Assembly (NCBI RefSeq): GCF_004959925.1
Contig: NZ_SPUW01000002.1
Location: 868,001 to 932,000 of the forward strand
Direction: 5' to 3'
DNA from: Pseudooceanicola onchidii
GTDB taxonomy: Bacteria > Pseudomonadota > Alphaproteobacteria > Rhodobacterales > Rhodobacteraceae
DNA: 64,000 bases
Below are positions 1-64,000 of this stretch, one piece after another; the first letter of the stretch is position 1, and each line of letters opens with the position of its first letter. The notes below the pieces were generated by a model. The model made no database searches. It was given only the letters and a program-made list of their open reading frames with translations, and was not told the DNA's origin. The position numbers were made by a program, and so were the translations under genes.

Positions 1-1
1 C

Positions 2-301
2 ATGGGAGCGACCTTTCTGCATGGCGCGGCGGTGACGATTCACAAGGCGCAGGGGTCGCAGTGGCGCGATGTGCAGGTCTTTGCCCCCGATCTTTACGCC
101 GCCGCGCGGGTCGGGCGGATCGAGGCCGGGCAGCCGCTGTGGAAGCGGCTGGCCTATGTGGCGATCACCCGGGCCGAAACGCGGCTGATCTGGGTGGTGC
201 GCAACCGGCTGGCGAAACCCTCGGCGCCGCTTGGGGTCGAGGATCTGCTGGCGGCGCCGGTCGCGCCGCTGGAGCTGACGGCAGAGGGGGGAGAGGCATG
301 A
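2..301 (+). CDS. RecD-like / UvrD-type ATP-dependent helicase, C-terminal fragment
   Basis: The window opens inside this gene, so only the last 99 codons are visible and the 5' end is missing. The visible part carries the C-terminal helicase signature of the UvrD/RecD superfamily: TIHKAQGSQW (the 'hKxQG' motif of RecD-like enzymes), then LAYVAITRAETRLIWV, which matches the conserved 'YVAiTRA' motif VI containing the arginine finger. The likely role is an ATP-driven 5'-3' DNA helicase in repair or a RecD2-like function. Its stop overlaps the ATG of the following SDR (ATGA), so the two are probably co-transcribed. The exact subfamily cannot be decided from this fragment. Confidence 0.8.
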   Translation: MGATFLHGAAVTIHKAQGSQWRDVQVFAPDLYAAARVGRIEAGQPLWKRLAYVAITRAETRLIWVVRNRLAKPSAPLGVEDLLAAPVAPLELTAEGGEA

Positions 302-1017
302 AGAGCATCCTGGTGACCGGGGCCAGCGACGGCATCGGCCGCGCGACGGCCGAGCTGTTTCTGGACCACGGCTGGCGCGTCGGCGTGCTGGCGCGGCGCG
401 GGGAGGTGCTGGAGGAGGTCTTCGGCGGGCGCGAGGGGGCGGTGATCCTGCCCGGTGACGTGACCGACGAGGGGGCGGTGGACGCGGCCTTTGACAGGTT
501 CCTGCGCGCGGCCGGACGGATCGACGTATTGTTCAACAATGCGGGGATGTTCGGGCGGGCGGATACCATCGACGGGATCACCCTGGCCGAATGGCGCGCG
601 GTGGTGGACGTGAACCTGACGGGCATGTTCCTGTGCGCCCGGGCGGCCTTTGGCCGGATGCGGATGCAGGATCCGCAGGGCGGGCGGATCATCAACAACG
701 GGTCCATCTCCGCCCATGTCCCGCGCGAGGGGTCGCTGGCCTATACGGCGACGAAACACGCGGTGACGGGGATGACGCGGACGCTGTCGCTGGATGGCCG
801 GGCCTTTGACATCGCCTGCGGGCAGATCGACATCGGCAATGCGCGGACCGAGCTGTTGCAGGGGATCATCGACCAGAACCCCGACAACCCGCCGCCGTCG
901 ATGGATGTGGCCCATGCGGCCCAGTCGGTGCTGCACATGGCGGAACTGCCGCTGAGCGCCAACGTCCAGTTCATGACCGTGATGGCGACCAAGATGCCCT
1001 ATATCGGGCGGGGCTGA
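298..1017 (+). CDS. Short-chain dehydrogenase/reductase (SDR)
   Basis: A 239-residue classical SDR. It has the N-terminal Rossmann glycine motif TGASDGIG, the NNAG motif, a serine in NNGSISAH and the catalytic YTATK (YxxxK). It is therefore an NAD(P)-dependent oxidoreductase, probably cytosolic; the substrate cannot be told. The ATG at 298 overlaps the helicase stop by four bases. A longer upstream frame exists but is out of character and overlaps the helicase, so 298 is chosen because the protein then begins directly with the fold (MKSILVTGA). The stop overlaps the next gene by one base, making a tight three-gene unit. Confidence 0.88.
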   Translation: MKSILVTGASDGIGRATAELFLDHGWRVGVLARRGEVLEEVFGGREGAVILPGDVTDEGAVDAAFDRFLRAAGRIDVLFNNAGMFGRADTIDGITLAEWRAVVDVNLTGMFLCARAAFGRMRMQDPQGGRIINNGSISAHVPREGSLAYTATKHAVTGMTRTLSLDGRAFDIACGQIDIGNARTELLQGIIDQNPDNPPPSMDVAHAAQSVLHMAELPLSANVQFMTVMATKMPYIGRG

Positions 1018-1382
1018 TGCGGGATCTGGCGGATCTGGCGGGGCGGCTGCTGATCGCGCTGCTGTTTTTGGGCGGGTTTGCGCAGAAGCTGGGGGATCCC
1101 GGCCCGGTCGAGGCGATGATCCGGTCGGTCGGCCTGCCGGGGTGGTTTGTCTGGCCTGTGGCGGTCTTCAACCTGCTGGGGGCGTTTTGCCTGGTGCTGG
1201 GGCCGCGCGTGCGGGTCTGGGCCGTGCTGCTGGCCGTCTACTGCGTCTTCACCAGCTGGTTTCACTGGCAGCTGCGCGCCGATCCCTGGCAGGTCACCAT
1301 CGTCGTGAAGAACTGGGCCATCGCCGGCGGGCTGCTGGTGCTGGCGGCGCAGGGGCCGCGGCGCTTCGTGCGGTGGCGATGA
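1017..1382 (+). CDS. DoxX family membrane protein
   Basis: A 121-residue integral membrane protein with about four hydrophobic segments (roughly residues 8-25, 43-60, 65-82 and 98-115). It contains the DoxX-type pattern near the N terminus (LLIALLFLGGFAQKL) and a central helix ending in FHWQL. DoxX proteins are small inner-membrane proteins linked loosely to redox or sulfur metabolism; the function here is unknown. The start codon shares its A with the stop of the SDR gene, which suggests translational coupling. A short palindromic repeat copy lies just behind the stop. Confidence 0.75.
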   Translation: MRDLADLAGRLLIALLFLGGFAQKLGDPGPVEAMIRSVGLPGWFVWPVAVFNLLGAFCLVLGPRVRVWAVLLAVYCVFTSWFHWQLRADPWQVTIVVKNWAIAGGLLVLAAQGPRRFVRWR

Positions 1383-1388
1383 CAGATC

Positions 1389-1421
1389 GCCTCCGGCGGG
1401 AGTATTTCGGGCAAGATGAAG
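1389..1421 (+). repeat. Short dispersed repeat, copy 1
   Basis: This 33-base segment (starts GCCTCCGGCGGGAG, ends GCAAGATGAAG) recurs almost exactly, in inverse orientation, at 16599-16631. It lies in the gap between the DoxX gene and the convergent hbd gene. GCCTCC/GGCGGG can pair in part. It appears to be a short version of the larger palindromic repeats at 10884, 11053, 20295 and 50179. Confidence 0.7.
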
Positions 1422-1458
1422 CGGAGGCCGACCCGCTGCGGGGTCGGCGTGCCGTGGT

Positions 1459-2334
1459 CTAGCGGGTCGGGACCGGCGTTTCGCCGCGATAGTCGTAGAA
1501 GCCGCGCCCGGTCTTGCGGCCCAGCCAGCCGGCCTCGACGTATTTCGTCAGCAGGGGGCAGGGCCGGTACTTGGTGTCGGCCAGGCCGTCGTGCAGCACG
1601 TTCATGATCGCGAGGCAGGTGTCGAGGCCGATGAAATCCGCCAGTTCCAGCGGGCCCATGGGGTGGTTGGCGCCAAGCTTCATCGCCTCGTCGATCGACC
1701 GGACGTTGCCGACCCCTTCGTAGAGGACATAGACCGCTTCGTTGATCATCGGCACCAGTACGCGGTTGACGATGAAGGCCGGGAAATCCTCGGCCGAGGA
1801 GGCGGTCTTGCCCAGGCGGTCCACCACGGCGTGGCAGGCCTTGTAGGTTTCGTCGTCCGTGGCGATGCCGCGGATCAGTTCGACCAGCTGCATCACCGGC
1901 ACGGGGTTCATGAAGTGGAAGCCCATGAACTTTTCGGGCCGGTCGGTGCGGGATGCCAGCCGGGTGATCGAGATCGAGGAGGTGTTGGAGGTCAGGATCG
2001 TTTCGGGTTTCAGCGCCGGGACGAGTTCCTTGAAGATCGCGTCCTTGACGGTTTCGCGTTCGGTCGCGGCCTCGATCACCAGGTCCATCTGGCCCAGGTC
2101 GGTGAGCGTCAGCGTCGATCCGATCCGCGACTGGGCGTCGTTCTTGGCCTCTTCCGTGATCAGGCCCCGGCTGACCTGGCGGCCCATGTTCCGGTCGATC
2201 TGGGTGACGGCACGGTCCAGGGCCTCTTGCTTGATGTCCGTGATCATCACGTCATATCCCGCAAGCGCGCAGACATGGGCGATCCCGTTGCCCATCTGGC
2301 CTGCGCCGATCACGCCAATCGATTTGATCTCCAT
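1459..2334 (-). CDS. 3-hydroxybutyryl-CoA dehydrogenase
   Basis: A 291-residue NAD-dependent enzyme that oxidises or reduces 3-hydroxybutyryl-CoA/acetoacetyl-CoA in butyrate, PHB or beta-oxidation metabolism. The N terminus has the dinucleotide-binding motif GAGQMGNGIA. Further in are TSNTSSISI, the family block MGFHFMNPVPVMQLVE with the catalytic His, and the C-terminal domain NRVLVPMINEAV. Length is typical of single-domain HBD (about 280-290). The ATG at 2334 is preceded by AAGGAG about ten bases upstream; an in-frame upstream start at 2448 would add 38 non-conserved residues and was not used. It stands alone and is convergent with the DoxX operon. Confidence 0.93.
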   Translation of the reverse strand: MEIKSIGVIGAGQMGNGIAHVCALAGYDVMITDIKQEALDRAVTQIDRNMGRQVSRGLITEEAKNDAQSRIGSTLTLTDLGQMDLVIEAATERETVKDAIFKELVPALKPETILTSNTSSISITRLASRTDRPEKFMGFHFMNPVPVMQLVELIRGIATDDETYKACHAVVDRLGKTASSAEDFPAFIVNRVLVPMINEAVYVLYEGVGNVRSIDEAMKLGANHPMGPLELADFIGLDTCLAIMNVLHDGLADTKYRPCPLLTKYVEAGWLGRKTGRGFYDYRGETPVPTR

Positions 2335-2477
2335 ACCGGTCTCCTTGTTCGTCGCGCGTACAGTGGCCAAAGCGGCCGCTGGCCGCAAGTGCCGACCATT
2401 TGCGATGAATGCAAGATTTAGGGACTTCGTAAGGTTTGCGCGGCACAAGGTTCGACGGGTGACTTGTGGTGGGTATC

Positions 2478-3341
2478 ATGACCTATGAACGACTTGAGCA
2501 GGCGGGGCTTGATTATTACCCGTGTCGGTACAGCGGATCGCGGATGCTGTTTCGCGGACCGAAGGCGGATCGGGTGGGGCCGCATGTTCTTTATTTCGGG
2601 GGCACGGCGACATACGGAAAGTTCATCCCGCGTCCCTTCCCGGCGCTGATCGAATCGCGGACGCATCTGCAAAGCGTGAACCTTGGCGCGGTGAATTCGG
2701 GTCCGGACCTGTACCTGAACGACGCCGATCTTTTGGCCATGACCGAAGGGGCGGCGGCGACGGTGGTGCAGATCACCGGGGCGCCGAATCTGACCAACCG
2801 GTATTACAGTGTGCATCCGCGCCGCAACGACCGGTTCCTGCAGGCGTCACAGTTGCTGCGGACGGTGTTCCGCGATGTGGATTTCACGGGCTATCACTTT
2901 ACCCGTCACATGTTGCAGGGCCTGCAGGATCTGTCGGCGGACCGGTTCGCCATCCTGGTCGAGGAACTGCAGGAGGCCTGGGTCGGGCGCATGACCTCTC
3001 TGCTTGCCGCGATCCGGGGGCCGGTGGTGCTGCTGTGGCTGGCGGACAGGCCCGTGCCGGACGTCGCGTCCCCCATGGATCCGGTCGAGGGGCAGGGAGA
3101 GCCGCTGTTCATCTCTCGGCCCATGGTCGATGCGCTGCGCCCGCATGTGGCCGCCGTGGTCGAGGTCACGGCCAGCCCGACAGCCCGGGCGCTTGGATCC
3201 GAAGGCATGGTCTATTCGCAGATGGAAGCCGCGGCGGCCCATTGCCAGCTGGGGGTGAGGGCGCAGGTCGAAGCGGCCGAGGCCCTGGCGCCGGTGCTGT
3301 GTGATCTGGTGCCGAAGGGACGCAAGGCGCGGCTTAACTGA
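2478..3341 (+). CDS. DUF6473 family protein
   Basis: A 287-residue protein I recognise as the DUF6473 type common in Rhodobacteraceae. The start block contains LDYYPCRYSGSRMLFRGP, then YFGGTATYGKFIPRPFP, NLGAVNSGPDLYLND and a C-terminal stretch with VTASPTARA. It has no signal peptide and no obvious membrane helix. The fold may relate to sulfotransferase or SGNH-like sequences, but I see no clear catalytic motif, so no function is assigned. A GTG at 2466 would add four residues; the ATG at 2478 is preferred because family members begin close to MTYE. The neighbouring downstream LuxR-type regulator on the same strand is a recurrent arrangement in this group (recollection). Confidence 0.75.
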   Translation: MTYERLEQAGLDYYPCRYSGSRMLFRGPKADRVGPHVLYFGGTATYGKFIPRPFPALIESRTHLQSVNLGAVNSGPDLYLNDADLLAMTEGAAATVVQITGAPNLTNRYYSVHPRRNDRFLQASQLLRTVFRDVDFTGYHFTRHMLQGLQDLSADRFAILVEELQEAWVGRMTSLLAAIRGPVVLLWLADRPVPDVASPMDPVEGQGEPLFISRPMVDALRPHVAAVVEVTASPTARALGSEGMVYSQMEAAAAHCQLGVRAQVEAAEALAPVLCDLVPKGRKARLN

Positions 3342-3353
3342 TCCGGGGCGTAT

Positions 3354-3378
3354 GTCGCATCGGATAAGGTGATGCGAC
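3354..3378. promoter_or_regulatory. Perfect inverted repeat upstream of the LuxR-type gene
   Basis: GTCGCATC (3354-3361) and GATGCGAC (3371-3378) are perfect 8-base inverted arms with a 9-base spacer. The site lies 12 bases after the DUF6473 stop and about 68 bases before the likely start of the regulator. There is no T-run behind it, which argues against an intrinsic terminator. It could be an operator for the LuxR-family protein or another dimeric regulator; this is inference. Confidence 0.5.
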
Positions 3379-3445
3379 CACAAGATTATTGCCAGCCGGT
3401 ACACCGGGTCCTACCAATATAGGGCAGGGTAGCGAAGGGTGTGAC

Positions 3446-4204
3446 GTGCTGGCAGACAAGGCCCGAGGGCTGGAAGATCTGACCGACCTCGAGTCGATCT
3501 GGACCAAGGTTCAGGCCATTCTTCGTGCGGAAGGCATCGACTTTGTCATCTACCTGTCTGTCGAACAGGATTTCACGGCGCCCCAGCTGCTGACCAATGT
3601 GCCCGAGATCTATGCCGGGTTTCCGCCGCAGGAGGATCCCTTCCTGAGCCACTGCTGCAACAGCTACCGGATCACCATGACCGGGGTCGCCTATCTGCCC
3701 GAGCATGATTACCTGCCAGAGAAGGCCAAGGCGTTCATCACGCGCGCGCGGCAGACGGGCTTTGAAACCGGCCTCGGCATCCCGATGCGGTTGCAGGGGA
3801 CGTCGCGCTTCGGCGGGTTCAACCTGGGCAGTCGGCTGGACCGGAATGCCTTCGAGGCGAAGATCCTGCCGAAGCGCGAGGAATTCCGGCTGTTCTGCCT
3901 GCTGGTCCACCGGCGATTGGAAGAGCTGATGCAGGCTCCGGGCATATTGGACGGCGAATTCTCGCGCCTGATGATCGCGCCGGATCATGCCGAACTGTCC
4001 GCGCTGACCCCGCGCGAGCGCGAGGTGGCCTATCTGGTGGCGCAGGGGTACAGCCGGAAGGAATGCGCGCGGGCCTGCGACATCTCATTGCACACGGTGT
4101 CGGATTACCTGAAGTCGATCTATGCCAAGCTGGGCGTGAACGATCGGGTGCGGCTGGCGCAGATGTTCTTTTCTGCAGGGGCCGGGAACGAACAGGCTTC
4201 GTAA
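3446..4204 (+). CDS. LuxR-family transcriptional regulator (autoinducer-binding-like domain + HTH)
   Basis: A 252-residue regulator. The N-terminal 170 residues resemble the autoinducer-binding domain (IYAGFPPQEDPFLSHC with a conserved DP, and GFETGLGIPM with the conserved glycine). The C terminus is a LuxR-type helix-turn-helix: LTPREREVAYLVAQG, then YSRKECARACDISLHTV and YLKSIYAKLGV. Aromatic positions that normally contact the acyl-homoserine lactone appear changed, and no luxI is visible, so it may be a 'solo' regulator with an unknown ligand. The GTG at 3446 is chosen (GAAGGGTG just upstream); a TTG at 3389 in the same frame would add 19 unlikely residues. Confidence 0.8.
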   Translation: MLADKARGLEDLTDLESIWTKVQAILRAEGIDFVIYLSVEQDFTAPQLLTNVPEIYAGFPPQEDPFLSHCCNSYRITMTGVAYLPEHDYLPEKAKAFITRARQTGFETGLGIPMRLQGTSRFGGFNLGSRLDRNAFEAKILPKREEFRLFCLLVHRRLEELMQAPGILDGEFSRLMIAPDHAELSALTPREREVAYLVAQGYSRKECARACDISLHTVSDYLKSIYAKLGVNDRVRLAQMFFSAGAGNEQAS

Positions 4205-4376
4205 TTTCCAAGCTTTGAGGTAAAGTGGATCAACTTTGACCGTCGTGTCCGACGCCGTCACGGCTATCCCCCCTATTCAGGGGGGTGTACCGGATGTGTC
4301 TTCCCCTGCATTCTCGAACATGGAAAATCAGTGCGGCACACTGCCGTTTTGAATCCGAGTGTTTTTTATCATGTTT
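4205..4376 (+). ncRNA. Candidate small RNA or long 3' UTR
   Basis: No convincing protein-coding frame lies between the luxR-type stop and the terminator at 4377. The stretch holds two further hairpins: CCCCCC/GGGGGG (4268-4273 / 4280-4285, loop TATTCA) and CGGCA/TGCCG (4334-4338 / 4342-4346) followed by TTTT. A TTGACC hexamer occurs near 4237 but no good -10 is found at the right distance. Together with the strong terminator directly behind, this looks like a small RNA gene or a structured 3' UTR of the regulator. Low confidence. Confidence 0.35.
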
Positions 4377-4415
4377 GGCTCGTCCCTAGTGAGTGGGGGA
4401 CGGGCCGTTTTCTTT
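4377..4415 (+). terminator. Rho-independent terminator, plus strand
   Basis: A ten-pair stem, GGCTCGTCCC (4377-4386) with GGGACGGGCC (4397-4406, one G-U pair) and a ten-base loop, is followed by GTTTTCTTTT. The nearest plus-strand gene ends 172 bases upstream, so it ends either a long luxR 3' UTR or an independent small transcript. Confidence 0.7.
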
Positions 4416-4444
4416 TCGGGGGGGCGCTTTTGCGGGGTCGCATG

Positions 4445-4471
4445 AAAAAGGCCCGCCGAAGCGGGCCTTTT
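4445..4471 (-). terminator. Rho-independent terminator of etfBA
   Basis: Read on the minus strand, GGCCCGC-TTCG-GCGGGCC forms a seven-pair stem with a stable UUCG tetraloop, followed by TTTTT. It lies about 40 bases behind the etfA stop. The A-rich other flank also gives TTTT on the plus strand, so it could act in both directions. Confidence 0.88.
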
Positions 4472-4512
4472 CAGGTCTGTCGGCTGGGGCGTGTCGCCAC
4501 GCCCCGACCGGA

Positions 4513-5439
4513 TCAGAGCTTTTCGGTCAGGGCCGGGACGGCTTCGAACAGGTCGGCGACAAGGCCGTAGTCCGCGACCTGGAAGATCGGGGCCTCTTCG
4601 TCCTTGTTGATCGCGACGATGACCTTGCTGTCCTTCATGCCCGCGAGGTGCTGGATCGCACCCGAGATGCCGACGGCGACATAAAGCTCGGGGGCGACGA
4701 CCTTGCCGGTCTGGCCAACCTGCCAGTCGTTCGGGGCATAGCCCGAGTCGACAGCGGCACGGGATGCGCCAACGGCGGCGCCCAGCTTGTCGGCAAGGCC
4801 TTCGATCAGCGCGAAGTCGTCCTTCGAGCCCACGCCACGACCGCCAGAGACGACGATCTTGGCCGAGGTCAGTTCCGGGCGGTCCGAGGCCGCCATCGAA
4901 TCCTCGACCCATTCGGACAGGGCCGGATCCTCGGCGGTGGCCGCGTCGGCAACCGAGGCAGAGCCGCCGTCACCGGCTGCGTCGAAGGTCGAGGTCCGGA
5001 AGGTGATGACCTTCTTTTCGTCCTTCGATTTCACGGTCTGGATGGCGTTGCCGGCATAGATCGGACGCTCGAACGTGTCGGCGTCGACCACGGCGGTGAC
5101 GTCGGTCAGGATCATGACGTCCAGCAGGGCCGCGACGCGGGGCATGATGTTCTTCGCGTCGGTCGTGGCCGGGGCCACGATGTGCGAATAATCACCGGCC
5201 AGCGACACGATCAGCGCCGACACGGGTTCTGCCAGGCGGTGACCATAAAGGGCGTCTTCGGCGACCAGCACCTTCGACACGCCCGCGATCTTGGCGGCGG
5301 CTTCACCGGCGGCCTTGGCAGATGCGCCGACGGCCAGAACCGTCACGTCGCCCAGGGCCTTGGAGGCCGAGACGGCCTTGGCGGTGGCGTCCAGCGCCAG
5401 TTCGCCGTCGTTGACTTCGGCAAGCAGAAGAACGGCCAT
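4513..5439 (-). CDS. etfA: Electron transfer flavoprotein alpha subunit
   Basis: 308 residues, the normal length of the family. The large subunit of the soluble ETF heterodimer binds FAD and passes electrons from acyl-CoA, dimethylglycine and sarcosine dehydrogenases to ETF:quinone oxidoreductase. The FAD-binding C-terminal domain is clear: [23 protein letters not shown], then the ETF-alpha signature [17 protein letters not shown] and [14 protein letters not shown]. The start shares one base with the etfB stop, so translation is coupled. A good partner for the dimethylglycine dehydrogenase-like protein at 8384 and for fatty acid oxidation. Confidence 0.97.
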
Positions 5440-6197
5440 TACACGATCCCCTTCTCTTTGAGTTTCGCAACCAGCGTGTCGACGTCCGGCACCATTTCGC
5501 CCGCGCTGCGCGCTTCGGGTTCAGAGGTCTTCACGATTTCCAGACGCGGAGAGACATCGACGCCGTAGTCGTCGGCGGTCTTCTCATCCAGCGGCTTTTT
5601 CTTCGCCTTCATGATGTTGGGCAGCGACGCATAGCGCGGTTCGTTCAGGCGCAGGTCGGCGGTGACGATGGCGGGCATCTTGACCTTGATGGTCTGCAGG
5701 CCGCCGTCGACTTCGCGCTTCACGACAGCCGCATCGCCGTCGATGTCCAGTTCGTTCGCGAAGGTCGCCTGGGACCAGCCCAGCAGGGCCGCCAGCATCT
5801 GGCCGGTGGCGTTCATGTCGTTGTCGATCGACTGCTTGCCCGCGATGACGAGGCCCGGGGCCTCTTCGTCGATGACACCCTTGAGGATCTTCGCGACGGC
5901 CAGCGGTTCGATATCGGTGTGCACGTCATCGGCGGCCACGACGAGGATCGCACGGTCAGCACCCATGGCGAGCGCGGTCCGCAGGGTTTCCTGCGCCTGC
6001 TTGACGCCGATGGAGACGACGACGACCTCTTCGGCTTTCCCGGCTTCTTTCAGTCGGATGGCCTCTTCGACGGCAATCTCGTCGAATGGGTTCATGGACA
6101 TCTTCACATTGGCAAGATCGACACCCGATCCGTCCGCTTTGACGCGAACTTTCACGTTGTAGTCGATCACGCGTTTGACAGGCACAAGCACCTTCAT
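5439..6197 (-). CDS. etfB: Electron transfer flavoprotein beta subunit
   Basis: 252 residues, typical of EtfB, the AMP-binding small subunit. It begins [19 protein letters not shown] and contains [17 protein letters not shown], the nucleotide-binding stretch MGADRAILV and the 'recognition loop' region around [14 protein letters not shown]. It is the first gene of the etfBA unit, whose promoter must lie in 6198-6427. TTGACC with an imperfect AT-rich hexamer is present on the minus strand there, but I cannot fix the promoter. EtfB and EtfA overlap by one base. Confidence 0.97.
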
Positions 6198-6427
6198 CTG
6201 CGGTCACTCCCTTTTGCAAATTCCCGGGGCAACGCGGATTCGCGCTGCCCGTCTCAGCGGTGTTGATATAATCTTGCAAAGCGATCGGACAGGTCAAAAG
6301 CGACGTGACGCCGCGACGACTCGTCGCGAAATTCCGGCTGGCGGCGCAATTTTTCGCAGTGCGGAAAGGTGTAGCGCTATCGGAATCGCGACTATCATGT
6401 TGGCGAATCATACAGTACGGGGTGCCC

Positions 6428-8248
6428 ATGAAGCTGAGATCATTCCTGTTTGCCGCCACCCTGCTGTGCGGACCGCTGGTCGCCCCGTTGCAGGCACAGC
6501 AGGCCGCCGATGCCATCCCGCCCGAGATGACGACCGACCTGTCGGCGCCGGTGACCGATCCCGGACTGCGGGCATCGCAGCTGCTGAAGTCCGCCGGGCG
6601 TCCGGCCAAGGCGGGGCAGTGGATGATTTCGGCGGCGCATCCGATGGCGGTGCAGGCGGGCGCTGACGTGCTGCGCGAAGGTGGTTCGGCTGCGGATGCG
6701 ATGGTTGCCGCGCAGGCGATGCTTGGACTGGTCGAACCGCAAAGCTCGGGTCTGGGCGGCGGCGGGTTCCTTGTCTTCTATGATGCCGAACTGGGCGAGG
6801 TCTTCACCCTCGACGGCCGCGAAACCGCGCCGCTGGATGCCACGCCGACGCTGTTCCAGGTGGATGGCGCGCCCATGGGGTTCTTCGATGCGGTTGTCGG
6901 CGGGCTGTCCGTCGGCGTGCCGGGCACACCCGCGCTGATGGAGGCCACGCACGAAAGATGGGGCCGCAAGCCCTGGGCGCGGCTGTTCACCCCGGCGATC
7001 CGCGCGGCGCAGGATGGGTTCCCGGTCTCGGCCCGGCTGGCGGCCATGGTCGGTGTCGATCGCGACAGGCTGGCCGTGCATCCGGTGACGGCTGCCTATT
7101 TCCTGCCGCTTGGCGAACCCGTTCAGGCGGGCGACCTGCTGCAGAACCCGGCCTATGCCACCAGCCTCGAGGCGCTTGCGGAAAGCGGATCGGCCGCGTT
7201 TTACGACGGGCAGGTCGCCACGGCGATCGTGTCGGCGGTGCAGGGCGCAGCGCAGCCGGGGATGCTGAGCGAATGGGACATGCGCAACTATACCGTCAAG
7301 GAACGCGACCCGGCCTGTTCCGTTTTCCTGAGCTTTGAGGTCTGCGGCATGGGCCCGCCGTCTTCGGGCGCGGTGGCCGTGGGGCAGATCCTTGGCCTGA
7401 CCGAAGCCTTCTATGCCGAACTGGACCAGCCGCTGGCCGAGGTGCTGCGGACCCCCGGGAAGCGCGACGATTTCCTGACGCTCTGGGGCAATGTCGGGCG
7501 CATGGCCTTTGCCGACCGGGGCCGGTACCTGGCCGACAGCGACTATGTCCCGGTGCCGGTGCGGGGCCTGCTGGACCCGGCCTACCTGGCACAGCGCGCC
7601 GCTCTGGCGTCGGACATGTCGGCCATGGCCGAGGTCGTGCCGGGCCAGCCGCAGTTCGATCACGCGCTCAACTGGGCCGATCACGAGGGGCGGGCGCTGC
7701 CCTCGACCACGCATATCTCGATCGTCGACAGCTATGGCAACGCGCTGTCGCTGACCTCGAGCGTCGAGAACGCCTTCGGGTCACGCGTCATGGTGGGCGG
7801 CTTTCTTCTGAACAACCAGCTGACCGACTTTTCCTTCCGCTCGCACCGCGACGGCGTGCCGATCGCCAACCGGGTCGAACCGGGCAAGCGGCCGCGGTCG
7901 TCGATGTCGCCGACCATCGTGTTGCAGGACGGCAAGCCGGTGCTGGTCGTCGGATCGCCGGGCGGGTCGCGGATCATCGGCTATGTGGCCGAATACATCC
8001 TGCGGGTGCTGGGCGAAGGGCAGGGCGTGCAGCAGGCCGCCGCCGCACCCCATGCAGTCAACCGCTTCGGCACCTATGATTTCGAGGTCGGGCCGCAGGG
8101 CGACACGATCGCGCAGGCCCTGGCCGAGCGTGGTTTTGAAACCCGCGTGACGGGGATGAATTCGGGCCTGCACGCGGTGATGGTGACGCCCGAGGGGCTG
8201 CTGGGGGCCGCCGATCCGCGCCGCGAGGGGATCGCCTACGGCGAGTGA
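6428..8248 (+). CDS. ggt: Gamma-glutamyltransferase
   Basis: 606 residues, a normal GGT length. The protein is made as a precursor with a signal peptide (hydrophobic LRSFLFAATLLCGPLVAPL, cleavage near LQAQ), is exported to the periplasm, and cuts itself into large and small subunits. The nucleophile is expected at Thr427 in LPSTTHISIVDSYGNAL, matching the conserved T-T-H block. Other family blocks are SSGLGGGGFLVFY, NNQLTDFSF, GKRPRSSMSPT and VGSPGGSRIIGYV. It cleaves or transfers the gamma-glutamyl group of glutathione. The ATG at 6428 starts the signal peptide; the longer frame from 6305 is not supported. Confidence 0.95.
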   Translation: MKLRSFLFAATLLCGPLVAPLQAQQAADAIPPEMTTDLSAPVTDPGLRASQLLKSAGRPAKAGQWMISAAHPMAVQAGADVLREGGSAADAMVAAQAMLGLVEPQSSGLGGGGFLVFYDAELGEVFTLDGRETAPLDATPTLFQVDGAPMGFFDAVVGGLSVGVPGTPALMEATHERWGRKPWARLFTPAIRAAQDGFPVSARLAAMVGVDRDRLAVHPVTAAYFLPLGEPVQAGDLLQNPAYATSLEALAESGSAAFYDGQVATAIVSAVQGAAQPGMLSEWDMRNYTVKERDPACSVFLSFEVCGMGPPSSGAVAVGQILGLTEAFYAELDQPLAEVLRTPGKRDDFLTLWGNVGRMAFADRGRYLADSDYVPVPVRGLLDPAYLAQRAALASDMSAMAEVVPGQPQFDHALNWADHEGRALPSTTHISIVDSYGNALSLTSSVENAFGSRVMVGGFLLNNQLTDFSFRSHRDGVPIANRVEPGKRPRSSMSPTIVLQDGKPVLVVGSPGGSRIIGYVAEYILRVLGEGQGVQQAAAAPHAVNRFGTYDFEVGPQGDTIAQALAERGFETRVTGMNSGLHAVMVTPEGLLGAADPRREGIAYGE

Positions 8249-8383
8249 CCGCGCGGGTGCCGGGCCGCCGGACGGGTCGAAATCCGCCGCCACGTCGCTT
8301 TCCGCTCTGAAAATGTCGGCTGGACCGCGCGCCGTCCGTACGGGCTGCTAAACCGGGATCAGACCGCAGCGGAGACCCGATCC

Positions 8384-10876
8384 ATGAAGACCCATGTCAA
8401 AGCCCTTGTCGTCGGTGGTGGCGCCGTCGGCACCTCGATCGCCTACCACCTGGCCCGGGGGGGCTGGGACGACGTGATGCTGCTGGAACGGGACGAGCTG
8501 ACCAGCGGATCGACCTGGCACGCCGCCGGCCTGCTGCCGCTGTTCAACATGAGCTATGCGACGACCCACATCCACAAGTACTCGGTCGATTTCTACAAGA
8601 CGCTCGAGGCCGAAACCGGCCTGAACGCGGGCTTTTCGATCGTCGGCAACCTGCGCATGGCGCAGACGGATGCGCGGATGGACGAATACATGCTTTATGC
8701 CTCCACGGCCGAAACCGCCGGCGTTCCTTACGAATGGATGACGCCCGCGCAGATCAAGGACCGCTGGCCGCTGGTGCGGACCGAGGATCTGAAGGGCGCG
8801 ATCTATCACCCGACGGATGGCTACATCAATCCGGCCGATGTCACGATGGCCATGGCCAAGGGCGCGCGCCAGCGCGGCGTGATGATCGAACGCAAGTGGC
8901 AGGTCGACGCGTATGAGTGGACCGGGTCCGAGTGGAAGGTCACGCTGACCAAGATGGGCGAGCGGGGCGGCAACCTTGTTCCGACCGAGGAGGCCTGCGT
9001 CGTCACCGCCGAACACGTCGTCACCGCGACGGGCAACCACGCGCAGCGCACCGCGAAACTGCTGGGCATCAAGACGCCCGCGATCCCGGTGGAACACCAG
9101 TTCATCGTGACCGAACCCGATCCCGCGCTGGTCGCCTATCGCGCGGCGGGCGGTGAAGAGCATCCGGTCCTGCGCGACGCCGATGCCAAGTGGTACGTGC
9201 GCGAGGAACGCGGTGGCTGGATCCTTGGCCCCTATGAACGCAATGCCCCCGCGCGCTTCCAGTACGGCGTGCCCGACAGCTTCCGCGCCGACCTCTTCCC
9301 GCTCGATCTGGAGCGGATCGAGGAAGAGTACATGTCGATGATCCATCGCCTGCCGTCCTCCGAAGAGGTTGGTTTGAAAGACGATTTCAACGGCCCGATC
9401 TGTTACACCCCCGACGGCAACCCGCTGGTCGGCCCCGCGCCGGGCCTGCGCAACATGTGGCTGGCCGAGGGCTTTTCGTTCGGGATCACCGCTGCGGGCG
9501 GCACGGGCTATTACCTGGCCCAGATGATGATCGAGGGCGAGGCCGAGATCGACATGGCCTCGCTTGATCCCAAGCGCTACGGGTCCTGGATGACGACCGA
9601 CTATGCGGTGGCCAAGAACGAAGAGGCCTATGAGCACGTCTTCATCTTGCACCACCCCGACGAGGAACGGCAGGCCGCGCGGCCGCTTCGGACCTCGCCT
9701 GCCTACGACCGTCAGAAGGCGGCGGGGGCACAGTTCGGCCAGGTGAACGGTTGGGAACGCCCGAACTACTACGCGCCCGAAGGCTTCGACGATCACGCGG
9801 CACGGTCCTTCCGCCGGGGTGGCTGGTGGCAGCACGCGGTCGACGAGGCGAAGGCAATCCGCGAAGGCGTCGGCCTGATCGACGCGACAGCCTTTACCAA
9901 GCACCTGGTGAAGGGCCCCGGCGCCACGGCCTTCCTGGACTGGTTCACTTGCAACAAGCTGCCCAAGGTCGGCCGCATCAACCTGACCTATGCGCTGACC
10001 TCCAAGGGCACGACGCGGACCGAATATACCATCGTGCGGCTGGCCGAGGACGAATATTACCTCGTCTCCGCCGGGGCCTGGACGGCCTATGACAGCGATT
10101 TCCTGCAGAAGGCGATCGAGGACAAGATCCCCGAATTCGGCTGGATCTCCTGCCACGATGTGACCACGCAGTGGGGCGTCTTCGCCATCGCCGGGCCGAA
10201 ATCCCGCGACGTGCTGAACGCCCTGGTTCGGGATGGGGAGCCCGAGACGGTCCTGTCGAACAAGCGCTTCCCCTGGCTGACGATGCGCAACATCGAGCTG
10301 GGCATGTGCCCGGTCCGCGCCATCCGCGTCGCCTATACTGGTGAGCTGGGCTGGGAGTTGCACCACCCGATCGAGATGCAGAATTACCTTTGGGACAAGC
10401 TGGTCGAGGCCGGGGAACCGCACGGCATGAAGCTGGTCGGTGCCCGTGCGCAGAACTGGCTGCGCCAGGAGAAATCCTACCGCGCCTTCGGCACCGAACT
10501 GGGCCGTGACGCGACCCCGGCCGAGGCGGACCTGCCGCGCTTCATCGACCTGTCGAAAGAATTCCACGGCAAGGACGCCATGGAGGCGACCGGCATCCGC
10601 GCCAAATGCGTGACGCTGCTGATCGACGGGCCGGACGACGCGGACCCCTGGGGGCGCGAGGCGCTTTATGACGGCGACACCAAGGTGGGTCGTCTGACCT
10701 CGGGTGGCTATTCGGTGGCCTTCGGCAAATCGATCGGCATGGGCTACGTCACGCCCGCCCTGGCGGTGCCGGGCACCAAGCTGAAGGTGAAGATGTTCGA
10801 TCGGCTCTGGGACTGCGAAATCACCGAAGACAGCCCCTACGATCCGAAGAACGAAGTGATCCGCAAGGACGGCTGA
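8384..10876 (+). CDS. FAD-dependent dimethylglycine/sarcosine dehydrogenase-like protein with GcvT domain
   Basis: 830 residues in the DMGDH/SARDH architecture: an N-terminal DAO-type FAD domain (residues 1 to about 370; VVGGGAVGTSIAYHLA), a short FAO_M linker domain (about 375-430), and a GcvT-like folate domain with its C-terminal barrel (about 430-820; NWLRQEKSYRAFGTELG, GYVTPALAVPG). SGSTWHAAGLLP puts His46 at the site that carries covalent FAD in DMGDH and SARDH. It probably demethylates an N-methylated glycine or related amine, passing one-carbon units to tetrahydrofolate and electrons to ETF. The substrate is not provable. Roseobacters carry many paralogues of this family. Confidence 0.9.
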   Translation: MKTHVKALVVGGGAVGTSIAYHLARGGWDDVMLLERDELTSGSTWHAAGLLPLFNMSYATTHIHKYSVDFYKTLEAETGLNAGFSIVGNLRMAQTDARMDEYMLYASTAETAGVPYEWMTPAQIKDRWPLVRTEDLKGAIYHPTDGYINPADVTMAMAKGARQRGVMIERKWQVDAYEWTGSEWKVTLTKMGERGGNLVPTEEACVVTAEHVVTATGNHAQRTAKLLGIKTPAIPVEHQFIVTEPDPALVAYRAAGGEEHPVLRDADAKWYVREERGGWILGPYERNAPARFQYGVPDSFRADLFPLDLERIEEEYMSMIHRLPSSEEVGLKDDFNGPICYTPDGNPLVGPAPGLRNMWLAEGFSFGITAAGGTGYYLAQMMIEGEAEIDMASLDPKRYGSWMTTDYAVAKNEEAYEHVFILHHPDEERQAARPLRTSPAYDRQKAAGAQFGQVNGWERPNYYAPEGFDDHAARSFRRGGWWQHAVDEAKAIREGVGLIDATAFTKHLVKGPGATAFLDWFTCNKLPKVGRINLTYALTSKGTTRTEYTIVRLAEDEYYLVSAGAWTAYDSDFLQKAIEDKIPEFGWISCHDVTTQWGVFAIAGPKSRDVLNALVRDGEPETVLSNKRFPWLTMRNIELGMCPVRAIRVAYTGELGWELHHPIEMQNYLWDKLVEAGEPHGMKLVGARAQNWLRQEKSYRAFGTELGRDATPAEADLPRFIDLSKEFHGKDAMEATGIRAKCVTLLIDGPDDADPWGREALYDGDTKVGRLTSGGYSVAFGKSIGMGYVTPALAVPGTKLKVKMFDRLWDCEITEDSPYDPKNEVIRKDG

Positions 10877-10883
10877 CCGGGCA

Positions 10884-10942
10884 GGGGGGCTTTGCCCCCC
10901 GGGCGTGCCGCGCGCCCCCCAGGATACATGAACCAGAGGAAG
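10884..10942 (+). repeat. Dispersed palindromic repeat, copy 2
   Basis: It starts with the hairpin GGGGGGC-TTT-GCCCCCC directly behind the flavoprotein stop and continues through CGCGCCCCCCAGGATACATG to AACCAGAGGAAG. The end (GGATAT-like, then ACCAGAGGAAG) matches the copies at 11053, 20295 and 50179. This copy and copy 3 lie head to head in the 262-base gap between two convergent genes; both may help end transcription, though neither has a T-run. Confidence 0.7.
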
Positions 10943-11052
10943 CAGGCGGGGTCCGGCCCCCTGCATGTCGCAAGGGGCCTTCCCCTGGTGCGGTCATCGG
11001 TTCCCACCTGTACCGCAGGTCCAGTCTGCGCCCGGATGGTTAAGAAACCCTT

Positions 11053-11130
11053 GCTTCCCCTGGTGTCCATATCCTCGGGGGTGTTCGGCCCTCCGCAGGA
11101 GGGGCGAGAGGGGGCAGACAGCCCCCTTTG
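11053..11130 (-). repeat. Dispersed palindromic repeat, copy 3
   Basis: On the minus strand it reads GGGGGCTGTCTGCCCCC, then CCCTCC-TGC-GGAGGG, then CCCCCGAGGATATGGACACC and CAGGGGAAG. It is the same layout as the other copies, in opposite orientation to copy 2, and sits directly behind the DUF938 gene. The remaining 110 bases between the two copies show nothing recognisable. Confidence 0.7.
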
Positions 11131-11138
11131 CCGACGGC

Positions 11139-11801
11139 TCAGCCGAAGCGCCGTGCGACGAAGGCGAGGTTGTTGGCCGGCATCTCGACCAGCTGCGCCA
11201 GCTCCATCCCGCTGGCGTGGATCATGTCGGTGATGTCGAAATCGTCCTTGTAGCCGATCGCCGCATCGGCGCCGGTCAGCTCGGCATGGAAGCGGCGGTC
11301 GCCGTCCGAGGTCAGCTCTCCGCCCCGCATGAAGGGGCCGTAGAGCATCAGTTGACCACCGGGGGCGAGGGCGCGACCCGCCTCGCGGATCAGGGTGCGG
11401 CAGTCTTCGGTGCTGATCAGGTGAAGCAGGTTGACCAGCAGGATCAGGTCCTGGCCCCCATGGGCGTCGGACCAGCCCGGCGCGGTGGCGTCCAGCGCAA
11501 TGGAAGGTCGGATGTTCGGCAATCCGGCATCCTGCGCCAGCAGGTCGATCGAGGTCCGGCGGGCCGCGTCGACCTCGGTCGGTTGCCAGGTGATCCGGGG
11601 GCTGCGGCGGGCATGTTCGACGATGTGCTGGCCCGCGCCCGAGGCCAGTTCCAGCGCGTGGCCGCTGTCCCGGTCCTCGACCAGCCCGGCGACCAGCGTG
11701 GCGATGGCGTCCTTGTTGCGGTCGGCGGCGGGCAGGCGCAGACGGCCGCCGCCCGCATCTTCGGACACCGTGGCAGAGGCAGGCAGGGCGCGCTTGGTCA
11801 T
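11139..11801 (-). CDS. DUF938 family SAM-dependent methyltransferase-like protein
   Basis: 220 residues matching the DUF938 pattern: PAADRNKDAI, the SAM-site block ALELASGAGQHIVEHA, ITWQPTEVD, a NLLHLIS motif, LMLYGPF and the C-terminal MPANNLAFV. These proteins are class I methyltransferase folds with unknown substrates. The start overlaps the stop of the FAD oxidase gene by four bases (ATGA), so it is the second gene of a two-gene unit. The physiological role is not known. Confidence 0.85.
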   Translation of the reverse strand: MTKRALPASATVSEDAGGGRLRLPAADRNKDAIATLVAGLVEDRDSGHALELASGAGQHIVEHARRSPRITWQPTEVDAARRTSIDLLAQDAGLPNIRPSIALDATAPGWSDAHGGQDLILLVNLLHLISTEDCRTLIREAGRALAPGGQLMLYGPFMRGGELTSDGDRRFHAELTGADAAIGYKDDFDITDMIHASGMELAQLVEMPANNLAFVARRFG

Positions 11802-12883
11802 TGATGGAACCTTTCCGGGCTGAGGGCGGTGACGATGGCCGAAGGCAGGCCCGGGGTCCGGCCCGTCAGCAGATCGGCGGTCAATGCGGCGGCGGCGGGG
11901 GCGGTCTGGAACCCATAGCCCCCCTGTCCGGCAAGCCAGAAGAAGTCGGGCATGCCCGGGTCGCGCCCGATCACCAGCGTGCGGTCGGGGGCAAAGCTGC
12001 GCAACCCCGCCCAGGTGGCGATCACGCGCGTCACCTCAATCGTGACGGCGGCTTCGAACCGGGCAAGGCCTTCGGCGATCACCATGTCATCGGCCCAGGC
12101 GTCCATCGGGGCCGAGGGGTCTTCCTCGGACGGAGAGACGATCAGCCCGCCGGCATCGGGCTTGGCGTACCAGCTTTCGCCGACCGCATCGACGAAGGCC
12201 CAGGCGGCGGGATCGGTGCCCGGGGGCAGGGGGATGCGGGCCATCGACCGGCGGTAGGGCGTGATGCCAAGGGGCGCGACGCCCGCCATGCGCGCGATAT
12301 CGTCGGCCCAGGCTCCGGCGGCGTTGAGAAGGGTCGTCGCGGTTAGTTCTCCGGCGGCGGTCGTCACCCGCCAGGCGGTGTCGCGGGTGATCGCGGTCGC
12401 GCGGGCCCCGGTGATGATCCGGGCGCCATGGGCCCGGGCGCGACGGCGGGCATTCTGGATCAGCAGGTCGGTGTCCAGATCGGCGGTGTCGTCGCGCAGG
12501 GCGGCGTGGGCGATCACCGCAGGGTCGATCAGCGGGAAATAGCGCTGCGCCTCGGCGACCGACAGGTCGGTCATCCCGAAGCTGCGGGCCTCGGTCGCGA
12601 AGGCCCGGGCCTCGTCGGCGCGTCCGATCAGCAGGAAGGGGCGGGGCGTCAGAACGCCGCCGTCGGCGGTGCGGTGGTGATCGGCGCTGGCCTCGTTCAG
12701 GGCGCGGACCGTCGCGTTGCCGTAGCTTTCCAGGAACATCGCCGCCGACCGCCCCGAGGCGTGATAGGCAAGGTGATCCTCGGCCTCGATCACCGTGACG
12801 TCGGCATGCGGCGCAAGGGCGGCCGCCGCCGTCAGCCCGGCCACGCCGCCGCCGATGATCGCGATGTCACTGTGGTCGGTCAT
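11798..12883 (-). CDS. FAD-dependent oxidoreductase (DAO family, D-amino acid/amine oxidase-like)
   Basis: 361 residues, single DAO domain. The N-terminal FAD motif is IIGGGVAGLTAAAALAPH with the acidic end VIEAEDHLAYHASGRSAAMF. The C terminus has VIATWAGLRSFAPDRTLVIG and FFWLAGQGGYGFQTAPA. It probably oxidises an amino acid or secondary amine such as a D-amino acid or glycine derivative; the substrate is open. It is coupled to the downstream methyltransferase. Cytosolic, no signal peptide. Confidence 0.88.
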   Translation of the reverse strand: MTDHSDIAIIGGGVAGLTAAAALAPHADVTVIEAEDHLAYHASGRSAAMFLESYGNATVRALNEASADHHRTADGGVLTPRPFLLIGRADEARAFATEARSFGMTDLSVAEAQRYFPLIDPAVIAHAALRDDTADLDTDLLIQNARRRARAHGARIITGARATAITRDTAWRVTTAAGELTATTLLNAAGAWADDIARMAGVAPLGITPYRRSMARIPLPPGTDPAAWAFVDAVGESWYAKPDAGGLIVSPSEEDPSAPMDAWADDMVIAEGLARFEAAVTIEVTRVIATWAGLRSFAPDRTLVIGRDPGMPDFFWLAGQGGYGFQTAPAAAALTADLLTGRTPGLPSAIVTALSPERFHQ

Positions 12884-12913
12884 GGGGCGAGAGTGCCGAT
12901 TATCGCCGCAGGG

Positions 12914-13378
12914 TCAATCGCGGGCCAGGGACAGCGGCTTTTCGAAGTAGACCCGGTGAAAGCCGTCCTCGATCCGCCGGTCGGTTTCGACATAGCCCAG
13001 CCGGGGATAGATCCCGAGGTTATCGGCCATCTTGATGTTGGTATAAAGCCGCACGGCGGGCAGGCCGGCGTGGCGGGCGGTGTCCTCGCACAGGCCGATC
13101 AGCGCCTTGCCGATGCCGCGACCGGCGGCGTCGGGATGGACGGCCACGTTTTCCAGCAGCATGGCGCCTGCATCCTCGTAGAAGACGATGAAGCCCAGAA
13201 GCCGGTCCCCGTCCATGGCAACCCGGACGACGTCCGCCGCGATCTGGGCGGCAAAGTCGGCGACCATGGGGGCGGGCTTGCGGCCCATCAGGGGCACGTA
13301 GCGGGCATAGGCCAATTCGGCACAGGTCCGGACGGCGGGTTCGTCCGTGGCGGTGGCGGGGCGAAGGATATGGGTCAC
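12914..13378 (-). CDS. GNAT family N-acetyltransferase
   Basis: 154 residues with the GNAT fold: beta-strand and motif A VAVHPDAAGRGIGKALIG (the R/Q-x-x-G-x-G/A acetyl-CoA pyrophosphate loop), then LYTNIKMADNLGIYPRLGYVETDRR, as in enzymes related to small-molecule or peptide acetylation. The substrate is unknown. It lies behind the purine transporter genes but is separated from them by a terminator at 13391-13426, so it may be expressed partly by read-through or from its own promoter. Confidence 0.87.
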   Translation of the reverse strand: MTHILRPATATDEPAVRTCAELAYARYVPLMGRKPAPMVADFAAQIAADVVRVAMDGDRLLGFIVFYEDAGAMLLENVAVHPDAAGRGIGKALIGLCEDTARHAGLPAVRLYTNIKMADNLGIYPRLGYVETDRRIEDGFHRVYFEKPLSLARD

Positions 13379-13390
13379 GGCGGATCCGGT

Positions 13391-13426
13391 AAGAAAAGGG
13401 GGCGGCTGCGCGTGGCAACCGCCCCC
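13391..13426 (-). terminator. Rho-independent terminator behind the BMP-type binding protein gene
   Basis: On the minus strand GGGGGCGG pairs with CCGCCCCC (13419-13426 with 13398-13405) and is followed by TTTTCTT. It lies 22 bases after the stop of the binding-protein gene and marks the main end of the xdh-transporter transcript. Confidence 0.85.
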
Positions 13427-13447
13427 GGTCTGGTCAAGGCGGGCCGC

Positions 13448-14536
13448 TTACTGCGGGATGTCGCCTTCGATCCCTTCGACGTAGAAGTTCATGCCGGCCA
13501 GGGTGCCGTCATCCGCCGTCTCGCCCTCGGCCAGCCAGTCGGAGCCGTCCTGCTTTTTCAGCGGGCCGGTGAAGGCGTGGTATTCGCCCGAGGCCAGCTT
13601 GTCCTTCAGCGCCAGCGCCTCGGCCTTCACCTCGGCGGGGACGGCGTCGGTGATCTCACCGATGCCGACCATGCCCGGGCCGATGCCGTCCCATGTGTTG
13701 GTCGAGGTCCAGGTGCCGTCGATCACGGCCTGGGTGCGCGCGATGTAGTAGGGCGCCCAGTTGTCGATGATCGAGGAGATCCGGGGTTTCGGCGCATATT
13801 CCGCCATGTCCGAGGCCTGGCCGAAGGTGTAGACGTTGCCCGCCGCCTGAGCCGCCGCCTGCGGGGCGGTGGAGTCGGTGTGCTGCAGGATCACGTCGGC
13901 GCCCTGTTCGATCAGAACCTTGGCGGCGTCGGCTTCCTTCGCCGGGTCGAACCAGGTGAAGGCCCAGACGATCTTGAACTGCACGTCGGGGTTGACCTTC
14001 TTGGCGTGGATGTAGGCCGAGTTGATGCCGCGGATGACCTCGGGGATCGGGTAGGACCCGATGTAGCCGATGATGTTGCTTTCGGTCATGTGGCCCGCGA
14101 TCGTGCCCTGCACCGCGCGGCCTTCGTAGAAGCGGGCCGAGTAGACGCTGACGTTGTCGGCGGTCTTGTAGCCGGTGGCATGTTCGAACTTCACGTCCGG
14201 GAACTTGGCCGCGACGTTGATGGTCGGGTCCATGTAGCCGAACGAGGTGGTGAAGATCAGGTCCGCGCCGTCCAGTGCCATCTGGGTCATCACGCGTTCG
14301 CTGTCCGGGCCTTCGGGCACGGATTCGACAAACACGGTTTCGACCTGGTCGCCGAAGTGTTCTTCGACCGCCTGGCGGCCCTTGTCGTGCTCATAGGTCC
14401 AGCCGCCGTCACCGACGGGGCCGACATAGACGAAGCCGACCTTGGTCTTGTCCTGGGCCATGGCCCCGGTGGCGGTCGCGGCCAGGCCAAGCGCCATGGC
14501 GGCGCCGGTCATCAATGCGCGTTTGGTGAGTTTCAT
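13448..14536 (-). CDS. BMP family ABC transporter substrate-binding protein (purine/nucleoside type)
   Basis: 362 residues with a clear Sec signal peptide (positive start MKLTKRA, hydrophobic core, cleavage near ATGAMAQD). The mature part is the Bmp/PnrA-like periplasmic binding fold: KVGFVYVGPVGDGGWTYEHD, IFTTSFGYMDPTINVAAKFPD, NIIGYIGSYPIPEVIRGINS, QHTDSTAPQAAA. Members bind nucleosides or free purines. It is preceded in the same direction by two permeases, an ATPase and xanthine dehydrogenase genes, which points to purine (for example hypoxanthine/xanthine or nucleoside) uptake. The gap of 45 bases to the permease gene is short. Confidence 0.9.
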   Translation of the reverse strand: MKLTKRALMTGAAMALGLAATATGAMAQDKTKVGFVYVGPVGDGGWTYEHDKGRQAVEEHFGDQVETVFVESVPEGPDSERVMTQMALDGADLIFTTSFGYMDPTINVAAKFPDVKFEHATGYKTADNVSVYSARFYEGRAVQGTIAGHMTESNIIGYIGSYPIPEVIRGINSAYIHAKKVNPDVQFKIVWAFTWFDPAKEADAAKVLIEQGADVILQHTDSTAPQAAAQAAGNVYTFGQASDMAEYAPKPRISSIIDNWAPYYIARTQAVIDGTWTSTNTWDGIGPGMVGIGEITDAVPAEVKAEALALKDKLASGEYHAFTGPLKKQDGSDWLAEGETADDGTLAGMNFYVEGIEGDIPQ

Positions 14537-14581
14537 GTTTCTCCCTTTCAGGTCTTCGTGTTTTGGGTTGAGTGTAATCGT

Positions 14582-15502
14582 CTAGCTGGTCGCGTGGAAG
14601 ATGCGACCAAGCGAGGCCGGGGCCCGTGACTTGTCGGCGGACATGATGACCAGCACGACAATCGTGATGATGTAGGGGGACATCGACAGGTATTCGACCG
14701 GGATGGCGATGCCTGCGGCCTGCAGGTTCAGCTGCAGCACAGTGACGCCGCCGAACAGGTAGGCCCCCAGCAGGACGCGCCAGGGTTTCCAGCTGGCAAA
14801 GACCACCAGCGCCAGGGCGATCCAGCCGATGCCGGCGGTCATGCCCTCGGTCCACTGCGGAACGCGGATCAGGCTGATATAGGCGCCGCCCAGGCCCGCG
14901 CAGGCGCCGCCAAAGGCGATGGCCATGATGCGGATGCGGACGACCTTGTAGCCAAGCGCATGGGCGGCGTCGTGGTTTTCCCCGACCGCGCGCAGGATCA
15001 GCCCGGCGCGGGAGTATTTCAGGAAGGCCCAGACGGCGGCAACCAGCGCCAGCCCGACATAGACCATCAGGTCATGGCCAAAAAGGATCCGCCCGACCAC
15101 CGGAAGATCGGTCAGCACGGGGATATCCAGCCGCGGCGTCGCGGGTGGTTTGATCCCCTGGTAGCCCTGGCCCAGAAGCGACGACAGCCCCAGCCCGAAC
15201 AGCGTCAGCGCCAGCCCCGACGCCACCTGGTTGGCCAGGGCAAACTGCGTCAGGAAGGCAAACAGCAACGACAGCGCCGCGCCCCCGATGGTGGCCGCGA
15301 CAAAGCCGGCCGTGGGCGATCCGGTCTGCACGGCGACCGCAAAGCCGCAGATCGCCCCGGTGATCATCATGCCCTCGACGCCCAGGTTCAACACGCCCGC
15401 ACGTTCGACGATCAGCTCTCCGATCGCGGCGATCATCACGGCGGTCGCCGCCACCATGAGCGAGGCGATGAGCAGGACGGGATTGATGGCAGACAGGTCC
15501 AT
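14582..15502 (-). CDS. ABC transporter permease (nucleoside/purine type)
   Basis: 306 residues with about eight to nine hydrophobic helices and the branched-chain amino acid/BMP-type permease motif GELIVERAGVLNLGVEGMM near the N terminus, and ALGYKVVRIRIMAIAFGGACAGLGGAY later. It forms the inner-membrane channel with the second permease. The start overlaps the stop of the upstream permease by one base. Confidence 0.93.
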   Translation of the reverse strand: MDLSAINPVLLIASLMVAATAVMIAAIGELIVERAGVLNLGVEGMMITGAICGFAVAVQTGSPTAGFVAATIGGAALSLLFAFLTQFALANQVASGLALTLFGLGLSSLLGQGYQGIKPPATPRLDIPVLTDLPVVGRILFGHDLMVYVGLALVAAVWAFLKYSRAGLILRAVGENHDAAHALGYKVVRIRIMAIAFGGACAGLGGAYISLIRVPQWTEGMTAGIGWIALALVVFASWKPWRVLLGAYLFGGVTVLQLNLQAAGIAIPVEYLSMSPYIITIVVLVIMSADKSRAPASLGRIFHATS

Positions 15503-16584
15503 CAGGCGACCTCCCCTTTTCCGAAGCGCAGCCGATAGGAGGTCAGCACATCCACCGCCAGCAGGAAGAACAGAAGCATCCCCTGGAACATCTGGATCGC
15601 CGCCGCCGGCAGCCCCATGCTGGACTGCGCGATTTCGCCGCCGATATAGGTCAGCGCCATCAGCATCCCGGCCAGCAGGATACCGACCGGATGCAGCCGC
15701 CCAAGGAAGGCGACGATGATCGCGGTAAAGCCGTAGCCGGTGTTGAAATCGATCGACACTTGGCCTGCGGGGCCCGACACCTCGAACATGCCCGCAAGAC
15801 CCGCGAGCGCCCCCGAGATGCCGAGGCAGAAAAGGATCAGCCGCGCCGGGGACACGCCCGCGAACTTGGCGGCGCGCGGGGCCTCTCCGGTCAGGCGGAT
15901 GTGATAGCCCAGCTGGTGCCGCGTCAGCAGGATATAGGCAAAGATCACCGCGATGAAGGCCGCGGCGACGCCCCAGTGCATGCCGGTGTTGGCGATCAGG
16001 TCGGCGTTATGGGCCGACGGATACTGCTGAAGGTTGCGCGATCCGGGAAAACCGAAGCCCTGCGGGTTCTTCATCAGGCCAAGCGACATCGAGGCCAGCA
16101 ACTGCTCGGCCACGTAGACCAGCATCAGCGACACAAGGATCTCGTTCGTGCCGAACCTGACCTTGAGAAGCCCCGGGATCATCGCCCAGGCGCAGCCCGC
16201 GATCGCGCCGCCGAGGATCATCAGCGGGAAGATGAACCAGCCCTCCATCGGGTAGAAGGCAAGCGCCACGCCCGCGCCGCCAAGCGCACCGAGGATGTAC
16301 TGCCCCTCGGCCCCGATGTTCCAGATCCCCGCCCGGAACCCGAGGCTCAGGCCAATGGCGATCAGGATCAGCGGCCCGCCCTTCACCAGCAGCTGCGGCC
16401 GGTAATAAAAGGCATGCTGCCCGAACAGCGGATCCCAGAAGATCGTGCGGATCGCCGCGACCGGATCCTTGCCAAGCGCCGCGAACATCAGCCCGCCAAA
16501 GATCATCGTGGCGATCACGGCCATCACCGGCGTCGCATAGGCAAAGGCCTGCGACGGCTGGCGGCGTTTCTCAAGCCTCAGCAT
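15502..16584 (-). CDS. ABC transporter permease (nucleoside/purine type)
   Basis: 360 residues, the longer of the two permeases, with a polar N terminus and multiple membrane helices. Family features are LSLGFRAGIWNIGAEGQYILGALGG (the 'GxWNIGaEGQ' motif), RFGTNEILVSLMLVYVAEQLL and GYGFTAIIVAFLGRLHPVG. It pairs with the next gene. The 75-base gap to the ATPase gene holds a dispersed repeat (16599-16631), an oddity inside an otherwise overlapping operon. Confidence 0.93.
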   Translation of the reverse strand: MLRLEKRRQPSQAFAYATPVMAVIATMIFGGLMFAALGKDPVAAIRTIFWDPLFGQHAFYYRPQLLVKGGPLILIAIGLSLGFRAGIWNIGAEGQYILGALGGAGVALAFYPMEGWFIFPLMILGGAIAGCAWAMIPGLLKVRFGTNEILVSLMLVYVAEQLLASMSLGLMKNPQGFGFPGSRNLQQYPSAHNADLIANTGMHWGVAAAFIAVIFAYILLTRHQLGYHIRLTGEAPRAAKFAGVSPARLILFCLGISGALAGLAGMFEVSGPAGQVSIDFNTGYGFTAIIVAFLGRLHPVGILLAGMLMALTYIGGEIAQSSMGLPAAAIQMFQGMLLFFLLAVDVLTSYRLRFGKGEVA

Positions 16585-16598
16585 GGGCGCGTCCCCTG

Positions 16599-16631
16599 CT
16601 TCATCTTGCCGAAAATACTCCCGCCGGAGGC
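16599..16631 (-). repeat. Short dispersed repeat, copy 4, inside the transporter operon
   Basis: Read on the minus strand it is nearly identical to the copy at 1389-1421 (GCCTCCGGCGGGAGTATTTT, then CGGCAAGATGAAG); they differ only around the T/G run. It fills most of the gap between the ATPase and first permease genes, where neighbours otherwise overlap. Confidence 0.75.
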
Positions 16632-16659
16632 GTCCGACACGTCCCGCAAGCGATCAGGA

Positions 16660-18177
16660 TCAGCCATGGGCCACCTCCATGTCGTGGGCGCCGCCCATCA
16701 TCAGTCCGATCTCGTCCACGGTCAGCCCCTTGGCCGGGCGGATGTCGCTCAGCCGGCCCTCGTTCAGCGCGGCAAACCGGTCCGAGACCTCCATGAGCTC
16801 GTCCAGGTCCTGAGAGATCACGACCACCGCCGCGCCCCCGGCTGCCAGATCAAGGATCGCCTGCCGGATCGTCGCGGCAGCCGCCGCATCGACGCCCCAG
16901 GTCGGCTGGTTGACCACCAGAACCTGCGGGTCCTGCAACACCTCTCGTCCAATGACGAATTTCTGCAGGTTGCCGCCCGACAGCGACCGCGCCGCGTTTT
17001 CCGTGCCCGGCGTGCGGACATCGAAGCGGGCGATGATCTCCTTGGCGAAATCGCGGGCGCGGCCCCAGTTGAGGAAGCCGTTGGTCGCGATCTGCCGCCG
17101 GTCGACGGCTGTCAGCGCGGCGTTTTCCGTCAGGCTCATGTCCGGGGCGGCGGCATGGCCCAGCCGTTCCTCGGGCGCGGTCAGCAGCCCCATGCGGCGG
17201 CGTTCACCCGGTCCCTTGGTGCCGATCTCGGCCCCGTCCAGCACGACCATCCCGGCGGCCGACCGCAGCTCACCCGACAGCGCGCCCAGCAGTTCGTCCT
17301 GCCCGTTGCCCGCGACACCGGCCAGCCCCAGAACCTCGCCCGCGCGCACCTCGAAGGTGATGCCCTTGAGCGATGTGCCGAACTGGCCAGGGGAGGCCAC
17401 CGACAGCCCGTTCAGCGCCAGCCGCACCGCGCCGGGTTCGTTGTAGTCGCGGCTTGGCGTGTGCAGTTCCGCGCCCACCATCAGCTCGGCCATCTCACGC
17501 GCCGTGGTGTCGCGCGGGGTGCAGGTGGCGACCTTTTTGCCCAGTCGCAGGATCGTCGCCTCGTCGCAAAGCGCGCGAATTTCCTCAAGCTTGTGAGAGA
17601 TATAGAGGATCGACGTGCCTTCGGATTTCAGCTTGCGCAGCGTCTCGAACAGGATCTCGACCTCTTGCGGGGTCAGCACGCTGGTCGGTTCGTCCATGAT
17701 CAGCAGCTTGGGGTTCTGCAACAGGCAGCGGATGATCTCGACCCGCTGGCGTTCGCCCGCTGACAGGTCGCCGACGACGCGCCAGGGATCCAGCGGCAAC
17801 CCGTATTGTTCCGACACCTCGCGGATCCGCGCGGCCAGGTCGCGCAGGGCCGGCGGGTTCGCCATGCCAAGCGCGATGTTCTCGGCCACCGTCAGCGCAT
17901 CGAACAGAGAGAAATGCTGAAAGACCATCGCGACGCCCGAGGCGCGGGCCGCCTGCGGTTCGGCCGGGGCATAGGCCGCGCCCCGCATCCGCATCTCACC
18001 GCTGTCGGGCTTCACCAGGCCATAGATCATCTTGACCATGGTCGACTTGCCGGCGCCATTTTCGCCCAGAAGCGCGTGCACCTCGCCCGGCTGGATGTCA
18101 AAGGACACGTCGTCGTTGGCCACGACGCCCGGATAGGCCTTCGTCAGGCCGCGAATGGAAAGAAGCGGTTCCGTCAC
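16660..18177 (-). CDS. ABC transporter ATP-binding protein, two ATPase domains (purine/nucleoside type)
   Basis: 505 residues, fused double ATPase as in the RbsA/BMP-type importers. Domain 1 (1-240): Walker A GENGAGKST, signature LSAGERQRVEI, Walker B LLIMDEPTSVLTPQE and H-loop YISHKLEE. Domain 2 (about 250-500): degenerate Walker A GVAGNGQDE, signature LSGGNLQKFVIGRE and VVNQPTWGVD. It energises the two permeases. The start overlaps the xdhC stop by four bases, tying transporter synthesis to xanthine dehydrogenase synthesis. Confidence 0.95.
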   Translation of the reverse strand: MTEPLLSIRGLTKAYPGVVANDDVSFDIQPGEVHALLGENGAGKSTMVKMIYGLVKPDSGEMRMRGAAYAPAEPQAARASGVAMVFQHFSLFDALTVAENIALGMANPPALRDLAARIREVSEQYGLPLDPWRVVGDLSAGERQRVEIIRCLLQNPKLLIMDEPTSVLTPQEVEILFETLRKLKSEGTSILYISHKLEEIRALCDEATILRLGKKVATCTPRDTTAREMAELMVGAELHTPSRDYNEPGAVRLALNGLSVASPGQFGTSLKGITFEVRAGEVLGLAGVAGNGQDELLGALSGELRSAAGMVVLDGAEIGTKGPGERRRMGLLTAPEERLGHAAAPDMSLTENAALTAVDRRQIATNGFLNWGRARDFAKEIIARFDVRTPGTENAARSLSGGNLQKFVIGREVLQDPQVLVVNQPTWGVDAAAAATIRQAILDLAAGGAAVVVISQDLDELMEVSDRFAALNEGRLSDIRPAKGLTVDEIGLMMGGAHDMEVAHG

Positions 18178-19106
18178 CCTGTCATGTCCCTTGCGGCGTC
18201 TTGGCGCGCCTGCATCTGTGTTAATAACCTTGCCGCGACGCCAACCGCAATCTCCTGTGGATGTTTGCCGAAGGCCGGATCGCCGATTGGGCAGGATATG
18301 CTGTCGATCCGGGCAGGTGCATGGCCCAGGGCGGCCAATCTAGACCGGAACCGCGCCCACTTGGTCTTCGACCCGATCACCCCCGCGCTGGCGAACCCGC
18401 GCCGCAGCACCGCGTCGCACAGCGCCAGGTCAAGCGTGTGGGAATAGGTCAGGATCAGGTGATGCGCGTCGGATGGGGCATGGGCAGCCAGGCGTTCGGG
18501 CTGCGCGGCGGGCACCACCGTCACGCCGTCCGGCACCGTGTCGGGGAACCGGTCGGCGTGGGTGTCCACCCAGGTGACCGCGACATCCGGAAGGGGGCTG
18601 ATCGTCGCGACGATGGCCCGTCCCACATGGCCCGCGCCCCAGACCCAGACCTGCGTTTCGCGCCGTTCGACCGGGTCGATCAGCCAGCCGTCGATCAGCT
18701 GCGTGGCCGGGGCGGCCTTGCCGTTGCGCAGGTCCGACAGCGCGCGCCGGACGGCCAGTGGCCGAACGTCCGGCCCGTCGATCCGGCGCAGGATGATGTC
18801 TCCCTGCGGTTCGGGCAGGTGGTCGATCCGGTCGAAGACCAGCACCACCGCCCCGCCGCAGCACTGGCCAAGATCCGGGCCGAGCGTCCGGCGCATCACG
18901 CGGTTTTCGGTCAGGCCCTGCGCGGCGCGGATCGCCTCAAGCTCCAGCGCGCCACCGCCGATGGTGCCCGCGACCAGTCCCGAGGGCGCGACCAGCATCG
19001 ACGCGCCGACCTCGCGCGGGGCCGATCCGCGCAGGCCCGCCACGCTCACCCGTACCAGCGGCCCGTGCCGGTCCAGCGCCGTGGCAAGGGCGCCCAGATC
19101 AACCAC
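18174..19106 (-). CDS. xdhC: Xanthine dehydrogenase accessory protein XdhC
   Basis: 310 residues. XdhC binds molybdenum cofactor, promotes its sulfuration and delivers it to XdhB. Seen here: RVSVAGLRGSAPREVGASMLV, the GTIGGGALELEAI motif, GQCCGGAVVLVFD with the conserved Cys pair, and a C-terminal Rossmann-like XdhC domain (VWGAGHVGRAIV, GVIGSKTKWARFRSRL). The GTG start at 19106 is chosen because it overlaps the xdhB stop by eight bases and gives the usual N terminus; the upstream frame to 19196 runs inside xdhB and is rejected. The stop overlaps the ATPase gene. Confidence 0.93.
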   Translation of the reverse strand: MVDLGALATALDRHGPLVRVSVAGLRGSAPREVGASMLVAPSGLVAGTIGGGALELEAIRAAQGLTENRVMRRTLGPDLGQCCGGAVVLVFDRIDHLPEPQGDIILRRIDGPDVRPLAVRRALSDLRNGKAAPATQLIDGWLIDPVERRETQVWVWGAGHVGRAIVATISPLPDVAVTWVDTHADRFPDTVPDGVTVVPAAQPERLAAHAPSDAHHLILTYSHTLDLALCDAVLRRGFASAGVIGSKTKWARFRSRLAALGHAPARIDSISCPIGDPAFGKHPQEIAVGVAARLLTQMQARQDAARDMTG

Positions 19107-21534
19107 GGCGCACCCGGTCGACCGCCGCCAGCACCCGTTCGGGCGTGGCGGGGGCGTCCAGCGCCGGATAGCCCGGCCCGCAGGCCGCCACGGCATCCGA
19201 CAGGGCCATCAGGGCGGAAATCCCCAGCATGAAGGGCGGCTCACCCACGGCCTTGGACCGATAGATCGTCTCCTCCCGGTTGGCCCCGTCCCAGAGCGCG
19301 ACGTTGAAAACCTCGGGCCGGTCGCCGCAGGCGGGGATCTTGTAGGTCGAAGGCGCATGCGTCCGCAGCCGCCCGCGATCGTCCCAGACCAGTTCCTCGG
19401 TCGTCAGCCAGCCCGCGCCCTGAACATAGCCGCCCTCGATCTGGCCGATGTCCAGCGCCGGGTTCAAGGACTCGCCAACATCGTGCAGGATATCCGTCCG
19501 CAGGATCCGGTATTCGCCGGTCAGCGTGTCGATGACGACCTCGGTGCAGGCTGCGCCATGGGCAAAATAGAAGAACGGCCGACCCTGCCCGCGCTTGCGG
19601 TCCCAGGCCAGGCCGGGGGTCTTGTAGTACCCAGTGGCCGACAGGCTTACCCGGCTTTCATAGGTCAGCTGCGCGGCGCGGGCGAAACTGATCGTATCGC
19701 CGCCGACCGTGACCTCGCCTCCCGCAAAGACAACCGTGTCGGGCGCAACCTGGTGCAGTTCGGCCAGGCAGGCGGCGATCCGGTCGCGGATCGTGTCGCA
19801 GGCGATCTTCACCGCCATGCCGTTCAGATCCGACCCCGAAGACGCCGCCGTGGCCGAGGTGTTGGGCACCTTGCTAGTGTCGGTGGCGGTGACCTTCACG
19901 ACCTCCATCCCGACGCCAAAGGCCTGCGCCGCCACCTGCGCGACCTTCTGGTAGAGGCCTTGCCCCATCTCGGTGCCGCCGTGGTTCACCTGTACCGACC
20001 CGTCCTGGTAGACATGCACAAGCGCGCCCGCCTGGTTCAGATGGGTGAGCGTGAAGGAGATCCCGAACTTCACCGGCGTCAGCGCGATCCCGCGCTTCAG
20101 CACCGGCTGGGTCGCGTTCCAGTCGGCCACCTTCGCCCGCCGCGCCGCATAGTCGGACTGGTCGGCCAGCCTCTCGGTCATCGCATTCAGGATGAAATCC
20201 GTCACCGCCATCCCGTAGGGCGTGGTCTGGCCCGAGGCCTCGGCCACGACCACACGATTCAGCTCATCCGGTCCGCCGCGTGATGTCAGGTCGGCCTCTT
20301 TCTTTTTGCCGGAAATATCCTCGGGGGGCGGTGACGATCCAAGGGATCGTTGCGGGGGGGCAGACGGCCCCCCCTCCGTCGCGTCCTCCGCCATGTCGGT
20401 ATAATAGTTCGCCCGGCGAACCTTCAGCGGATCCAGACCCAGGGCGTGGGCGACATGATCCATCACCCGTTCGATCCCGACCATGCCCTGCGGCCCGCCG
20501 AAGCCACGAAAGGCGGTGGCGGAACAGGTGTTGGTCTTGAGCCGGTGACTTTCGATCCGCACGTGATCCAGAAGGTAGGCGTTGTCGGCATGCAGCATCG
20601 CGCGGTCCGCGACGGGCAGGGACAGGTCCTGGCTCCAGCCGCAGCGCATCAGGTGGCGGAAATCCACGCCCGTCAGGCGGCCCAGATCGTCGAACCCCGC
20701 GCGATAGTCGATCCGCAGGTCATGCCGCTTTCCGGTGATGACCATGTCGTCGTCGCGGTCATAGCGCATCCGGCAGGGGCGCCCCGTGGCGCGCGCGGCG
20801 ACCGAACACGCGACGGCCAGCGCGTTGCCCTGGCTTTCCTTGCCGCCGAACCCGCCGCCCATGCGCCGCATCTCGACCCGGACGGCGTGCATCGGCAGGC
20901 CAAGCGCCTCGGCCACCTTGTGCTGGATCTCGGTCGGGTGCTGGGTCGAGCTGTGCACGACCATCTCTCCGCCGTCCTGCGGCAGGGCCAGCGCGGCCTG
21001 ACCTTCGAGGTAGAAATGCTCCTGCCCGCCGACCTCCATCGTGCCCTCGACGCGGTGCGGGGCGCGGGCGATGGCGTCTGCGGCCGCGCCCTTGGACCAG
21101 ATCACGGGCCCGTCCTCGAACCGGCTGTCGGCCGCCAGTGCCTCGTCCACCGTCAGGATCGGCGTCTCTTCGGTGATGTCGAAGGTGGCCAGCCGGGCGG
21201 CCTTGCGCGCGGCAAGGTGCGAGGTCGCGACGACCAGGAATACCGGCTGTCCGACGAAATGCACGCGGTCGGTGGCCAGCAGCGGTTCGTCATGGATCGA
21301 GGGCGAGACGTCGTTGGCGAAGGGCAGGTCGTCCGCACACATAACGGCAACCACGCCCGGCGCGGCGCGGACCTTTGTCAGGTCGACCCCGTTCAGAACC
21401 CCGCGCGCCACAGTCGACAGGCCGAAGGCCAGGTGCAGCGTGTTCGCGGGGGCGGGGATGTCGTCGACATAGCGCGCGGCGCCGGTGACATGCAGCGGCG
21501 CGGTGTCGTGGGGGAGGGGTTTTCCGACGCTCAT
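19099..21534 (-). CDS. xdhB: Xanthine dehydrogenase molybdopterin-binding subunit XdhB, with in-frame repeat insertion
   Basis: 811 residues. The molybdenum-cofactor subunit hydroxylates hypoxanthine and xanthine. Family blocks: HVTGAARYVDDIPAP, GGQEHFYLEGQ, GGFGGKESQGNALA, CSATAFRGFGGPQGM, GTEMGQGLYQKVAQ, the substrate-site SATAASSGSDLNG and the catalytic glutamate in KAVGEPPFMLG. Bacterial XdhB is usually near 770-780 residues. The surplus is a low-complexity stretch, about residues 385-435 (EGGPSAPPQRSLG ... GKKKEADLTSRGGPDEL), translated from a dispersed repeat copy. A longer upstream frame to 21816 is a shadow. ATG 21534 overlaps the stop of the small ORF in front. With XdhA it forms an (alpha-beta)2 enzyme. 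Confidence 0.95.
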   Translation of the reverse strand: MSVGKPLPHDTAPLHVTGAARYVDDIPAPANTLHLAFGLSTVARGVLNGVDLTKVRAAPGVVAVMCADDLPFANDVSPSIHDEPLLATDRVHFVGQPVFLVVATSHLAARKAARLATFDITEETPILTVDEALAADSRFEDGPVIWSKGAAADAIARAPHRVEGTMEVGGQEHFYLEGQAALALPQDGGEMVVHSSTQHPTEIQHKVAEALGLPMHAVRVEMRRMGGGFGGKESQGNALAVACSVAARATGRPCRMRYDRDDDMVITGKRHDLRIDYRAGFDDLGRLTGVDFRHLMRCGWSQDLSLPVADRAMLHADNAYLLDHVRIESHRLKTNTCSATAFRGFGGPQGMVGIERVMDHVAHALGLDPLKVRRANYYTDMAEDATEGGPSAPPQRSLGSSPPPEDISGKKKEADLTSRGGPDELNRVVVAEASGQTTPYGMAVTDFILNAMTERLADQSDYAARRAKVADWNATQPVLKRGIALTPVKFGISFTLTHLNQAGALVHVYQDGSVQVNHGGTEMGQGLYQKVAQVAAQAFGVGMEVVKVTATDTSKVPNTSATAASSGSDLNGMAVKIACDTIRDRIAACLAELHQVAPDTVVFAGGEVTVGGDTISFARAAQLTYESRVSLSATGYYKTPGLAWDRKRGQGRPFFYFAHGAACTEVVIDTLTGEYRILRTDILHDVGESLNPALDIGQIEGGYVQGAGWLTTEELVWDDRGRLRTHAPSTYKIPACGDRPEVFNVALWDGANREETIYRSKAVGEPPFMLGISALMALSDAVAACGPGYPALDAPATPERVLAAVDRVRRG
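20295..20375 (-). repeat. Dispersed palindromic repeat, copy 5, inside the xdhB reading frame
   Basis: On the minus strand it reads GGGGGGCCGTCTGCCCCCCC, a GATCCCTTGGATC palindrome, CCCCCCGAGGATATTTCCGG and AAAAAGAAAGAGG. This matches the layout of the intergenic copies at 11053, 50179 and 10884. It is read through in frame and encodes part of the extra segment of XdhB. Confidence 0.75.
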
Positions 21535-21707
21535 GCCCGCACCTCCAGTCCGGTGGTTGCGGATCCGGCGGGAAGGGCCGCGCCGACTCGAGGGGGGCGC
21601 GAAAGCGCCACCCAGTGGGGCGGGGCGGCGCTGCCCGGCGTGTGCGCCGGGCGGGACGCATGATCGAGGTTTCGACAGGGGATCACGTTGCTCATGCCCG
21701 CACCTCC
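21529..21707. repeat. 18-bp direct repeats flanking a 161-bp insertion-like segment
   Basis: GCTCATGCCCGCACCTCC is present at 21529-21546 and again at 21690-21707, period 161. Each copy contains the ATGA stop/start overlap and the Shine-Dalgarno-like GGAGGTG (minus strand). The segment between contains GC-rich inverted stretches (for example CCCGGCG/CGCCGGG near 21630-21651) but no transposase. Confidence 0.65.
21531..21695 (-). CDS. Small ORF (54 aa) coupled between xdhA and xdhB, probably repeat-derived
   Basis: An ATG at 21695 overlaps the xdhA stop (ATGA) and the TGA at 21531 overlaps the xdhB start, so the frame is translationally placed between both subunits. The product is basic and rich in Pro/Ala/Arg ([20 protein letters not shown] ... 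GLEVRA), with no domain I know. The 18-base sequence GCTCATGCCCGCACCTCC occurs at both borders (21529-21546 and 21690-21707), as after an insertion with target duplication. The peptide may be only a by-product of that insertion; no function is claimed. Confidence 0.4.
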
Positions 21708-23062
21708 CGCACGTTGGTCGCAGCGCCCTGAGCTTCCAGCCAGTACCGGCGCAGCATGTTGCGCGCAGCGGCAAGGCGGTAGTCGGCCGAGGCGCGCATG
21801 TCCGACATGGGCGCAAAATCCTTGCTCCATTCCGGTGCGGCGCGGGCCAGCGCGGCCTCGTCGAAGGGCTGGCCGATCAGCGCGGCCTCGACATGGGCGG
21901 CCCGTTTGGGGATGCCCGCCATGCCGCCAAAGGCGATGCGGGCACCGGTCACGATGCCGCCCTCCACGCTCAGGTTGAAGCACCCCAGCACGGCCGAGAT
22001 GTCCTGATCGAAGCGTTTCGACAGCTTGTAACAGGCCAGCCGCTGCGCGTGTTTCGGGATCGTCACGGCCTCGACGAATTCACCCGGCGCGCGGTCCTGC
22101 TTGCCGTAGTCGAGGAAGAAATCCTCGATCGGCATTTCACGGCGCGTGTCGCCGTGGCGCAGGTGCAGCGTCGCGCCCAGGGCGATCAGCGCGGGCGGGT
22201 TGTCCCCGATCGGCGATCCGTTGGCGATGTTGCCGCCGATCGTCGCGGCCTGTCGGACCTGTTCCGACCCATAGCGCGTGACCATCGCGGCATAGCTGGG
22301 GTGATGGGCCTTCAGCGTTGGCAGCAGTTCGGCCATGGTGACCGCCGCGCCGATGCGGAGGGTGTCCGCTCCGCTTTCGATCCGTTTCAGGTCCGCGCAG
22401 CGGTTGGTGAAAATCACGCGGTCCAGCTGCCGCAACTGCTTGGTCACCCAAAGCCCGACATCCGTGGCGCCGCCGATCAGCGTGGCATCGGGCTGGGCGG
22501 CATAGATCGCCGCCAGTTCGTCCGAGGATTCGGGCGCGAGGGTCGAGGCTGCGACCTCGGGTGGCGTATCGGTCAGCCAGTCGGGGATCGCCGCGCCCTC
22601 TGCCGCCTGCGCCGCGCGCACGATCGGGGCGTAGCCGGTGCAGCGGCACAGGTTGCCCGCCAGTACGGTGTCGTGATCCTTGCGCCCCGTCATATGTGCG
22701 GTCACCATCGAGGCGATGAACCCCGGCGTGCAGAAGCCGCATTGCGATCCGTGCTGGTCGACCATGGCCTGCTGAACCGGGTGCATCTGGCCATCCGGAC
22801 CCGCCATGCCTTCGACCGTTCGCACCGATTTGCCGTGCAGCTGCGGCAGAAACAGGATGCAGGCGTTCAGGGCCTTCACCCCCTGCGGGCTGTCGGGATC
22901 GGTCACCATCACGGTGCAGGCGCCGCAATCGCCTTCGTTGCAGCCCTCCTTGGTGCCGGTCAGGCCGCGCTGGTCGCGCAGGTATTGCAGAAGTGTCGTG
23001 GTCGGCGCGACCTCGGGGGAGAGGTCGACGCGGTCTCCGTTCAGGTGAAAGGAGATGGTCAT
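21692..23062 (-). CDS. xdhA: Xanthine dehydrogenase small subunit XdhA (2Fe-2S and FAD)
   Basis: 456 residues. The N-terminal ferredoxin-like domain carries cluster ligands in [11 protein letters not shown] (Cys41, 46, 49) and Cys68; the helical domain carries the second cluster in QCGFCTPGF (Cys108, 111) and LCRCTGY (Cys139, 141). The C-terminal half is the CO-dehydrogenase type FAD domain ([32 protein letters not shown]). It passes electrons from XdhB to NAD+. The ATG at 23062 follows GGAG on the minus strand and starts at the ferredoxin fold; the upstream extension to 23209 is rejected. First gene of the xdh-transporter unit. Confidence 0.95.
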
Positions 23063-23182
23063 GTGCGTTGTCCGCCGCCTTACCCCGTTGGACCCTTGTG
23101 CCCGGTTCGATGCGGCGTAGAGCCGGGCGGTCTTCCGGCATACAGGAAAGCGGGTGGCGGGACGCATTGCAAGCAAATGCTG

Positions 23183-23202
23183 AAAAAACCGGCGCTGACC
23201 GG
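23183..23202 (-). terminator. Weak Rho-independent terminator behind pxpA
   Basis: On the minus strand CCGG-TCAGCG-CCGG is followed by TTTTTT. The stem is only four pairs, but the T-run is good and it sits 26 bases behind the pxpA stop. It separates the oxoprolinase unit from xdhA, which should then have its own promoter in 23063-23182. Confidence 0.5.
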
Positions 23203-23227
23203 ACGGCATCTGCCTGCGTCTTGGGCG

Positions 23228-23983
23228 TCAGAGCTTTTGCAGCGTGACCCCTGTCGCGGCCAGCGCATCCCGCACGGCCTGAGCGATTTCAATGGCTTCG
23301 GGCGTGTCGCCGTGGCAGCAGATGGTGTCGATCCGGGTCGGGACGCGTTTGCCGCTGTCGGTGATGATCGCGCCTTCGCGCACCATCTCGGCCATGCGCC
23401 GACCGGCCGTCGCCGCATCGTGGATCACCGCGCCGGGCAGGGATCGGTCCACCAGAGTGGCGTCGTCGTTGTAGGCGCGGTCGGCAAAGATCTCTCCGGC
23501 CCAGGTCAGCCCAAGCTCTTCGCAGGCGCGCTGCTGCGCGGTCCCCGCAAGGGTCATGATGACGATGCCGGGTTGGGCCTTTTCCGCTGCGGCATAGCAG
23601 ATCCGGGCCATCTCGATATCCTCCGACGCCATGTTCGACAGCGCGCCATGCAATTTCAGGTGTCGGATGTCGCCGCCCACCACCCGCGCCATCGCCTGCG
23701 CCGCGCCCAGCTGGTAGGTGATCATGTTGGTCAGCTCTTCGCCCGACAGCTTGATCCGGCGACGGCCGAACCCCTGCAGATCGGCGAACCCCGGATGCGC
23801 GCCCAGCCCGACGCCCCGGTCCAGCGCCAGACGCATGGTGCGTGCCATCACGTCCGCATCGCCCGCGTGGAACCCGCAGGCGATATTGGCCGAGGTCACG
23901 ACGTCGAGGATCCCCGCGTCGTTGCCCATGATCCAGGGCCCGAAGCTTTCGCCCATGTCCGCGTTCAGATCGACCGTCTTCAT
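23228..23983 (-). CDS. pxpA: 5-oxoprolinase subunit A (LamB/YcsF family)
   Basis: 251 residues. PxpA together with PxpB and PxpC hydrolyses 5-oxoproline to glutamate with ATP. The LamB/YcsF signature is complete: DLNADMGESFGPW, SANIACGFHAGDA, GLGAHPGFADLQGFGRR, IRHLKLHGALSN and FADRAYNDDATLVDRS. ATG 23983 lies one base past the pxpC stop; an ATG at 24001 in the same frame would overlap pxpC by more and adds six residues outside the conserved start. Confidence 0.93.
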   Translation of the reverse strand: MKTVDLNADMGESFGPWIMGNDAGILDVVTSANIACGFHAGDADVMARTMRLALDRGVGLGAHPGFADLQGFGRRRIKLSGEELTNMITYQLGAAQAMARVVGGDIRHLKLHGALSNMASEDIEMARICYAAAEKAQPGIVIMTLAGTAQQRACEELGLTWAGEIFADRAYNDDATLVDRSLPGAVIHDAATAGRRMAEMVREGAIITDSGKRVPTRIDTICCHGDTPEAIEIAQAVRDALAATGVTLQKL

Positions 23984-23984
23984 C

Positions 23985-24998
23985 CTATCCGTCCTCTTCA
24001 TCGCCGCGGATCACCCCGCCGATCAACTGGTAGGCCAGAAGGTCGGGGATGTCATGCGGATCGCGGCGCAGCGGCCGGACCGCCTTGCGCAGCGCCTTCA
24101 GCTGGTCGGCGTCGGACCGCCAGAGGGCATCTGCGTCGGCCACGGTGATGTCGGTGAACCGCAGGTCGGCGCCGGGGGTGGCCTGCGCCACGCGGGGCAG
24201 GTCGGCGGAGATCACCGTGCCGATCCGGGGATAGCCGCCCATGGTCTGGCATTCGGTCATCAGGATGTAGGGGATGCCGTCGCCGGTCATCTGCACGTCA
24301 CCGGGCTGGATGATGTCAGAGGCCAGATCGCTCGTGTTGCTGGCAAAGGGTGCGCCGTCGAAGTCAAGCCGCACGCCCTGCCGGTTCCCGGTCCGTGACC
24401 GGGTGAAGGCGGTCGTGAACAGTCGGTCGCGGGTGGCATCGTCGAACAGCCCGGTCTGCGGGCCAGGCATCAGGCGCAGGGCACCGCCGCTGAACCGGTC
24501 TTCGGGGGCGATCGTCACGGGCGGCGCGTCGGTGTCCGGATCCGCGCCGATCGGCAGCGTATCCCCGGACTGCAGCAACCGCCCGATGCCAACGGTCAGA
24601 TGCGCCGCGCGGCTGCCCATGACCGGATCGGTGGCGATGCCGCCCGCGGGGGTGAGGTAGCCATAGACGCCGGCACGCGCCGGGCCGATGGTCAGACGGT
24701 CGCCGGGGTCAAGCCGCAGGGTCGTGTTCCACTGCACGGGCTGGCCGTTCAGACTGGCCTGCATCTTGGCGCCGGTCAGGGCGATGCGGGTGGGGGCCGT
24801 GGTGCTGACCTCCGCCCCCATCATGGCCATTTCCAGTGCGGGAACGGGGGCGGTCAGCCCCAGCAGCGCCGCGGCCTCCTGCAGGGCCAGGCGGTCAGCG
24901 GCGCCCCCGCGCGACAGCCCCTCGGCCAGGCGTCCCGGGCGGCCCATGTCCTGCACGGCGACGCCGGGGCCGCAGCGATGCAGCGTCAGGCCCGTCAT
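23985..24998 (-). CDS. pxpC: 5-oxoprolinase subunit C (biotin-dependent carboxyltransferase-like, KipA/AHS2)
   Basis: 337 residues with the AHS2 domain: GVAVQDMGRPGRLAEGLSRGGAAD near the N terminus (the family D-x-G-R-x-G pattern), LTPAGGIATDPVMGSRAAHLT, and GDGIPYILMTECQTMGGYPRIGTV in the C-terminal half. It acts in the PxpABC complex, where PxpBC carry out the phosphorylation and release steps. ATG 24998 overlaps the pxpB stop (ATGA). The alternative ATG at 25013 adds five residues. Confidence 0.92.
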   Translation of the reverse strand: MTGLTLHRCGPGVAVQDMGRPGRLAEGLSRGGAADRLALQEAAALLGLTAPVPALEMAMMGAEVSTTAPTRIALTGAKMQASLNGQPVQWNTTLRLDPGDRLTIGPARAGVYGYLTPAGGIATDPVMGSRAAHLTVGIGRLLQSGDTLPIGADPDTDAPPVTIAPEDRFSGGALRLMPGPQTGLFDDATRDRLFTTAFTRSRTGNRQGVRLDFDGAPFASNTSDLASDIIQPGDVQMTGDGIPYILMTECQTMGGYPRIGTVISADLPRVAQATPGADLRFTDITVADADALWRSDADQLKALRKAVRPLRRDPHDIPDLLAYQLIGGVIRGDEEDG

Positions 24999-25735
24999 CG
25001 CAGCACCTCGCATCGCGCGCCGCCAAGTCCGCCGGGGTTGTCGGCCTCAAACGCGGCCAGATCCGCCGGGGTCATCGCCGCAAGGCGGATCTCGTCCCCG
25101 GCCTGCAAGGGCGTCGCCGGATCTCGGTGCACGTCGAAGCCATGAAAGGCGGACTGTCCGATATGACGCCAGCCGGTCGGCGTGGCGTTGGTGAAGATGA
25201 TCAGCTGACGCACCGCAGCGACCAGCGCGCCGCGCGGCACATCCGGTGTGATCTGGGGCAGGCGGGGCACGTCCCACTGCGGCGGCAGCAGGCCCATGTA
25301 GGGCAGGCCGGGGGCGAAACCGATGGCCAGGACACGCAGTGGCGCCTCCAGCAGCGCCTGTCGGGCGGCGTCGGGCGACAGCCCTGCCGCTTTGGCCATG
25401 TCGTTGAATTGCGGGCCTTTATCGCCGCCGATCACCACGGGGATCGTCCAGCGCCGCAGGGGCGGCGGCAGGGCGGCCGAGGCCAGGTCGGTCGCGTCGA
25501 TGATCCGCTGCACCTCGGTCACCACCTCGGCCCGGGTGACGCGCGCCGGGTCGAACCGCACGAAGACCGAGGTCAGCGATCCCGCGATCTCCTCGACCCC
25601 CGGGGGGGCTGCGGTCTCGATCGCGCGGCGCAGCATCTGGACCGCCCCGACCGTCGCTTCGGCCGGGGTCAGGCCCAGCCGGATCAACAGGCCATCGGGT
25701 CCATGCGGCAGGATTTCAGGGGGGATCGGGGTCAT
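24995..25735 (-). CDS. pxpB: 5-oxoprolinase subunit B (KipI/AHS1)
   Basis: 246 residues with the AHS1 domain: DGLLIRLG at the N terminus, SVFVRFDP, IPVVIGGDKGPQFNDMA, LAIGFAPGLPYMGLLPPQWDVPRL and TGWRHIGQSAFHGFDVHRDPAT. First gene of pxpBCA. Homologues in Bacillus (KipI) inhibit a kinase, but with PxpA and PxpC next to it the enzyme role is favoured. ATG 25735 gives the usual start; a frame extension to 25786 is not supported. It is divergent from dnaE with a 92-base gap. Confidence 0.92.
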   Translation of the reverse strand: MTPIPPEILPHGPDGLLIRLGLTPAEATVGAVQMLRRAIETAAPPGVEEIAGSLTSVFVRFDPARVTRAEVVTEVQRIIDATDLASAALPPPLRRWTIPVVIGGDKGPQFNDMAKAAGLSPDAARQALLEAPLRVLAIGFAPGLPYMGLLPPQWDVPRLPQITPDVPRGALVAAVRQLIIFTNATPTGWRHIGQSAFHGFDVHRDPATPLQAGDEIRLAAMTPADLAAFEADNPGGLGGARCEVLR

Positions 25736-25827
25736 GCGGTATCTCGTGTCTTGCGCCAAGATCGTCGAGACAGAAAGTGAGTGCAACCGGTGTTCCCTTG
25801 CCCCGGCGCACGCGGTAGCGTCGCGAC

Positions 25828-28800
25828 ATGAGTGATCCGCGATTCATCCACCTCCGCACCCATACCGAATATTCGCTTCTGGAAGGCGCCGTCCGGCTGA
25901 AAAAGCTGCCGGGCATTTGCAAGGCCGCCGGAATGCCGGCGGTGGCGGTGACGGACACGAATTCGATGTTCTGCGCGCTGGAATTTGCCGTCGGCGCCAG
26001 CGGAGAGGGCGTGCAGCCGATCATGGGGTGTCAGGTTGATCTGACATATCTGACAACCCAGCCCGGAGAGAAACCCAAACCCCCTGCGCCCGTGGTGCTG
26101 CTGGCGCAAACCGAGGTCGGGTATGAAAACCTGATGCGGTTGTCGTCGTGCCTTTACGTCGACAACGCCGGTCAGTTGCCCCAGGTCTCGATGGAAGAGC
26201 TGGAAGAGTTCTCGGCCGGTTTGATCTGCCTGTCGGGCGGGGCGCTTGGTCCGGTCGGTATGCTGCTTCAGGCTGGGCAACGCCCGGCGGCGCAGGCGTT
26301 GATGGACCGGCTCAAGGGGATTTTCGCGGATCGTCTTTACGTGGAACTTCAACGGCACCCCGGCGAAAAAGGCCTGCCCGAGGCCGAACGCACGACCGAG
26401 CGCGGCTTTGTCGAGATGGCCTACGCGATGGAGCTGCCGCTGGTCGCCACAAACGACGTCTACTTCCCGAAGGAAGAGATGTACGAGGCCCATGACGCGC
26501 TGATCTGCATTGCCGAGGGCGCCTATGTCGACCAGCAGGAAGACCGCCGCCGCCTGACGCCGCAGCATTACTTCAAGTCGCCCGAGGAAATGGCGACGCT
26601 GTTTGCAGACATTCCTGAAGCGATCGAAAATACCGTCGAGATTGCCAAACGCTGCGCCTTCATGACCTATCGGCGCGACCCGATCCTGCCGAAGTTCGCC
26701 GATGACGAGGTCGCGGAATTGCGGCGCATGGCCAACGAAGGCCTGCAGGCGCGTCTGGCGGTGATCCCCCATGCGGTGACGCCCGAGGAATACCAGGAAC
26801 GGCTGGATTTCGAACTTGGCATCATCGAGGGCATGGGCTTTCCCGGCTACTTCCTGATCGTTGCGGACTTCATCCAGTGGGCCAAGGATCACGACATCCC
26901 CGTCGGCCCGGGGCGGGGGTCGGGTGCGGGGTCTCTGGTGGCCTACGCGCTGACGATCACCGACCTGGATCCGCTGCGCTATTCCCTTCTGTTCGAACGG
27001 TTTTTGAACCCCGAACGGGTGTCGATGCCCGACTTCGACATCGACTTCTGCATGGACCGCCGCGAAGAGGTGATCCGCTACGTGCAGGAGAAATACGGCC
27101 GCGACAAGGTGGGCCAGATCATCACCTTCGGTGCGCTTCTGTCGAAGGCGGCCGTGCGCGACATCGGCCGCGTTCTGCAGATGCCCTATGGGCAGGTCGA
27201 CCGCCTGTCGAAGATGATTCCGGTCGAAGGCGTCAAGCCCGTGTCGATCCAGCAGGCGCTGATCCAGGAAGAACGCCTGCGCGCCGAAGCGAAAACCGAA
27301 GAGGTCGTCGACCGGTTGCTGCAATACGGCATGCAGGTCGAGGGACTGTTGCGCAACGCCTCGACCCACGCGGCGGGCGTCGTGATCGGCGACCGGCCCC
27401 TGGATCGGTTGGTGCCGCTGTATCAGGATCCCCGGTCGGACATGCCGGCCACCCAGTTCAACATGAAGTGGGTCGAACAGGCGGGTCTGGTCAAGTTCGA
27501 CTTCCTTGGTCTGAAAACCCTGACGGTCATTCAGAACGCAATCGAACAGATCCACGCGGGCGGGCGCGACCTGCATGTCTCGGCTGACGGTTCTGTAATC
27601 TATGAACCGCCTGCCGGGGCGGAGAACGAGATCAACGCCATCCCGCTGGATGACGAGAAGACGTACGACCTTTATTCCGCGGCCAAGACGGTTGCGGTGT
27701 TTCAGGTTGAAAGCTCGGGCATGATGGATGCGCTCAAGCGCATGAAGCCGACCTGCATCGAAGACATCGTGGCGCTTGTCGCGCTTTATCGGCCCGGCCC
27801 GATGGAGAACATCCCGACCTATTGCGAGGTCAAGAACGGCCTGCGTCAGATCGAATCCGTCCACCCCCTTATCGACCATATCCTCGAGGAAACTCAGGGA
27901 ATTATCGTCTATCAGGAACAGGTGATGCAGATCGCGCAGGAGATGGCGGGCTACACGCTTGGCGGCGCGGACCTGCTGCGCCGCGCCATGGGCAAGAAGA
28001 TCAAGGAGGCGATGGACGCCGAACGCCCGAAATTCGAAAAGGGCGCGGGCGAGAACGGGGTGGACGCCAAGAAGGCGTCAGAAGTTTTCGACCTTTTGGA
28101 AAAGTTCGCAAACTACGGTTTCAACAAGTCGCACGCGGCGGCCTATGCGGTGGTGTCCTACCAGACGGCTTGGCTCAAGGCGAACCATCCGGTCGAGTTC
28201 ATGGCGGGCGTCATGAACTGCGATATCCATCTGACGGAAAAGCTCGCCACCTATTTCGAAGAGGTGAAAAAGGCGCTCAAGCTGCCCTATGTGCCGCCCT
28301 GCGTGAACCGTTCGGACGCGTCGTTCAAGGTGGTTGACGGGGCGCTGGTCTATGCGCTGGGTGCCCTGAAGAACGTCGGCCTGGACGCCATGCGGCTGGT
28401 GGTTGAAGGTCGGCGGGACGGGGATTCCGAGAAGCCCTTCGTCAACCTCTACGACTTCGCGCGGCGGGTCGAATTGAAGAAGGTCGGCAAGCGGCCGCTT
28501 GAGATGCTGGCCCGTGCCGGCGCCTTTGACGAGATCGACACGAACCGCCGCCGCGTCTTCGACAGCCTGGACGCGCTGGTGCAATATTCGGCAGCGATCT
28601 GGGAACAGAAGACCTCGAACCAGGTGTCGTTGTTTGGGGACGCGGGGGAGGATCTTCCGGAGCCGCGCCTGTCGCCGGTGCAGGATTGGCTGCCCGCCGA
28701 ACGTCTGGCCGAGGAATTCCGGGCTATCGGTTTCTACCTGTCGGGCCATCCGCTGGACGACTATGCCGGCGCGCTGAAACGCAAGGATGTCAAAACCCTG

Positions 28801-29337
28801 GACGAGGTCGCGCAGCTGGCGCAGGGTGGGCCTTTGGTCGCCAAGATCGCCGGGATCGTATCGGGCCGACAGGAGCGGAAATCGGCGCGGGGCAACCGGT
28901 TTGCCTTTGTTCAGGCGTCGGACACGACCGGGGCTTATGAGTGTACAGTCTTTTCTGACACGCTCGAAGCCAGCCGCGATCACCTTGATGCGGGCTCCAT
29001 GGTCGTGATCACGGTCGAGGCGACGATGGAAAGCGATCAGCTCAAGCTGTTGGCGCGGGGCATTGCGCCGCTGGACACCATCGTGGCGGACGCCGGAGGC
29101 ATCGGGCTCAAGATTTTCATCGAGTCGCCTGAAGCCATCGCAATGGTTGCCGAAGTTCTTGAAAACGCGACCAAAGCCGCCGCGCGTGTTGCAGGTGGGC
29201 CGGTCAGTTTCTGCATCATGGGCCCGGACCTGCCGGGCGAGGTCGAGATCGATTCCGGGGCCGAATTCCCGGTGACGCCACAGATCAAGGGCGCGATCAA
29301 AAGCCTGAACGGGGTGATGGCGGTCGAAGAGATCTAG
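25828..29337 (+). CDS. dnaE: DNA polymerase III alpha subunit
   Basis: 1169 residues, full length for DnaE1. Domains in order: PHP domain (FIHLRTHTEYSLLEGA, about 1-280); polymerase core with GPGRGSGAGSLVAYAL, catalytic aspartates in MPDFDIDFCMDRREEVI, and the KAAVRDIGRVLQMP stretch; fingers and helix-hairpin-helix region (YGFNKSHAAAYAVVSYQTAWLKANHP); and a C-terminal OB fold (AKIAGIVSGRQERKS). It is the replicative polymerase, acting with beta clamp and tau complex. The stop overlaps the convergent slyX stop by two to three bases. Confidence 0.98.
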   Translation: MSDPRFIHLRTHTEYSLLEGAVRLKKLPGICKAAGMPAVAVTDTNSMFCALEFAVGASGEGVQPIMGCQVDLTYLTTQPGEKPKPPAPVVLLAQTEVGYENLMRLSSCLYVDNAGQLPQVSMEELEEFSAGLICLSGGALGPVGMLLQAGQRPAAQALMDRLKGIFADRLYVELQRHPGEKGLPEAERTTERGFVEMAYAMELPLVATNDVYFPKEEMYEAHDALICIAEGAYVDQQEDRRRLTPQHYFKSPEEMATLFADIPEAIENTVEIAKRCAFMTYRRDPILPKFADDEVAELRRMANEGLQARLAVIPHAVTPEEYQERLDFELGIIEGMGFPGYFLIVADFIQWAKDHDIPVGPGRGSGAGSLVAYALTITDLDPLRYSLLFERFLNPERVSMPDFDIDFCMDRREEVIRYVQEKYGRDKVGQIITFGALLSKAAVRDIGRVLQMPYGQVDRLSKMIPVEGVKPVSIQQALIQEERLRAEAKTEEVVDRLLQYGMQVEGLLRNASTHAAGVVIGDRPLDRLVPLYQDPRSDMPATQFNMKWVEQAGLVKFDFLGLKTLTVIQNAIEQIHAGGRDLHVSADGSVIYEPPAGAENEINAIPLDDEKTYDLYSAAKTVAVFQVESSGMMDALKRMKPTCIEDIVALVALYRPGPMENIPTYCEVKNGLRQIESVHPLIDHILEETQGIIVYQEQVMQIAQEMAGYTLGGADLLRRAMGKKIKEAMDAERPKFEKGAGENGVDAKKASEVFDLLEKFANYGFNKSHAAAYAVVSYQTAWLKANHPVEFMAGVMNCDIHLTEKLATYFEEVKKALKLPYVPPCVNRSDASFKVVDGALVYALGALKNVGLDAMRLVVEGRRDGDSEKPFVNLYDFARRVELKKVGKRPLEMLARAGAFDEIDTNRRRVFDSLDALVQYSAAIWEQKTSNQVSLFGDAGEDLPEPRLSPVQDWLPAERLAEEFRAIGFYLSGHPLDDYAGALKRKDVKTLDEVAQLAQGGPLVAKIAGIVSGRQERKSARGNRFAFVQASDTTGAYECTVFSDTLEASRDHLDAGSMVVITVEATMESDQLKLLARGIAPLDTIVADAGGIGLKIFIESPEAIAMVAEVLENATKAAARVAGGPVSFCIMGPDLPGEVEIDSGAEFPVTPQIKGAIKSLNGVMAVEEI

Positions 29338-29528
29338 TAGTGCGGCGGGCGTTCGTCGCCTATGACGACCCCGCCTTCCTGCGACGCCTCGCGTTCCGCT
29401 TCCCGTTCCATCAGAAGCTGGACGCGACGTGTCAGCATGGCGATCTCGCGGTCCTGCCGCGCGATGGTGTCCGACAGGTCGTCGATGGCCCGTTCCAGAT
29501 GGGCGATGCGTTCTTCGTGTTCACTCAT
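29334..29528 (-). CDS. slyX: SlyX family protein
   Basis: 64 residues, mostly one coiled coil with heptads (ERIAHLERAIDDLSDTIARQ, then EIAMLTRRVQLLMERE) and the diagnostic C-terminal RPPHY of SlyX. The function of SlyX is unknown; in enterics it lies near slyD. The ATG at 29528 is used; the longer frame to 29636 includes non-conserved residues. It is convergent with dnaE and overlaps its stop. Confidence 0.88.
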   Translation of the reverse strand: MSEHEERIAHLERAIDDLSDTIARQDREIAMLTRRVQLLMEREAEREASQEGGVVIGDERPPHY

Positions 29529-29678
29529 GGTCCCGAACCCCCTGTCGCGATGCCTTGTCGCTGGCCCATAGGTGGACCGAAGGCGCGCGCGGCGCAAGGG
29601 TGCACCCGCGCTAAGCCTTGCCGCGACGCAGGCCATGGGCTAGACCCCGCCGCGAGCCAAACCACGTAAGGGTCCGAC

Positions 29679-31163
29679 ATGGCGAAGGTCAAGAAAACCC
29701 CGCGCCCCAAGGCTGAAACGCCCAAGGGGTTCCGCGATTATTTCGGCGCGCAGGTGACCGAGCGGACGGAGATGCTGACCCGCATTGCCGGGGTCTATCA
29801 TCGCTACGGCTTCGATGCGCTGGAAAGCTCGGCGGTGGAAACCGTTGAGGCGCTTGGCAAATTCCTGCCGGACGTGGATCGCCCGAACGAAGGTGTCTTT
29901 GCCTGGCAAGAGGCGGACGAGGGCGACAAGGGCGACTGGCTGGCGCTGCGCTACGATCTGACGGCGCCGCTGGCCCGCGTCTATGCGCAGCACCGTAACG
30001 ATTTGCCGACACCTTTTCGGCGCTATGCCATGGGGCCTGTCTGGCGCAACGAAAAGCCCGGACCGGGGCGGTTTCGGCAGTTCTATCAATGTGATGCGGA
30101 TACGGTCGGCACGGCGAGCGTGGCGGCGGATGCCGAGATCTGCGCAATGCTGGCCGATTGCCTGGAAGAGGTCGGGATCCCGCGCGGCGACTACATCGTC
30201 CGGGTCAACAACCGCAAGGTTCTGAACGGCGTGCTCGAGGCCATGGGCGTGTCGGACGCCGGGCAGCAGGCTGACGTCCTGCGCACCATCGACAAGTTCG
30301 ACAAGGTGGGCGAGGCCGGGGTGCGAGAACTGCTTGGCAAGGGGCGGCTGGACGCCTCGGGCGCCTATATCGACGGGGTCGGGCTGGACGCGGCGCAGGC
30401 CGAACCGGTCATCGCCTTCCTGACGTCCAAGGGCGCGACCGTCGCCGAAACGCTGGCGAACCTGCGCGCTGCGATCGGGGACAGCCCCGTGGGCGCCGAC
30501 GGCGTGTCCGAGCTGGAACAGATCGCCGACCTGCTGGCGGCCGGCGGCTATGGCCCCGACCGGATCGAGATTGATCCGTCGGTCGTGCGGGGCCTTGGCT
30601 ATTACACAGGGCCGGTGTTCGAAGCCGAGCTGACCTTTGAAATTCTTGATGAAAAGGGTCGCAAGCGGCAGTTCGGGGCGGTCGCGGGCGGGGGGCGTTA
30701 CGATGACCTCGTGGCGCGGTTCACCGGGCAGCAGGTGCCGGCCGTCGGTGTCTCGATCGGGGTGGATCGTCTGTTGGCGGCGCTGCGCGAAAAGGGCCGC
30801 ATCGGGACGCAGGACCAGGGGCCGGTGGTGGTCACGGTGATGGATCGCGACCGGATGGCGGATTACCAGGCGATGGTGGCCGAGCTGCGGGCGGCAGGCA
30901 TCCGGGCCGAGGTCTATCTGGGCAACCCCAAGAACTTCGGCAACCAGCTGAAGTATGCGGACAAGCGGAACTCTCCGGCGGCCGTGATCGAGGGGGGCGA
31001 GGAAAAGGCGCGGGGCGTCGTGCAGGTGAAAGACCTGATCCTGGGCAAGATCATTGCCGAAAACGCGACGCTTGAGGAATGGAAGGAACGTCCGTCCCAA
31101 GCCGAAATTCCGCGCGATCAGTTGGTTCCGCACATTCAGAAGCTTCTGAAAGGGCAGGGCTGA
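29679..31163 (+). CDS. hisS: Histidyl-tRNA synthetase
   Basis: 494 residues. Class II motifs are present: motif 1 region [21 protein letters not shown], motif 2 with [29 protein letters not shown], the histidine-A region [11 protein letters not shown] and motif 3 [12 protein letters not shown] ... [10 protein letters not shown], followed by the anticodon-binding domain (about 400-494). It charges tRNA-His. It starts the hisS-hisZ-hisG unit; its stop shares one base with hisZ. Confidence 0.97.
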
Positions 31164-32284
31164 TGCCTTTGTGGCAGGGGCATTCGCCCGAAACGCGGGC
31201 CGAGGTGAAGACCTGCGCCGCCCGTCTGCGCGCCGGGTTCGAAGCCGCAGGTGCGGCCCCGGTGGAATGCCCGATCCTGTTGCCGGCCGACACGCTTCTG
31301 GACCTGTACGGCGAAGACATCCGGGCGCGGGCCTACGTCACTTCGGACGCGCTGCGCGGCGAACAGATGATGCGCCCCGACTTCACCGTCCCGGTGGTCG
31401 AGATGCACATGAACGGCGGCGCCGAACCCGCACGCTACACCTATTCCGGAGAGGTCTTTCGCCGCCAGGAAGAGGACGAATCCCGGGCCAACGAATACCT
31501 GCAGGTCGGGGTCGAGGTCTTTGACGGATCCGATCCGGCGGCGGCGGATGCCGAGGTGTTCGCGCTTGTGCGGGCCGCGACCGAGGGGTTGAACCTGCGG
31601 GCGGCAACCGGCGACATCGGCATCTTGCTGGCCGCGGTGGCGGGGCTTGAGACCAGCGCGACCCGCAAGGCGGCGCTGATGCGGCACATCTGGCGGCCGC
31701 GCCGGTTCAAGGCGCTGCTTGACCGGTTCTCGGGCCGGACCCCGGTGCCGCCGTCGCGCCTTGCCCTGTTGTCAGCCGACAATCCGCTGGACGCGGCCGG
31801 GCCGCAGATTGGTCTGCGCGGTCGTGCCGAGGTCGAGGCGCGGATCGCCGCGCTGAAGGCGGATGCGGATACCGCGCCCCTGTCGGACAAGCAGGTCGGG
31901 TTGATCGACGCCATCCTCGAGGTGCGCGAAACGCTGCCCTACGCGCTGACCCGGTTGCGCGACATCGCCATCGACATGCCCGCGATTTCCCCGGCTGTGG
32001 AAGGGGTTGCCGCCCGCGCCGCCGCGCTGGACGCCCGCGGCGTGGACATCGAGGCGCTGGATTTCGAAGCCGCCTATGGCCGCACCCACATGGAATATTA
32101 CGACGGCTTCGTCTTTGGCCTTTATGCCGGCAGCCGCCCCGATCTGCCCCCCGTGGCGACCGGCGGGCGGTATGATGCGCTGACGCGGATCCTTGGCCAG
32201 CGGGCCGGGCGTCCGGATGGCATTCCGGCGGTCGGCGCGGTGGTGCGTCCCGGGCTGGTCGTCGAACTGGAGGCCGAGGCATGA
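31163..32284 (+). CDS. hisZ: ATP phosphoribosyltransferase regulatory subunit HisZ
   Basis: 373 residues, a catalytically inactive HisRS paralogue that regulates short-form HisG. It keeps a class II core (MRPDFTVPVVEMHM, YTYSGEVFRRQ with NEYLQVGVEVF, GRTHMEYYDGFVFGLYA, TGGRYDALTRILGQ) but has no anticodon domain. The ATG at 31163 overlaps the hisS stop by one base; the upstream frame start at 31079 lies inside hisS and is rejected. The short downstream hisG needs HisZ, which supports the call. Confidence 0.93.
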   Translation: MPLWQGHSPETRAEVKTCAARLRAGFEAAGAAPVECPILLPADTLLDLYGEDIRARAYVTSDALRGEQMMRPDFTVPVVEMHMNGGAEPARYTYSGEVFRRQEEDESRANEYLQVGVEVFDGSDPAAADAEVFALVRAATEGLNLRAATGDIGILLAAVAGLETSATRKAALMRHIWRPRRFKALLDRFSGRTPVPPSRLALLSADNPLDAAGPQIGLRGRAEVEARIAALKADADTAPLSDKQVGLIDAILEVRETLPYALTRLRDIAIDMPAISPAVEGVAARAAALDARGVDIEALDFEAAYGRTHMEYYDGFVFGLYAGSRPDLPPVATGGRYDALTRILGQRAGRPDGIPAVGAVVRPGLVVELEAEA

Positions 32285-32976
32285 GCGTGAAGCTGGGCGT
32301 GCCCTCCAAGGGGCGGCTGATGGAGAAGACCTTCGACTGGTTCGGGCAGCACGGCATCGTGCTGGGGCGCGCCGGGTCGGAACGTGAATATGCCGGCAAG
32401 GTCGACGGGATCGACGGGGTCGAATTGATCATGCTGTCCGCCGGAGAGATCCCGCGCGAACTGGCCGCCGGACGGATCCACCTGGGCGTCACCGGCACGG
32501 ATCTGGTGCGCGAAAAGCTGGCCGGGTGGGATCAGCGGGTCGAGGAACTGGCCGAGCTGGGCTTCGGTCACGCCGACCTGATCCTCGCCGTGCCGCAGGC
32601 CTGGGTCGACGTCGATCTGCTGGATGACCTCGATGCGGTGGCCTCGGCCTTCCGGGCGGCGCACGGGTTCCGGCTTCGGATCGCGACCAAGTACCACCGG
32701 CTGGTGCGGGATTACCTGCGCGATCATGGGGTTGCGGACTATCAGCTTGTCGACAGCCAGGGCGCGACCGAAGGCACCGTGAAGAACGAAACCGCCGAGG
32801 CGATCGCCGACATCACCTCGACCGGGGAAACCTTGCGGGCCAACCATCTCAAGATCCTGGGCGAAGAGCCGATCCTGAGGTCGCAGGCCACGCTGTTCCG
32901 GTCCCGCCGGGCCGAGATGTCGGCCGAGGATCGGCAGGTGCTGGCGCTGTTGCTGGACCGGCTGGGGCTGGACTGA
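32281..32976 (+). CDS. hisG: ATP phosphoribosyltransferase catalytic subunit, short form
   Basis: 231 residues, the short HisG lacking the C-terminal regulatory domain. It catalyses the first step of histidine synthesis. Visible blocks: LGVPSKGRLMEKTFDWF at the start, GIDGVELIMLSAGEIPRELAAG, HLGVTGTDLVREKL, and LVDSQGATEGTVKNETAEAIADI with the PRPP-binding pattern. It overlaps hisZ by four bases (ATGA), consistent with a HisG4-HisZ4 complex. Confidence 0.95.
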   Translation: MSVKLGVPSKGRLMEKTFDWFGQHGIVLGRAGSEREYAGKVDGIDGVELIMLSAGEIPRELAAGRIHLGVTGTDLVREKLAGWDQRVEELAELGFGHADLILAVPQAWVDVDLLDDLDAVASAFRAAHGFRLRIATKYHRLVRDYLRDHGVADYQLVDSQGATEGTVKNETAEAIADITSTGETLRANHLKILGEEPILRSQATLFRSRRAEMSAEDRQVLALLLDRLGLD

Positions 32977-32991
32977 CCGGCCGTCGGCCCC

Positions 32992-33420
32992 TCAAAGCAC
33001 CCCGATATCCGCCAGTGCCTTGGACAGGTCGGGGGGCAGGGTGTCTTCGCTTTGGCGTGATTTCGACAGGTCCGGCGGGGCGTCGCCCTCGGCCAGATAG
33101 CGCCATCCCTGGAACGGGCGGCGCGGTGTGGCGGCGGTCGTGTGCAGCTCGGGGTCGAGCAGCAGCGCGCAGTGACGGGTGCCGTCCGATCCGATGACCT
33201 CGTCCAGGCGCAGGACGCGCTGGCGGGCCTGGATGAACCCCTTGATCACCCAGTAGATCGACCCGCCGTCCAGCAGCTCGGCCTCGCGCTTGGGCCACAT
33301 GCGGGTGACATGGCGCGGGTTGCCGTCGCTGGCCTGGGCGCGACGGGTGGCCTGCCAGGCGGCCAGCTGGTCCACCGATTCCGTACCGACAGACAGCTTG
33401 ATAAGGTGTACTTTCGCCAT
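32992..33420 (-). CDS. DUF1489 family protein
   Basis: 142 residues matching DUF1489, an alphaproteobacterial family of unknown function: VHLIKLSVGTESVDQLAAWQ at the start, then HVTRMWPKREAELLDGGSIYWVIKGFIQARQ and a C-terminal FQGWRYLAEGDAPPDLS. Soluble, with no catalytic motif I can name. Divergent from nrdJ, and its start codon is only a few bases from the first NrdR-like box, so NrdR could influence it too (inference). Confidence 0.85.
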   Translation of the reverse strand: MAKVHLIKLSVGTESVDQLAAWQATRRAQASDGNPRHVTRMWPKREAELLDGGSIYWVIKGFIQARQRVLRLDEVIGSDGTRHCALLLDPELHTTAATPRRPFQGWRYLAEGDAPPDLSKSRQSEDTLPPDLSKALADIGVL

Positions 33421-33424
33421 GCTT

Positions 33425-33472
33425 ACCCTATATCTTGTGGTAATCCCGGTTCGGTTACCTTATATCTGCGAT
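33425..33472 (+). promoter_or_regulatory. Tandem NrdR-box-like sites upstream of nrdJ
   Basis: Box 1 ACCCTATATCTTGTGG (33425-33440) matches the published NrdR consensus (acaCwATATaTwGtgt) at about 13 of 16 positions; box 2 ACCTTATATCTGCGAT (33457-33472) is weaker but starts exactly 32 bases later, about three helix turns, the usual spacing of paired NrdR boxes. NrdR is the nucleotide-sensing repressor of ribonucleotide reductase genes. Confidence 0.68.
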
Positions 33473-33510
33473 CCCGGCGCGTCCAGCAAGTCAACAAGAC
33501 GTGTCATTTA

Positions 33511-33600
33511 CCTTTGGCCCACAGGCGATATGGATGCCGCCGGTGAAGGCCGGTAGAGACTGCCCGCCCGCAATGCTAACCTGTGAGTCCCATTTGCCCG
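33511..33600 (+). ncRNA. Putative structured leader of nrdJ, cobalamin-riboswitch-like
   Basis: A closing stem CACAGG (33520-33525) pairs with CCTGTG (33580-33585). Inside are a CCGG-TGAAGG-CCGG stem-loop (33540-33553) and ACTGCCCGCCCGCAATGCTAA in the place where cobalamin riboswitches have their conserved CCCGC-AACTG element. The long extra arms and the B12 box of the standard riboswitch are not seen. An 'nrdJ motif' candidate RNA in front of nrdJ genes has been described (recollection); this may be an example. The downstream enzyme uses adenosylcobalamin. Confidence 0.5.
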
Positions 33601-33611
33601 AGGATCATGCC

Positions 33612-35882
33612 ATGACCCGCTTTGCCGCCCCCATTGCCGAACAGGTTTGGGATATGAAGTACCGGCTGAAAGAGGCCGACGGCACCCCCGTCGATCGGTC
33701 CATCGAAGACAGCTGGCGCCGCATCGCGCGGGCCCTGGCCGAGGTCGAGGACGACACGGCCAAGTGGGAAGACACCTTCTATGCCGCGCTTGAGGATTTC
33801 AAGTTCCTGCCCGCCGGGCGCATCACCGCCGGGGCCGGCACGGGGCGCAAGGTGACGCTGTTCAACTGTTTCGTCATGGGAACGGTGCCGGACGACATGG
33901 GCGGCATCTTCGACATGTTGAAAGAAGCCGCGCTGACCATGCAGCAGGGCGGGGGGATCGGGTACGATTTCTCGACCATCCGGCCCAAGGGCGCGGCGGT
34001 GGCGGGCGTGGCGGCGGATGCCTCGGGCCCGCTGTCGTTCATGGACGTCTGGGACGCGATGTGCCGCACGATCATGTCGGCTGGATCGCGCCGGGGCGCG
34101 ATGATGGCGACGATGCGCTGCGATCACCCGGATATCGAATCCTTCATCGGCGCGAAATCCGACCCCGCCCGCCTGCGCATGTTCAACATGTCGGTCCTGG
34201 TGACCGACCCGTTCATGGAGGCGGTGAAGGCCGACGGGCCCTGGGATCTGGTCTTCGACGGCAAGGTCTATCACACGCTTCAGGCGCGTGATCTGTGGAA
34301 CCGGATCATGCAGGCGACCTATGACTATGCCGAACCGGGCGTGATCTTCATCGATCGGATCAACAAGGCCAACAACCTGAACTACTGCGAAACCATCGCC
34401 GCGACGAACCCTTGTGGCGAACAGCCCCTGCCGCCCTATGGCGCCTGCCTGCTCGGCTCGGTGAACCTCGCCCGGCTGGTGACCGCGCCGTTCACGGACG
34501 CGGCGGAACTGGACCCCGAGGCGCTGGACCAGCTGGTGCGCGTGGCCATCCGGATGATGGACAACACGGTCGATGCGTCGAAATTCCCGCTCGAGGCGCA
34601 GGCGCGCGAGGCCGAGGCCAAGCGCCGGATCGGTCTGGGTGTCACCGGGCTGGCCGATGCGCTGTTGATGCTGGGGCTGCGCTATGGATCGGACGAGGCC
34701 GCTGCGCAGACCGAGGAGTGGATGCGGGCGATTGCGCGGGCGGCCTATCTGGCGTCGGTCGATCTGGCGAAGGAAAAGGGGGCCTTTCCGCTCTTTGACC
34801 GCGACGCCTATCTGGCGTCGGGCACCATGCAGATGATGGACGAGGACGTGCGCGCCGCCGTGGCAGACCATGGCATCCGCAATGCGCTGCTGACCTCGAT
34901 TGCGCCGACGGGCACGATTTCGCTTTACGCGGGCAACGTGTCCTCGGGGATCGAGCCGGTCTTTGCCTATGAATACACCCGCAAGGTGCTGCAGAAGAAC
35001 GGCAGCCGGACCGAAGAGAAGGTCGTCGATTACGCCGTGCAGATGTGGAAGGAACTGAAGGGCGACGCGCCGCTTCCCGACCATTTCGTCAACGCCCAGA
35101 CGCTGGCCCCGCTTGAGCACGTCAAGATGCAGGCGGCGGCGCAGAAATGGGTGGATTCGTCGATCTCCAAGACGATCAACTGCCCCGAGGACATCAGCTT
35201 CGAGGCGTTCAAGGACGTCTACATGGAAGCCTACGAGACGGGCTGCAAGGGCTGCACCACCTACCGTCCGAACGATGTGACGGGGTCGGTGTTGTCGGTC
35301 GAATCCAACAAGGAAGACGCACCCGCGCCGATGCCGGTGGAAGGGGGCGACGTCATCCACCTGCAGGATCCGCTGGACCGGCCGCAGACGCTGGAAGGCA
35401 ATACCTACAAGCTCAAGTGGCCCGACAGTGAGCATGCCATCTATCTGACGATCAACGACATTATCGTCGGCGGACGGCGGCGGCCCTTCGAGGTCTTCAT
35501 CAATTCGAAGAACATGGAGCACTTCGCCTGGACCGTGGCGCTGACCCGCATGATCTCGGCCGTGTTCCGGCGCGGGGGCGACGTGTCCTTCGTGGTCGAG
35601 GAATTGAAGGCCGTCTTCGACCCGCGCGGCGGGGCGTGGATCAAGGGCAAGTACATCCCTTCAATCCTGGCGGCGATCGGCGGCGTGATCGAAACCCACC
35701 TGATCGCGATCGGGTTCATCGAAGGCGAGGGCACGGGGCTCAAGACCGACCCGACCGCCAAGGTCGTCGGGCTGGAGTCCGGCAACCGGGGCAAGGCCTG
35801 CCCGTCCTGCGGCCAGTATTCGATGATGATGGTCGAAGGCTGCATGACCTGTTCGTCCTGCGGCCATTCAAAGTGCGGCTGA
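33612..35882 (+). CDS. nrdJ: Adenosylcobalamin-dependent (class II) ribonucleotide reductase
   Basis: 756 residues. Makes deoxyribonucleotides using a cobalamin-generated thiyl radical, without oxygen. The catalytic triad motif is TNPCGEQPLPPYG with Cys268 as expected thiyl site, followed by GACLLGSVNLARLV. Other blocks are FNCFVMGTVPDDMGGIFD, QQGGGIGYDFS, RRGAMMATM and TGTISLYAGNVSSGIEP. A Cys-rich C terminus (ACPSCGQYSMM, CMTCSSCGHSKCG) likely re-reduces the active site and/or binds zinc. The ATG at 33612 is the family start; the frame extension to 33501 crosses the leader and is rejected. Confidence 0.96.
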   Translation: MTRFAAPIAEQVWDMKYRLKEADGTPVDRSIEDSWRRIARALAEVEDDTAKWEDTFYAALEDFKFLPAGRITAGAGTGRKVTLFNCFVMGTVPDDMGGIFDMLKEAALTMQQGGGIGYDFSTIRPKGAAVAGVAADASGPLSFMDVWDAMCRTIMSAGSRRGAMMATMRCDHPDIESFIGAKSDPARLRMFNMSVLVTDPFMEAVKADGPWDLVFDGKVYHTLQARDLWNRIMQATYDYAEPGVIFIDRINKANNLNYCETIAATNPCGEQPLPPYGACLLGSVNLARLVTAPFTDAAELDPEALDQLVRVAIRMMDNTVDASKFPLEAQAREAEAKRRIGLGVTGLADALLMLGLRYGSDEAAAQTEEWMRAIARAAYLASVDLAKEKGAFPLFDRDAYLASGTMQMMDEDVRAAVADHGIRNALLTSIAPTGTISLYAGNVSSGIEPVFAYEYTRKVLQKNGSRTEEKVVDYAVQMWKELKGDAPLPDHFVNAQTLAPLEHVKMQAAAQKWVDSSISKTINCPEDISFEAFKDVYMEAYETGCKGCTTYRPNDVTGSVLSVESNKEDAPAPMPVEGGDVIHLQDPLDRPQTLEGNTYKLKWPDSEHAIYLTINDIIVGGRRRPFEVFINSKNMEHFAWTVALTRMISAVFRRGGDVSFVVEELKAVFDPRGGAWIKGKYIPSILAAIGGVIETHLIAIGFIEGEGTGLKTDPTAKVVGLESGNRGKACPSCGQYSMMMVEGCMTCSSCGHSKCG

Positions 35883-36038
35883 CGGCAGACCGTCCGATTT
35901 GACCTTCGACAGACCGGCGCCCCTGTCAGCGGCGGGCGCCGCGTCGCTTCCAGCGCCTGCAGACCTCTCCTCAGTTGATTTTTTCCGCGCGATAAGAAAC
36001 TGTAAGTTTCAGGAAAGTTTTTAACGAGGCGCCGTGGG

Positions 36039-37070
36039 ATGAGCACTCCGAAGATCCGGAACATGGAGGAGTTTGCAGCTCTGAGCGGGATCTCTCGGCC
36101 GACGGTGTCGAAATATTTCAACGATCCCGAAAGCGTCCGGCCATCGACCCGCGAGAAGATCGAGAGGACGTTGGAGCAGTGCGACTACCGTCCCAACATC
36201 TTCGCGGTGAACCAGAACCGGAAGCTGACCAAGAACGTCGGGATCGTAGTGCCCTACCTGGCCGACCCGTTCTTCGCCGAACTTGCCCGCCGGGTCGAGA
36301 CGCTGGTGATCGCGGAAGGGTTCCGGCCGATCTTGCTGTCGTCGCATGGGGATCCGGCGCTGGAGGTCGAGAACCTTGAAAGCCTGCGGGCGATCAAGCC
36401 GGCGGGGGTGCTTCTGGCGCCGCTTGGGCGGGCCTCGGATCATGCGGCGATCGAACGGTTCTGCGCCGATGTGCCGACCGTGAATTTTGACAGCAACATC
36501 GAAGGGGTCGGCGATGTCTTCGTCGGCCACAACAACGCGCAAGCCACGACAGTCATGGTGGATTATCTGGTCCGCAGCGGTGAGCCGCCGGTGTTCTTCG
36601 AGATGCGCACGCCGCCCAACCCGAACGCCAACAAACGCCGGATCGCCTATGTCGCGACGATGGAAAGGCTGGGACTTGAGCCGCAGGTGATCCAGGCGGA
36701 AGGCGAGGGGTGGGAGCTGGAAGAGATCGGCTATCGCGGGGGCCGCCGCGCCCTGCAGGACCGGCGCCTGGCGACGAATACCGTGTTCTGTTCGAACGAT
36801 CGCCTGGCGATCGGATTCCTGGCCGCGGCCTATGAGCTTGAGATGAAGGTCGGCCATGCCGAGGGGTGCGAGCTGCGCGTGGCCGGGCACGACAACCACC
36901 CGTTTTCGCGGTTCACCTGCCCGATGCTGACCACGATTTCGCACAACTATTCGGCGATCGCCGCCAAGAGCGTCGAGACAGTCATGCACATGATCGAATC
37001 GGGAGAGCGGCTGGCCGAGCGCCAGATCACCCAGTTCGACGGCGAGCTGATCATGCGGGCCTCGGCTTAA
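36039..37070 (+). CDS. LacI-family transcriptional regulator of the polyol operon
   Basis: 343 residues. The N-terminal LacI HTH is MEEFAALSGISRPTVSKYFN followed by the hinge helix RPSTREKIERTLEQCDYRPN. The ligand domain (about 65-343) is a periplasmic-binding-protein fold (NVGIVVPYLADPFFAELARR, RVAGHDNHPFSRF). It lies just in front of the sugar-alcohol transport operon in the same direction and most likely represses it, with a polyol or its ketose as inducer (inference). The -35-like TTGATT near 35975 and a small GAAAC/GTTTC repeat at 35996-36010 lie in its own upstream region. Confidence 0.92.
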   Translation: MSTPKIRNMEEFAALSGISRPTVSKYFNDPESVRPSTREKIERTLEQCDYRPNIFAVNQNRKLTKNVGIVVPYLADPFFAELARRVETLVIAEGFRPILLSSHGDPALEVENLESLRAIKPAGVLLAPLGRASDHAAIERFCADVPTVNFDSNIEGVGDVFVGHNNAQATTVMVDYLVRSGEPPVFFEMRTPPNPNANKRRIAYVATMERLGLEPQVIQAEGEGWELEEIGYRGGRRALQDRRLATNTVFCSNDRLAIGFLAAAYELEMKVGHAEGCELRVAGHDNHPFSRFTCPMLTTISHNYSAIAAKSVETVMHMIESGERLAERQITQFDGELIMRASA

Positions 37071-37102
37071 CATCCTGTCAACCAAAGGCGAAAATTCATA
37101 AA

Positions 37103-37154
37103 TTTACGCGCGTAAAGTAATTTGTTGACCGAGGCCAATTATCGCCGCTAAGGT
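37103..37154 (+). promoter_or_regulatory. LacI-type operator and promoter of the smo operon
   Basis: TTTACGCGCGTAAA (37103-37116) is a perfect 14-base palindrome with the central CG typical of LacI-family operators. It is followed nine bases later by TTGACC (37125-37130) and, 17-18 bases further on, by a -10-like CTAAGG/TAAGGT (from 37148). A Shine-Dalgarno GGGAGG precedes the ATG at 37188. Confidence 0.7.
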
Positions 37155-37187
37155 TTCGCCAGGGATCAAACCCATGGGAGGACACCA

Positions 37188-38492
37188 ATGTTACTGAGAA
37201 ACGCACTTCGTGCGGCCACTGCGATGTCTCTGATTGCTGCCGGTGCGGCGCAGGCAGAGAACCTCGTGATCGCGACCGTGAACAACGGCGACATGATCCG
37301 CATGCAGGGGCTGACCGAAGATTTCACCGAAAAGACCGGGCACACCGTCGAGTGGGTGACGCTGGAAGAAAACGTGCTGCGTCAGCGCGTGACCACGGAC
37401 ATCACCACCAAGGGTGGTGCCTTCGACATCATGACCATCGGCATGTACGAGACCCCGATCTGGGGCGCGAACGGCTGGCTGGTGGCGCTGGATGACCTGT
37501 CGGCGGACTACAACGTCGATGACATCCTGCCCGCGATGCGCGGCGGTCTGAGCCACGACGGCACGCTGTACGCGGCACCGTTCTATGGCGAAAGCTCGAT
37601 GATCATGTACCGCACCGACCTGATGGAGAAGGCCGGTCTGGAAATGCCGGATGCCCCGACCTGGGAGTTCATCCGCGAAGCGGCCGCGGCGATGACCGAC
37701 CGCGACGCCGACATCAACGGCATCTGCCTGCGCGGCAAGGCCGGCTGGGGCGAGGGCGGTGCCTTCATCACCGCGATGTCCAATTCGTTCGGCGCGCGCT
37801 GGTTCGACATGGACTGGAACGCCCAGTTCGACACTCAGCCCTGGAAAGACACGCTGGAATTCTTCGTCGGCATGATGAACGAAAGCGGCCCGGCGGGCTA
37901 TGCGACCAACGGGTTCAACGAAAACCTGTCGCTGTTCCAGCAGGGCAAGTGCGGCATGTGGATCGACGCCACCGTTGCGGCATCCTTCGTGACCAACCCC
38001 GACGACTCCACCGTTGCGGACAGCGTCGGTTTCGCGCTGGCGCCGGACAACGGCCTGGGCAAGCGGTCCAACTGGCTCTGGGCCTGGGCGCTTGGCATCC
38101 CGGCCGGGTCGCAGAAGGTCGACGCGGCGAAGGAGTTCATCGAATGGGCGACCTCGACCGGGTACATCGAACTGGTTGCGGAAAACGAAGGCTGGGCCAA
38201 CGTTCCCCCGGGCGCGCGGACCTCGCTTTATGAAAACGAGAACTACAAGGACATCCCCTTCGCGAAGATGACCCTTGAATCGATCCTGACGGCGGATCCG
38301 AACAATTCGACGGTGGAAGAAAGCCCCTATGTCGGCGTTCAGTTCGCGGCGATCCCGGAATTCGCGGGCATCGCGACCGAAGTCAGCCAGGAGTTCTCGG
38401 CCGTCTATGCCGGTCAGCAAACTGTCGACGAAGCCCTTGAAAAGGCTCAGGCGCTGACCAACGACGCGATGGAAGCCGCAGGCTACCGCTAA
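37188..38492 (+). CDS. smoE: Sorbitol/mannitol ABC transporter substrate-binding protein
   Basis: 434 residues with a Sec signal peptide (LLRNALRAATAMSLIAAGAA, cleavage near AQA|EN). The mature part is a family 1 extracellular solute-binding protein: TEDFTEKTGHTVEWVTLEEN, FDIMTIGMYETPIWG, APFYGESSMIMYRTDLMEKAG and GANGWL. The match to Rhodobacter smoE rests on the conserved operon order smoE-F-G-K-S-mtlK-xylB. It captures hexitols in the periplasm. A GC hairpin behind its stop probably stabilises its mRNA. Confidence 0.9.
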   Translation: MLLRNALRAATAMSLIAAGAAQAENLVIATVNNGDMIRMQGLTEDFTEKTGHTVEWVTLEENVLRQRVTTDITTKGGAFDIMTIGMYETPIWGANGWLVALDDLSADYNVDDILPAMRGGLSHDGTLYAAPFYGESSMIMYRTDLMEKAGLEMPDAPTWEFIREAAAAMTDRDADINGICLRGKAGWGEGGAFITAMSNSFGARWFDMDWNAQFDTQPWKDTLEFFVGMMNESGPAGYATNGFNENLSLFQQGKCGMWIDATVAASFVTNPDDSTVADSVGFALAPDNGLGKRSNWLWAWALGIPAGSQKVDAAKEFIEWATSTGYIELVAENEGWANVPPGARTSLYENENYKDIPFAKMTLESILTADPNNSTVEESPYVGVQFAAIPEFAGIATEVSQEFSAVYAGQQTVDEALEKAQALTNDAMEAAGYR

Positions 38493-38504
38493 GCGTCCAC
38501 CTTT

Positions 38505-38532
38505 CCGGGGGCTGCCCTGACGCGGCCCCCGG
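38505..38532 (+). other. Intercistronic hairpin behind the binding-protein gene
   Basis: CCGGGGGC (38505-38512) pairs perfectly with GCCCCCGG (38525-38532), 12-base loop, no T-run. Such hairpins between binding-protein and permease genes commonly block 3' exonucleases and raise binding-protein levels; here that is inferred. Confidence 0.6.
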
Positions 38533-38606
38533 ACCATACCCCGACGATCCTATCCAACTGCTCAGGCATGAGTGACGGTATATCCGTCAACAGAGGAGGC
38601 ATGCCC

Positions 38607-39473
38607 ATGGCGACCCAGCATTCCCGATCCGCCGCACGTGTGATGATGGCCCCGGCCGTGATCCTGCTGCTTGGCTGGATGCTCGTCCCGCTGACCATGA
38701 CGCTGTATTTCTCGTTCAAGAAATACCTGCCGCTGCGCGGTGGCGACCTGGGCTGGGTCGGGTTCGAAAACTATGTCCGTTTCGTGTCGTCCAGTTCGTT
38801 CTGGCCGGCCATCTGGACCACGCTGATCATTGTCGGCGGGGTCCTCGCGATCACCGTGGTCCTGGGCATCCTGCTGGCGATCCTTCTGGATCAGCCGATG
38901 TGGGGGCAGGGCATTGTCCGGATCCTGGTGATCGCCCCCTTCTTCGTCATGCCGACCGTGTCGGGCCTGGTCTGGAAGAACATGTTCATGGATGCCAACA
39001 ACGGCTTCCTCGCCCATCTCTGGCGCGCGTTCGGCGCGGAACCTGTTCAATGGCTCAGCCAGGCGTCGCTGCCGTCGATCGTCATGATTGTCAGCTGGCA
39101 ATGGCTGCCCTTTGCCACGCTGATCCTGTTGACCGCCATCCAGTCGTTGGACAGCGAACAGATCGAAGCCGCCGAAATGGACGGTGCGCGCAAGTTCAGC
39201 CGGTTCCGCTTTATCGTTCTGCCGCACCTGGCGCGGGCGATCACCGTGGTCGTGCTGATCCAGACCATCTTCCTGCTGGGCATCTTCGCCGAGATCTTCG
39301 TGACCACCGGCGGCGCCTTCGGCACCAAGACGCTGACCTACCTGATCTTCCAGCGCGTGCTGGAAAGCCAGAACGTGGGCCTTGGGTCGGCGGGCGGTGT
39401 CTATGCCATCATCCTTGCCAACATCATTGCGGTCTTCCTGATGCGCATCGTCGGCAAGAACCTGGACGCGTGA
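38607..39473 (+). CDS. smoF: Polyol ABC transporter permease
   Basis: 288 residues, six expected membrane helices, MalF/UgpA-type permease. The EAA loop is EQIEAAEMDGARKFSRFRFIVLPHL. The start at ATG 38607 is decided by the ribosome-binding site GGAGG at 38595-38599 (seven-base gap); the ATG at 38601 would be only one base from it and one at 38568 has no site. It works with SmoG and SmoK. Confidence 0.9.
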   Translation: MATQHSRSAARVMMAPAVILLLGWMLVPLTMTLYFSFKKYLPLRGGDLGWVGFENYVRFVSSSSFWPAIWTTLIIVGGVLAITVVLGILLAILLDQPMWGQGIVRILVIAPFFVMPTVSGLVWKNMFMDANNGFLAHLWRAFGAEPVQWLSQASLPSIVMIVSWQWLPFATLILLTAIQSLDSEQIEAAEMDGARKFSRFRFIVLPHLARAITVVVLIQTIFLLGIFAEIFVTTGGAFGTKTLTYLIFQRVLESQNVGLGSAGGVYAIILANIIAVFLMRIVGKNLDA

Positions 39474-39485
39474 GGAGTTGAGATC

Positions 39486-40316
39486 ATGGCCCGTGCCGTC
39501 ACACCCCGCCGCAAGCTGATCAACACCCTCGTCGCCTGGGCGATCGGTCTGCTGATCTTCTTCCCGATCCTCTGGATCATCGTGCTGTCGTTCAAATCCG
39601 AAGGCGACGCGATCCGCACCCCGATCAAGGTTCTGACCTCGGCCTGGACGCTGGACAGCTATGCCGTGGTGCAAGAGCGGTCGGACTACTTCAAGCATTT
39701 CTCCAACTCGGTGATCCTTGCCGTGGGATCGACCCTCCTTGGGGTGATCGTGGCGGTGCCGGCGGCCTGGTCCATGGCCTTCGTGCCGTCGGACCGGACG
39801 CGGGGGATCCTGATGTGGATGCTGTCGACCAAGATGCTTCCGGCGGTCGGTGTGCTCTATCCGATCTACCTGCTGTTCATCCAGCTTGGCATCCTCGACA
39901 CACGGATCGGGCTGGTGATGGTGCTGATGCTGATCAACCTGCCGATCATCGTCTGGATGCTTTACACCTATTTCCGCGAAATCCCGGGCGAGATCCTGGA
40001 AGCAGCGCGGATGGACGGGGCCAGCCTGCGCGAAGAGGTGATGTACGTCCTGACACCCATGGCGGTGCCGGGGATCGCCTCGACCGTGCTGCTCAACGTG
40101 ATCCTCGCCTGGAACGAAGCCTTCTGGACGCTGAACCTTACCGCGGCCAAGGCGGCCCCGCTGACGGCCTTCATCGCCAGCTACTCAAGCCCCGAGGGGC
40201 TGTTCTACGCCAAGCTCAGCGCGGCGTCGGTCATGGCCATCGCGCCGATCCTCATCATGGGCTGGTTCAGCCAGAAACAACTTGTCCGCGGCCTCACCTT
40301 CGGCGCCGTCAAATAG
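39486..40316 (+). CDS. smoG: Polyol ABC transporter permease
   Basis: 276 residues, MalG/UgpE-type permease. Hydrophobic helices near residues 13-33, 75-97, 110-130, 143-165, 190-210 and 245-262. The EAA loop is GEILEAARMDGASLREEVMYVLTPM. It follows smoF with a 12-base gap that contains its ribosome-binding site GAGGAG. It forms the second half of the channel. Confidence 0.92.
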   Translation: MARAVTPRRKLINTLVAWAIGLLIFFPILWIIVLSFKSEGDAIRTPIKVLTSAWTLDSYAVVQERSDYFKHFSNSVILAVGSTLLGVIVAVPAAWSMAFVPSDRTRGILMWMLSTKMLPAVGVLYPIYLLFIQLGILDTRIGLVMVLMLINLPIIVWMLYTYFREIPGEILEAARMDGASLREEVMYVLTPMAVPGIASTVLLNVILAWNEAFWTLNLTAAKAAPLTAFIASYSSPEGLFYAKLSAASVMAIAPILIMGWFSQKQLVRGLTFGAVK

Positions 40317-40340
40317 GACCGGGAAACAGGGAAGACACAG

Positions 40341-41345
40341 ATGGGACAGATCCAGCTTAGCAAGGTGACCAAGAAGTTCGGAGACCTCACGGTCATTCCG
40401 CCGCTTGACCTGCAGATCGAAGATGGCGAGTTCGTGGTCTTCGTCGGCCCGTCGGGCTGCGGCAAGTCCACGCTGCTGCGCCTGATCGCGGGGCTCGAGG
40501 ACGTGTCGGGCGGTCAGGTGCTGATCGACGGACAGGACGCGACGATGGTGCCGCCCGCGCGGCGGGGGCTGGCGATGGTGTTCCAGTCCTACGCGCTTTA
40601 TCCGCACATGTCGGTGCGCAAGAACATCGCCTTCCCGCTGCGGATGGCCAAGATGGACCAGGCCGAACAGGACCGCCGCGTGACCCAGGCGGCCGAGGTG
40701 CTGAACCTGACCGATTACCTGGAACGGCGGCCGGGGCAGCTGTCGGGCGGTCAGCGTCAGCGTGTGGCGATCGGCCGGGCCATCGTGCGTGAACCGCAGG
40801 CGTTCCTGTTCGACGAACCGCTGTCGAACCTTGATGCGGCGCTGCGGGTCGGGATGCGGCTTGAGATTTCGGAACTGCACAAGCGCCTGGCGACCACGAT
40901 GATCTACGTGACCCACGACCAGGTCGAGGCGATGACCATGGCCGACAAGATCGTGGTGCTTCAGGCAGGCCGGATCGAACAGGTCGGCAGCCCGCTGGAG
41001 TTGTACCGGACGCCGCGCAACACCTTTGTCGCGGGCTTCATCGGCAGCCCCAAGATGAACCTGCTGAGCGGGGCGCAGGCCGAAAAGCATGGCGCGCATA
41101 CCATCGGCATCCGGCCCGAGCATCTGCTGATCTCGACCGAAAGCGGCGAATGGGAAGGCACGGTCGGCGTGTCCGAACACCTTGGGTCCGACACCTTCTT
41201 CCACGTCAACTGCCCGGGCTTTGCCGACCCCCTGACCGTGCGCGCCAGTGGCGAGATGGACCTGAAGTACAAGTCCAGGGTGTTCCTGACGCCGGACCCG
41301 GCGCATCTGCATCGCTTTGACGCCCAGGGGCTGCGGGTCGAATGA
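40341..41345 (+). CDS. smoK: Polyol ABC transporter ATP-binding protein
   Basis: 334 residues, MalK/UgpC type. Walker [11 protein letters not shown]-loop [14 protein letters not shown], signature [19 protein letters not shown], Walker [18 protein letters not shown]-loop [14 protein letters not shown]. The C-terminal regulatory TOBE domain ([10 protein letters not shown]) spans about 240-334. The stop overlaps smoS by four bases. Confidence 0.95.
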
Positions 41346-42115
41346 CCCGACTGGCCGGAAAGACGGCCCTGATCACCGGGGCCGCGCGGGGCATCGGGCT
41401 GGAATTCGCCCGCGCCTATGCCGCCGAGGGCGCGCGCGTGGCGCTTGGGGATATCGACATCGCCCGGGCCCGGGACGCCGCCGCCGACATCGGCGACGCG
41501 GCCATCGCGGTCGAGATGGACGTGACCCGCCAGGACAGCATCGACAGCGCCGTCGCACAGGTGGTCGAGGCCTTCGATGGGCTCGACATCCTGATCAACA
41601 ACGCGGCGATCTTCACCGCCTCTCCGACGGTTGAAATCACGCGGGCCGACTATGACCGGGTCTTTGCGATCAACGTGTCCGGCACGCTTTTCACCCTGCA
41701 GGCGGCCGCGCGCCAGATGATCGCGCAGGGCCGGGGCGGTCGGATCATCAACATGGCCAGCCAGGCAGGCCGCCGGGGTGAACCGCTGGTCGCGGTCTAC
41801 TGTGCGTCCAAGGCGGCGGTCATCAGCCTGACGCAGTCCGCCGGGCTCGACCTGATCCGCCACGGGATCAACGTCAACGCCATCGCGCCCGGTGTCGTCG
41901 ACGGCGAACACTGGGACGGCGTCGATGCGTTCTTTGCGAAACACGAAGGCAAGGCGCCGGGCCAGAAGAAGGCCGAGGTCGGCGCAGCCGTGCCGCATGG
42001 CCGGATGGGCCGCGCCTCGGATCTGACCGGCATGGCGATCTTCCTGGCCACGGACGAGGCCGATTACATCGTCGCCCAGACCTTCGGGGTCGATGGCGGC
42101 AACTGGATGAGCTGA
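41342..42115 (+). CDS. smoS: Sorbitol dehydrogenase, SDR type
   Basis: 257 residues. NAD-dependent oxidation of sorbitol to fructose (and galactitol to tagatose in the Rhodobacter enzyme). Motifs: [26 protein letters not shown], catalytic Ser in [24 protein letters not shown] (YxxxK) and the C-terminal [10 protein letters not shown]. Length matches the R. sphaeroides SmoS. Overlap with smoK indicates tight coupling. Confidence 0.92.
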
Positions 42116-42125
42116 GGGAGCAATC

Positions 42126-43610
42126 GTGCAGAACCCCGACCTGACACCCCCGCGCGACGCCACGCTGGCCGATCTGCCCGACGGCGTGCTGCGCCCGCGC
42201 TATGACCGGTCTGCCGTGACGGCGGGCATCGTGCACATCGGCGTGGGCAACTTTCACCGGGCGCATCAGGCCTGGTACCTACACCGGCTGATGCAGCAGG
42301 GCGATGCGCTGGACTGGGGGATCGTCGGGGCCGGGGTGCGCGCCTATGACGAAGACCAGCGCAAGAAGCTGGCGGCGCAGGATTACCTGACGACGCTGAT
42401 CGAGCTTGACCCGGCCGGAACGGCGGTCGAGGTCGTCGGATCGATGATCGACTACGTCCCGGTCGCGGCGGACAATGCGCCGCTGATCGACCGCATGGCC
42501 CAGCCGGACATCCGCATCGTCGCGCTGACCGTGACGGAAGGCGGGTATTACATCGACCCGGTGACCAAGGGGTTCGACGCGGGCCATGACGACATCCGCC
42601 ACGACGCGGCCAATCCGGCCACGCCGCGCACGGCCTTTGGCGCGATGGTGGCGGCGCTGCGGCTGCGGCGGGATCGCGGGATCGGCCCGTTCACCGGGCT
42701 CAGCTGCGACAACCTGCAGGGCAACGGCGCGATCCTGCGCCAGACGGTCGTGTCGCTGGCGCGGCTTTCCGATCCCGACCTGGCCGACTGGATCGAGACG
42801 CAGTGCAGCTTCCCCAATTCGATGGTCGACTGCATCGTGCCCGCCACTGGCCCGAAAGAGCTTGAGCTGGTCCGGTCGCTTGGCATCGACGACGCCGCGC
42901 CGGTGACACACGAGAATTTCCGCCAGTGGGTGATCGAGGACGACTTCTGCGCCGGGCGGCCCGACTGGGACCGCGCGGGGGCGACCTTCTCGGATCACGT
43001 GCACGATTACGAGACGATGAAGATCCGCATCCTCAACGGCGGGCATCAGGTCATCGCGGGCGCGGGCGAGGTTCTGTCGGTCGACAGCATCGCGGGCTGC
43101 ATGGCGCATCCCCGGATCTCGGCGCTGTTCGACAAGGTCGCGCGGGATGAAATCGTGCCGCATGTCAAACCTGTGCCGGGCATGACGCCCGAGAGTTACG
43201 TTGCGCTGATCGCGCAGCGGTTTGGAAACCCCCGTATCGTCGACACGACCCGGCGCGTGGCCTTTGACGGCTCCTCCCGCCACACCGGGTTCGTGATCCC
43301 GTCGATCCGGGACGGGCTGGCGTCGGGCCGGCCCGTCCGAGGATTGGCGCTGGTCGAGGCGATCTGGGCGCGGATGTGCGACGGCACCCGCGAGGACGGC
43401 ACCGAGATCGTACCGAACGATCCCTTCTGGGGTGACCTGCAATCGGCCGCGCGCCTGGCGCGGAGCGATCCGGCGGCCTGGCTGGCGCGGGGGCACCTGT
43501 ACGGTGATCTGGGGGGCGTTGCAGATTTCGCCGATGCCTTCGATCACTGGCTGCGGATGATCTGGGATCAGGGCGTCGAGGCCGCCATTGCCGCCTACCT
43601 GGAGGGCTGA
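42126..43610 (+). CDS. mtlK: Mannitol 2-dehydrogenase (long-chain)
   Basis: 494 residues, polyol-specific long-chain dehydrogenase. Converts mannitol to fructose and arabitol to xylulose with NAD. N-terminal nucleotide site IVHIGVGNFHRAHQAWY; LTVTEGGYYID; GLSCDNLQGNGAILRQ; TFPNSMVD-like CSFPNSMVDCIVP; catalytic motif KxxxxNxxH seen as KIRILNGGH (Lys299, Asn304, His307). It follows smoS by ten bases. Confidence 0.95.
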   Translation: MQNPDLTPPRDATLADLPDGVLRPRYDRSAVTAGIVHIGVGNFHRAHQAWYLHRLMQQGDALDWGIVGAGVRAYDEDQRKKLAAQDYLTTLIELDPAGTAVEVVGSMIDYVPVAADNAPLIDRMAQPDIRIVALTVTEGGYYIDPVTKGFDAGHDDIRHDAANPATPRTAFGAMVAALRLRRDRGIGPFTGLSCDNLQGNGAILRQTVVSLARLSDPDLADWIETQCSFPNSMVDCIVPATGPKELELVRSLGIDDAAPVTHENFRQWVIEDDFCAGRPDWDRAGATFSDHVHDYETMKIRILNGGHQVIAGAGEVLSVDSIAGCMAHPRISALFDKVARDEIVPHVKPVPGMTPESYVALIAQRFGNPRIVDTTRRVAFDGSSRHTGFVIPSIRDGLASGRPVRGLALVEAIWARMCDGTREDGTEIVPNDPFWGDLQSAARLARSDPAAWLARGHLYGDLGGVADFADAFDHWLRMIWDQGVEAAIAAYLEG

Positions 43611-43611
43611 C

Positions 43612-45063
43612 ATGGCCTTCCTTGGCATCGACCTTGGCACCTCGGGCCTGCGGGCGCTGCTGGTGGACGGCGGCGGTCGGCCGATCGGGTCGGCCGAGGT
43701 TGCCTATGACACGCAACACCCTGCGCCCGGCTGGTCCGAACAGGATCCGCAGGTCTGGGTCGATGCCCTGCACAGGGCGGTGGCCGAATTGCGCGGGGCC
43801 TGTCCGGCCTTCGCCGGGCTGCGCGGCGTGGCGGTGTCGGGGCACATGCACGGGGCGGTGCTGCTGGATGCCGACGACCGGGTGATCCGGCCCTGCATCT
43901 TGTGGAACGATACCCGCAGCCATGCCGAAGCCGCCACGCTGGACGCCACGCCCGAGGTGCGCGGCCTGTCCGGCAACATCGTCTTCCCGGGCTTCACCGC
44001 CCCCAAGCTGGAATGGCTTCGCAGGCACGACCCCGAGGCCCATGCCCGGGTGGCCAAGGTGCTTCTGCCCGCCGCCTACCTGTCGTTCCACATGACCGGC
44101 GAACATGTCGCCGACATGAGCGACAGCGCCGGGACATCCTGGCTCGACGTGGGCGCGCGGGACTGGTCCGAGCGGCTTCTGGACGCCGGTCACATGCGGC
44201 GCGATCAGATGCCGCGCCTGGTCGAAGGGTGCGAGCCAGGTGGTCACCTTCGGGCTGATCTTGCGCGCGATTGGGGCGTCGATGGTCCGGTGGTGGTGGC
44301 CGGCGGGGCGGGCGACAATGCCGCCGCCGCCTGCGGGATCGGCGCGCTGGCCGAGGGGCAGGGGTTCGTGTCGCTTGGCACCTCGGGCGTGCTGCTGATC
44401 GCGCGCGACGGCTATCACCCGGCGCCCGAGACCGCGCTGCACACCTTCTGTCACGCGGTGCCGGGGCGCTGGTACCAGATGGGGGTGATGCTGTCGGCAA
44501 CCGATTGCCTCAACTGGCTGTCGCGGATCAGCGGGCGCCGCCCGGCGGATCTGACGGCGGGCTTGGGTGACAGGCTCTTGGCGCCGGGTGGCGTGCAGTT
44601 CCTGCCCTACCTGTCGGGCGAAAGGACGCCCCACAACGACGCCGATGTGCGCGGGGCCTTTACCGGGCTTGGCACGCAGACCACGCTGGACGACATGACC
44701 CGCGCGGTGCTGGAAGGCGTGGCCTTCGGGTTGCGCGACACGGCCGAGGCGATGAAGACCGCCGGGGCGCGGATCGGTGTGCTGCAGGCCATCGGCGGCG
44801 GCGCGCGGTCGCGCTATTGGGTGCGGCTGATCGCGACGGTCCTGAACACGCCGCTGTCCCTGCCCGAGGGCGGAGAGTTCGGCGCAGCACTTGGCGCGGC
44901 CCGTCTGGCCCGGATCGCCGCAACCGGCGAACGGCCCGAAGACGTGATCCTGCCCCCCGAGGGCGGAGAAGTGATCGACCCCGATCCCGCGCTGGTCCCG
45001 GCGTTTGACGCGGCCTACCGAAGGTTCCGCGCCGCCTATCCCGCGATCCGGGCGGTGCAATGA
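43612..45063 (+). CDS. xylB: Xylulokinase
   Basis: 483 residues, FGGY carbohydrate kinase. Phosphorylates D-xylulose, made from arabitol by MtlK, for the pentose phosphate pathway. Seen: FLGIDLGTSGLRALLVD, the catalytic region GWSEQDPQVWVDAL, ILWNDTRSHAEA, GGAGDNAAAACGIGAL and the C-terminal FGGY signature region AIGGGARSRYWVRLIATVL. The start at 43612 follows the mtlK stop by one base; the ATG-like start at 43588 inside mtlK is rejected. Confidence 0.94.
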   Translation: MAFLGIDLGTSGLRALLVDGGGRPIGSAEVAYDTQHPAPGWSEQDPQVWVDALHRAVAELRGACPAFAGLRGVAVSGHMHGAVLLDADDRVIRPCILWNDTRSHAEAATLDATPEVRGLSGNIVFPGFTAPKLEWLRRHDPEAHARVAKVLLPAAYLSFHMTGEHVADMSDSAGTSWLDVGARDWSERLLDAGHMRRDQMPRLVEGCEPGGHLRADLARDWGVDGPVVVAGGAGDNAAAACGIGALAEGQGFVSLGTSGVLLIARDGYHPAPETALHTFCHAVPGRWYQMGVMLSATDCLNWLSRISGRRPADLTAGLGDRLLAPGGVQFLPYLSGERTPHNDADVRGAFTGLGTQTTLDDMTRAVLEGVAFGLRDTAEAMKTAGARIGVLQAIGGGARSRYWVRLIATVLNTPLSLPEGGEFGAALGAARLARIAATGERPEDVILPPEGGEVIDPDPALVPAFDAAYRRFRAAYPAIRAVQ

Positions 45064-45686
45064 CCCCCGCACTGACCGATCTGGCCGAAGAGATCCGCAC
45101 CCGCTCCGCCGGGCGTGCGCGGTTCATCGTCGGGATTGCCGGGGCGCCGGGGTCTGGGAAATCGACGCTGGCGGATCAGCTGGCGGCCTTGCTCGGCGAC
45201 GGCGCGGCGGTGCTGCCGATGGATGGCTACCATCTCGACAACGACCAACTGCGCGACATGGGCCTGTTCGAGCGCAAGGGCGCGCCCGAAACCTTCGACG
45301 CGGCGGGCTATGCTGCGCTGCTGCGGCAGGTGCGGGCAGGCGGGGACGTCGCCTATCCGACCTTCGACCGTGCCGCCGACCGCACCGTTCCAGGCGGAGG
45401 CCGGGTCACGGCCGACACCCGCATCCTGTTGGCCGAGGGCAACTATCTTTTGCTGAACGAACCGCCGTGGTCCGGGCTGGCAGAGCAGTTCGACATGACC
45501 GTCCGCCTCGACGTGCCGCGCGCCGAACTGGAACGCCGCCTGATCGCGCGCTGGCTGGATCACGGATTGAGCGAGCAGGCCGCCCGCGCCCGGGCGCAGG
45601 GCAACGATCTGGTCAACGCGGACCGGGTCATCGCCGGTGCGGCCCCTGCGGATGTGGTGCTGCGGGACACTGCTGTCGGCAAGTGA
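45060..45686 (+). CDS. P-loop sugar/nucleoside kinase (YggC/FrcK-like)
   Basis: 208 residues. Walker A GAPGSGKST at residues 28-36; MDGYHLDNDQLRDMGLFERKGAPETFD and YPTFDRAADRTVPGG as in the uridine kinase/PanK-related YggC/FrcK family; a C-terminal substrate stretch ERRLIARWLDHGLSEQAA. In the R. sphaeroides smo cluster the last gene is a PfkB-type fructokinase (mtlZ); here this unrelated fold sits in that place, so it may phosphorylate the fructose made by SmoS and MtlK (inference). It overlaps xylB by four bases. Confidence 0.8.
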   Translation: MTPALTDLAEEIRTRSAGRARFIVGIAGAPGSGKSTLADQLAALLGDGAAVLPMDGYHLDNDQLRDMGLFERKGAPETFDAAGYAALLRQVRAGGDVAYPTFDRAADRTVPGGGRVTADTRILLAEGNYLLLNEPPWSGLAEQFDMTVRLDVPRAELERRLIARWLDHGLSEQAARARAQGNDLVNADRVIAGAAPADVVLRDTAVGK

Positions 45687-45840
45687 TTGATTTCAGCGCG
45701 TTCGGGGAAGGTCGGTTCGATACCCGATTAAATCTGTCAACTATATGATTTTATTGGGTTATATCTTGCGCCCGACCATGGAGCGGGCTAAACACATCTT
45801 ACAGACAGCCAGCAAGCCACGCGCCAGCCAGCTATCCAAC
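45687..45840. other. Intergenic stretch with AT-rich segment
   Basis: The AT-rich part (about 45725-45767) includes TGTCAA and TTATAT hexamers about 18 bases apart that could form a weak plus-strand promoter. A transcript from there to the terminator at 45841 would be about 110-120 bases and has no convincing reading frame. GCCAGC repeats occur around 45808-45832. A small RNA is possible but not shown. Confidence 0.25.
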
Positions 45841-45888
45841 AGAAAGAGCCGCAGCGCATCACCGCCTGCGGCTCTTTCTGGTTTTGGG
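45841..45888. terminator. Strong bidirectional terminator
   Basis: AGAAAGAGCCGCAG (45841-45854) and CTGCGGCTCTTTCT (45866-45879) form a perfect 14-pair stem with an 11-base loop, flanked by GGTTTT on the plus side and a T-rich end within the stem on the minus side. It lies between the convergent polyol operon and DUF808 gene. Confidence 0.85.
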
Positions 45889-45892
45889 GGCT

Positions 45893-46858
45893 TCAGTGCG
45901 CGCCCTGTTTCTTTCCGCCGAAAAGGCCCATCCCGACGCTCACCAGCGGGATCAGCAGGGCGCCGACCGCGAGCCCGATCACGCCGTCGAGGAAGGCGGT
46001 CACGGTCCATTCGACGGCACCGGCCAGCTCTCCGGTGCCTTCGGCGAGGTCGACGGCGATGTGGTGGATGGTCTCGTAGGGCAGGTGCCAGCCCAGTTCG
46101 TGCAACCCGTGCACCAGGATCGATCCGCCGACCCAGATCATCGCGGCGGTGCCGACGATGATGAGAAGCTGCATGAAATAGGGCATGCCGCGCACGATCC
46201 CCATGCCAAGGCTGCGGGTCAGGGCAAAGCGGCCGTGGTCGGCCATGGCAAGCCCCAGGTCATCGGCTTTCACGATGAGCGCCACCGCGCCATAGACGGC
46301 GAGCGTGATGATGATCCCGGCGACGCCAAGGGCCATTGCCTCAAGCCAGAGGGGCTGGCTTTCGGGCAGGGCCGAAAGCACGATCGTCATGATCTCGGCC
46401 GAGAGGATGAAGTCGGTCTTGATCGCGCCCTTGACCTTCTGTTCCTCAAGATGCGCGCCGTCGACCTTCTTCTTGGCGACGGCCTCGGCCTGGTCGTGGT
46501 GGGCGGGGCTCAGGACGTGCCAGACCTTTTCCGCCCCTTCGAAACACAGGTACGCCCCGCCCAGCATCAGCAGCGGATAGATCAGCATCGGCAGGAAGGT
46601 CGACAGCAGCAGGGCGATCGGCAGCAGGATGACGATCTTGTTGAACAGCGACCCTCGGGCGATCTTCCAGACGATCGGCAGTTCGCGGTCGGCACTGAAC
46701 CCGTGGACGTATTTCGGCGTGACCGCCGCGTCGTCGATCACCGCCCCCGCCGCCTTGGTCGAGGCCTTGACCGCCTGACCCATGACGTCGTCGATCGAGG
46801 TGGCCGCGATCTTTGCGATGGCTGCCACGTCATCCAGCAGGGCGAGAAGTCCGCTCAT
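45893..46858 (-). CDS. DUF808 family inner-membrane protein
   Basis: 321 residues. Matches the DUF808/YedI family: SGLLALLDDVAAIAKIAATSIDD at the start, TPKYVHGFSADRELPIVWKIARGSLFNK, LMLGGAYLCFEGAEKVWH, and about six to seven hydrophobic helices. Members are inner-membrane proteins of unknown transport or stress role. Stand-alone gene with the shared terminator directly behind it. Confidence 0.88.
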   Translation of the reverse strand: MSGLLALLDDVAAIAKIAATSIDDVMGQAVKASTKAAGAVIDDAAVTPKYVHGFSADRELPIVWKIARGSLFNKIVILLPIALLLSTFLPMLIYPLLMLGGAYLCFEGAEKVWHVLSPAHHDQAEAVAKKKVDGAHLEEQKVKGAIKTDFILSAEIMTIVLSALPESQPLWLEAMALGVAGIIITLAVYGAVALIVKADDLGLAMADHGRFALTRSLGMGIVRGMPYFMQLLIIVGTAAMIWVGGSILVHGLHELGWHLPYETIHHIAVDLAEGTGELAGAVEWTVTAFLDGVIGLAVGALLIPLVSVGMGLFGGKKQGAH

Positions 46859-46992
46859 GTCATCTCCTGTTACACCGGGAACAACTTAGGGGTTTCGGCG
46901 CGCTTGGGAAGGGCCGGGGGCGACGGGTCGGGCCGACGGGCGCGACAAACGGGGCAAACTGTGCCTTAGTGACGGAAAAACAGGGACGTGAC

Positions 46993-47949
46993 ATGAAACA
47001 TGGCTATGACGGCGGACGGCTGAACCTGCCCTTCGTGGGGATCTGCACCTTCGGGAAATACCCGTATGTCGAAGACTGGGACAGCATCGATGCGGACGTC
47101 GCCGTGATGGGTGCGCCCTTTGACATGGGGACGCAGTGGCGGTCGGGCGCGCGCATGGGGCCGCGCGCGATCCGCGAGGCCTCGACCCTGTTTTCCTTCG
47201 GCCATGCCGGCGCCTACGACCACGAGGACGATGTCACCTATCTGGAACCGCACCGCGTCACCATCGTCGATATCGGCGACGCCGACATCGTGCATACCGA
47301 TACCGAGGCCAGCCACCGGAACATCGAACACGGGGTGCGCAAGATGCTGGCGGCCGGGGCGCTGCCGGTGGTCATCGGCGGCGATCATTCGGTCAATATT
47401 CCCTGCATCAACGCCTTTGACGGGGAAGAACCCGTGCACCTGATCCAGATCGACGCGCATCTGGATTTTGTCGATGAACGCCACGGTGTGCGGTATGGCC
47501 ATGGCAACCCGATGCGGCGCGCGGCGGAAAAGCCCTGGGTCACCGGGCTGACCCAGATCGGCATCCGCAACGTGTCGTCGACCGCCAAGGACGGCTATGA
47601 GGCCGCGCGCGGCATGGGCTCCGACATCCTGTCGGTCCGGCAGGCCCGCGGGCTGGGCGTCGCGGGGATGCTGGCGCGCATCCCGGCCGCCGAGCGCTAT
47701 TACCTGACCATCGACATCGACGCCTTCGACCCGTCGATCGCCCCGGGGACTGGCACGCCCAGTCACGGCGGGTTCCTGTATTACGAGGTGCTCGAGCTGA
47801 TCGATGCGCTCGCCCAGCACGGAGAGATCGTGGGGCTCGACCTGGTCGAGGTCGCGCCGGATCATGATCCGGGCGGGGTGACCTCGATCCTCGCGGCGCA
47901 GCTTCTGATGAACGTGATCGGCCGGATCCTGCATCATCGCGACATGTGA
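46993..47949 (+). CDS. speB: Agmatinase/ureohydrolase family protein
   Basis: 318 residues, arginase superfamily. Hydrolyses a guanidino compound to an amine and urea using two Mn ions. Metal ligands are in place: His132 in GGDHSVNIP, Asp154, His156 and Asp158 in QIDAHLDFVD, and Asp241/Asp243 in TIDIDAFDPSIAPGTGTP. Agmatine is the usual annotation, but many alphaproteobacterial relatives use guanidinobutyrate or guanidinopropionate, so substrate is open. ATG 46993 has AGGGACG upstream. Polyamine link with hss at 54230. Confidence 0.85.
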   Translation: MKHGYDGGRLNLPFVGICTFGKYPYVEDWDSIDADVAVMGAPFDMGTQWRSGARMGPRAIREASTLFSFGHAGAYDHEDDVTYLEPHRVTIVDIGDADIVHTDTEASHRNIEHGVRKMLAAGALPVVIGGDHSVNIPCINAFDGEEPVHLIQIDAHLDFVDERHGVRYGHGNPMRRAAEKPWVTGLTQIGIRNVSSTAKDGYEAARGMGSDILSVRQARGLGVAGMLARIPAAERYYLTIDIDAFDPSIAPGTGTPSHGGFLYYEVLELIDALAQHGEIVGLDLVEVAPDHDPGGVTSILAAQLLMNVIGRILHHRDM

Positions 47950-48057
47950 CGCGCACCCGGGCGCGGCGGATTTGCGACAGGCGGCGGGCGGCCGATTGCG
48001 GGCATCTTGGCGCAGGGGCCACCGCGCGATATGCCAAGGGAAAAGCCGGGGTTCCTG

Positions 48058-48966
48058 ATGCGCATCCTCCTCTCCCTTCTGCTGATCCTCGCGGCCTCCG
48101 TCGCCTCGGCCGATGACCGGTCATGGTCGCGGATCGGCCACGGGCGGCTGTCGGTCAACGACCTGTTCGGAGACCGTATCGATCGCTGGCGCACCGGGTC
48201 CGTCGCGGCCAGCTATGTCTTCGGGCCGGCCTGGACGGGACGTCTGCCGGACGTGCCGGGCCAGGTGCTGGAATTCCGCATCCTGGGCGAGGTCATCGCG
48301 CCCGCGCGTCTGGATCTTCCCTGGATGATGGACCGGCCCTACAGCCAGGCGCTGTCGCTTGGTCTGCACACTCATTTCGACCGGGGCGGCTGGCAGGTGG
48401 CCATGGGGGCGGATGCGGTGATCACCGGGCCGCAGACCGGCCTGTCCGATTTCCAGATGTTCCTGCACCGCGCGACGGGGTTCGATCACATGATCCACCC
48501 GGCGGTCGCGGCGGCGCAGACCCCGAACGGCGTGCATGGGTCGGGTGTGGTCGAGGTCGGCCGGGATCTTTCCCTGGGCGGTGCGACCCTGCGCCCCTTC
48601 GCCGAACTGCGTGCCGGGGTCGAGGACATGGCCCGTGTCGGCCTTGACCTGACGATCGGCCCGTTCGGGCAGGGGGAGCTTCTGGTGCGCGATCCGGTCA
48701 CCGGCCATCGCTATCGCGCGGTCACCCGGCCCACGCCGGGCGTCGCCTTTGTTGCCGGTGCCGATGTCGCCAAGGTCTGGGAAAGCCTGCACCTTCCGTC
48801 CGCGACCAACACGCTGACCGACGCGCGTTACAGGCTGCGGGCGGGGGTGCACGTGCAGCGCGACACATGGGCGGGCTTCTATGGCCTGACCTGGCTGGGC
48901 AAGGAATTCGTGGGTCAGCGCGAAAGCCAGCTGATCGGGGCGCTGCGGATTCAGATACGGTTCTGA
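48058..48966 (+). CDS. LpxR-like outer-membrane protein (lipid A deacylase family)
   Basis: 302 residues with a signal peptide (RILLSLLLILAASVASA, then DD). The mature part shows alternating amphipathic strands and ends in LRIQIRF, the aromatic C terminus of a beta-barrel. Near the N terminus RLSVNDLFGDRIDRWRTGS resembles the N-D ... D-R-x-T-x-G/S start of the LpxR/DUF2219 family, whose members remove 3'-acyloxyacyl chains of lipid A. Whether the catalytic His/Glu are kept is not certain. ATG 48058 is chosen for the signal peptide; 48031 is possible. Confidence 0.65.
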   Translation: MRILLSLLLILAASVASADDRSWSRIGHGRLSVNDLFGDRIDRWRTGSVAASYVFGPAWTGRLPDVPGQVLEFRILGEVIAPARLDLPWMMDRPYSQALSLGLHTHFDRGGWQVAMGADAVITGPQTGLSDFQMFLHRATGFDHMIHPAVAAAQTPNGVHGSGVVEVGRDLSLGGATLRPFAELRAGVEDMARVGLDLTIGPFGQGELLVRDPVTGHRYRAVTRPTPGVAFVAGADVAKVWESLHLPSATNTLTDARYRLRAGVHVQRDTWAGFYGLTWLGKEFVGQRESQLIGALRIQIRF

Positions 48967-49029
48967 CGCGCGGATACCTCGCCGGGGTTACAGAAGCCGC
49001 AATAGTCTGATAAACTGATCTTAATACGA

Positions 49030-49047
49030 CCGGTCTAAAAAGACCGG
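49030..49047. other. Inverted repeat upstream of the Hint gene
   Basis: CCGGTC-TAAAAA-GACCGG is a perfect six-pair inverted repeat with a six-base loop. It has no T-run, and it lies 52 bases in front of the chosen Hint gene start. Possible operator or mRNA 5' hairpin. Confidence 0.4.
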
Positions 49048-49099
49048 CATGATACAAAAAACGAACAGTCCCGGTTATCGGGGAAGGCAGAGAACAGGC

Positions 49100-50161
49100 A
49101 TGAGCGCGGGCTTCAAGGGCACGTATGTCATGTCCTGGTCGCAGGCAGAGCTGGACGGGCTTCGCGCCCCCAGGCTATCGGCGCTTCGCATCGGGGCCAC
49201 CTGGTCCTGGACGGGGCAGGCGGTCCGCGTGGACGGCCCGACCGAGGTCTTGCGGCTGGAACAGGCAGACGAAGACCGGAACATCAGACGCCGGGCGGCA
49301 CGGGTGGTGCGTCGCCTTGTCGGGGCGGCGATGGATCCGCAGACCGACCTTCAGGACATGATCGGGGACGACCCGCTGATGGACGGCGGTTTTGTCGTGA
49401 CCGATGGGCGGCTTTCCTACACCGCCACGCTGATCGGCGTCGAAGGTTCTCTCCCGCTGATCATGTTCGTCGATGAACTGCCCCCCTCGGATCGCGAATT
49501 CTGGATCGTCCAGCACAACAACGTCGCGCAGGCCCTGGCGCCCGGCGAACCGGTGGCAGGCGGTGTGATCTGCTTCACTCCGGGCACCCGGATCGCCACC
49601 CCCTATGGTGCCGTCCCGGTCGAAGAGCTGCGGGAAGGCGACCGGGTTCTGACCAAGGACAACGGCCCGCAGGAAATCCTCTGGTCTGGCGCGCGGCGGA
49701 TGTCCGGCGCGCGGCTCTATACCATGCCGCACCTGCGGCCGGTGCGGATCAGCCCCGGCGCCTTCGGCATCGACCGGCCCGACGATACGTTGCTGGTGTC
49801 GCCCGAACACAGGATGCTGGTCCGCGGCCGTGCGGCGCAGGCCCTTTTCAATACCGACGAGGTGCTGGTGGCCGCCCGCGACCTGATCAACGGCACGACC
49901 ATCCGGCAGAAAACCGGGCTGAAAGAGATCACCTATATTCACCTGCTGCTGGAAAGCCACCAGGTGATCTGGGCCAATTGCGTCGAAACGGAAAGCTTCC
50001 ATCCCGCCAACGCCGCCCTGTCTGCATTGACCGACGCCGATCGTGCGCGTCTGGTCGCGGGCATGCCCGATCTGGTGGCCGACCCGATGGCCTATGGCCG
50101 CCATGCCCGCCGCAACCTGACCCGGTCCGAAGCCGCCATCCTGCGCCACGACGCCGCCTGA
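49100..50161 (+). CDS. Hint (intein/hedgehog-like) domain protein
   Basis: 353 residues. The C-terminal half is the Hint_2 domain common in Rhodobacteraceae: CFTPGTRIATPYGAVPVEELREGDRVLTKDNGPQ begins with the nucleophile-type Cys, then VSPEHRMLVRG, EVLVAARDLING, and the end block IHLLLESHQVIWANCVETESFHP. These domains may self-process or have become structural; the partner sequence in front (1-165) is unrelated to known secretion domains. No signal peptide, possibly type I secreted like related Hint proteins. ATG 49100 has GGGGAAGG upstream; 49049 is an alternative. Confidence 0.8.
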   Translation: MSAGFKGTYVMSWSQAELDGLRAPRLSALRIGATWSWTGQAVRVDGPTEVLRLEQADEDRNIRRRAARVVRRLVGAAMDPQTDLQDMIGDDPLMDGGFVVTDGRLSYTATLIGVEGSLPLIMFVDELPPSDREFWIVQHNNVAQALAPGEPVAGGVICFTPGTRIATPYGAVPVEELREGDRVLTKDNGPQEILWSGARRMSGARLYTMPHLRPVRISPGAFGIDRPDDTLLVSPEHRMLVRGRAAQALFNTDEVLVAARDLINGTTIRQKTGLKEITYIHLLLESHQVIWANCVETESFHPANAALSALTDADRARLVAGMPDLVADPMAYGRHARRNLTRSEAAILRHDAA

Positions 50162-50178
50162 CGCGATACGGTCCGCCC

Positions 50179-50235
50179 TTCCTCTGGTTCCATATCCCGG
50201 GGGAATTGGCCGCAGGCCAAGGGGGCAGAGCCCCC
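50179..50235 (-). repeat. Dispersed palindromic repeat, copy 6
   Basis: On the minus strand: GGGGGCTCTGCCCCC, TTGGCCTGCGGCCAA, then CCCCCGGGATATGGAACC and AGAGG. It is the same architecture as the copies at 11053 and 20295. It lies behind the Hint gene and ahead of the rpsD promoter. Confidence 0.75.
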
Positions 50236-50250
50236 GCGCGGTGCGGGCTG

Positions 50251-50278
50251 TTGACTCCCTTTCTTTCATCTGTATAAG
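50251..50278 (+). promoter_or_regulatory. Sigma-70 promoter of rpsD
   Basis: TTGACT (50251-50256) and TATAAG (50273-50278) with a 16-base spacer make a near-consensus housekeeping promoter. Transcription would begin near 50285, leaving a leader of about 240 bases. Confidence 0.75.
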
Positions 50279-50286
50279 CCGCCCAT

Positions 50287-50310
50287 CCCCGCCTTTACCG
50301 GCGGGGTCTT
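50287..50310 (+). other. 5'-terminal hairpin of the rpsD transcript
   Basis: CCCCGCC (50287-50293) pairs with GGCGGGG (50300-50306) around TTTACC and is followed by TCTTCATT. It starts right at the predicted transcript start, so it may be a stabilising or attenuating 5' hairpin. The rest of the 50162-50525 gap holds the repeat at 50179, the promoter and the palindrome at 50455; no gene is seen. Confidence 0.5.
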
Positions 50311-50454
50311 CATTGGTGTTGGTGGCCCCCGCAAGGGGATGCCTGTCGGGATGAAGCCTGGGACATGATCCCGGCCAAAGACCAAAGGACAACGCCCTTC
50401 ATATCCGCAGCCTGACCGGGCTCGGGTCCGACAGATCGGTTGAGGTCGCCCGCG

Positions 50455-50500
50455 TCCGCAACCCGAAAAGTGGGAACCGGTTTTCGGACCAAGTTGCGGA
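50455..50500. repeat. Long palindrome with REP-like core in the rpsD leader
   Basis: Outer arms TCCGCAAC (50455-50462) and GTTGCGGA (50493-50500) enclose an inner stem CCGAAAA (50463-50469) with TTTTCGG (50481-50487). The inner core with its AGTGGGAACCGG loop recalls a palindromic repeat that I remember as very common in Rhizobiales genomes. It lies 26 bases before the rpsD start, so it will form in the mRNA close to the ribosome-binding site. Confidence 0.6.
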
Positions 50501-50525
50501 GCCATAAAACGAAGGAGATCAGACC

Positions 50526-51146
50526 GTGACCAAACGCACGTCTGCCAAGTACAAAATCGACCGCCGGATGGGCGAAAACATCTGGGGTCGTCCGAAATCC
50601 CCGGTCAACCGTCGTGAATACGGCCCCGGCCAGCACGGTCAGCGCCGCAAGGGCAAGATGTCCGACTTCGGCCTTCAGCTGCGCGCCAAGCAGAAGCTGA
50701 AAGGCTACTACGGCGACCTGACCGAAAAGCAGTTCAAGCGCATCTACGGCGACGCCGCCCGGACCAAGGGTGACACCGGCGAGAACCTGATCGGCCTGCT
50801 CGAGCGCCGCCTGGACGCCATCGTCTACCGCGCCAAATTCGTGCCGACCGTCTTCGCCGCCCGTCAGTTCGTCAACCACGGCCACGTCCTGGTGAATGGC
50901 AAGCGCGTGAACATCCCCTCCTACCGCGTGAAGGAAGGCGACAAGATCGAGGTTCGCGAGAAGTCCAAGCAGATGGCTCTGGTCCTCGAAGCGGCCCAGC
51001 TGCCCGAGCGTGACGTTCCCGATTACCTGGACGTCGACCACTCCAAGATGGTTGCGACCTTCGTGCGCACCCCGGGCCTGTCGGACGTGCCGTACCCGGT
51101 CATCATGGAACCGAACCTCGTGATCGAATACTACGCACAGAACTAA
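50526..51146 (+). CDS. rpsD: 30S ribosomal protein S4
   Basis: 206 residues, standard length. RNA-binding S4 domain [36 protein letters not shown], and the N-terminal helical part [31 protein letters not shown]. Starts the assembly of the 30S body. GTG start at 50526 with a strong site GAAGGAGAT six to seven bases upstream. Terminator directly behind. The long structured leader could serve autoregulation by S4, as in other bacteria (inference). Confidence 0.97.
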
Positions 51147-51188
51147 GTCGAGAACCGGCCGTACAAGGTCGGCTCAAGGGACGAGGGA

Positions 51189-51224
51189 GGCCGCATCCGA
51201 TGGGATGCGGCCTTTTCCTTTTTC
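51189..51224 (+). terminator. Rho-independent terminator of rpsD
   Basis: GGCCGCATCC (51189-51198) pairs with GGATGCGGCC (51203-51212) around GATG, followed by TTTTCCTTTTT. Confidence 0.92.
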
Positions 51225-51330
51225 GGATGATGGCGGGGACGGTGGATCGTGTTCGTGCAAGCGCCGTTGGCCTTTCCCGTCAGGATCGCCCGTTTCCGGC
51301 CTTCGCCCCGTGTCTGCGGATAAACGTCCC

Positions 51331-52761
51331 TCAGGCCGCCGCAGCCATCCCGGCAAACACGGCCAGATCGTTGCGATAAAGCGCCGTCTCATCCTCCTGG
51401 CGCACTCTGTCGGGCAGGCGCAGCAGATAGGACGGATGTACCGTGACCAGCACCGGGCCGTAGGGCGTGGCTTCGATCTGCCCCCGGCGTTTCAGCAATC
51501 CGTCCCGTGATCCCGTCAGCGCCTGCAGCGCCGTGGCCCCCATGGAAAGGATCATCTTCGGGTGAACCAGCTGCAACTCAAGATCCAGCCACCAGCGGCC
51601 GTGTTCGATCTCGGTCCGGTTTGGCGGCATGTGGATGCGCCGTTTGCCCTGCCGCCTGAACTTGAACTGCTTCACCGCGTTCGTGACGTAAGCCCCTGTC
51701 CGATCAAGCCCCGCCTCGGCGGCGATCCGGTCAAACAGCTGCCCGGCAGGGCCGACAAAGGGCCGACCGGCCTGATCCTCATGATCGCCCGGCTGTTCGC
51801 CGACGATCATGACCTGGGCCGTCTGCGGCCCTTCGCCCAGGATGATGCGGCCGTAGCCTTCGGGCAGATCGCGGCTCGCCTCTTCGGCGCGGGCGCGCAT
51901 GGCGTCAAAGCTGAGCTCGGGCAGGTCCCTGGGCTGGTGCAGGCGATCCAGCACCCGGGCCGCCCGCAACGGCGGCAGGGTCGGCGCGGTTTCGGCCATT
52001 TCGCGCACGCGGGCCTCGGCCCCCGCGATGAGCGCGGGGATGTGCTTCGCCTCGGGCATGTTCTTCCAGTATTTCCGGGGCATCTCGGACTGCATGGCGC
52101 TGATCTTGACGCGCGCCGGGTTGAAGATGTTGCAGAAATACGTCTCCCACAGCTGTTCGGCGCCGTCTTCGGGCAGGTCGGGCTTTGCCTGGCCCGGGGC
52201 GAAGGTGACGCGGCCGTTTTCGTGGCGGGCGGTGACGTGCGGCGTGGCGATCACCCAGTCCATGTCGGCGAAACGGCGCGCGAAAAAGGGCGATGTGGGT
52301 TCCAGCGTGAAATGCGTCGGTTCGAACCAGGCGGCAAAGCGGCGGCGCCCTGTCGTGCCCTGGGCGATGTCGCGGAACCGGACAAACGCTTTCATCTTGT
52401 GCGCGCAGCGACGCACGTTTTTTTCCATGCCGTTCAGTCGGATCAGATCCGGATCGGCCGTGTCGCGCATCAGGGCGGGCCGGTCCCGCAGCCGCCAGAG
52501 AAAGGCATAGAGCCGGGCAAAGCGTTCAGGATCGCTGTGCCAGACCACCCGGCGCGACAGATCGACGAAGGGTTTCGGCACCGTCAGCGGGGTCACCATC
52601 GCCGGGTTCGGCGCAGCCGTTGCGCCGAACAGGTCGGTCTGCGGGGCATCGCCATGCGTCCACAACAGCGCCTCGGGCGGCGTGCCCTGGGCCAGATGCG
52701 CGCGCGCGGCGTCGCGCCAGGCGATATCGGTGCCGATCATGGGAAGGTGGACGGTCTGCAT
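51331..52761 (-). CDS. DUF4130-UdgX fusion: uracil-DNA-binding repair protein
   Basis: 476 residues. The N-terminal half (about 1-240) is a DUF4130 domain (LWRLRDRPALMRDTADPD, EKNVRRCAHKMKAFVRFRD, FAAWFEPTHFTLE, FFARRFADMDWVI). The C-terminal half is UdgX, a family 4-type uracil-DNA glycosylase relative: VMIVGEQPGDHEDQAGRPFVGPAG, YVTNAVKQFKFRRQGKRRIH with His377 as the residue that bonds covalently to the abasic site in UdgX, and VTVHPSYLLR. The TTG at 52782 would add seven residues; ATG 52761 is chosen. It lies 40 bases behind the radical-SAM gene and is probably in its SOS operon. Confidence 0.9.
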   Translation of the reverse strand: MQTVHLPMIGTDIAWRDAARAHLAQGTPPEALLWTHGDAPQTDLFGATAAPNPAMVTPLTVPKPFVDLSRRVVWHSDPERFARLYAFLWRLRDRPALMRDTADPDLIRLNGMEKNVRRCAHKMKAFVRFRDIAQGTTGRRRFAAWFEPTHFTLEPTSPFFARRFADMDWVIATPHVTARHENGRVTFAPGQAKPDLPEDGAEQLWETYFCNIFNPARVKISAMQSEMPRKYWKNMPEAKHIPALIAGAEARVREMAETAPTLPPLRAARVLDRLHQPRDLPELSFDAMRARAEEASRDLPEGYGRIILGEGPQTAQVMIVGEQPGDHEDQAGRPFVGPAGQLFDRIAAEAGLDRTGAYVTNAVKQFKFRRQGKRRIHMPPNRTEIEHGRWWLDLELQLVHPKMILSMGATALQALTGSRDGLLKRRGQIEATPYGPVLVTVHPSYLLRLPDRVRQEDETALYRNDLAVFAGMAAAA

Positions 52762-52801
52762 GGGATACCGGCAGTTTGACAATCATCGAGCGGTGGGAAG
52801 G

Positions 52802-54031
52802 TCAGAAAAGGGACAGCTGTTCGGGCGGCGGGGCAAAGCGGGCGCGCAGGTCCGCGCTGTCGGTCAGCGCTCCGGGTGACCAGTGGCGCAGGGTGATGAA
52901 GGGCCGGGCGTTCTTCAGGTTGGCCCCGATCCGGGTCAGGTCCTCGTAGGCCAGCGTGCGATGCCTGCGCGCGGTCAGGATGCGCTGCACGGTGCGGGTT
53001 CCGAACCCGGGCACGCGAAGAAGCAGTTGCTTTTCAGCCGTCTGGACCGGGACCGGAAACAGGTGACGGTTTTCAAGCGCCCAGGCGAGCTTGGGGTCGA
53101 GCTGCAGGTCAAGATTGCCATCGGGCCGTGCGGCCGTGATCTCGGTCGCCGAGAACCCGTAGAACCGCATCAGCCAATCGGCCTGGTATAGCCGGTGTTC
53201 GCGGATCAACGGAGGCTGGATCAACGGCAGTTTGGCGCTGCTGTCGGGGATCGGCGAAAAGGCGGAATAGTACACGCGCCGCAGGCCATAATCGCCGTAA
53301 AGGCGGGTCGATTGTCCGAGAATCGTCTGGTCGTTGGATCCGTCCGCGCCGACGATCATCTGGGTCGATTGACCGGCCGGCGCGAATTTCGGCGGCCGCT
53401 TTCCGGTGTGCGTCTTGTCCTTCGACAGGGTGCGTCGCGTCTTCACCCGCGCCATGGCCCCGCGGATGGTCGCGGGGGATTTTTCCGGCGCATAGGTCTG
53501 GACGGCGTGTTCGGTCGGCAGTTCGACGTTGATCGACAGGCGATCGGCATAGAGCCCGGCCTCGTCGATCAGCTCTTGCGTGGCGTCGGGGATGGTCTTG
53601 AGGTGGATGTAGCCCTTGAAGCCATGGTCCTGCCGCAGGCTGCGCGCGATCTGGACCATGTCCTCCATCGTTGCATCGGGCGACCGGATGATGCCCGAGG
53701 ACAGGAACAGCCCCTCGATATAGTTCCGCCGATAGAATTCCAGCGTCAGCGTCACGACTTCATCCGGGGTGAACCGCGCGCGTTTCGTGTTCGACGACAC
53801 GCGGTTCACGCAATAGGCGCAGTCATAGATGCAGAAGTTCGTCATCAGGATCTTCAGCAGGGAAATGCACCTGCCGTCAGGGGCATAGGCGTGGCAGATG
53901 CCCGACCCCTCCGTCGATCCAAGGCCGCCCTTGGTGCTGTCGCGTCGCGTCGTGCCCGACGACGCGCAAGAGGCATCGTAGCGCGCGGCGTCAGACAGGA
54001 TGGCCAGTTTTTCAGTCAGGGTCAGTGTCAT
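52802..54031 (-). CDS. Putative DNA modification/repair radical SAM protein
   Basis: 409 residues. The radical-SAM cluster motif CIYDCAYC gives Cys67, Cys71, Cys74. Before it is RRDSTKGGLGSTEGSGICHAY; after it VSSNTKRARFTPDEVV, FLSSGIIRSPDATMEDM and the SAM-domain strands; at the C terminus a helix-hairpin-helix DNA-binding region LLLRVPGFGTRTVQRILTARRHRTL. Its pairing with a DUF4130/UdgX partner is a recurring genomic arrangement; the chemistry is not known. The ATG at 54031 is right behind a -10 box, so the mRNA is probably leaderless. Frames reaching to 55324 are shadows of hss. Confidence 0.9.
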   Translation of the reverse strand: MTLTLTEKLAILSDAARYDASCASSGTTRRDSTKGGLGSTEGSGICHAYAPDGRCISLLKILMTNFCIYDCAYCVNRVSSNTKRARFTPDEVVTLTLEFYRRNYIEGLFLSSGIIRSPDATMEDMVQIARSLRQDHGFKGYIHLKTIPDATQELIDEAGLYADRLSINVELPTEHAVQTYAPEKSPATIRGAMARVKTRRTLSKDKTHTGKRPPKFAPAGQSTQMIVGADGSNDQTILGQSTRLYGDYGLRRVYYSAFSPIPDSSAKLPLIQPPLIREHRLYQADWLMRFYGFSATEITAARPDGNLDLQLDPKLAWALENRHLFPVPVQTAEKQLLLRVPGFGTRTVQRILTARRHRTLAYEDLTRIGANLKNARPFITLRHWSPGALTDSADLRARFAPPPEQLSLF

Positions 54032-54033
54032 GT

Positions 54034-54066
54034 GTTCATGATATGTTCTTGATTTGGGTCTATCAA
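54034..54066 (-). promoter_or_regulatory. SOS box and leaderless promoter of the radical-SAM/UdgX operon
   Basis: Minus strand: TTGATA (54066-54061), 17-base spacer, TATCAT (54043-54038), then GAACAC and the ATG at 54031. The alphaproteobacterial LexA site GAAC-N7-GAAC (GTTCATGATATGTTC on the plus strand, 54034-54048) covers the -10. Transcription should start at or next to the ATG, with no Shine-Dalgarno sequence. Confidence 0.85.
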
Positions 54067-54092
54067 GATCCCCCAATTGCACCAGTTTATCC

Positions 54093-54229
54093 GGAGGTGA
54101 TTTCATTGGTCCTGTCTGCAAAAGCGCTACGTGCGGCGTGTTGCCCCTTGTTTGAAGGGGCGCGTCGTTGCAGGAACGCGCGCGATACAGCCCGGCGTCC
54201 CGCCAAGGACCGCAGACAGGAGAGCCACC
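54093..54229 (+). promoter_or_regulatory. Putative regulatory leader of hss
   Basis: CCTGTCTGC (54111-54119) and GCAGACAGG (54212-54220) are perfect nine-base inverted arms; the right arm overlaps the start of the hss ribosome-binding site (ACAGGAGAG). Nested between are GCCCCTT/AAGGGGC (54143-54149 / 54155-54161) and GCGCGT/ACGCGC. Upstream, a perfect Shine-Dalgarno GGAGGTGA (54093-54100) is followed by ATT or TTG instead of ATG/GTG; from the ATT a 16-codon frame ends at TGA 54153, near the loop of the first nested hairpin. Pairing of the long stem would hide the hss site. Confidence 0.4.
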
Positions 54230-55651
54230 ATGACCCATCCCGTTTACGCCCGCATCGACGGCCCCGTGATCCTGATCGGCTTCGGCTCGATCGGGCGCGG
54301 TACGCTGCCGCTGATCGAACGCCATTTCGACTTCGACCGCTCCAAGCTGGTGATCATCGAACCCAACACCGCGCTGTCCGACGATATCGCGAAGACAGGC
54401 TATCGCCACGTGGCCGAGGCACTGACCCCGGCCAACTATCGCGACGTGCTGGGCGGGTTGTTCGAGGCGGGCAAGGGGTTTGTCGTGAACCTGTCGGTCG
54501 ACACCTCGTCCCTGGACCTGATGCGGTTCTGCCGGGAAAACGGCGTGCTCTATATCGATACCGTGGTCGAACCCTGGGCGGGGTATTACTTCGGGACCGA
54601 CGACAATGCCGATCGCACGAACTATGCGCTGCGTCAGAAGGTGCGCGACGAAAAAGCGGCGAACCCGGGCGGGACCACGGCGGTCAGCTGCAGCGGCGCC
54701 AACCCCGGAATGGTGTCGTGGTTCGTGAAAGAGGCTCTGTTGATGCTGGCGTCCGACACCGGTGTGACGGCCGACCCGACGGATCGCGTGGGCTGGGCGC
54801 AGCTGATGCAGAAGCTTGGCGTCAAGGGCGTGCACATCGCCGAGCGGGACACCCAGGTGCGGACCGAACCGCGCCAGCCCGGCCATTTCGTCAACACCTG
54901 GTCGGTCGAAGGCTTCATCGCCGAAGGCTTCCAGCCGGCCGAACTGGGCTGGGGCACCGCCGAAGGCTGGATGCCCGCCAACGCCCATTCCTACGATACC
55001 GGCTGCCAGGCGGCGATCTGGCTGGAACAGCCCGGCGCGGCTACCCGCGTGCGCACCTGGTGCCCGACGCCGGGGCCGCAGTTCGGCTTCCTGGTCACCC
55101 ACAACGAGGCGATCTCGATCGCCGACTACTATACCGTCGGCGCGGCCCATGCGCCCGATTTCCGGCCGACCTGCCACTATGCCTATCATCCCTGCGACGA
55201 CGCGGTGCTGTCGCTGCACGAGATGTTCGGGTCGAACCAGATCCAGGATGTGCACTACATCCTCGACGTGAACGAGATCGAGCCGGGCGGCATCGACGAG
55301 TTGGGCGTGCTGCTGTACGGGCACGAGAAGAACGCGTTGTGGTACGGATCACGGCTGTCCAACGACGAAACCAAGGGGCTGGCGCCGGATCAGAACGCAA
55401 CCGGGCTGCAGGTGACCTCGGCCGTGCTGGCGGGGATGGTCTGGGCGCTGGAAAATCCGCAGGCCGGGATCGTCGAGACCGACGAGATGGATCACAAGCG
55501 GTGCCTCGAAGTTCAGCGTCCGTACCTCGGCCCGGTCGAAGGGCACTATACCGACTGGACCCCGCTGACCGACCGGCAGACCCAGTTCGCCGAGGATCTG
55601 GACGAAGACAACCCCTGGGCCTTCCGCAATGTGCTGGAACGGCTTGCCTGA
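54230..55651 (+). CDS. hss: Homospermidine synthase
   Basis: 473 residues, saccharopine-dehydrogenase-like Rossmann fold. Makes sym-homospermidine from putrescine (two putrescines or putrescine and spermidine) using NAD in a redox-neutral way. Seen: VILIGFGSIGRGTLPLIERHF (nucleotide motif), NLSVDTSSLDLMRFCR, DTVVEPWAGYYF, SCSGANPGMVSWFVKEALL, NTWSVEGFIAEGFQPAELGWG and GAAHAPDFRPTCHYAYHPCDDAV. ATG 54230 has CAGGAGAG nine bases upstream; the frame extension to 54131 is rejected. Alphaproteobacteria typically use homospermidine as polyamine. Confidence 0.94.
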   Translation: MTHPVYARIDGPVILIGFGSIGRGTLPLIERHFDFDRSKLVIIEPNTALSDDIAKTGYRHVAEALTPANYRDVLGGLFEAGKGFVVNLSVDTSSLDLMRFCRENGVLYIDTVVEPWAGYYFGTDDNADRTNYALRQKVRDEKAANPGGTTAVSCSGANPGMVSWFVKEALLMLASDTGVTADPTDRVGWAQLMQKLGVKGVHIAERDTQVRTEPRQPGHFVNTWSVEGFIAEGFQPAELGWGTAEGWMPANAHSYDTGCQAAIWLEQPGAATRVRTWCPTPGPQFGFLVTHNEAISIADYYTVGAAHAPDFRPTCHYAYHPCDDAVLSLHEMFGSNQIQDVHYILDVNEIEPGGIDELGVLLYGHEKNALWYGSRLSNDETKGLAPDQNATGLQVTSAVLAGMVWALENPQAGIVETDEMDHKRCLEVQRPYLGPVEGHYTDWTPLTDRQTQFAEDLDEDNPWAFRNVLERLA

Positions 55652-55729
55652 ACAGGCTGCGCGCACGCGACATCTGGTCTTTTGGTCCCGGGCCACGTTA
55701 TGACGGCCCGACAGATAGGTGGGACCGAC

Positions 55730-56818
55730 ATGACGGATCAGATCAAGCCGCAGCCCGGGATCATGGAGATCGAGCTCTACGTTGGTGGGGCGTCCAAGAT
55801 CGACGGCGTGGGCGAGGTTGTGAAACTCTCGTCCAATGAAAACCCGTACGGCGCCGGAGAGGCCGCGCGCGAGGCCTATGCCCGCGCGGCCTATGATCTG
55901 CATCGGTATCCGTCCATCGACCATACCCCGCTGCGCGAGGCCATCGGCGCCCAGCACGGGCTGGACCCGGCGCGGATCATCTGCGGCGTCGGTTCGGACG
56001 AGATCCTGTCGCTGGTCGCCCAGGCCTATGCCGGGCCCGGTGACGAGGTGATCTATACCGAACACGGATTCTCGATGTACCCGATCTTTGCCAACATGGT
56101 GGGCGCGACGCCGATCAAGGTGGCGGAACGCGAACGGGTCGTCGATGTCGATGCGATCCTCGACGCCTGCACCGACCGGACGCGACTGGTCTACCTGGCG
56201 AACCCCGCCAATCCGACCGGCACGATGATCGGCAACAACGCGGTCGCCAAGCTGGCCGACGGGCTTCCCGATCAGTGCATCCTCGTCCTCGATGGCGCCT
56301 ATGCCGAGTTCGTGGAAGGCTATGACGGCGGGGCCAAGCTGGTCGACAAGCGCAACAACGTCCTGATGACGCGGACCTTTTCCAAGATCTACGGGCTTGG
56401 CGGCCTGCGGATCGGCTGGGGCTATGCGCAGCAGGACATGATCGATGTCCTCAACCGGCTGCGCCAGCCGTTCAACCTGTCGAACACGCAGCTTTCGGTG
56501 GCCGAGGCCGCGATGAAGGACCAGGCGCATGTCACCCGCACGCGCGAGGCGAACACCCGACTGCGTGCCTGGCTGGCCGAGGCGCTGGCGGAACATGGCG
56601 TGCCGTCCGACACCTCCTGCGCGAACTTCATCCTGGCGCGCTTTGCCGATGCCGAGGAGGCGAAAGCCTGCGACGCCTACCTCAAGACCCAGGGGCTGAT
56701 CGTGCGGCAGACGGCGGGCTACGGGCTGGCGCATTGCCTGCGGATCACGGTTGGCGACGAAAGCGCCTGCCGACAGGTCGCCCATGCCATCGGGCGGTTC
56801 AAGGAGGGCGCGGCATGA
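55730..56818 (+). CDS. hisC: Histidinol-phosphate/aromatic aminotransferase
   Basis: 362 residues, PLP fold type I aminotransferase of the HisC subfamily. Start block [62 protein letters not shown] and the PLP lysine in [19 protein letters not shown]. It converts imidazole acetol phosphate to histidinol phosphate; because it overlaps tyrA by four bases it may also serve in tyrosine/phenylalanine synthesis. The ATG at 55730 is preferred over one at 55682, with GGTGGGAC upstream. Confidence 0.92.
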
Positions 56819-57735
56819 GCCAGGTCTACGACCGTGTGGCGTTGATCGGGCTGGGCCTGATCGCGTCGTCGATGTTCTGGGCGATCAAGCGCGCCGGGCT
56901 GGTGGGCGAGGTGACGGGCTATGCCCGGTCCGAAGCGACCCGCGACACCGCGCGCAGGATCGGGCTTTGCGACCGGGTCTGCGACAGCGTGGCCGAGGCC
57001 GTCGCGGGCGCCGATCTGGTCGTTTTGTGCGTGCCGGTCGGGGCCATGGGCCCGGTCGCGGCCGAAATGGCGCCGCATCTGAAGCCGGGCGCAACGGTGT
57101 CGGACGTGGGGTCGGTCAAGCGGGCGGTGATCGACGCGGTGGCGCCGCACATCCCGGAAGGCGTCCACTTCATCCCGGCGCATCCGCTGGCGGGCACGGA
57201 ACATTCCGGGCCGGAGTCGGGCTTTGCCGAACTTTTCGACAACCGCTGGTCCCTGATCGTGCCGCATGGTGACCCGGATCAGGCGGCGGTCGATAACCTG
57301 CGGGCGCTTTGGGAAGGCATGGGCGCGAACGTCGAGGTGATGGATCCCGATCACCATGACCTCGTGCTGGCGGTGACCTCGCATACCCCGCACCTGATCG
57401 CCTACACGATGGTGGGGGTGGCGGATGACCTGCGGCGCGTGACCGACAGCGAGGTCATCAAGTATTCCGCCGCCGGTTTCCGGGACTTCACCCGCATCGC
57501 CGCGTCGGACCCGACGATGTGGCGCGACGTGTTCCTGACCAACAAGGAAGCGACGCTGGAAATCCTTGGCCGCTTCACCGAGGAGCTGTTTGCGCTGCAA
57601 CGGGCGATCCGGACCGGGGACGGGGACCAGCTTTTCGATTATTTCACCCGCACCCGCGCGATCCGGCGGGGGATCATCCAGGCCGGGCAGGACACCGACA
57701 AGCCCAACTTCGGCCGCGGGCCCGCGACGCGGTGA
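56815..57735 (+). CDS. tyrA: Prephenate/arogenate (cyclohexadienyl) dehydrogenase
   Basis: 306 residues. N-terminal Rossmann motif [56 protein letters not shown], and the catalytic block [26 protein letters not shown] with the conserved His. C-terminal helical dimer domain (about 180-306) with [13 protein letters not shown] and [16 protein letters not shown]. It oxidises prephenate and/or arogenate towards tyrosine. Overlaps hisC (ATGA) and the extensin gene (GTGA). Confidence 0.94.
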
Positions 57736-58544
57736 GGGGGCTTGCCGCATTCGTCTTCGGTCTTTTGATGGCCGGAACGGTTGCGGCAGAGCCGCCGAAG
57801 TCTTCGCTTCGGCCGGTCACACGCGGCGCGGCCGAGGCCGCGGCCCAGGGTATCGTGTCCGACATCGTCCGTCCGCCCGAGGTGCCGCAGCGCCCGCAAA
57901 GCTATGGCGTGACGCCCCAGGTCGATACCCCGCCCAAGCGTCGCCTGCTGGGCGTCTTCCGCCCCAAGGCCCGCGACCGCGAGATCGAGCGTCAGGCCGA
58001 GGCGCGGGCCGCCGCCCGCGCCAAGGGTGCGGTCTGTGGCAACGTGGCCATCCAGGGCGTGTCGATCGGGCCGGTGCCGGGGCGGATCGGGGGCTGCGGC
58101 ATCGACCAGGCGGTCCGGGTCAGTTCGGTGTCGGGCGTTGCGCTGTCGACCCACGCGGTGATGGACTGCACGACGGCCAAGGCGTTGAATACATGGGTGG
58201 AACGCGGGATGAAACCGGCGCTCAAGGCGGGCGGTGGCGTGGCGCAGATCAGGGTCGCGGCACATTATGCCTGCCGCCCGCGCAACAACCAGAGCGGCGC
58301 CAAGATCTCAGAACACGGGAAGGGGCGGGCGATCGACATCGCGGGCTTCACCCTGCGGAACGGGGCGAAGGTCAGCGTGCTGTCGGACTGGGGCGGGTCG
58401 TCCTATTCAAAGGCGTTGCGGCGGATGCATGGCGCAGCCTGCGGCCCCTTCGGCACGGTCCTGGGGCCGGATGCGAACCGGTTTCACCGCGATCACTTCC
58501 ATTTCGATACGGCGCGCTACCGGTCGGGCAGCTACTGCCGTTAA
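57732..58544 (+). CDS. Extensin-like C-terminal domain protein
   Basis: 270 residues. Begins with a GTG at 57732 that overlaps the tyrA stop, giving a signal peptide ([20 protein letters not shown]). The mature C-terminal part (about 100-270) is the extensin-like domain: CGIDQAVRVSSVSGV, MDCTTAKALNTWVERGMKP, HYACRPRNNQSGAKISEHGKGRAIDIAGF and FHRDHFHFDTARYRSG, with the His/Asp set of a possible zinc peptidase fold (D,D-carboxypeptidase-like). Periplasmic or cell-envelope role. Its stop shares TTAA with the convergent DUF2125 stop. Confidence 0.88.
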   Translation: MRGLAAFVFGLLMAGTVAAEPPKSSLRPVTRGAAEAAAQGIVSDIVRPPEVPQRPQSYGVTPQVDTPPKRRLLGVFRPKARDREIERQAEARAAARAKGAVCGNVAIQGVSIGPVPGRIGGCGIDQAVRVSSVSGVALSTHAVMDCTTAKALNTWVERGMKPALKAGGGVAQIRVAAHYACRPRNNQSGAKISEHGKGRAIDIAGFTLRNGAKVSVLSDWGGSSYSKALRRMHGAACGPFGTVLGPDANRFHRDHFHFDTARYRSGSYCR

Positions 58545-59533
58545 CGCAGGAAGATGCGGGGGAAGGGACCGATCGGCAGGAAGCCGAGGTAGGCGATGCC
58601 GTCCTTCAGCGTGACCTCGACGTCGATCGAGGCCGGGTTGCCCGAGGCATTGGCCGCCATCTGCAATACGCCGCGCGCCGCCTGCGCCATCGTGTCGGTG
58701 ATGGCGCCCGAGGCCTGGGCGATCTCAAGCATCTGCTGCCATTCCTCGGCCTGCAGGGCCAGGGTGCCCGAGGCGCGGCCGGTGGCCGTGTCGATGTCCA
58801 GCGTCCCGCGCGCCTGGAAGGCCATCACGCCCCATTCCGCACGCAGCGTGGCGATGTCGATCCGGGTCGGCTGCGGGCGGCTGACCTCCAGGGCTGTGAC
58901 ATCCCAGGGCCGATCGAAGGTCGCGGTGGCGTCCAGCCGGGCCAGTTGCACCGTGTCGGGCAGCGCCTGATCGCCGAAGGTCCGGCGCAGCATGGGGGCG
59001 GGGGGCGACAGGTCGCGCGCCTCGAGCCCCAGCCGATAGGTGGTTTCGGCCGTCCGCTCTGCCGCGAGGTGCAGCTCGGCCAGGGTGCCGCTTTCGGCGC
59101 CGGTGAAGGCGATGGTCTGACCTTCCAGCACGGCACGCTCCAGCTCTCCGGTCGGGCCCGAGCCGATGCGCAATGACGCGCGCAACCGGTCGCTGGTGAT
59201 CTCGAGCTTGTCGGTCGGGGTGGCCAGCTGCATCCGCTGCGGCCAGGCGGCGATCATGTGACGGGGGCGATAGGACAGGGCCAGAAGTTGAAACTGCGGC
59301 ATGGTCCAGGCGACGCCGGTGTCGGGATCCGCCAGGGTCAGGCCCTGCCAGGTGGCATCGAAGCGGTTGGGAAACCCGCGCACGGCAAAGTCGTCGTAAT
59401 CGGCCACCCAGCCTTCGTCGCGGCGCAGGTCGAACCAGTCCTCGACCCCGCTGCGGACGCTTTGCGCGCCGTAGACCCAATAGCCGGACCACAGCAGCGC
59501 CGCCGCGATCACCACGAAAAACAGACGTTTCAA
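58541..59533 (-). CDS. DUF2125 family protein
   Basis: 330 residues, alphaproteobacterial DUF2125. A hydrophobic N terminus (MKRLFFVVIAAALLWSGYWV) is a signal anchor; the rest is probably periplasmic: SGVEDWFDLRRDEGWVADYDDFAVRGFPNRFDATWQGL, and the end IAYLGFLPIGPFPRIFLR. The function is unknown. The start is a TTG at 59533 with AAAGGGG upstream; upstream frame to 59836 crosses the ggct gene and is rejected. Confidence 0.82.
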   Translation of the reverse strand: MKRLFFVVIAAALLWSGYWVYGAQSVRSGVEDWFDLRRDEGWVADYDDFAVRGFPNRFDATWQGLTLADPDTGVAWTMPQFQLLALSYRPRHMIAAWPQRMQLATPTDKLEITSDRLRASLRIGSGPTGELERAVLEGQTIAFTGAESGTLAELHLAAERTAETTYRLGLEARDLSPPAPMLRRTFGDQALPDTVQLARLDATATFDRPWDVTALEVSRPQPTRIDIATLRAEWGVMAFQARGTLDIDTATGRASGTLALQAEEWQQMLEIAQASGAITDTMAQAARGVLQMAANASGNPASIDVEVTLKDGIAYLGFLPIGPFPRIFLR

Positions 59534-59597
59534 GCGCCGCCCCTTTTGCTGCCCGTCGGCCTTGTTTATAGGCCAAGGAAAGGAAAGGACCAGAGCC

Positions 59598-60140
59598 ATG
59601 ACCACCTGGGTCTTCGCATACGGATCACTTGTCTGGAACCCCGAGTTTACCCCGGTCGAACGGGTGCGCGCGACGTTGACGGGCTTTCGCCGGTCGTTCT
59701 GCATGTCGTCGATCCACCACCGGGGCAGCGAGGCCGAGCCGGGACTGGTGCTGGCGCTGGACGCCTCGGCCGGGGCGGAATGCCGGGGCATGGCGCTGGC
59801 CATCCCCAAGTCGGACGAGGCCAAGATCCTGGCCAACCTGCGCGAGCGTGAACTGGTGTCGTCGGCCTATCGCGAAGAGGTCCTGCCGCTTGCGTTGGAG
59901 GACGGGCGCGAGGTCGAGGCGCTGGCCTATGTCGTCGACCGGGCACATCGCCAGTACTGCGGTGGCATGTCGCTGGAAACGCAGGCGGAAATCATCGCAC
60001 GCGCGATCGGTGGCAAGGGGCCGAACCGCGATTACCTGTGGCAGACGGCGGATCACCTGTCGCAGCTTGGCTTGCGGGATAGCGAGCTTGACGACCTGTC
60101 GGGCATGGTCCGGGATCTTGTGGATAATCGCTTGGCTTGA
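59598..60140 (+). CDS. ChaC-like gamma-glutamylcyclotransferase
   Basis: 180 residues. Matches the ChaC/GCG family: WVFAYGSLVWNPEF (substrate-binding YGSL), ATLTGFRRSFCMSSIHHRGSEAEPGLVLAL, CRGMALAI and LRERELVSSAYREEVLPL with the catalytic Glu. It releases 5-oxoproline and Cys-Gly from glutathione; 5-oxoproline could be opened by PxpABC encoded at 23-25.7 kb. The ATG at 59598 is preferred over 59562. Confidence 0.9.
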   Translation: MTTWVFAYGSLVWNPEFTPVERVRATLTGFRRSFCMSSIHHRGSEAEPGLVLALDASAGAECRGMALAIPKSDEAKILANLRERELVSSAYREEVLPLALEDGREVEALAYVVDRAHRQYCGGMSLETQAEIIARAIGGKGPNRDYLWQTADHLSQLGLRDSELDDLSGMVRDLVDNRLA

Positions 60141-60192
60141 GCGGCCAAACCCCTTAGCGTGACCCCATAATCCAGTGTCGGGAGCCGTCCGA

Positions 60193-61410
60193 ATGGACCA
60201 GCCGGACCGCGAGGCCGAGCCGCAATTTTCGCAACCAGTACGTCAGGTTATCCTGATGCTGATCGCCCTTGGGCTGGCGGTCACGGCGGGCTTTTTCGTC
60301 GCGCCGAGCGTGCTGCCCATCTTCGAGGCGAACCCCTATCTGAACGGGCTGATCGGGGTGGTCTTCCTGGCCGGTCTGATGGGGTGTTTCTGGCAGGTGG
60401 CGCAGCTTGTGTCCTCGGTCCGCTGGATCGAGAGTTTCGCGGCCGGGACGGTCGATGCCGAAGGCCGCCGAGCGCCGCAGCTGCTGGCCCCGCTGGCGAC
60501 GCTTCTGCGGTCGCGGTCCAAGCGGATGCAGCTGTCGTCGCAATCCACGTCGTCGATCCTTGAATCGGTCGCGACCCGGATCGAAGAGGCGCGGGAAATC
60601 ACCCGCTATCTGGTCAGCCTGCTGATTTTCCTTGGTCTTCTTGGCACTTTTTATGGCCTTGCCACGACCGTTCCGGCCGTGGTCGACACCATCCGAAGCC
60701 TGTCCCCGCAAGAAGGCGAGGAGGCGCTGGATGTCTTCAACCGGCTGATGACCGGGCTGGAAAGCCAGCTGGGCGGCATGGGCGTGGCCTTCGGGTCGTC
60801 GCTTCTGGGCCTGTCGGGATCGCTGGTCGTCGGCCTGCTTGAGCTTTTCGCGGGTCACGGTCAGAACCGGTTCTACCGCGAGCTGGAAGAGTGGCTGTCG
60901 TCGATCACCCGCCTCGGCATGTCGAGCGCGGAGGGCGAGGGCGGCGCGGATACGCAGGTTCTGTCCGGGATCATCGACACGATGAGCGACCAGATCGAGA
61001 CGCTGCAGACGATCTTCACCCAGTCGGAAATGAACCGTGCGGTGGTGGATGAAAAACTGTCCAACGTGCTCGACAGCATGGAACGGCTGTCGCACCGGAT
61101 GGGGGATCACGGGCCGCTGAACGAAACGATGATGCGGGTCGCGCAGGGGCAGGAAACGCTGATCCAGCACATGCAGCGTGATCTCGACAAGGAAGAAACC
61201 GTGGATGCCGAAAGCCGGATGAGGCTGCGGTCGATCGACGTGCAACTGCTGCGCCTGCTTGAGGAAGTTTCCGCCGGGCGGCAGGAAACCATGGCGGAAC
61301 TTCGGGCCGATCTGGCCGCCTTGGGACGGTCGCTGCAGGGCAGCCAGCTGTCCGGCGGGCAGGCGATGGTGCACCGGATGCGGGGGATGCCGCCGGAGAA
61401 GGAGGGCTGA
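60193..61410 (+). CDS. MotA/ExbB/TolQ-like proton channel protein
   Basis: 405 residues. Membrane helices at about 19-40, 50-70, 140-162 and 200-225; the MotA-type block ITRYLVSLLIFLGLLGTFYGLA, then GLESQLGGMGVAFGSSLLGLSGSLVVGLLE. A 170-residue cytoplasmic tail follows with coiled coil (NRAVVDEKLSNVLDSMERLSHRMG). It forms a stator unit with the gene three bases downstream. It is not near flagellar, tol or exb genes. GTG-like start at 60175 possible, ATG 60193 has GGGAG upstream. Confidence 0.85.
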   Translation: MDQPDREAEPQFSQPVRQVILMLIALGLAVTAGFFVAPSVLPIFEANPYLNGLIGVVFLAGLMGCFWQVAQLVSSVRWIESFAAGTVDAEGRRAPQLLAPLATLLRSRSKRMQLSSQSTSSILESVATRIEEAREITRYLVSLLIFLGLLGTFYGLATTVPAVVDTIRSLSPQEGEEALDVFNRLMTGLESQLGGMGVAFGSSLLGLSGSLVVGLLELFAGHGQNRFYRELEEWLSSITRLGMSSAEGEGGADTQVLSGIIDTMSDQIETLQTIFTQSEMNRAVVDEKLSNVLDSMERLSHRMGDHGPLNETMMRVAQGQETLIQHMQRDLDKEETVDAESRMRLRSIDVQLLRLLEEVSAGRQETMAELRADLAALGRSLQGSQLSGGQAMVHRMRGMPPEKEG

Positions 61411-61413
61411 TCC

Positions 61414-63603
61414 ATGGCCCTGTCCCGCCGCAAGGGGAACCGTTTCGAAGGCGCGATCTGGCCGGGGTACGTGGACGCGGTCACCGGTCTTCTGATGGTG
61501 CTGACCTTCGTTCTGACGATCTTCATGGTCATCCAGTTCATCCTGCGTGAGACGATTTCAGGCCAGGAAAACCAGCTTGATCAGCTGACCGGAGAGATGG
61601 CGCAGCTGAGCCAGGCGCTTGGCCTGGCGCGCGACCGGGCGGATCGGTTGCAGGGGCAGCTGGGGGATACCCAGACCTCGCTTGAAGCCGCGCAAGCCGA
61701 AATCGTCGCCCAGGCTTCGTTGATCGACACGCTGACGCAGGCGCGGGCCGAACAGGAAGCGGCGCTGGAGGATGCGCAGACCCGGATCACGGATTTCGAA
61801 GCGCAGGTCACGGCCCTGCTGGCGCAGCAACGCGCGGCCGAGGGCACGATCGCGGCGCTTGGCGAGGAACGCGATGCGTTGACCGCCGAACGGGATACGC
61901 TGACCTCGGAACGCGATGCTCTCAACATCGCCCTGGCGCAGGCGCGCGAGGAGATCGACGAGGGGGCCGAGGCCGCCCGACTGGCCGCGGCCCGTCGCGA
62001 GGCGCTTGAGGCGCTGGTGGCGGATCTTGAGCGTGACGCGGCGGCGAACGCCGAAGACCGCGCCACCCTGGCCGCGCGGGTGGACGATCTGGAAACCGCG
62101 CTGAGCGAGGAAGAACAGGCCCGCCTGGCCGAAGCGGCGGCGGCCGAGGCCCTGCGCGCCCGGCTGGAAAATGCGGATGCGGAGCTGACGGCCATGACGC
62201 TGGCGCTGGAAGAGCAGCGGCGCGAGGCCGAAGAGACATTGACCTTGCTGGCCGCAGCGGAACAGGCGGGCGAGGATCTGGACCTGCAGCTTGCCGCCGC
62301 GCTGGCCCGGCGAGACGAAGGATCCGCGCTCGAGACGGAATTGCGCGACCAGATCGCGGCGCTTTTGTCTGACCTCGAGGGGCGGCAAGGTGAACTGGCC
62401 GACGCCATGGCCCGGGTCGCCGCGCTGGAGGACAGCCTGGCCGCCGAGCAATCGGACCGGATGGCGCTGCAGGATCAGCTGGCCAGCGCGCTGGCCGATG
62501 ATGCCGAGGCCGAGGAAATCCGGACGGATCGCGCCGCCCTGCAAAGCCAGCTTGAAGCCAGCCGCGCCGAGGCGTCAGACGCGACCGCCAGGATCACCGA
62601 CCTGGAGCAGCGCATCGCCGCGCTTGAGGCACAGATGGCGCAGGCCCGGGACGAACGTGCAGACGAACGCGCGGCGGCAGAGGAAGAGCTGGCCTCGCTT
62701 CGTGACAGGCTGGCGGCGGCGCTGTCGAACCGCGATGCAGAGGCCGTGGACCGGGACGAGCTCAAGCGTCAGCTGGCCGCGGCCCTGGCGGCCAAGCTTG
62801 CGGCCGAGCGGTCGCTGGACACGCAGATGTCGGACGCGGACCGGCGTGCGGCGCTGTTGGCCGAGGCGAACAAGCGGCTGGCGGACGAACAGGCCGTATC
62901 GGCCGAGGCGCAGCGCCAGACCGCCGTCCTGAACCAGCAGGTTGCGCAGATGCGGTCGCAGCTGTCGCGGTTGCAGGCGCTGCTTGATGACTACAAGGCG
63001 CGGGACGAGGCGAACCAGGTGCAGATCCAGTCGCTTGGGTCCGATCTCAACCAGGCGCTGGCGCAGAAGGCGGCCGAGGAACGCCGCCGCCGTCAGCTGG
63101 AAGAGGCCGAGCGGAAGCGGCTTGAGGCCGAGCGGGACCAGCTGGAGAAATACAAGTCCGAGTTCTTCGGCCAGCTGCGCGACGTCTTTGCCGGGCAGGA
63201 GGGCGTGCAGATCGTCGGCGACCGTTTCGTCTTCTCCTCCGAGGTGCTGTTCGATCCGGGTTCGGCCGATCTGTCGCAGGCCGGGCGGGGGCAGATCAGT
63301 TCGATCACGGCCACCCTGCAGGCCTTGGCGGATGAAATTCCCGATGCCATCGACTGGGTCCTGCGGGTCGATGGCCACACGGACGACGTGCCCCTGTCAG
63401 GCCAGGGCGCATTCGCCGACAACTGGGAACTGTCGCAGGCCCGCGCGCTTTCTGTGGTGCGGTTCATGACGGACGGGCTGGGCTTTCCGCCCAACCGTCT
63501 GGCGGCCAACGGGTTTGGCCAGTACCAGCCGATTGCCACCGGCACCTCGCCCGAGGCCCGCGCGGCGAACCGGCGGATCGAATTGAAGTTCACCGAACGC
63601 TAG
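61414..63603 (+). CDS. MotB-like protein with long coiled coil and OmpA peptidoglycan-binding domain
   Basis: 729 residues. One membrane helix near the N terminus (YVDAVTGLLMVLTFVLTIFM) with Asp21 at the position of the proton-binding Asp of MotB/TolR. Residues about 50-590 are nearly continuous coiled coil (Ala, Glu, Arg, Gln, Leu rich). The C terminus (about 600-729) is an OmpA/MotB domain: VLFDPGSADLS, RVDGHTDDVPLSG, NWELSQARALSVVRFMTDGLG, ANGFGQYQPIATG and ANRRIELKF. It anchors the stator to the cell wall. Three bases separate it from the MotA-like gene. Confidence 0.88.
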   Translation: MALSRRKGNRFEGAIWPGYVDAVTGLLMVLTFVLTIFMVIQFILRETISGQENQLDQLTGEMAQLSQALGLARDRADRLQGQLGDTQTSLEAAQAEIVAQASLIDTLTQARAEQEAALEDAQTRITDFEAQVTALLAQQRAAEGTIAALGEERDALTAERDTLTSERDALNIALAQAREEIDEGAEAARLAAARREALEALVADLERDAAANAEDRATLAARVDDLETALSEEEQARLAEAAAAEALRARLENADAELTAMTLALEEQRREAEETLTLLAAAEQAGEDLDLQLAAALARRDEGSALETELRDQIAALLSDLEGRQGELADAMARVAALEDSLAAEQSDRMALQDQLASALADDAEAEEIRTDRAALQSQLEASRAEASDATARITDLEQRIAALEAQMAQARDERADERAAAEEELASLRDRLAAALSNRDAEAVDRDELKRQLAAALAAKLAAERSLDTQMSDADRRAALLAEANKRLADEQAVSAEAQRQTAVLNQQVAQMRSQLSRLQALLDDYKARDEANQVQIQSLGSDLNQALAQKAAEERRRRQLEEAERKRLEAERDQLEKYKSEFFGQLRDVFAGQEGVQIVGDRFVFSSEVLFDPGSADLSQAGRGQISSITATLQALADEIPDAIDWVLRVDGHTDDVPLSGQGAFADNWELSQARALSVVRFMTDGLGFPPNRLAANGFGQYQPIATGTSPEARAANRRIELKFTER

Positions 63604-63607
63604 GGGG

Positions 63608-64000
63608 TCAGTCGACCCGCAGCGTGATCGTTCGGCTGTCGATCCTGTCGTCGCCGCGCCAGAAGGTCACCGTGCCCTGATATTTGCCCTTGGCCAGGGG
63701 CGCGCGCAGGCGTTTGCCGTTGGCGCGGAAGAACTGGGCCTGCGGTTTGTCGAGCACCTGGCGCCCCTGCACGACCGGGCCGTCGGGGCCGGTGATCTCG
63801 ATCTCGATCTCGTCGCCTTCGCGACCGCCGAAGGCGAACCCCCAAAGAACGATGGCGCCCGCGTCTTGGTGCAGGACCGGCACGGCGGCGGTCCCGGCCT
63901 TGATATCGGCATAGCTGGGCACGTGGTCCGCGAAACCGACCGACATCACCCCGCCGGGGGCATAGGCCAGGTCATCGGCCCAGAGCGTCGGCCCGGTGCC
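63608..64000 (-). CDS. C-terminal part of a probable M23 peptidase-like envelope protein
   Basis: The frame is open to the window edge; 130 residues are seen, the 5' end is missing. The visible part has no catalytic motif but shows a beta-rich Ig-like tail (IVLWGFAFGGREGDEIEIEITGPDG, GKYQGTVTFWRGDDRIDSRT) that I remember from the C termini of Rhodobacteraceae M23 metallopeptidases. Stop 63608 is convergent with the OmpA-domain gene, four bases apart. An internal ATG at 63949 is not taken as start because the frame continues upstream. Confidence 0.5.
   Translation of the reverse strand, partial: GTGPTLWADDLAYAPGGVMSVGFADHVPSYADIKAGTAAVPVLHQDAGAIVLWGFAFGGREGDEIEIEITGPDGPVVQGRQVLDKPQAQFFRANGKRLRAPLAKGKYQGTVTFWRGDDRIDSRTITLRVD

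Follow-up and report, generated by a model that had tools for sequence, protein, structure and literature searches.

This locus raises the question of how a pair of genes for a radical SAM protein and a UdgX-type protein is controlled, and how its first gene is translated. Within the window, the whole stretch of 64,000 nucleotides that was analysed, the explanation that fits best, and that we regard as likely, has LexA repressing a sigma-70-type promoter that drives a two-gene DNA-repair operon; the transcription start is predicted at or near the A of the ATG, which would make the mRNA leaderless. The features concerned are as follows.

51331..52761, minus strand: gene 2, 476 aa, fusion of DUF4130 (TIGR03915) and UdgX (TIGR03914) domains, by profile matches
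52802..54031, minus strand: gene 1, radical SAM protein, 409 aa, TIGR03916 (rSAM_link_UDG), by profile match
54031..54029, minus strand: start codon ATG of the radical SAM gene, by direct reading
54031, minus strand: predicted transcription start, the A of the ATG, placed by the 6-base gap after the -10 and the conserved geometry
54034..54048, minus strand: LexA-type operator GAACATATCATGAAC, by direct reading; conserved in relatives
54038..54043, minus strand: -10 hexamer TATCAT, by direct reading and matrix score
54061..54066, minus strand: -35 hexamer TTGATA, by direct reading and matrix score

Operator and promoter at the start codon

Direct reading of the minus strand bore out the claim of the first-pass annotation that GTTC-N7-GTTC lies over TATCAT, 17 bases from TTGATA. 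The spacer between the two hexamers is 17 bases, the six bases GAACAC separate TATCAT from the ATG, and GAACATATCATGAAC, which reads GTTC-N7-GTTC on the plus strand, overlaps the entire -10. When the 110 bases upstream of the ATG were scored with a hand-made sigma-70-type matrix, this promoter reached 15.4 and the next best 6.2. The annotation had also seen no Shine-Dalgarno (SD) sequence before the radical SAM gene, and the pairing energy of -0.5 kcal/mol agrees, given the anti-SD 9-mer used and an SD threshold of -4.5 kcal/mol or lower. A three-codon frame (ATG AAC ACA TGA, 54028-54039) starts within the box and overlaps the true start codon; a transcript starting at 54031 would cut it off.

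The bare motif was rejected as evidence. GTTC-N7-GTTC occurs five times in the window (mean of shuffles 1.62, with five reached in 2 of 100 shuffles) and 136 times in the 3.67-Mb genome, compared with 49 matches for the reversed pattern. Because the pattern is this common, the motif alone is weak proof, and the case rests on its position and conservation.

RecA-stimulated cleavage of LexA after DNA damage relieves repression of SOS genes. At this locus, LexA bound to the GTTC-N7-GTTC direct repeat would cover the -10 and keep RNA polymerase off, and damage would free the promoter through LexA cleavage. DNA damage probably induces the gene pair in this way, through a repressor site on its core promoter. 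Judged from the geometry, the first transcribed base would be the A of the ATG or a base no more than about two positions away; ribosomes would then initiate on a leaderless AUG to make the radical SAM protein, and the same mRNA would also serve for the DUF4130-UdgX protein.

GTTC-N7-GTTC is listed as the alphaproteobacterial LexA operator (da Rocha 2008, per Table 1 of PMC9578287). This operon carries the same operator at its promoter, where, in contrast to lexA and recA, it overlaps the -10 and the predicted +1 coincides with the start codon. The operon is best read as a leaderless variant of the known LexA promoter type. Leaderless mRNAs with an AUG at the 5' end, as predicted for this operon, number 375 in Caulobacter, where they are translated with an efficiency similar to that of leadered mRNAs (passages of PMC4117421), and 171 in Sinorhizobium meliloti (passages of PMC3616915). 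Judged by the listings, the literature on leaderless mRNAs together with LexA or DNA damage yielded no alphaproteobacterial SOS case; "LexA" does not appear in the main text of the transcription start papers PMC10469942, PMC4287350, PMC4117421 and PMC3616915, "uracil" does not appear in that of the SOS papers PMC13384398, PMC9578287, PMC12907096 and PMC4211646, and "radical SAM" is absent from that of three of the latter four. The predicted leaderless start of this operon is thus undescribed as far as these searches go, and LexA-linked leaderless genes may be known elsewhere, given that mycobacterial and Deinococcus literature exists.

Conservation and competing explanations

The relatives comprised 80 named loci together with 14 genomes, the window's own being one, out of 60 near ones; they gave 92 unique upstream regions. 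The gene family was also detected in Caulobacter vibrioides, which served as a control genome. The duplicates L044 and L116 were left out of the promoter-gap, SD (this gene) and box-distance counts, L044 being kept in the gene-2 counts, and L063, which has no called start, was left out of all four. In agreement with the earlier annotation, the box is kept in these genomes, and the geometry of -10 and ATG proved to be conserved as well. An exact box lies within 150 bases upstream in 91 of the 92 regions, the window among them and L051 being the exception; near the start codon of five loci (L066, L090, L103, L177 and L178) the operator is flipped, with GTTC-N7-GTTC on the coding strand. Distances from box end to start codon form two clusters, one of 1-7 bases (73/91), in which the box covers the predicted -10, and one of 13-18 bases (16/91), in which it is mostly confined to the spacer, upstream of a separate -10. 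In 78 of the 91 copies the -10 of the best promoter is separated from the start codon by 5-11 bases, and these include 64 of the 73 in the near cluster and 13 of the 16 in the far one, indicating that the ATG follows the -10 and not the operator; 13 of the 91 have no best promoter at such a gap. Gaps of 4-9 bases occur in 68/91 copies (74.7%) versus 7.7% in mononucleotide shuffles, and the commonest gap, six bases (46/91), is also that of the window, although the loci are related and these counts are not independent events. Many related bacteria share this arrangement of an operator on the core promoter with a predicted start at the first letter of the ATG.

LexA specificity, instead of a -10, may account for the TAT that is conserved within the box. 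The only arguments to the contrary are the 16 spacer-type copies and a TTG 16-18 bases before the box; across 72 box-aligned regions, this TTG (-18 to -16) is the sole part of the preceding 30 bases to exceed 0.5 bit.

A wider view was obtained from 398 genomes drawn evenly from the phylum, 84 of which, the window's own included, hold the gene above the cut-off. The upstream regions of all 84 copies were analysed, 55 from the window's class, which the named relatives identify as Alphaproteobacteria, and 29 from other classes. Within the class, an exact GTTC box lies within 150 bases in 55/55 copies and CTGT-N8-ACAG in 0/55. Upstream of the 29 copies from other classes the GTTC box was found in none, and exact CTGT-N8-ACAG occurs in 19 (13 of these 9-17 bases before the start), rising to 24 with at most one mismatch; neither LexA-type operator was found in the remaining 5/29. 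The E. coli LexA operator is given as TACTG(TA)5CAGTA (PMC9578287, Table 1). That other classes carry a different LexA operator at the corresponding position argues strongly for SOS control maintained by selection, and provides a separate line of evidence for the gene pair as an SOS target. With the box in 55/55 copies of the class and the E. coli-type operator in 24/29 elsewhere, SOS control of the gene pair is well supported from comparative sequence data.

Leaderlessness does not appear to be universal within the class. Seven of the 55 copies, which all belong to family f31, look leadered: their box sits 81-84 bases upstream and an SD-like AAAGGG is present. Two further copies have the box 24 and 35 bases away. 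The SD threshold is passed by 15/55 copies, namely 8 of the 9 with a box at least 24 bases away and 7 of the 46 others. Another point against the preferred reading comes from an ImuB-like gene, which has GAACATATCATGAAC 16 bases away from its ATG.

These data bear on three other explanations. One of them keeps SOS control but assumes a leader, with an upstream promoter, LexA acting as a roadblock at the ATG, and translation from an SD-less start or from an upstream in-frame ATG (54106). The reading frame is indeed open upstream in the window, AGGA stands close before the ATG at 54106, and the f31 copies lend such a layout some precedent; however, the promoter at the ATG is by far the best-scoring one, and nothing in the 30 bases before the box of the 72 aligned regions other than the TTG exceeds 0.5 bit. 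In-frame stops also occur within 24 codons upstream in 54/90 relatives and within 8 codons in 39/90, which means that the extension has not been conserved as coding sequence. A start at 54106 was judged unlikely, and the leadered explanation as a whole is improbable. Lower still do we rate SOS control with a leader of about 3-12 bases, which would be too short for an SD sequence and functionally near leaderless: the distance from a -10 to the first transcribed base is variable by a few positions, and gaps of 8-11 bases are present in 22/91 relatives (many Rhizobium-type, with a 15-base spacer), but the gap of six in the window is the most frequent one. A chance coincidence of box and promoter, to which the 136 bare matches in the genome might point, is very hard to reconcile with the box in every class copy and another LexA operator in 24/29 copies of other classes, and can practically be set aside. 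The LexA-repressed promoter with a start at or near the ATG remains our preferred reading.

The radical SAM and DUF4130-UdgX proteins

Gene 1 matches TIGR03916, a putative DNA modification/repair radical SAM protein, with 574.5 bits (curated cut-off 343.5), and the three cysteines of its cluster motif C67-X3-C71-X2-C74 (CX3CX2C) are invariant in 30 aligned proteins. The description of the locus as a radical SAM/UdgX operon holds in that the two genes are adjacent, while the fusion partner of UdgX is DUF4130 and not the radical SAM protein. The intergenic gap in the window is 40 bases by coordinates. In all 79 named loci whose start was called, gene 1 is followed by gene 2, at gaps of -4 to 336 bases (56/79 at -4 or -1), and this adjacency in relatives is the basis for reading the pair as an operon. 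Pairing of TIGR03916 with TIGR03915, as seen in the window, is presumably typical. The neighbour upstream of gene 1 is divergent and encodes saccharopine dehydrogenase domains.

SOS control of this gene pair is already in print and is not new; COG4277 in that literature is, we assume, the same family as TIGR03916. Passages of PMC8565304 present evidence from Bacteroidetes for LexA control of a COG1573-COG4277 operon, likewise of two genes including a UDG, and cite reports of the same SOS control in Verrucomicrobia and Alphaproteobacteria (Erill 2016 among the citations); those passages do not mention a leaderless start, which is predicted here. DUF4130 has been linked with SplB-like radical SAM proteins and UDGs (passages of PMC3765255).

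The UdgX part of gene 2 carries both motif A (GEQPG) and the R-loop KRRIH, motifs shared with Mycobacterium smegmatis UdgX (PDB 6ail and others), to which gene 2 shows 42% identity and a TM score of 0.82 by target length. Unlike the M. smegmatis protein, the UdgX domain of gene 2 sits behind DUF4130 and is encoded after a radical SAM gene. The KRRIH R-loop carries the cross-linking His (PMC10359453). Among UDG-bearing gene-2 proteins, 7/25 have exact KRRIH and 23/25 keep its His; in L091 and L094 the UDG domain is present with the His replaced (by Gln and Pro, respectively), and cross-linking may be lost there. Aligned gene-2 proteins without a UDG domain amount to 5/30. Gene 2 is short (261-292 aa) in 9/79 loci (L036, L039, L044, L057, L062, L077, L078, L088 and L099), and the five of these that were aligned lack the UdgX domain but retain the radical SAM gene and the box.

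A fold search with the radical SAM model (mean pLDDT 75.7) returned only radical SAM folds among the 50 matches listed, including HydG, LIAS, MiaB and HydE, with TM scores by query length of at most 0.43; as these matches have many functions, the chemistry does not follow from structure prediction. For gene 2, UDG-superfamily structures lead the 50 matches listed, none of which informs DUF4130. Family membership suggests that both proteins act on DNA, and the probable role of this broadly distributed and biochemically uncharacterised repair pair is to recognise and process DNA bases that are damaged or of the uracil type.

Comparison with other SOS genes

SD matches of the radical SAM gene are at background, unlike those of recA and lexA. 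An SD energy of -4.5 kcal/mol or lower was obtained for 8.8% of 91 radical SAM genes and 11.2% of their shuffled upstream regions, as against 84% of 25 recA genes (best 30 of 57 genomes with a match, minus 5 loci without a called start) and 83% of 30 lexA genes (best 30 of 49 loci over the cut-off). The corresponding values are 24% of 29 for a PA0069-type radical SAM gene (best 30 of 41 over the cut-off) and 14% of 29 for mmcB (best 30 of 45), one locus without a called start being left out of each, and 8.9% of 79 for gene 2. In 13/14 recA loci of the window's genus and family the box precedes the start by 49-74 bases, and it is further off or absent in more distant loci; for lexA the distance is 20-57 bases in 26/30, the exceptions being 7, 86, 149 and none. 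The lexA gene with the box at 7 bases (L284, genome G043) has no SD and is perhaps leaderless itself, unlike the other lexA genes of this set. In mmcB of relatives the box lies 11-13 bases before the start in 20/29 loci and none was found in 6, and PA0069-type boxes lie 11 to 37 bases before the start, with none found in several.

The genome of the window encodes LexA (185.2 bits), and its own lexA, whose box is 46 bases from the start, and recA both combine GTTC-N7-GTTC with a long box-to-start distance and a strong SD. From the 136 matches in this genome, 20 chosen box regions, mostly with AT-rich centres, were read, the names uvrA, uvrD, imuA, imuB and OB-fold being assigned by eye from translations. 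The best promoter lies at the ATG in the PA0069-type gene, the OB-fold protein gene and uvrD (gap 7 in each), and the second-best in mmcB and the ImuA-like gene (gap 6 in both), with promoter scores of 4.9-9.4 compared with a shuffle mean of 5.6 and 95th percentile of 10.6; single cases within the shuffle range are weak. Among the regions read, lexA, recA, uvrA, a second uvrD-like gene and imuB lack a promoter-at-ATG arrangement. Four non-core SOS-box genes, at C1:1480331, C1:1246901, C1:575168 and C1:916279 (L134, L132, L014 and L127), have a possible -10 that ends 6-7 bases before the ATG, in contrast to lexA, recA and uvrA; taken singly their scores are weak, but mmcB retains its spacing in relatives.

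A speculative and rather doubtful extension is that alphaproteobacterial SOS regulons comprise two translational classes, a leadered core with strong SD sequences (lexA, recA and uvrA) and specialised repair effectors that are leaderless and have an embedded operator (this operon, the PA0069-type radical SAM gene, mmcB, the OB-fold protein and the ImuA-like gene). It is weakened by the own-genome scores, which, this operon apart, all fall below the 95th percentile of the shuffles. If such a split were true, damaged cells could rely on 70S initiation to make effectors even while ordinary initiation is impaired, or alternatively the split might set the timing or noise of effectors; if effectors of this sort generally had leaderless starts, translation would join transcription in shaping SOS output. 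The identical 15-mer GAACATATCATGAAC also occurs at C2:617435-617449 (L140), where an ImuB-like gene without an SD has its ATG 16 bases further on.
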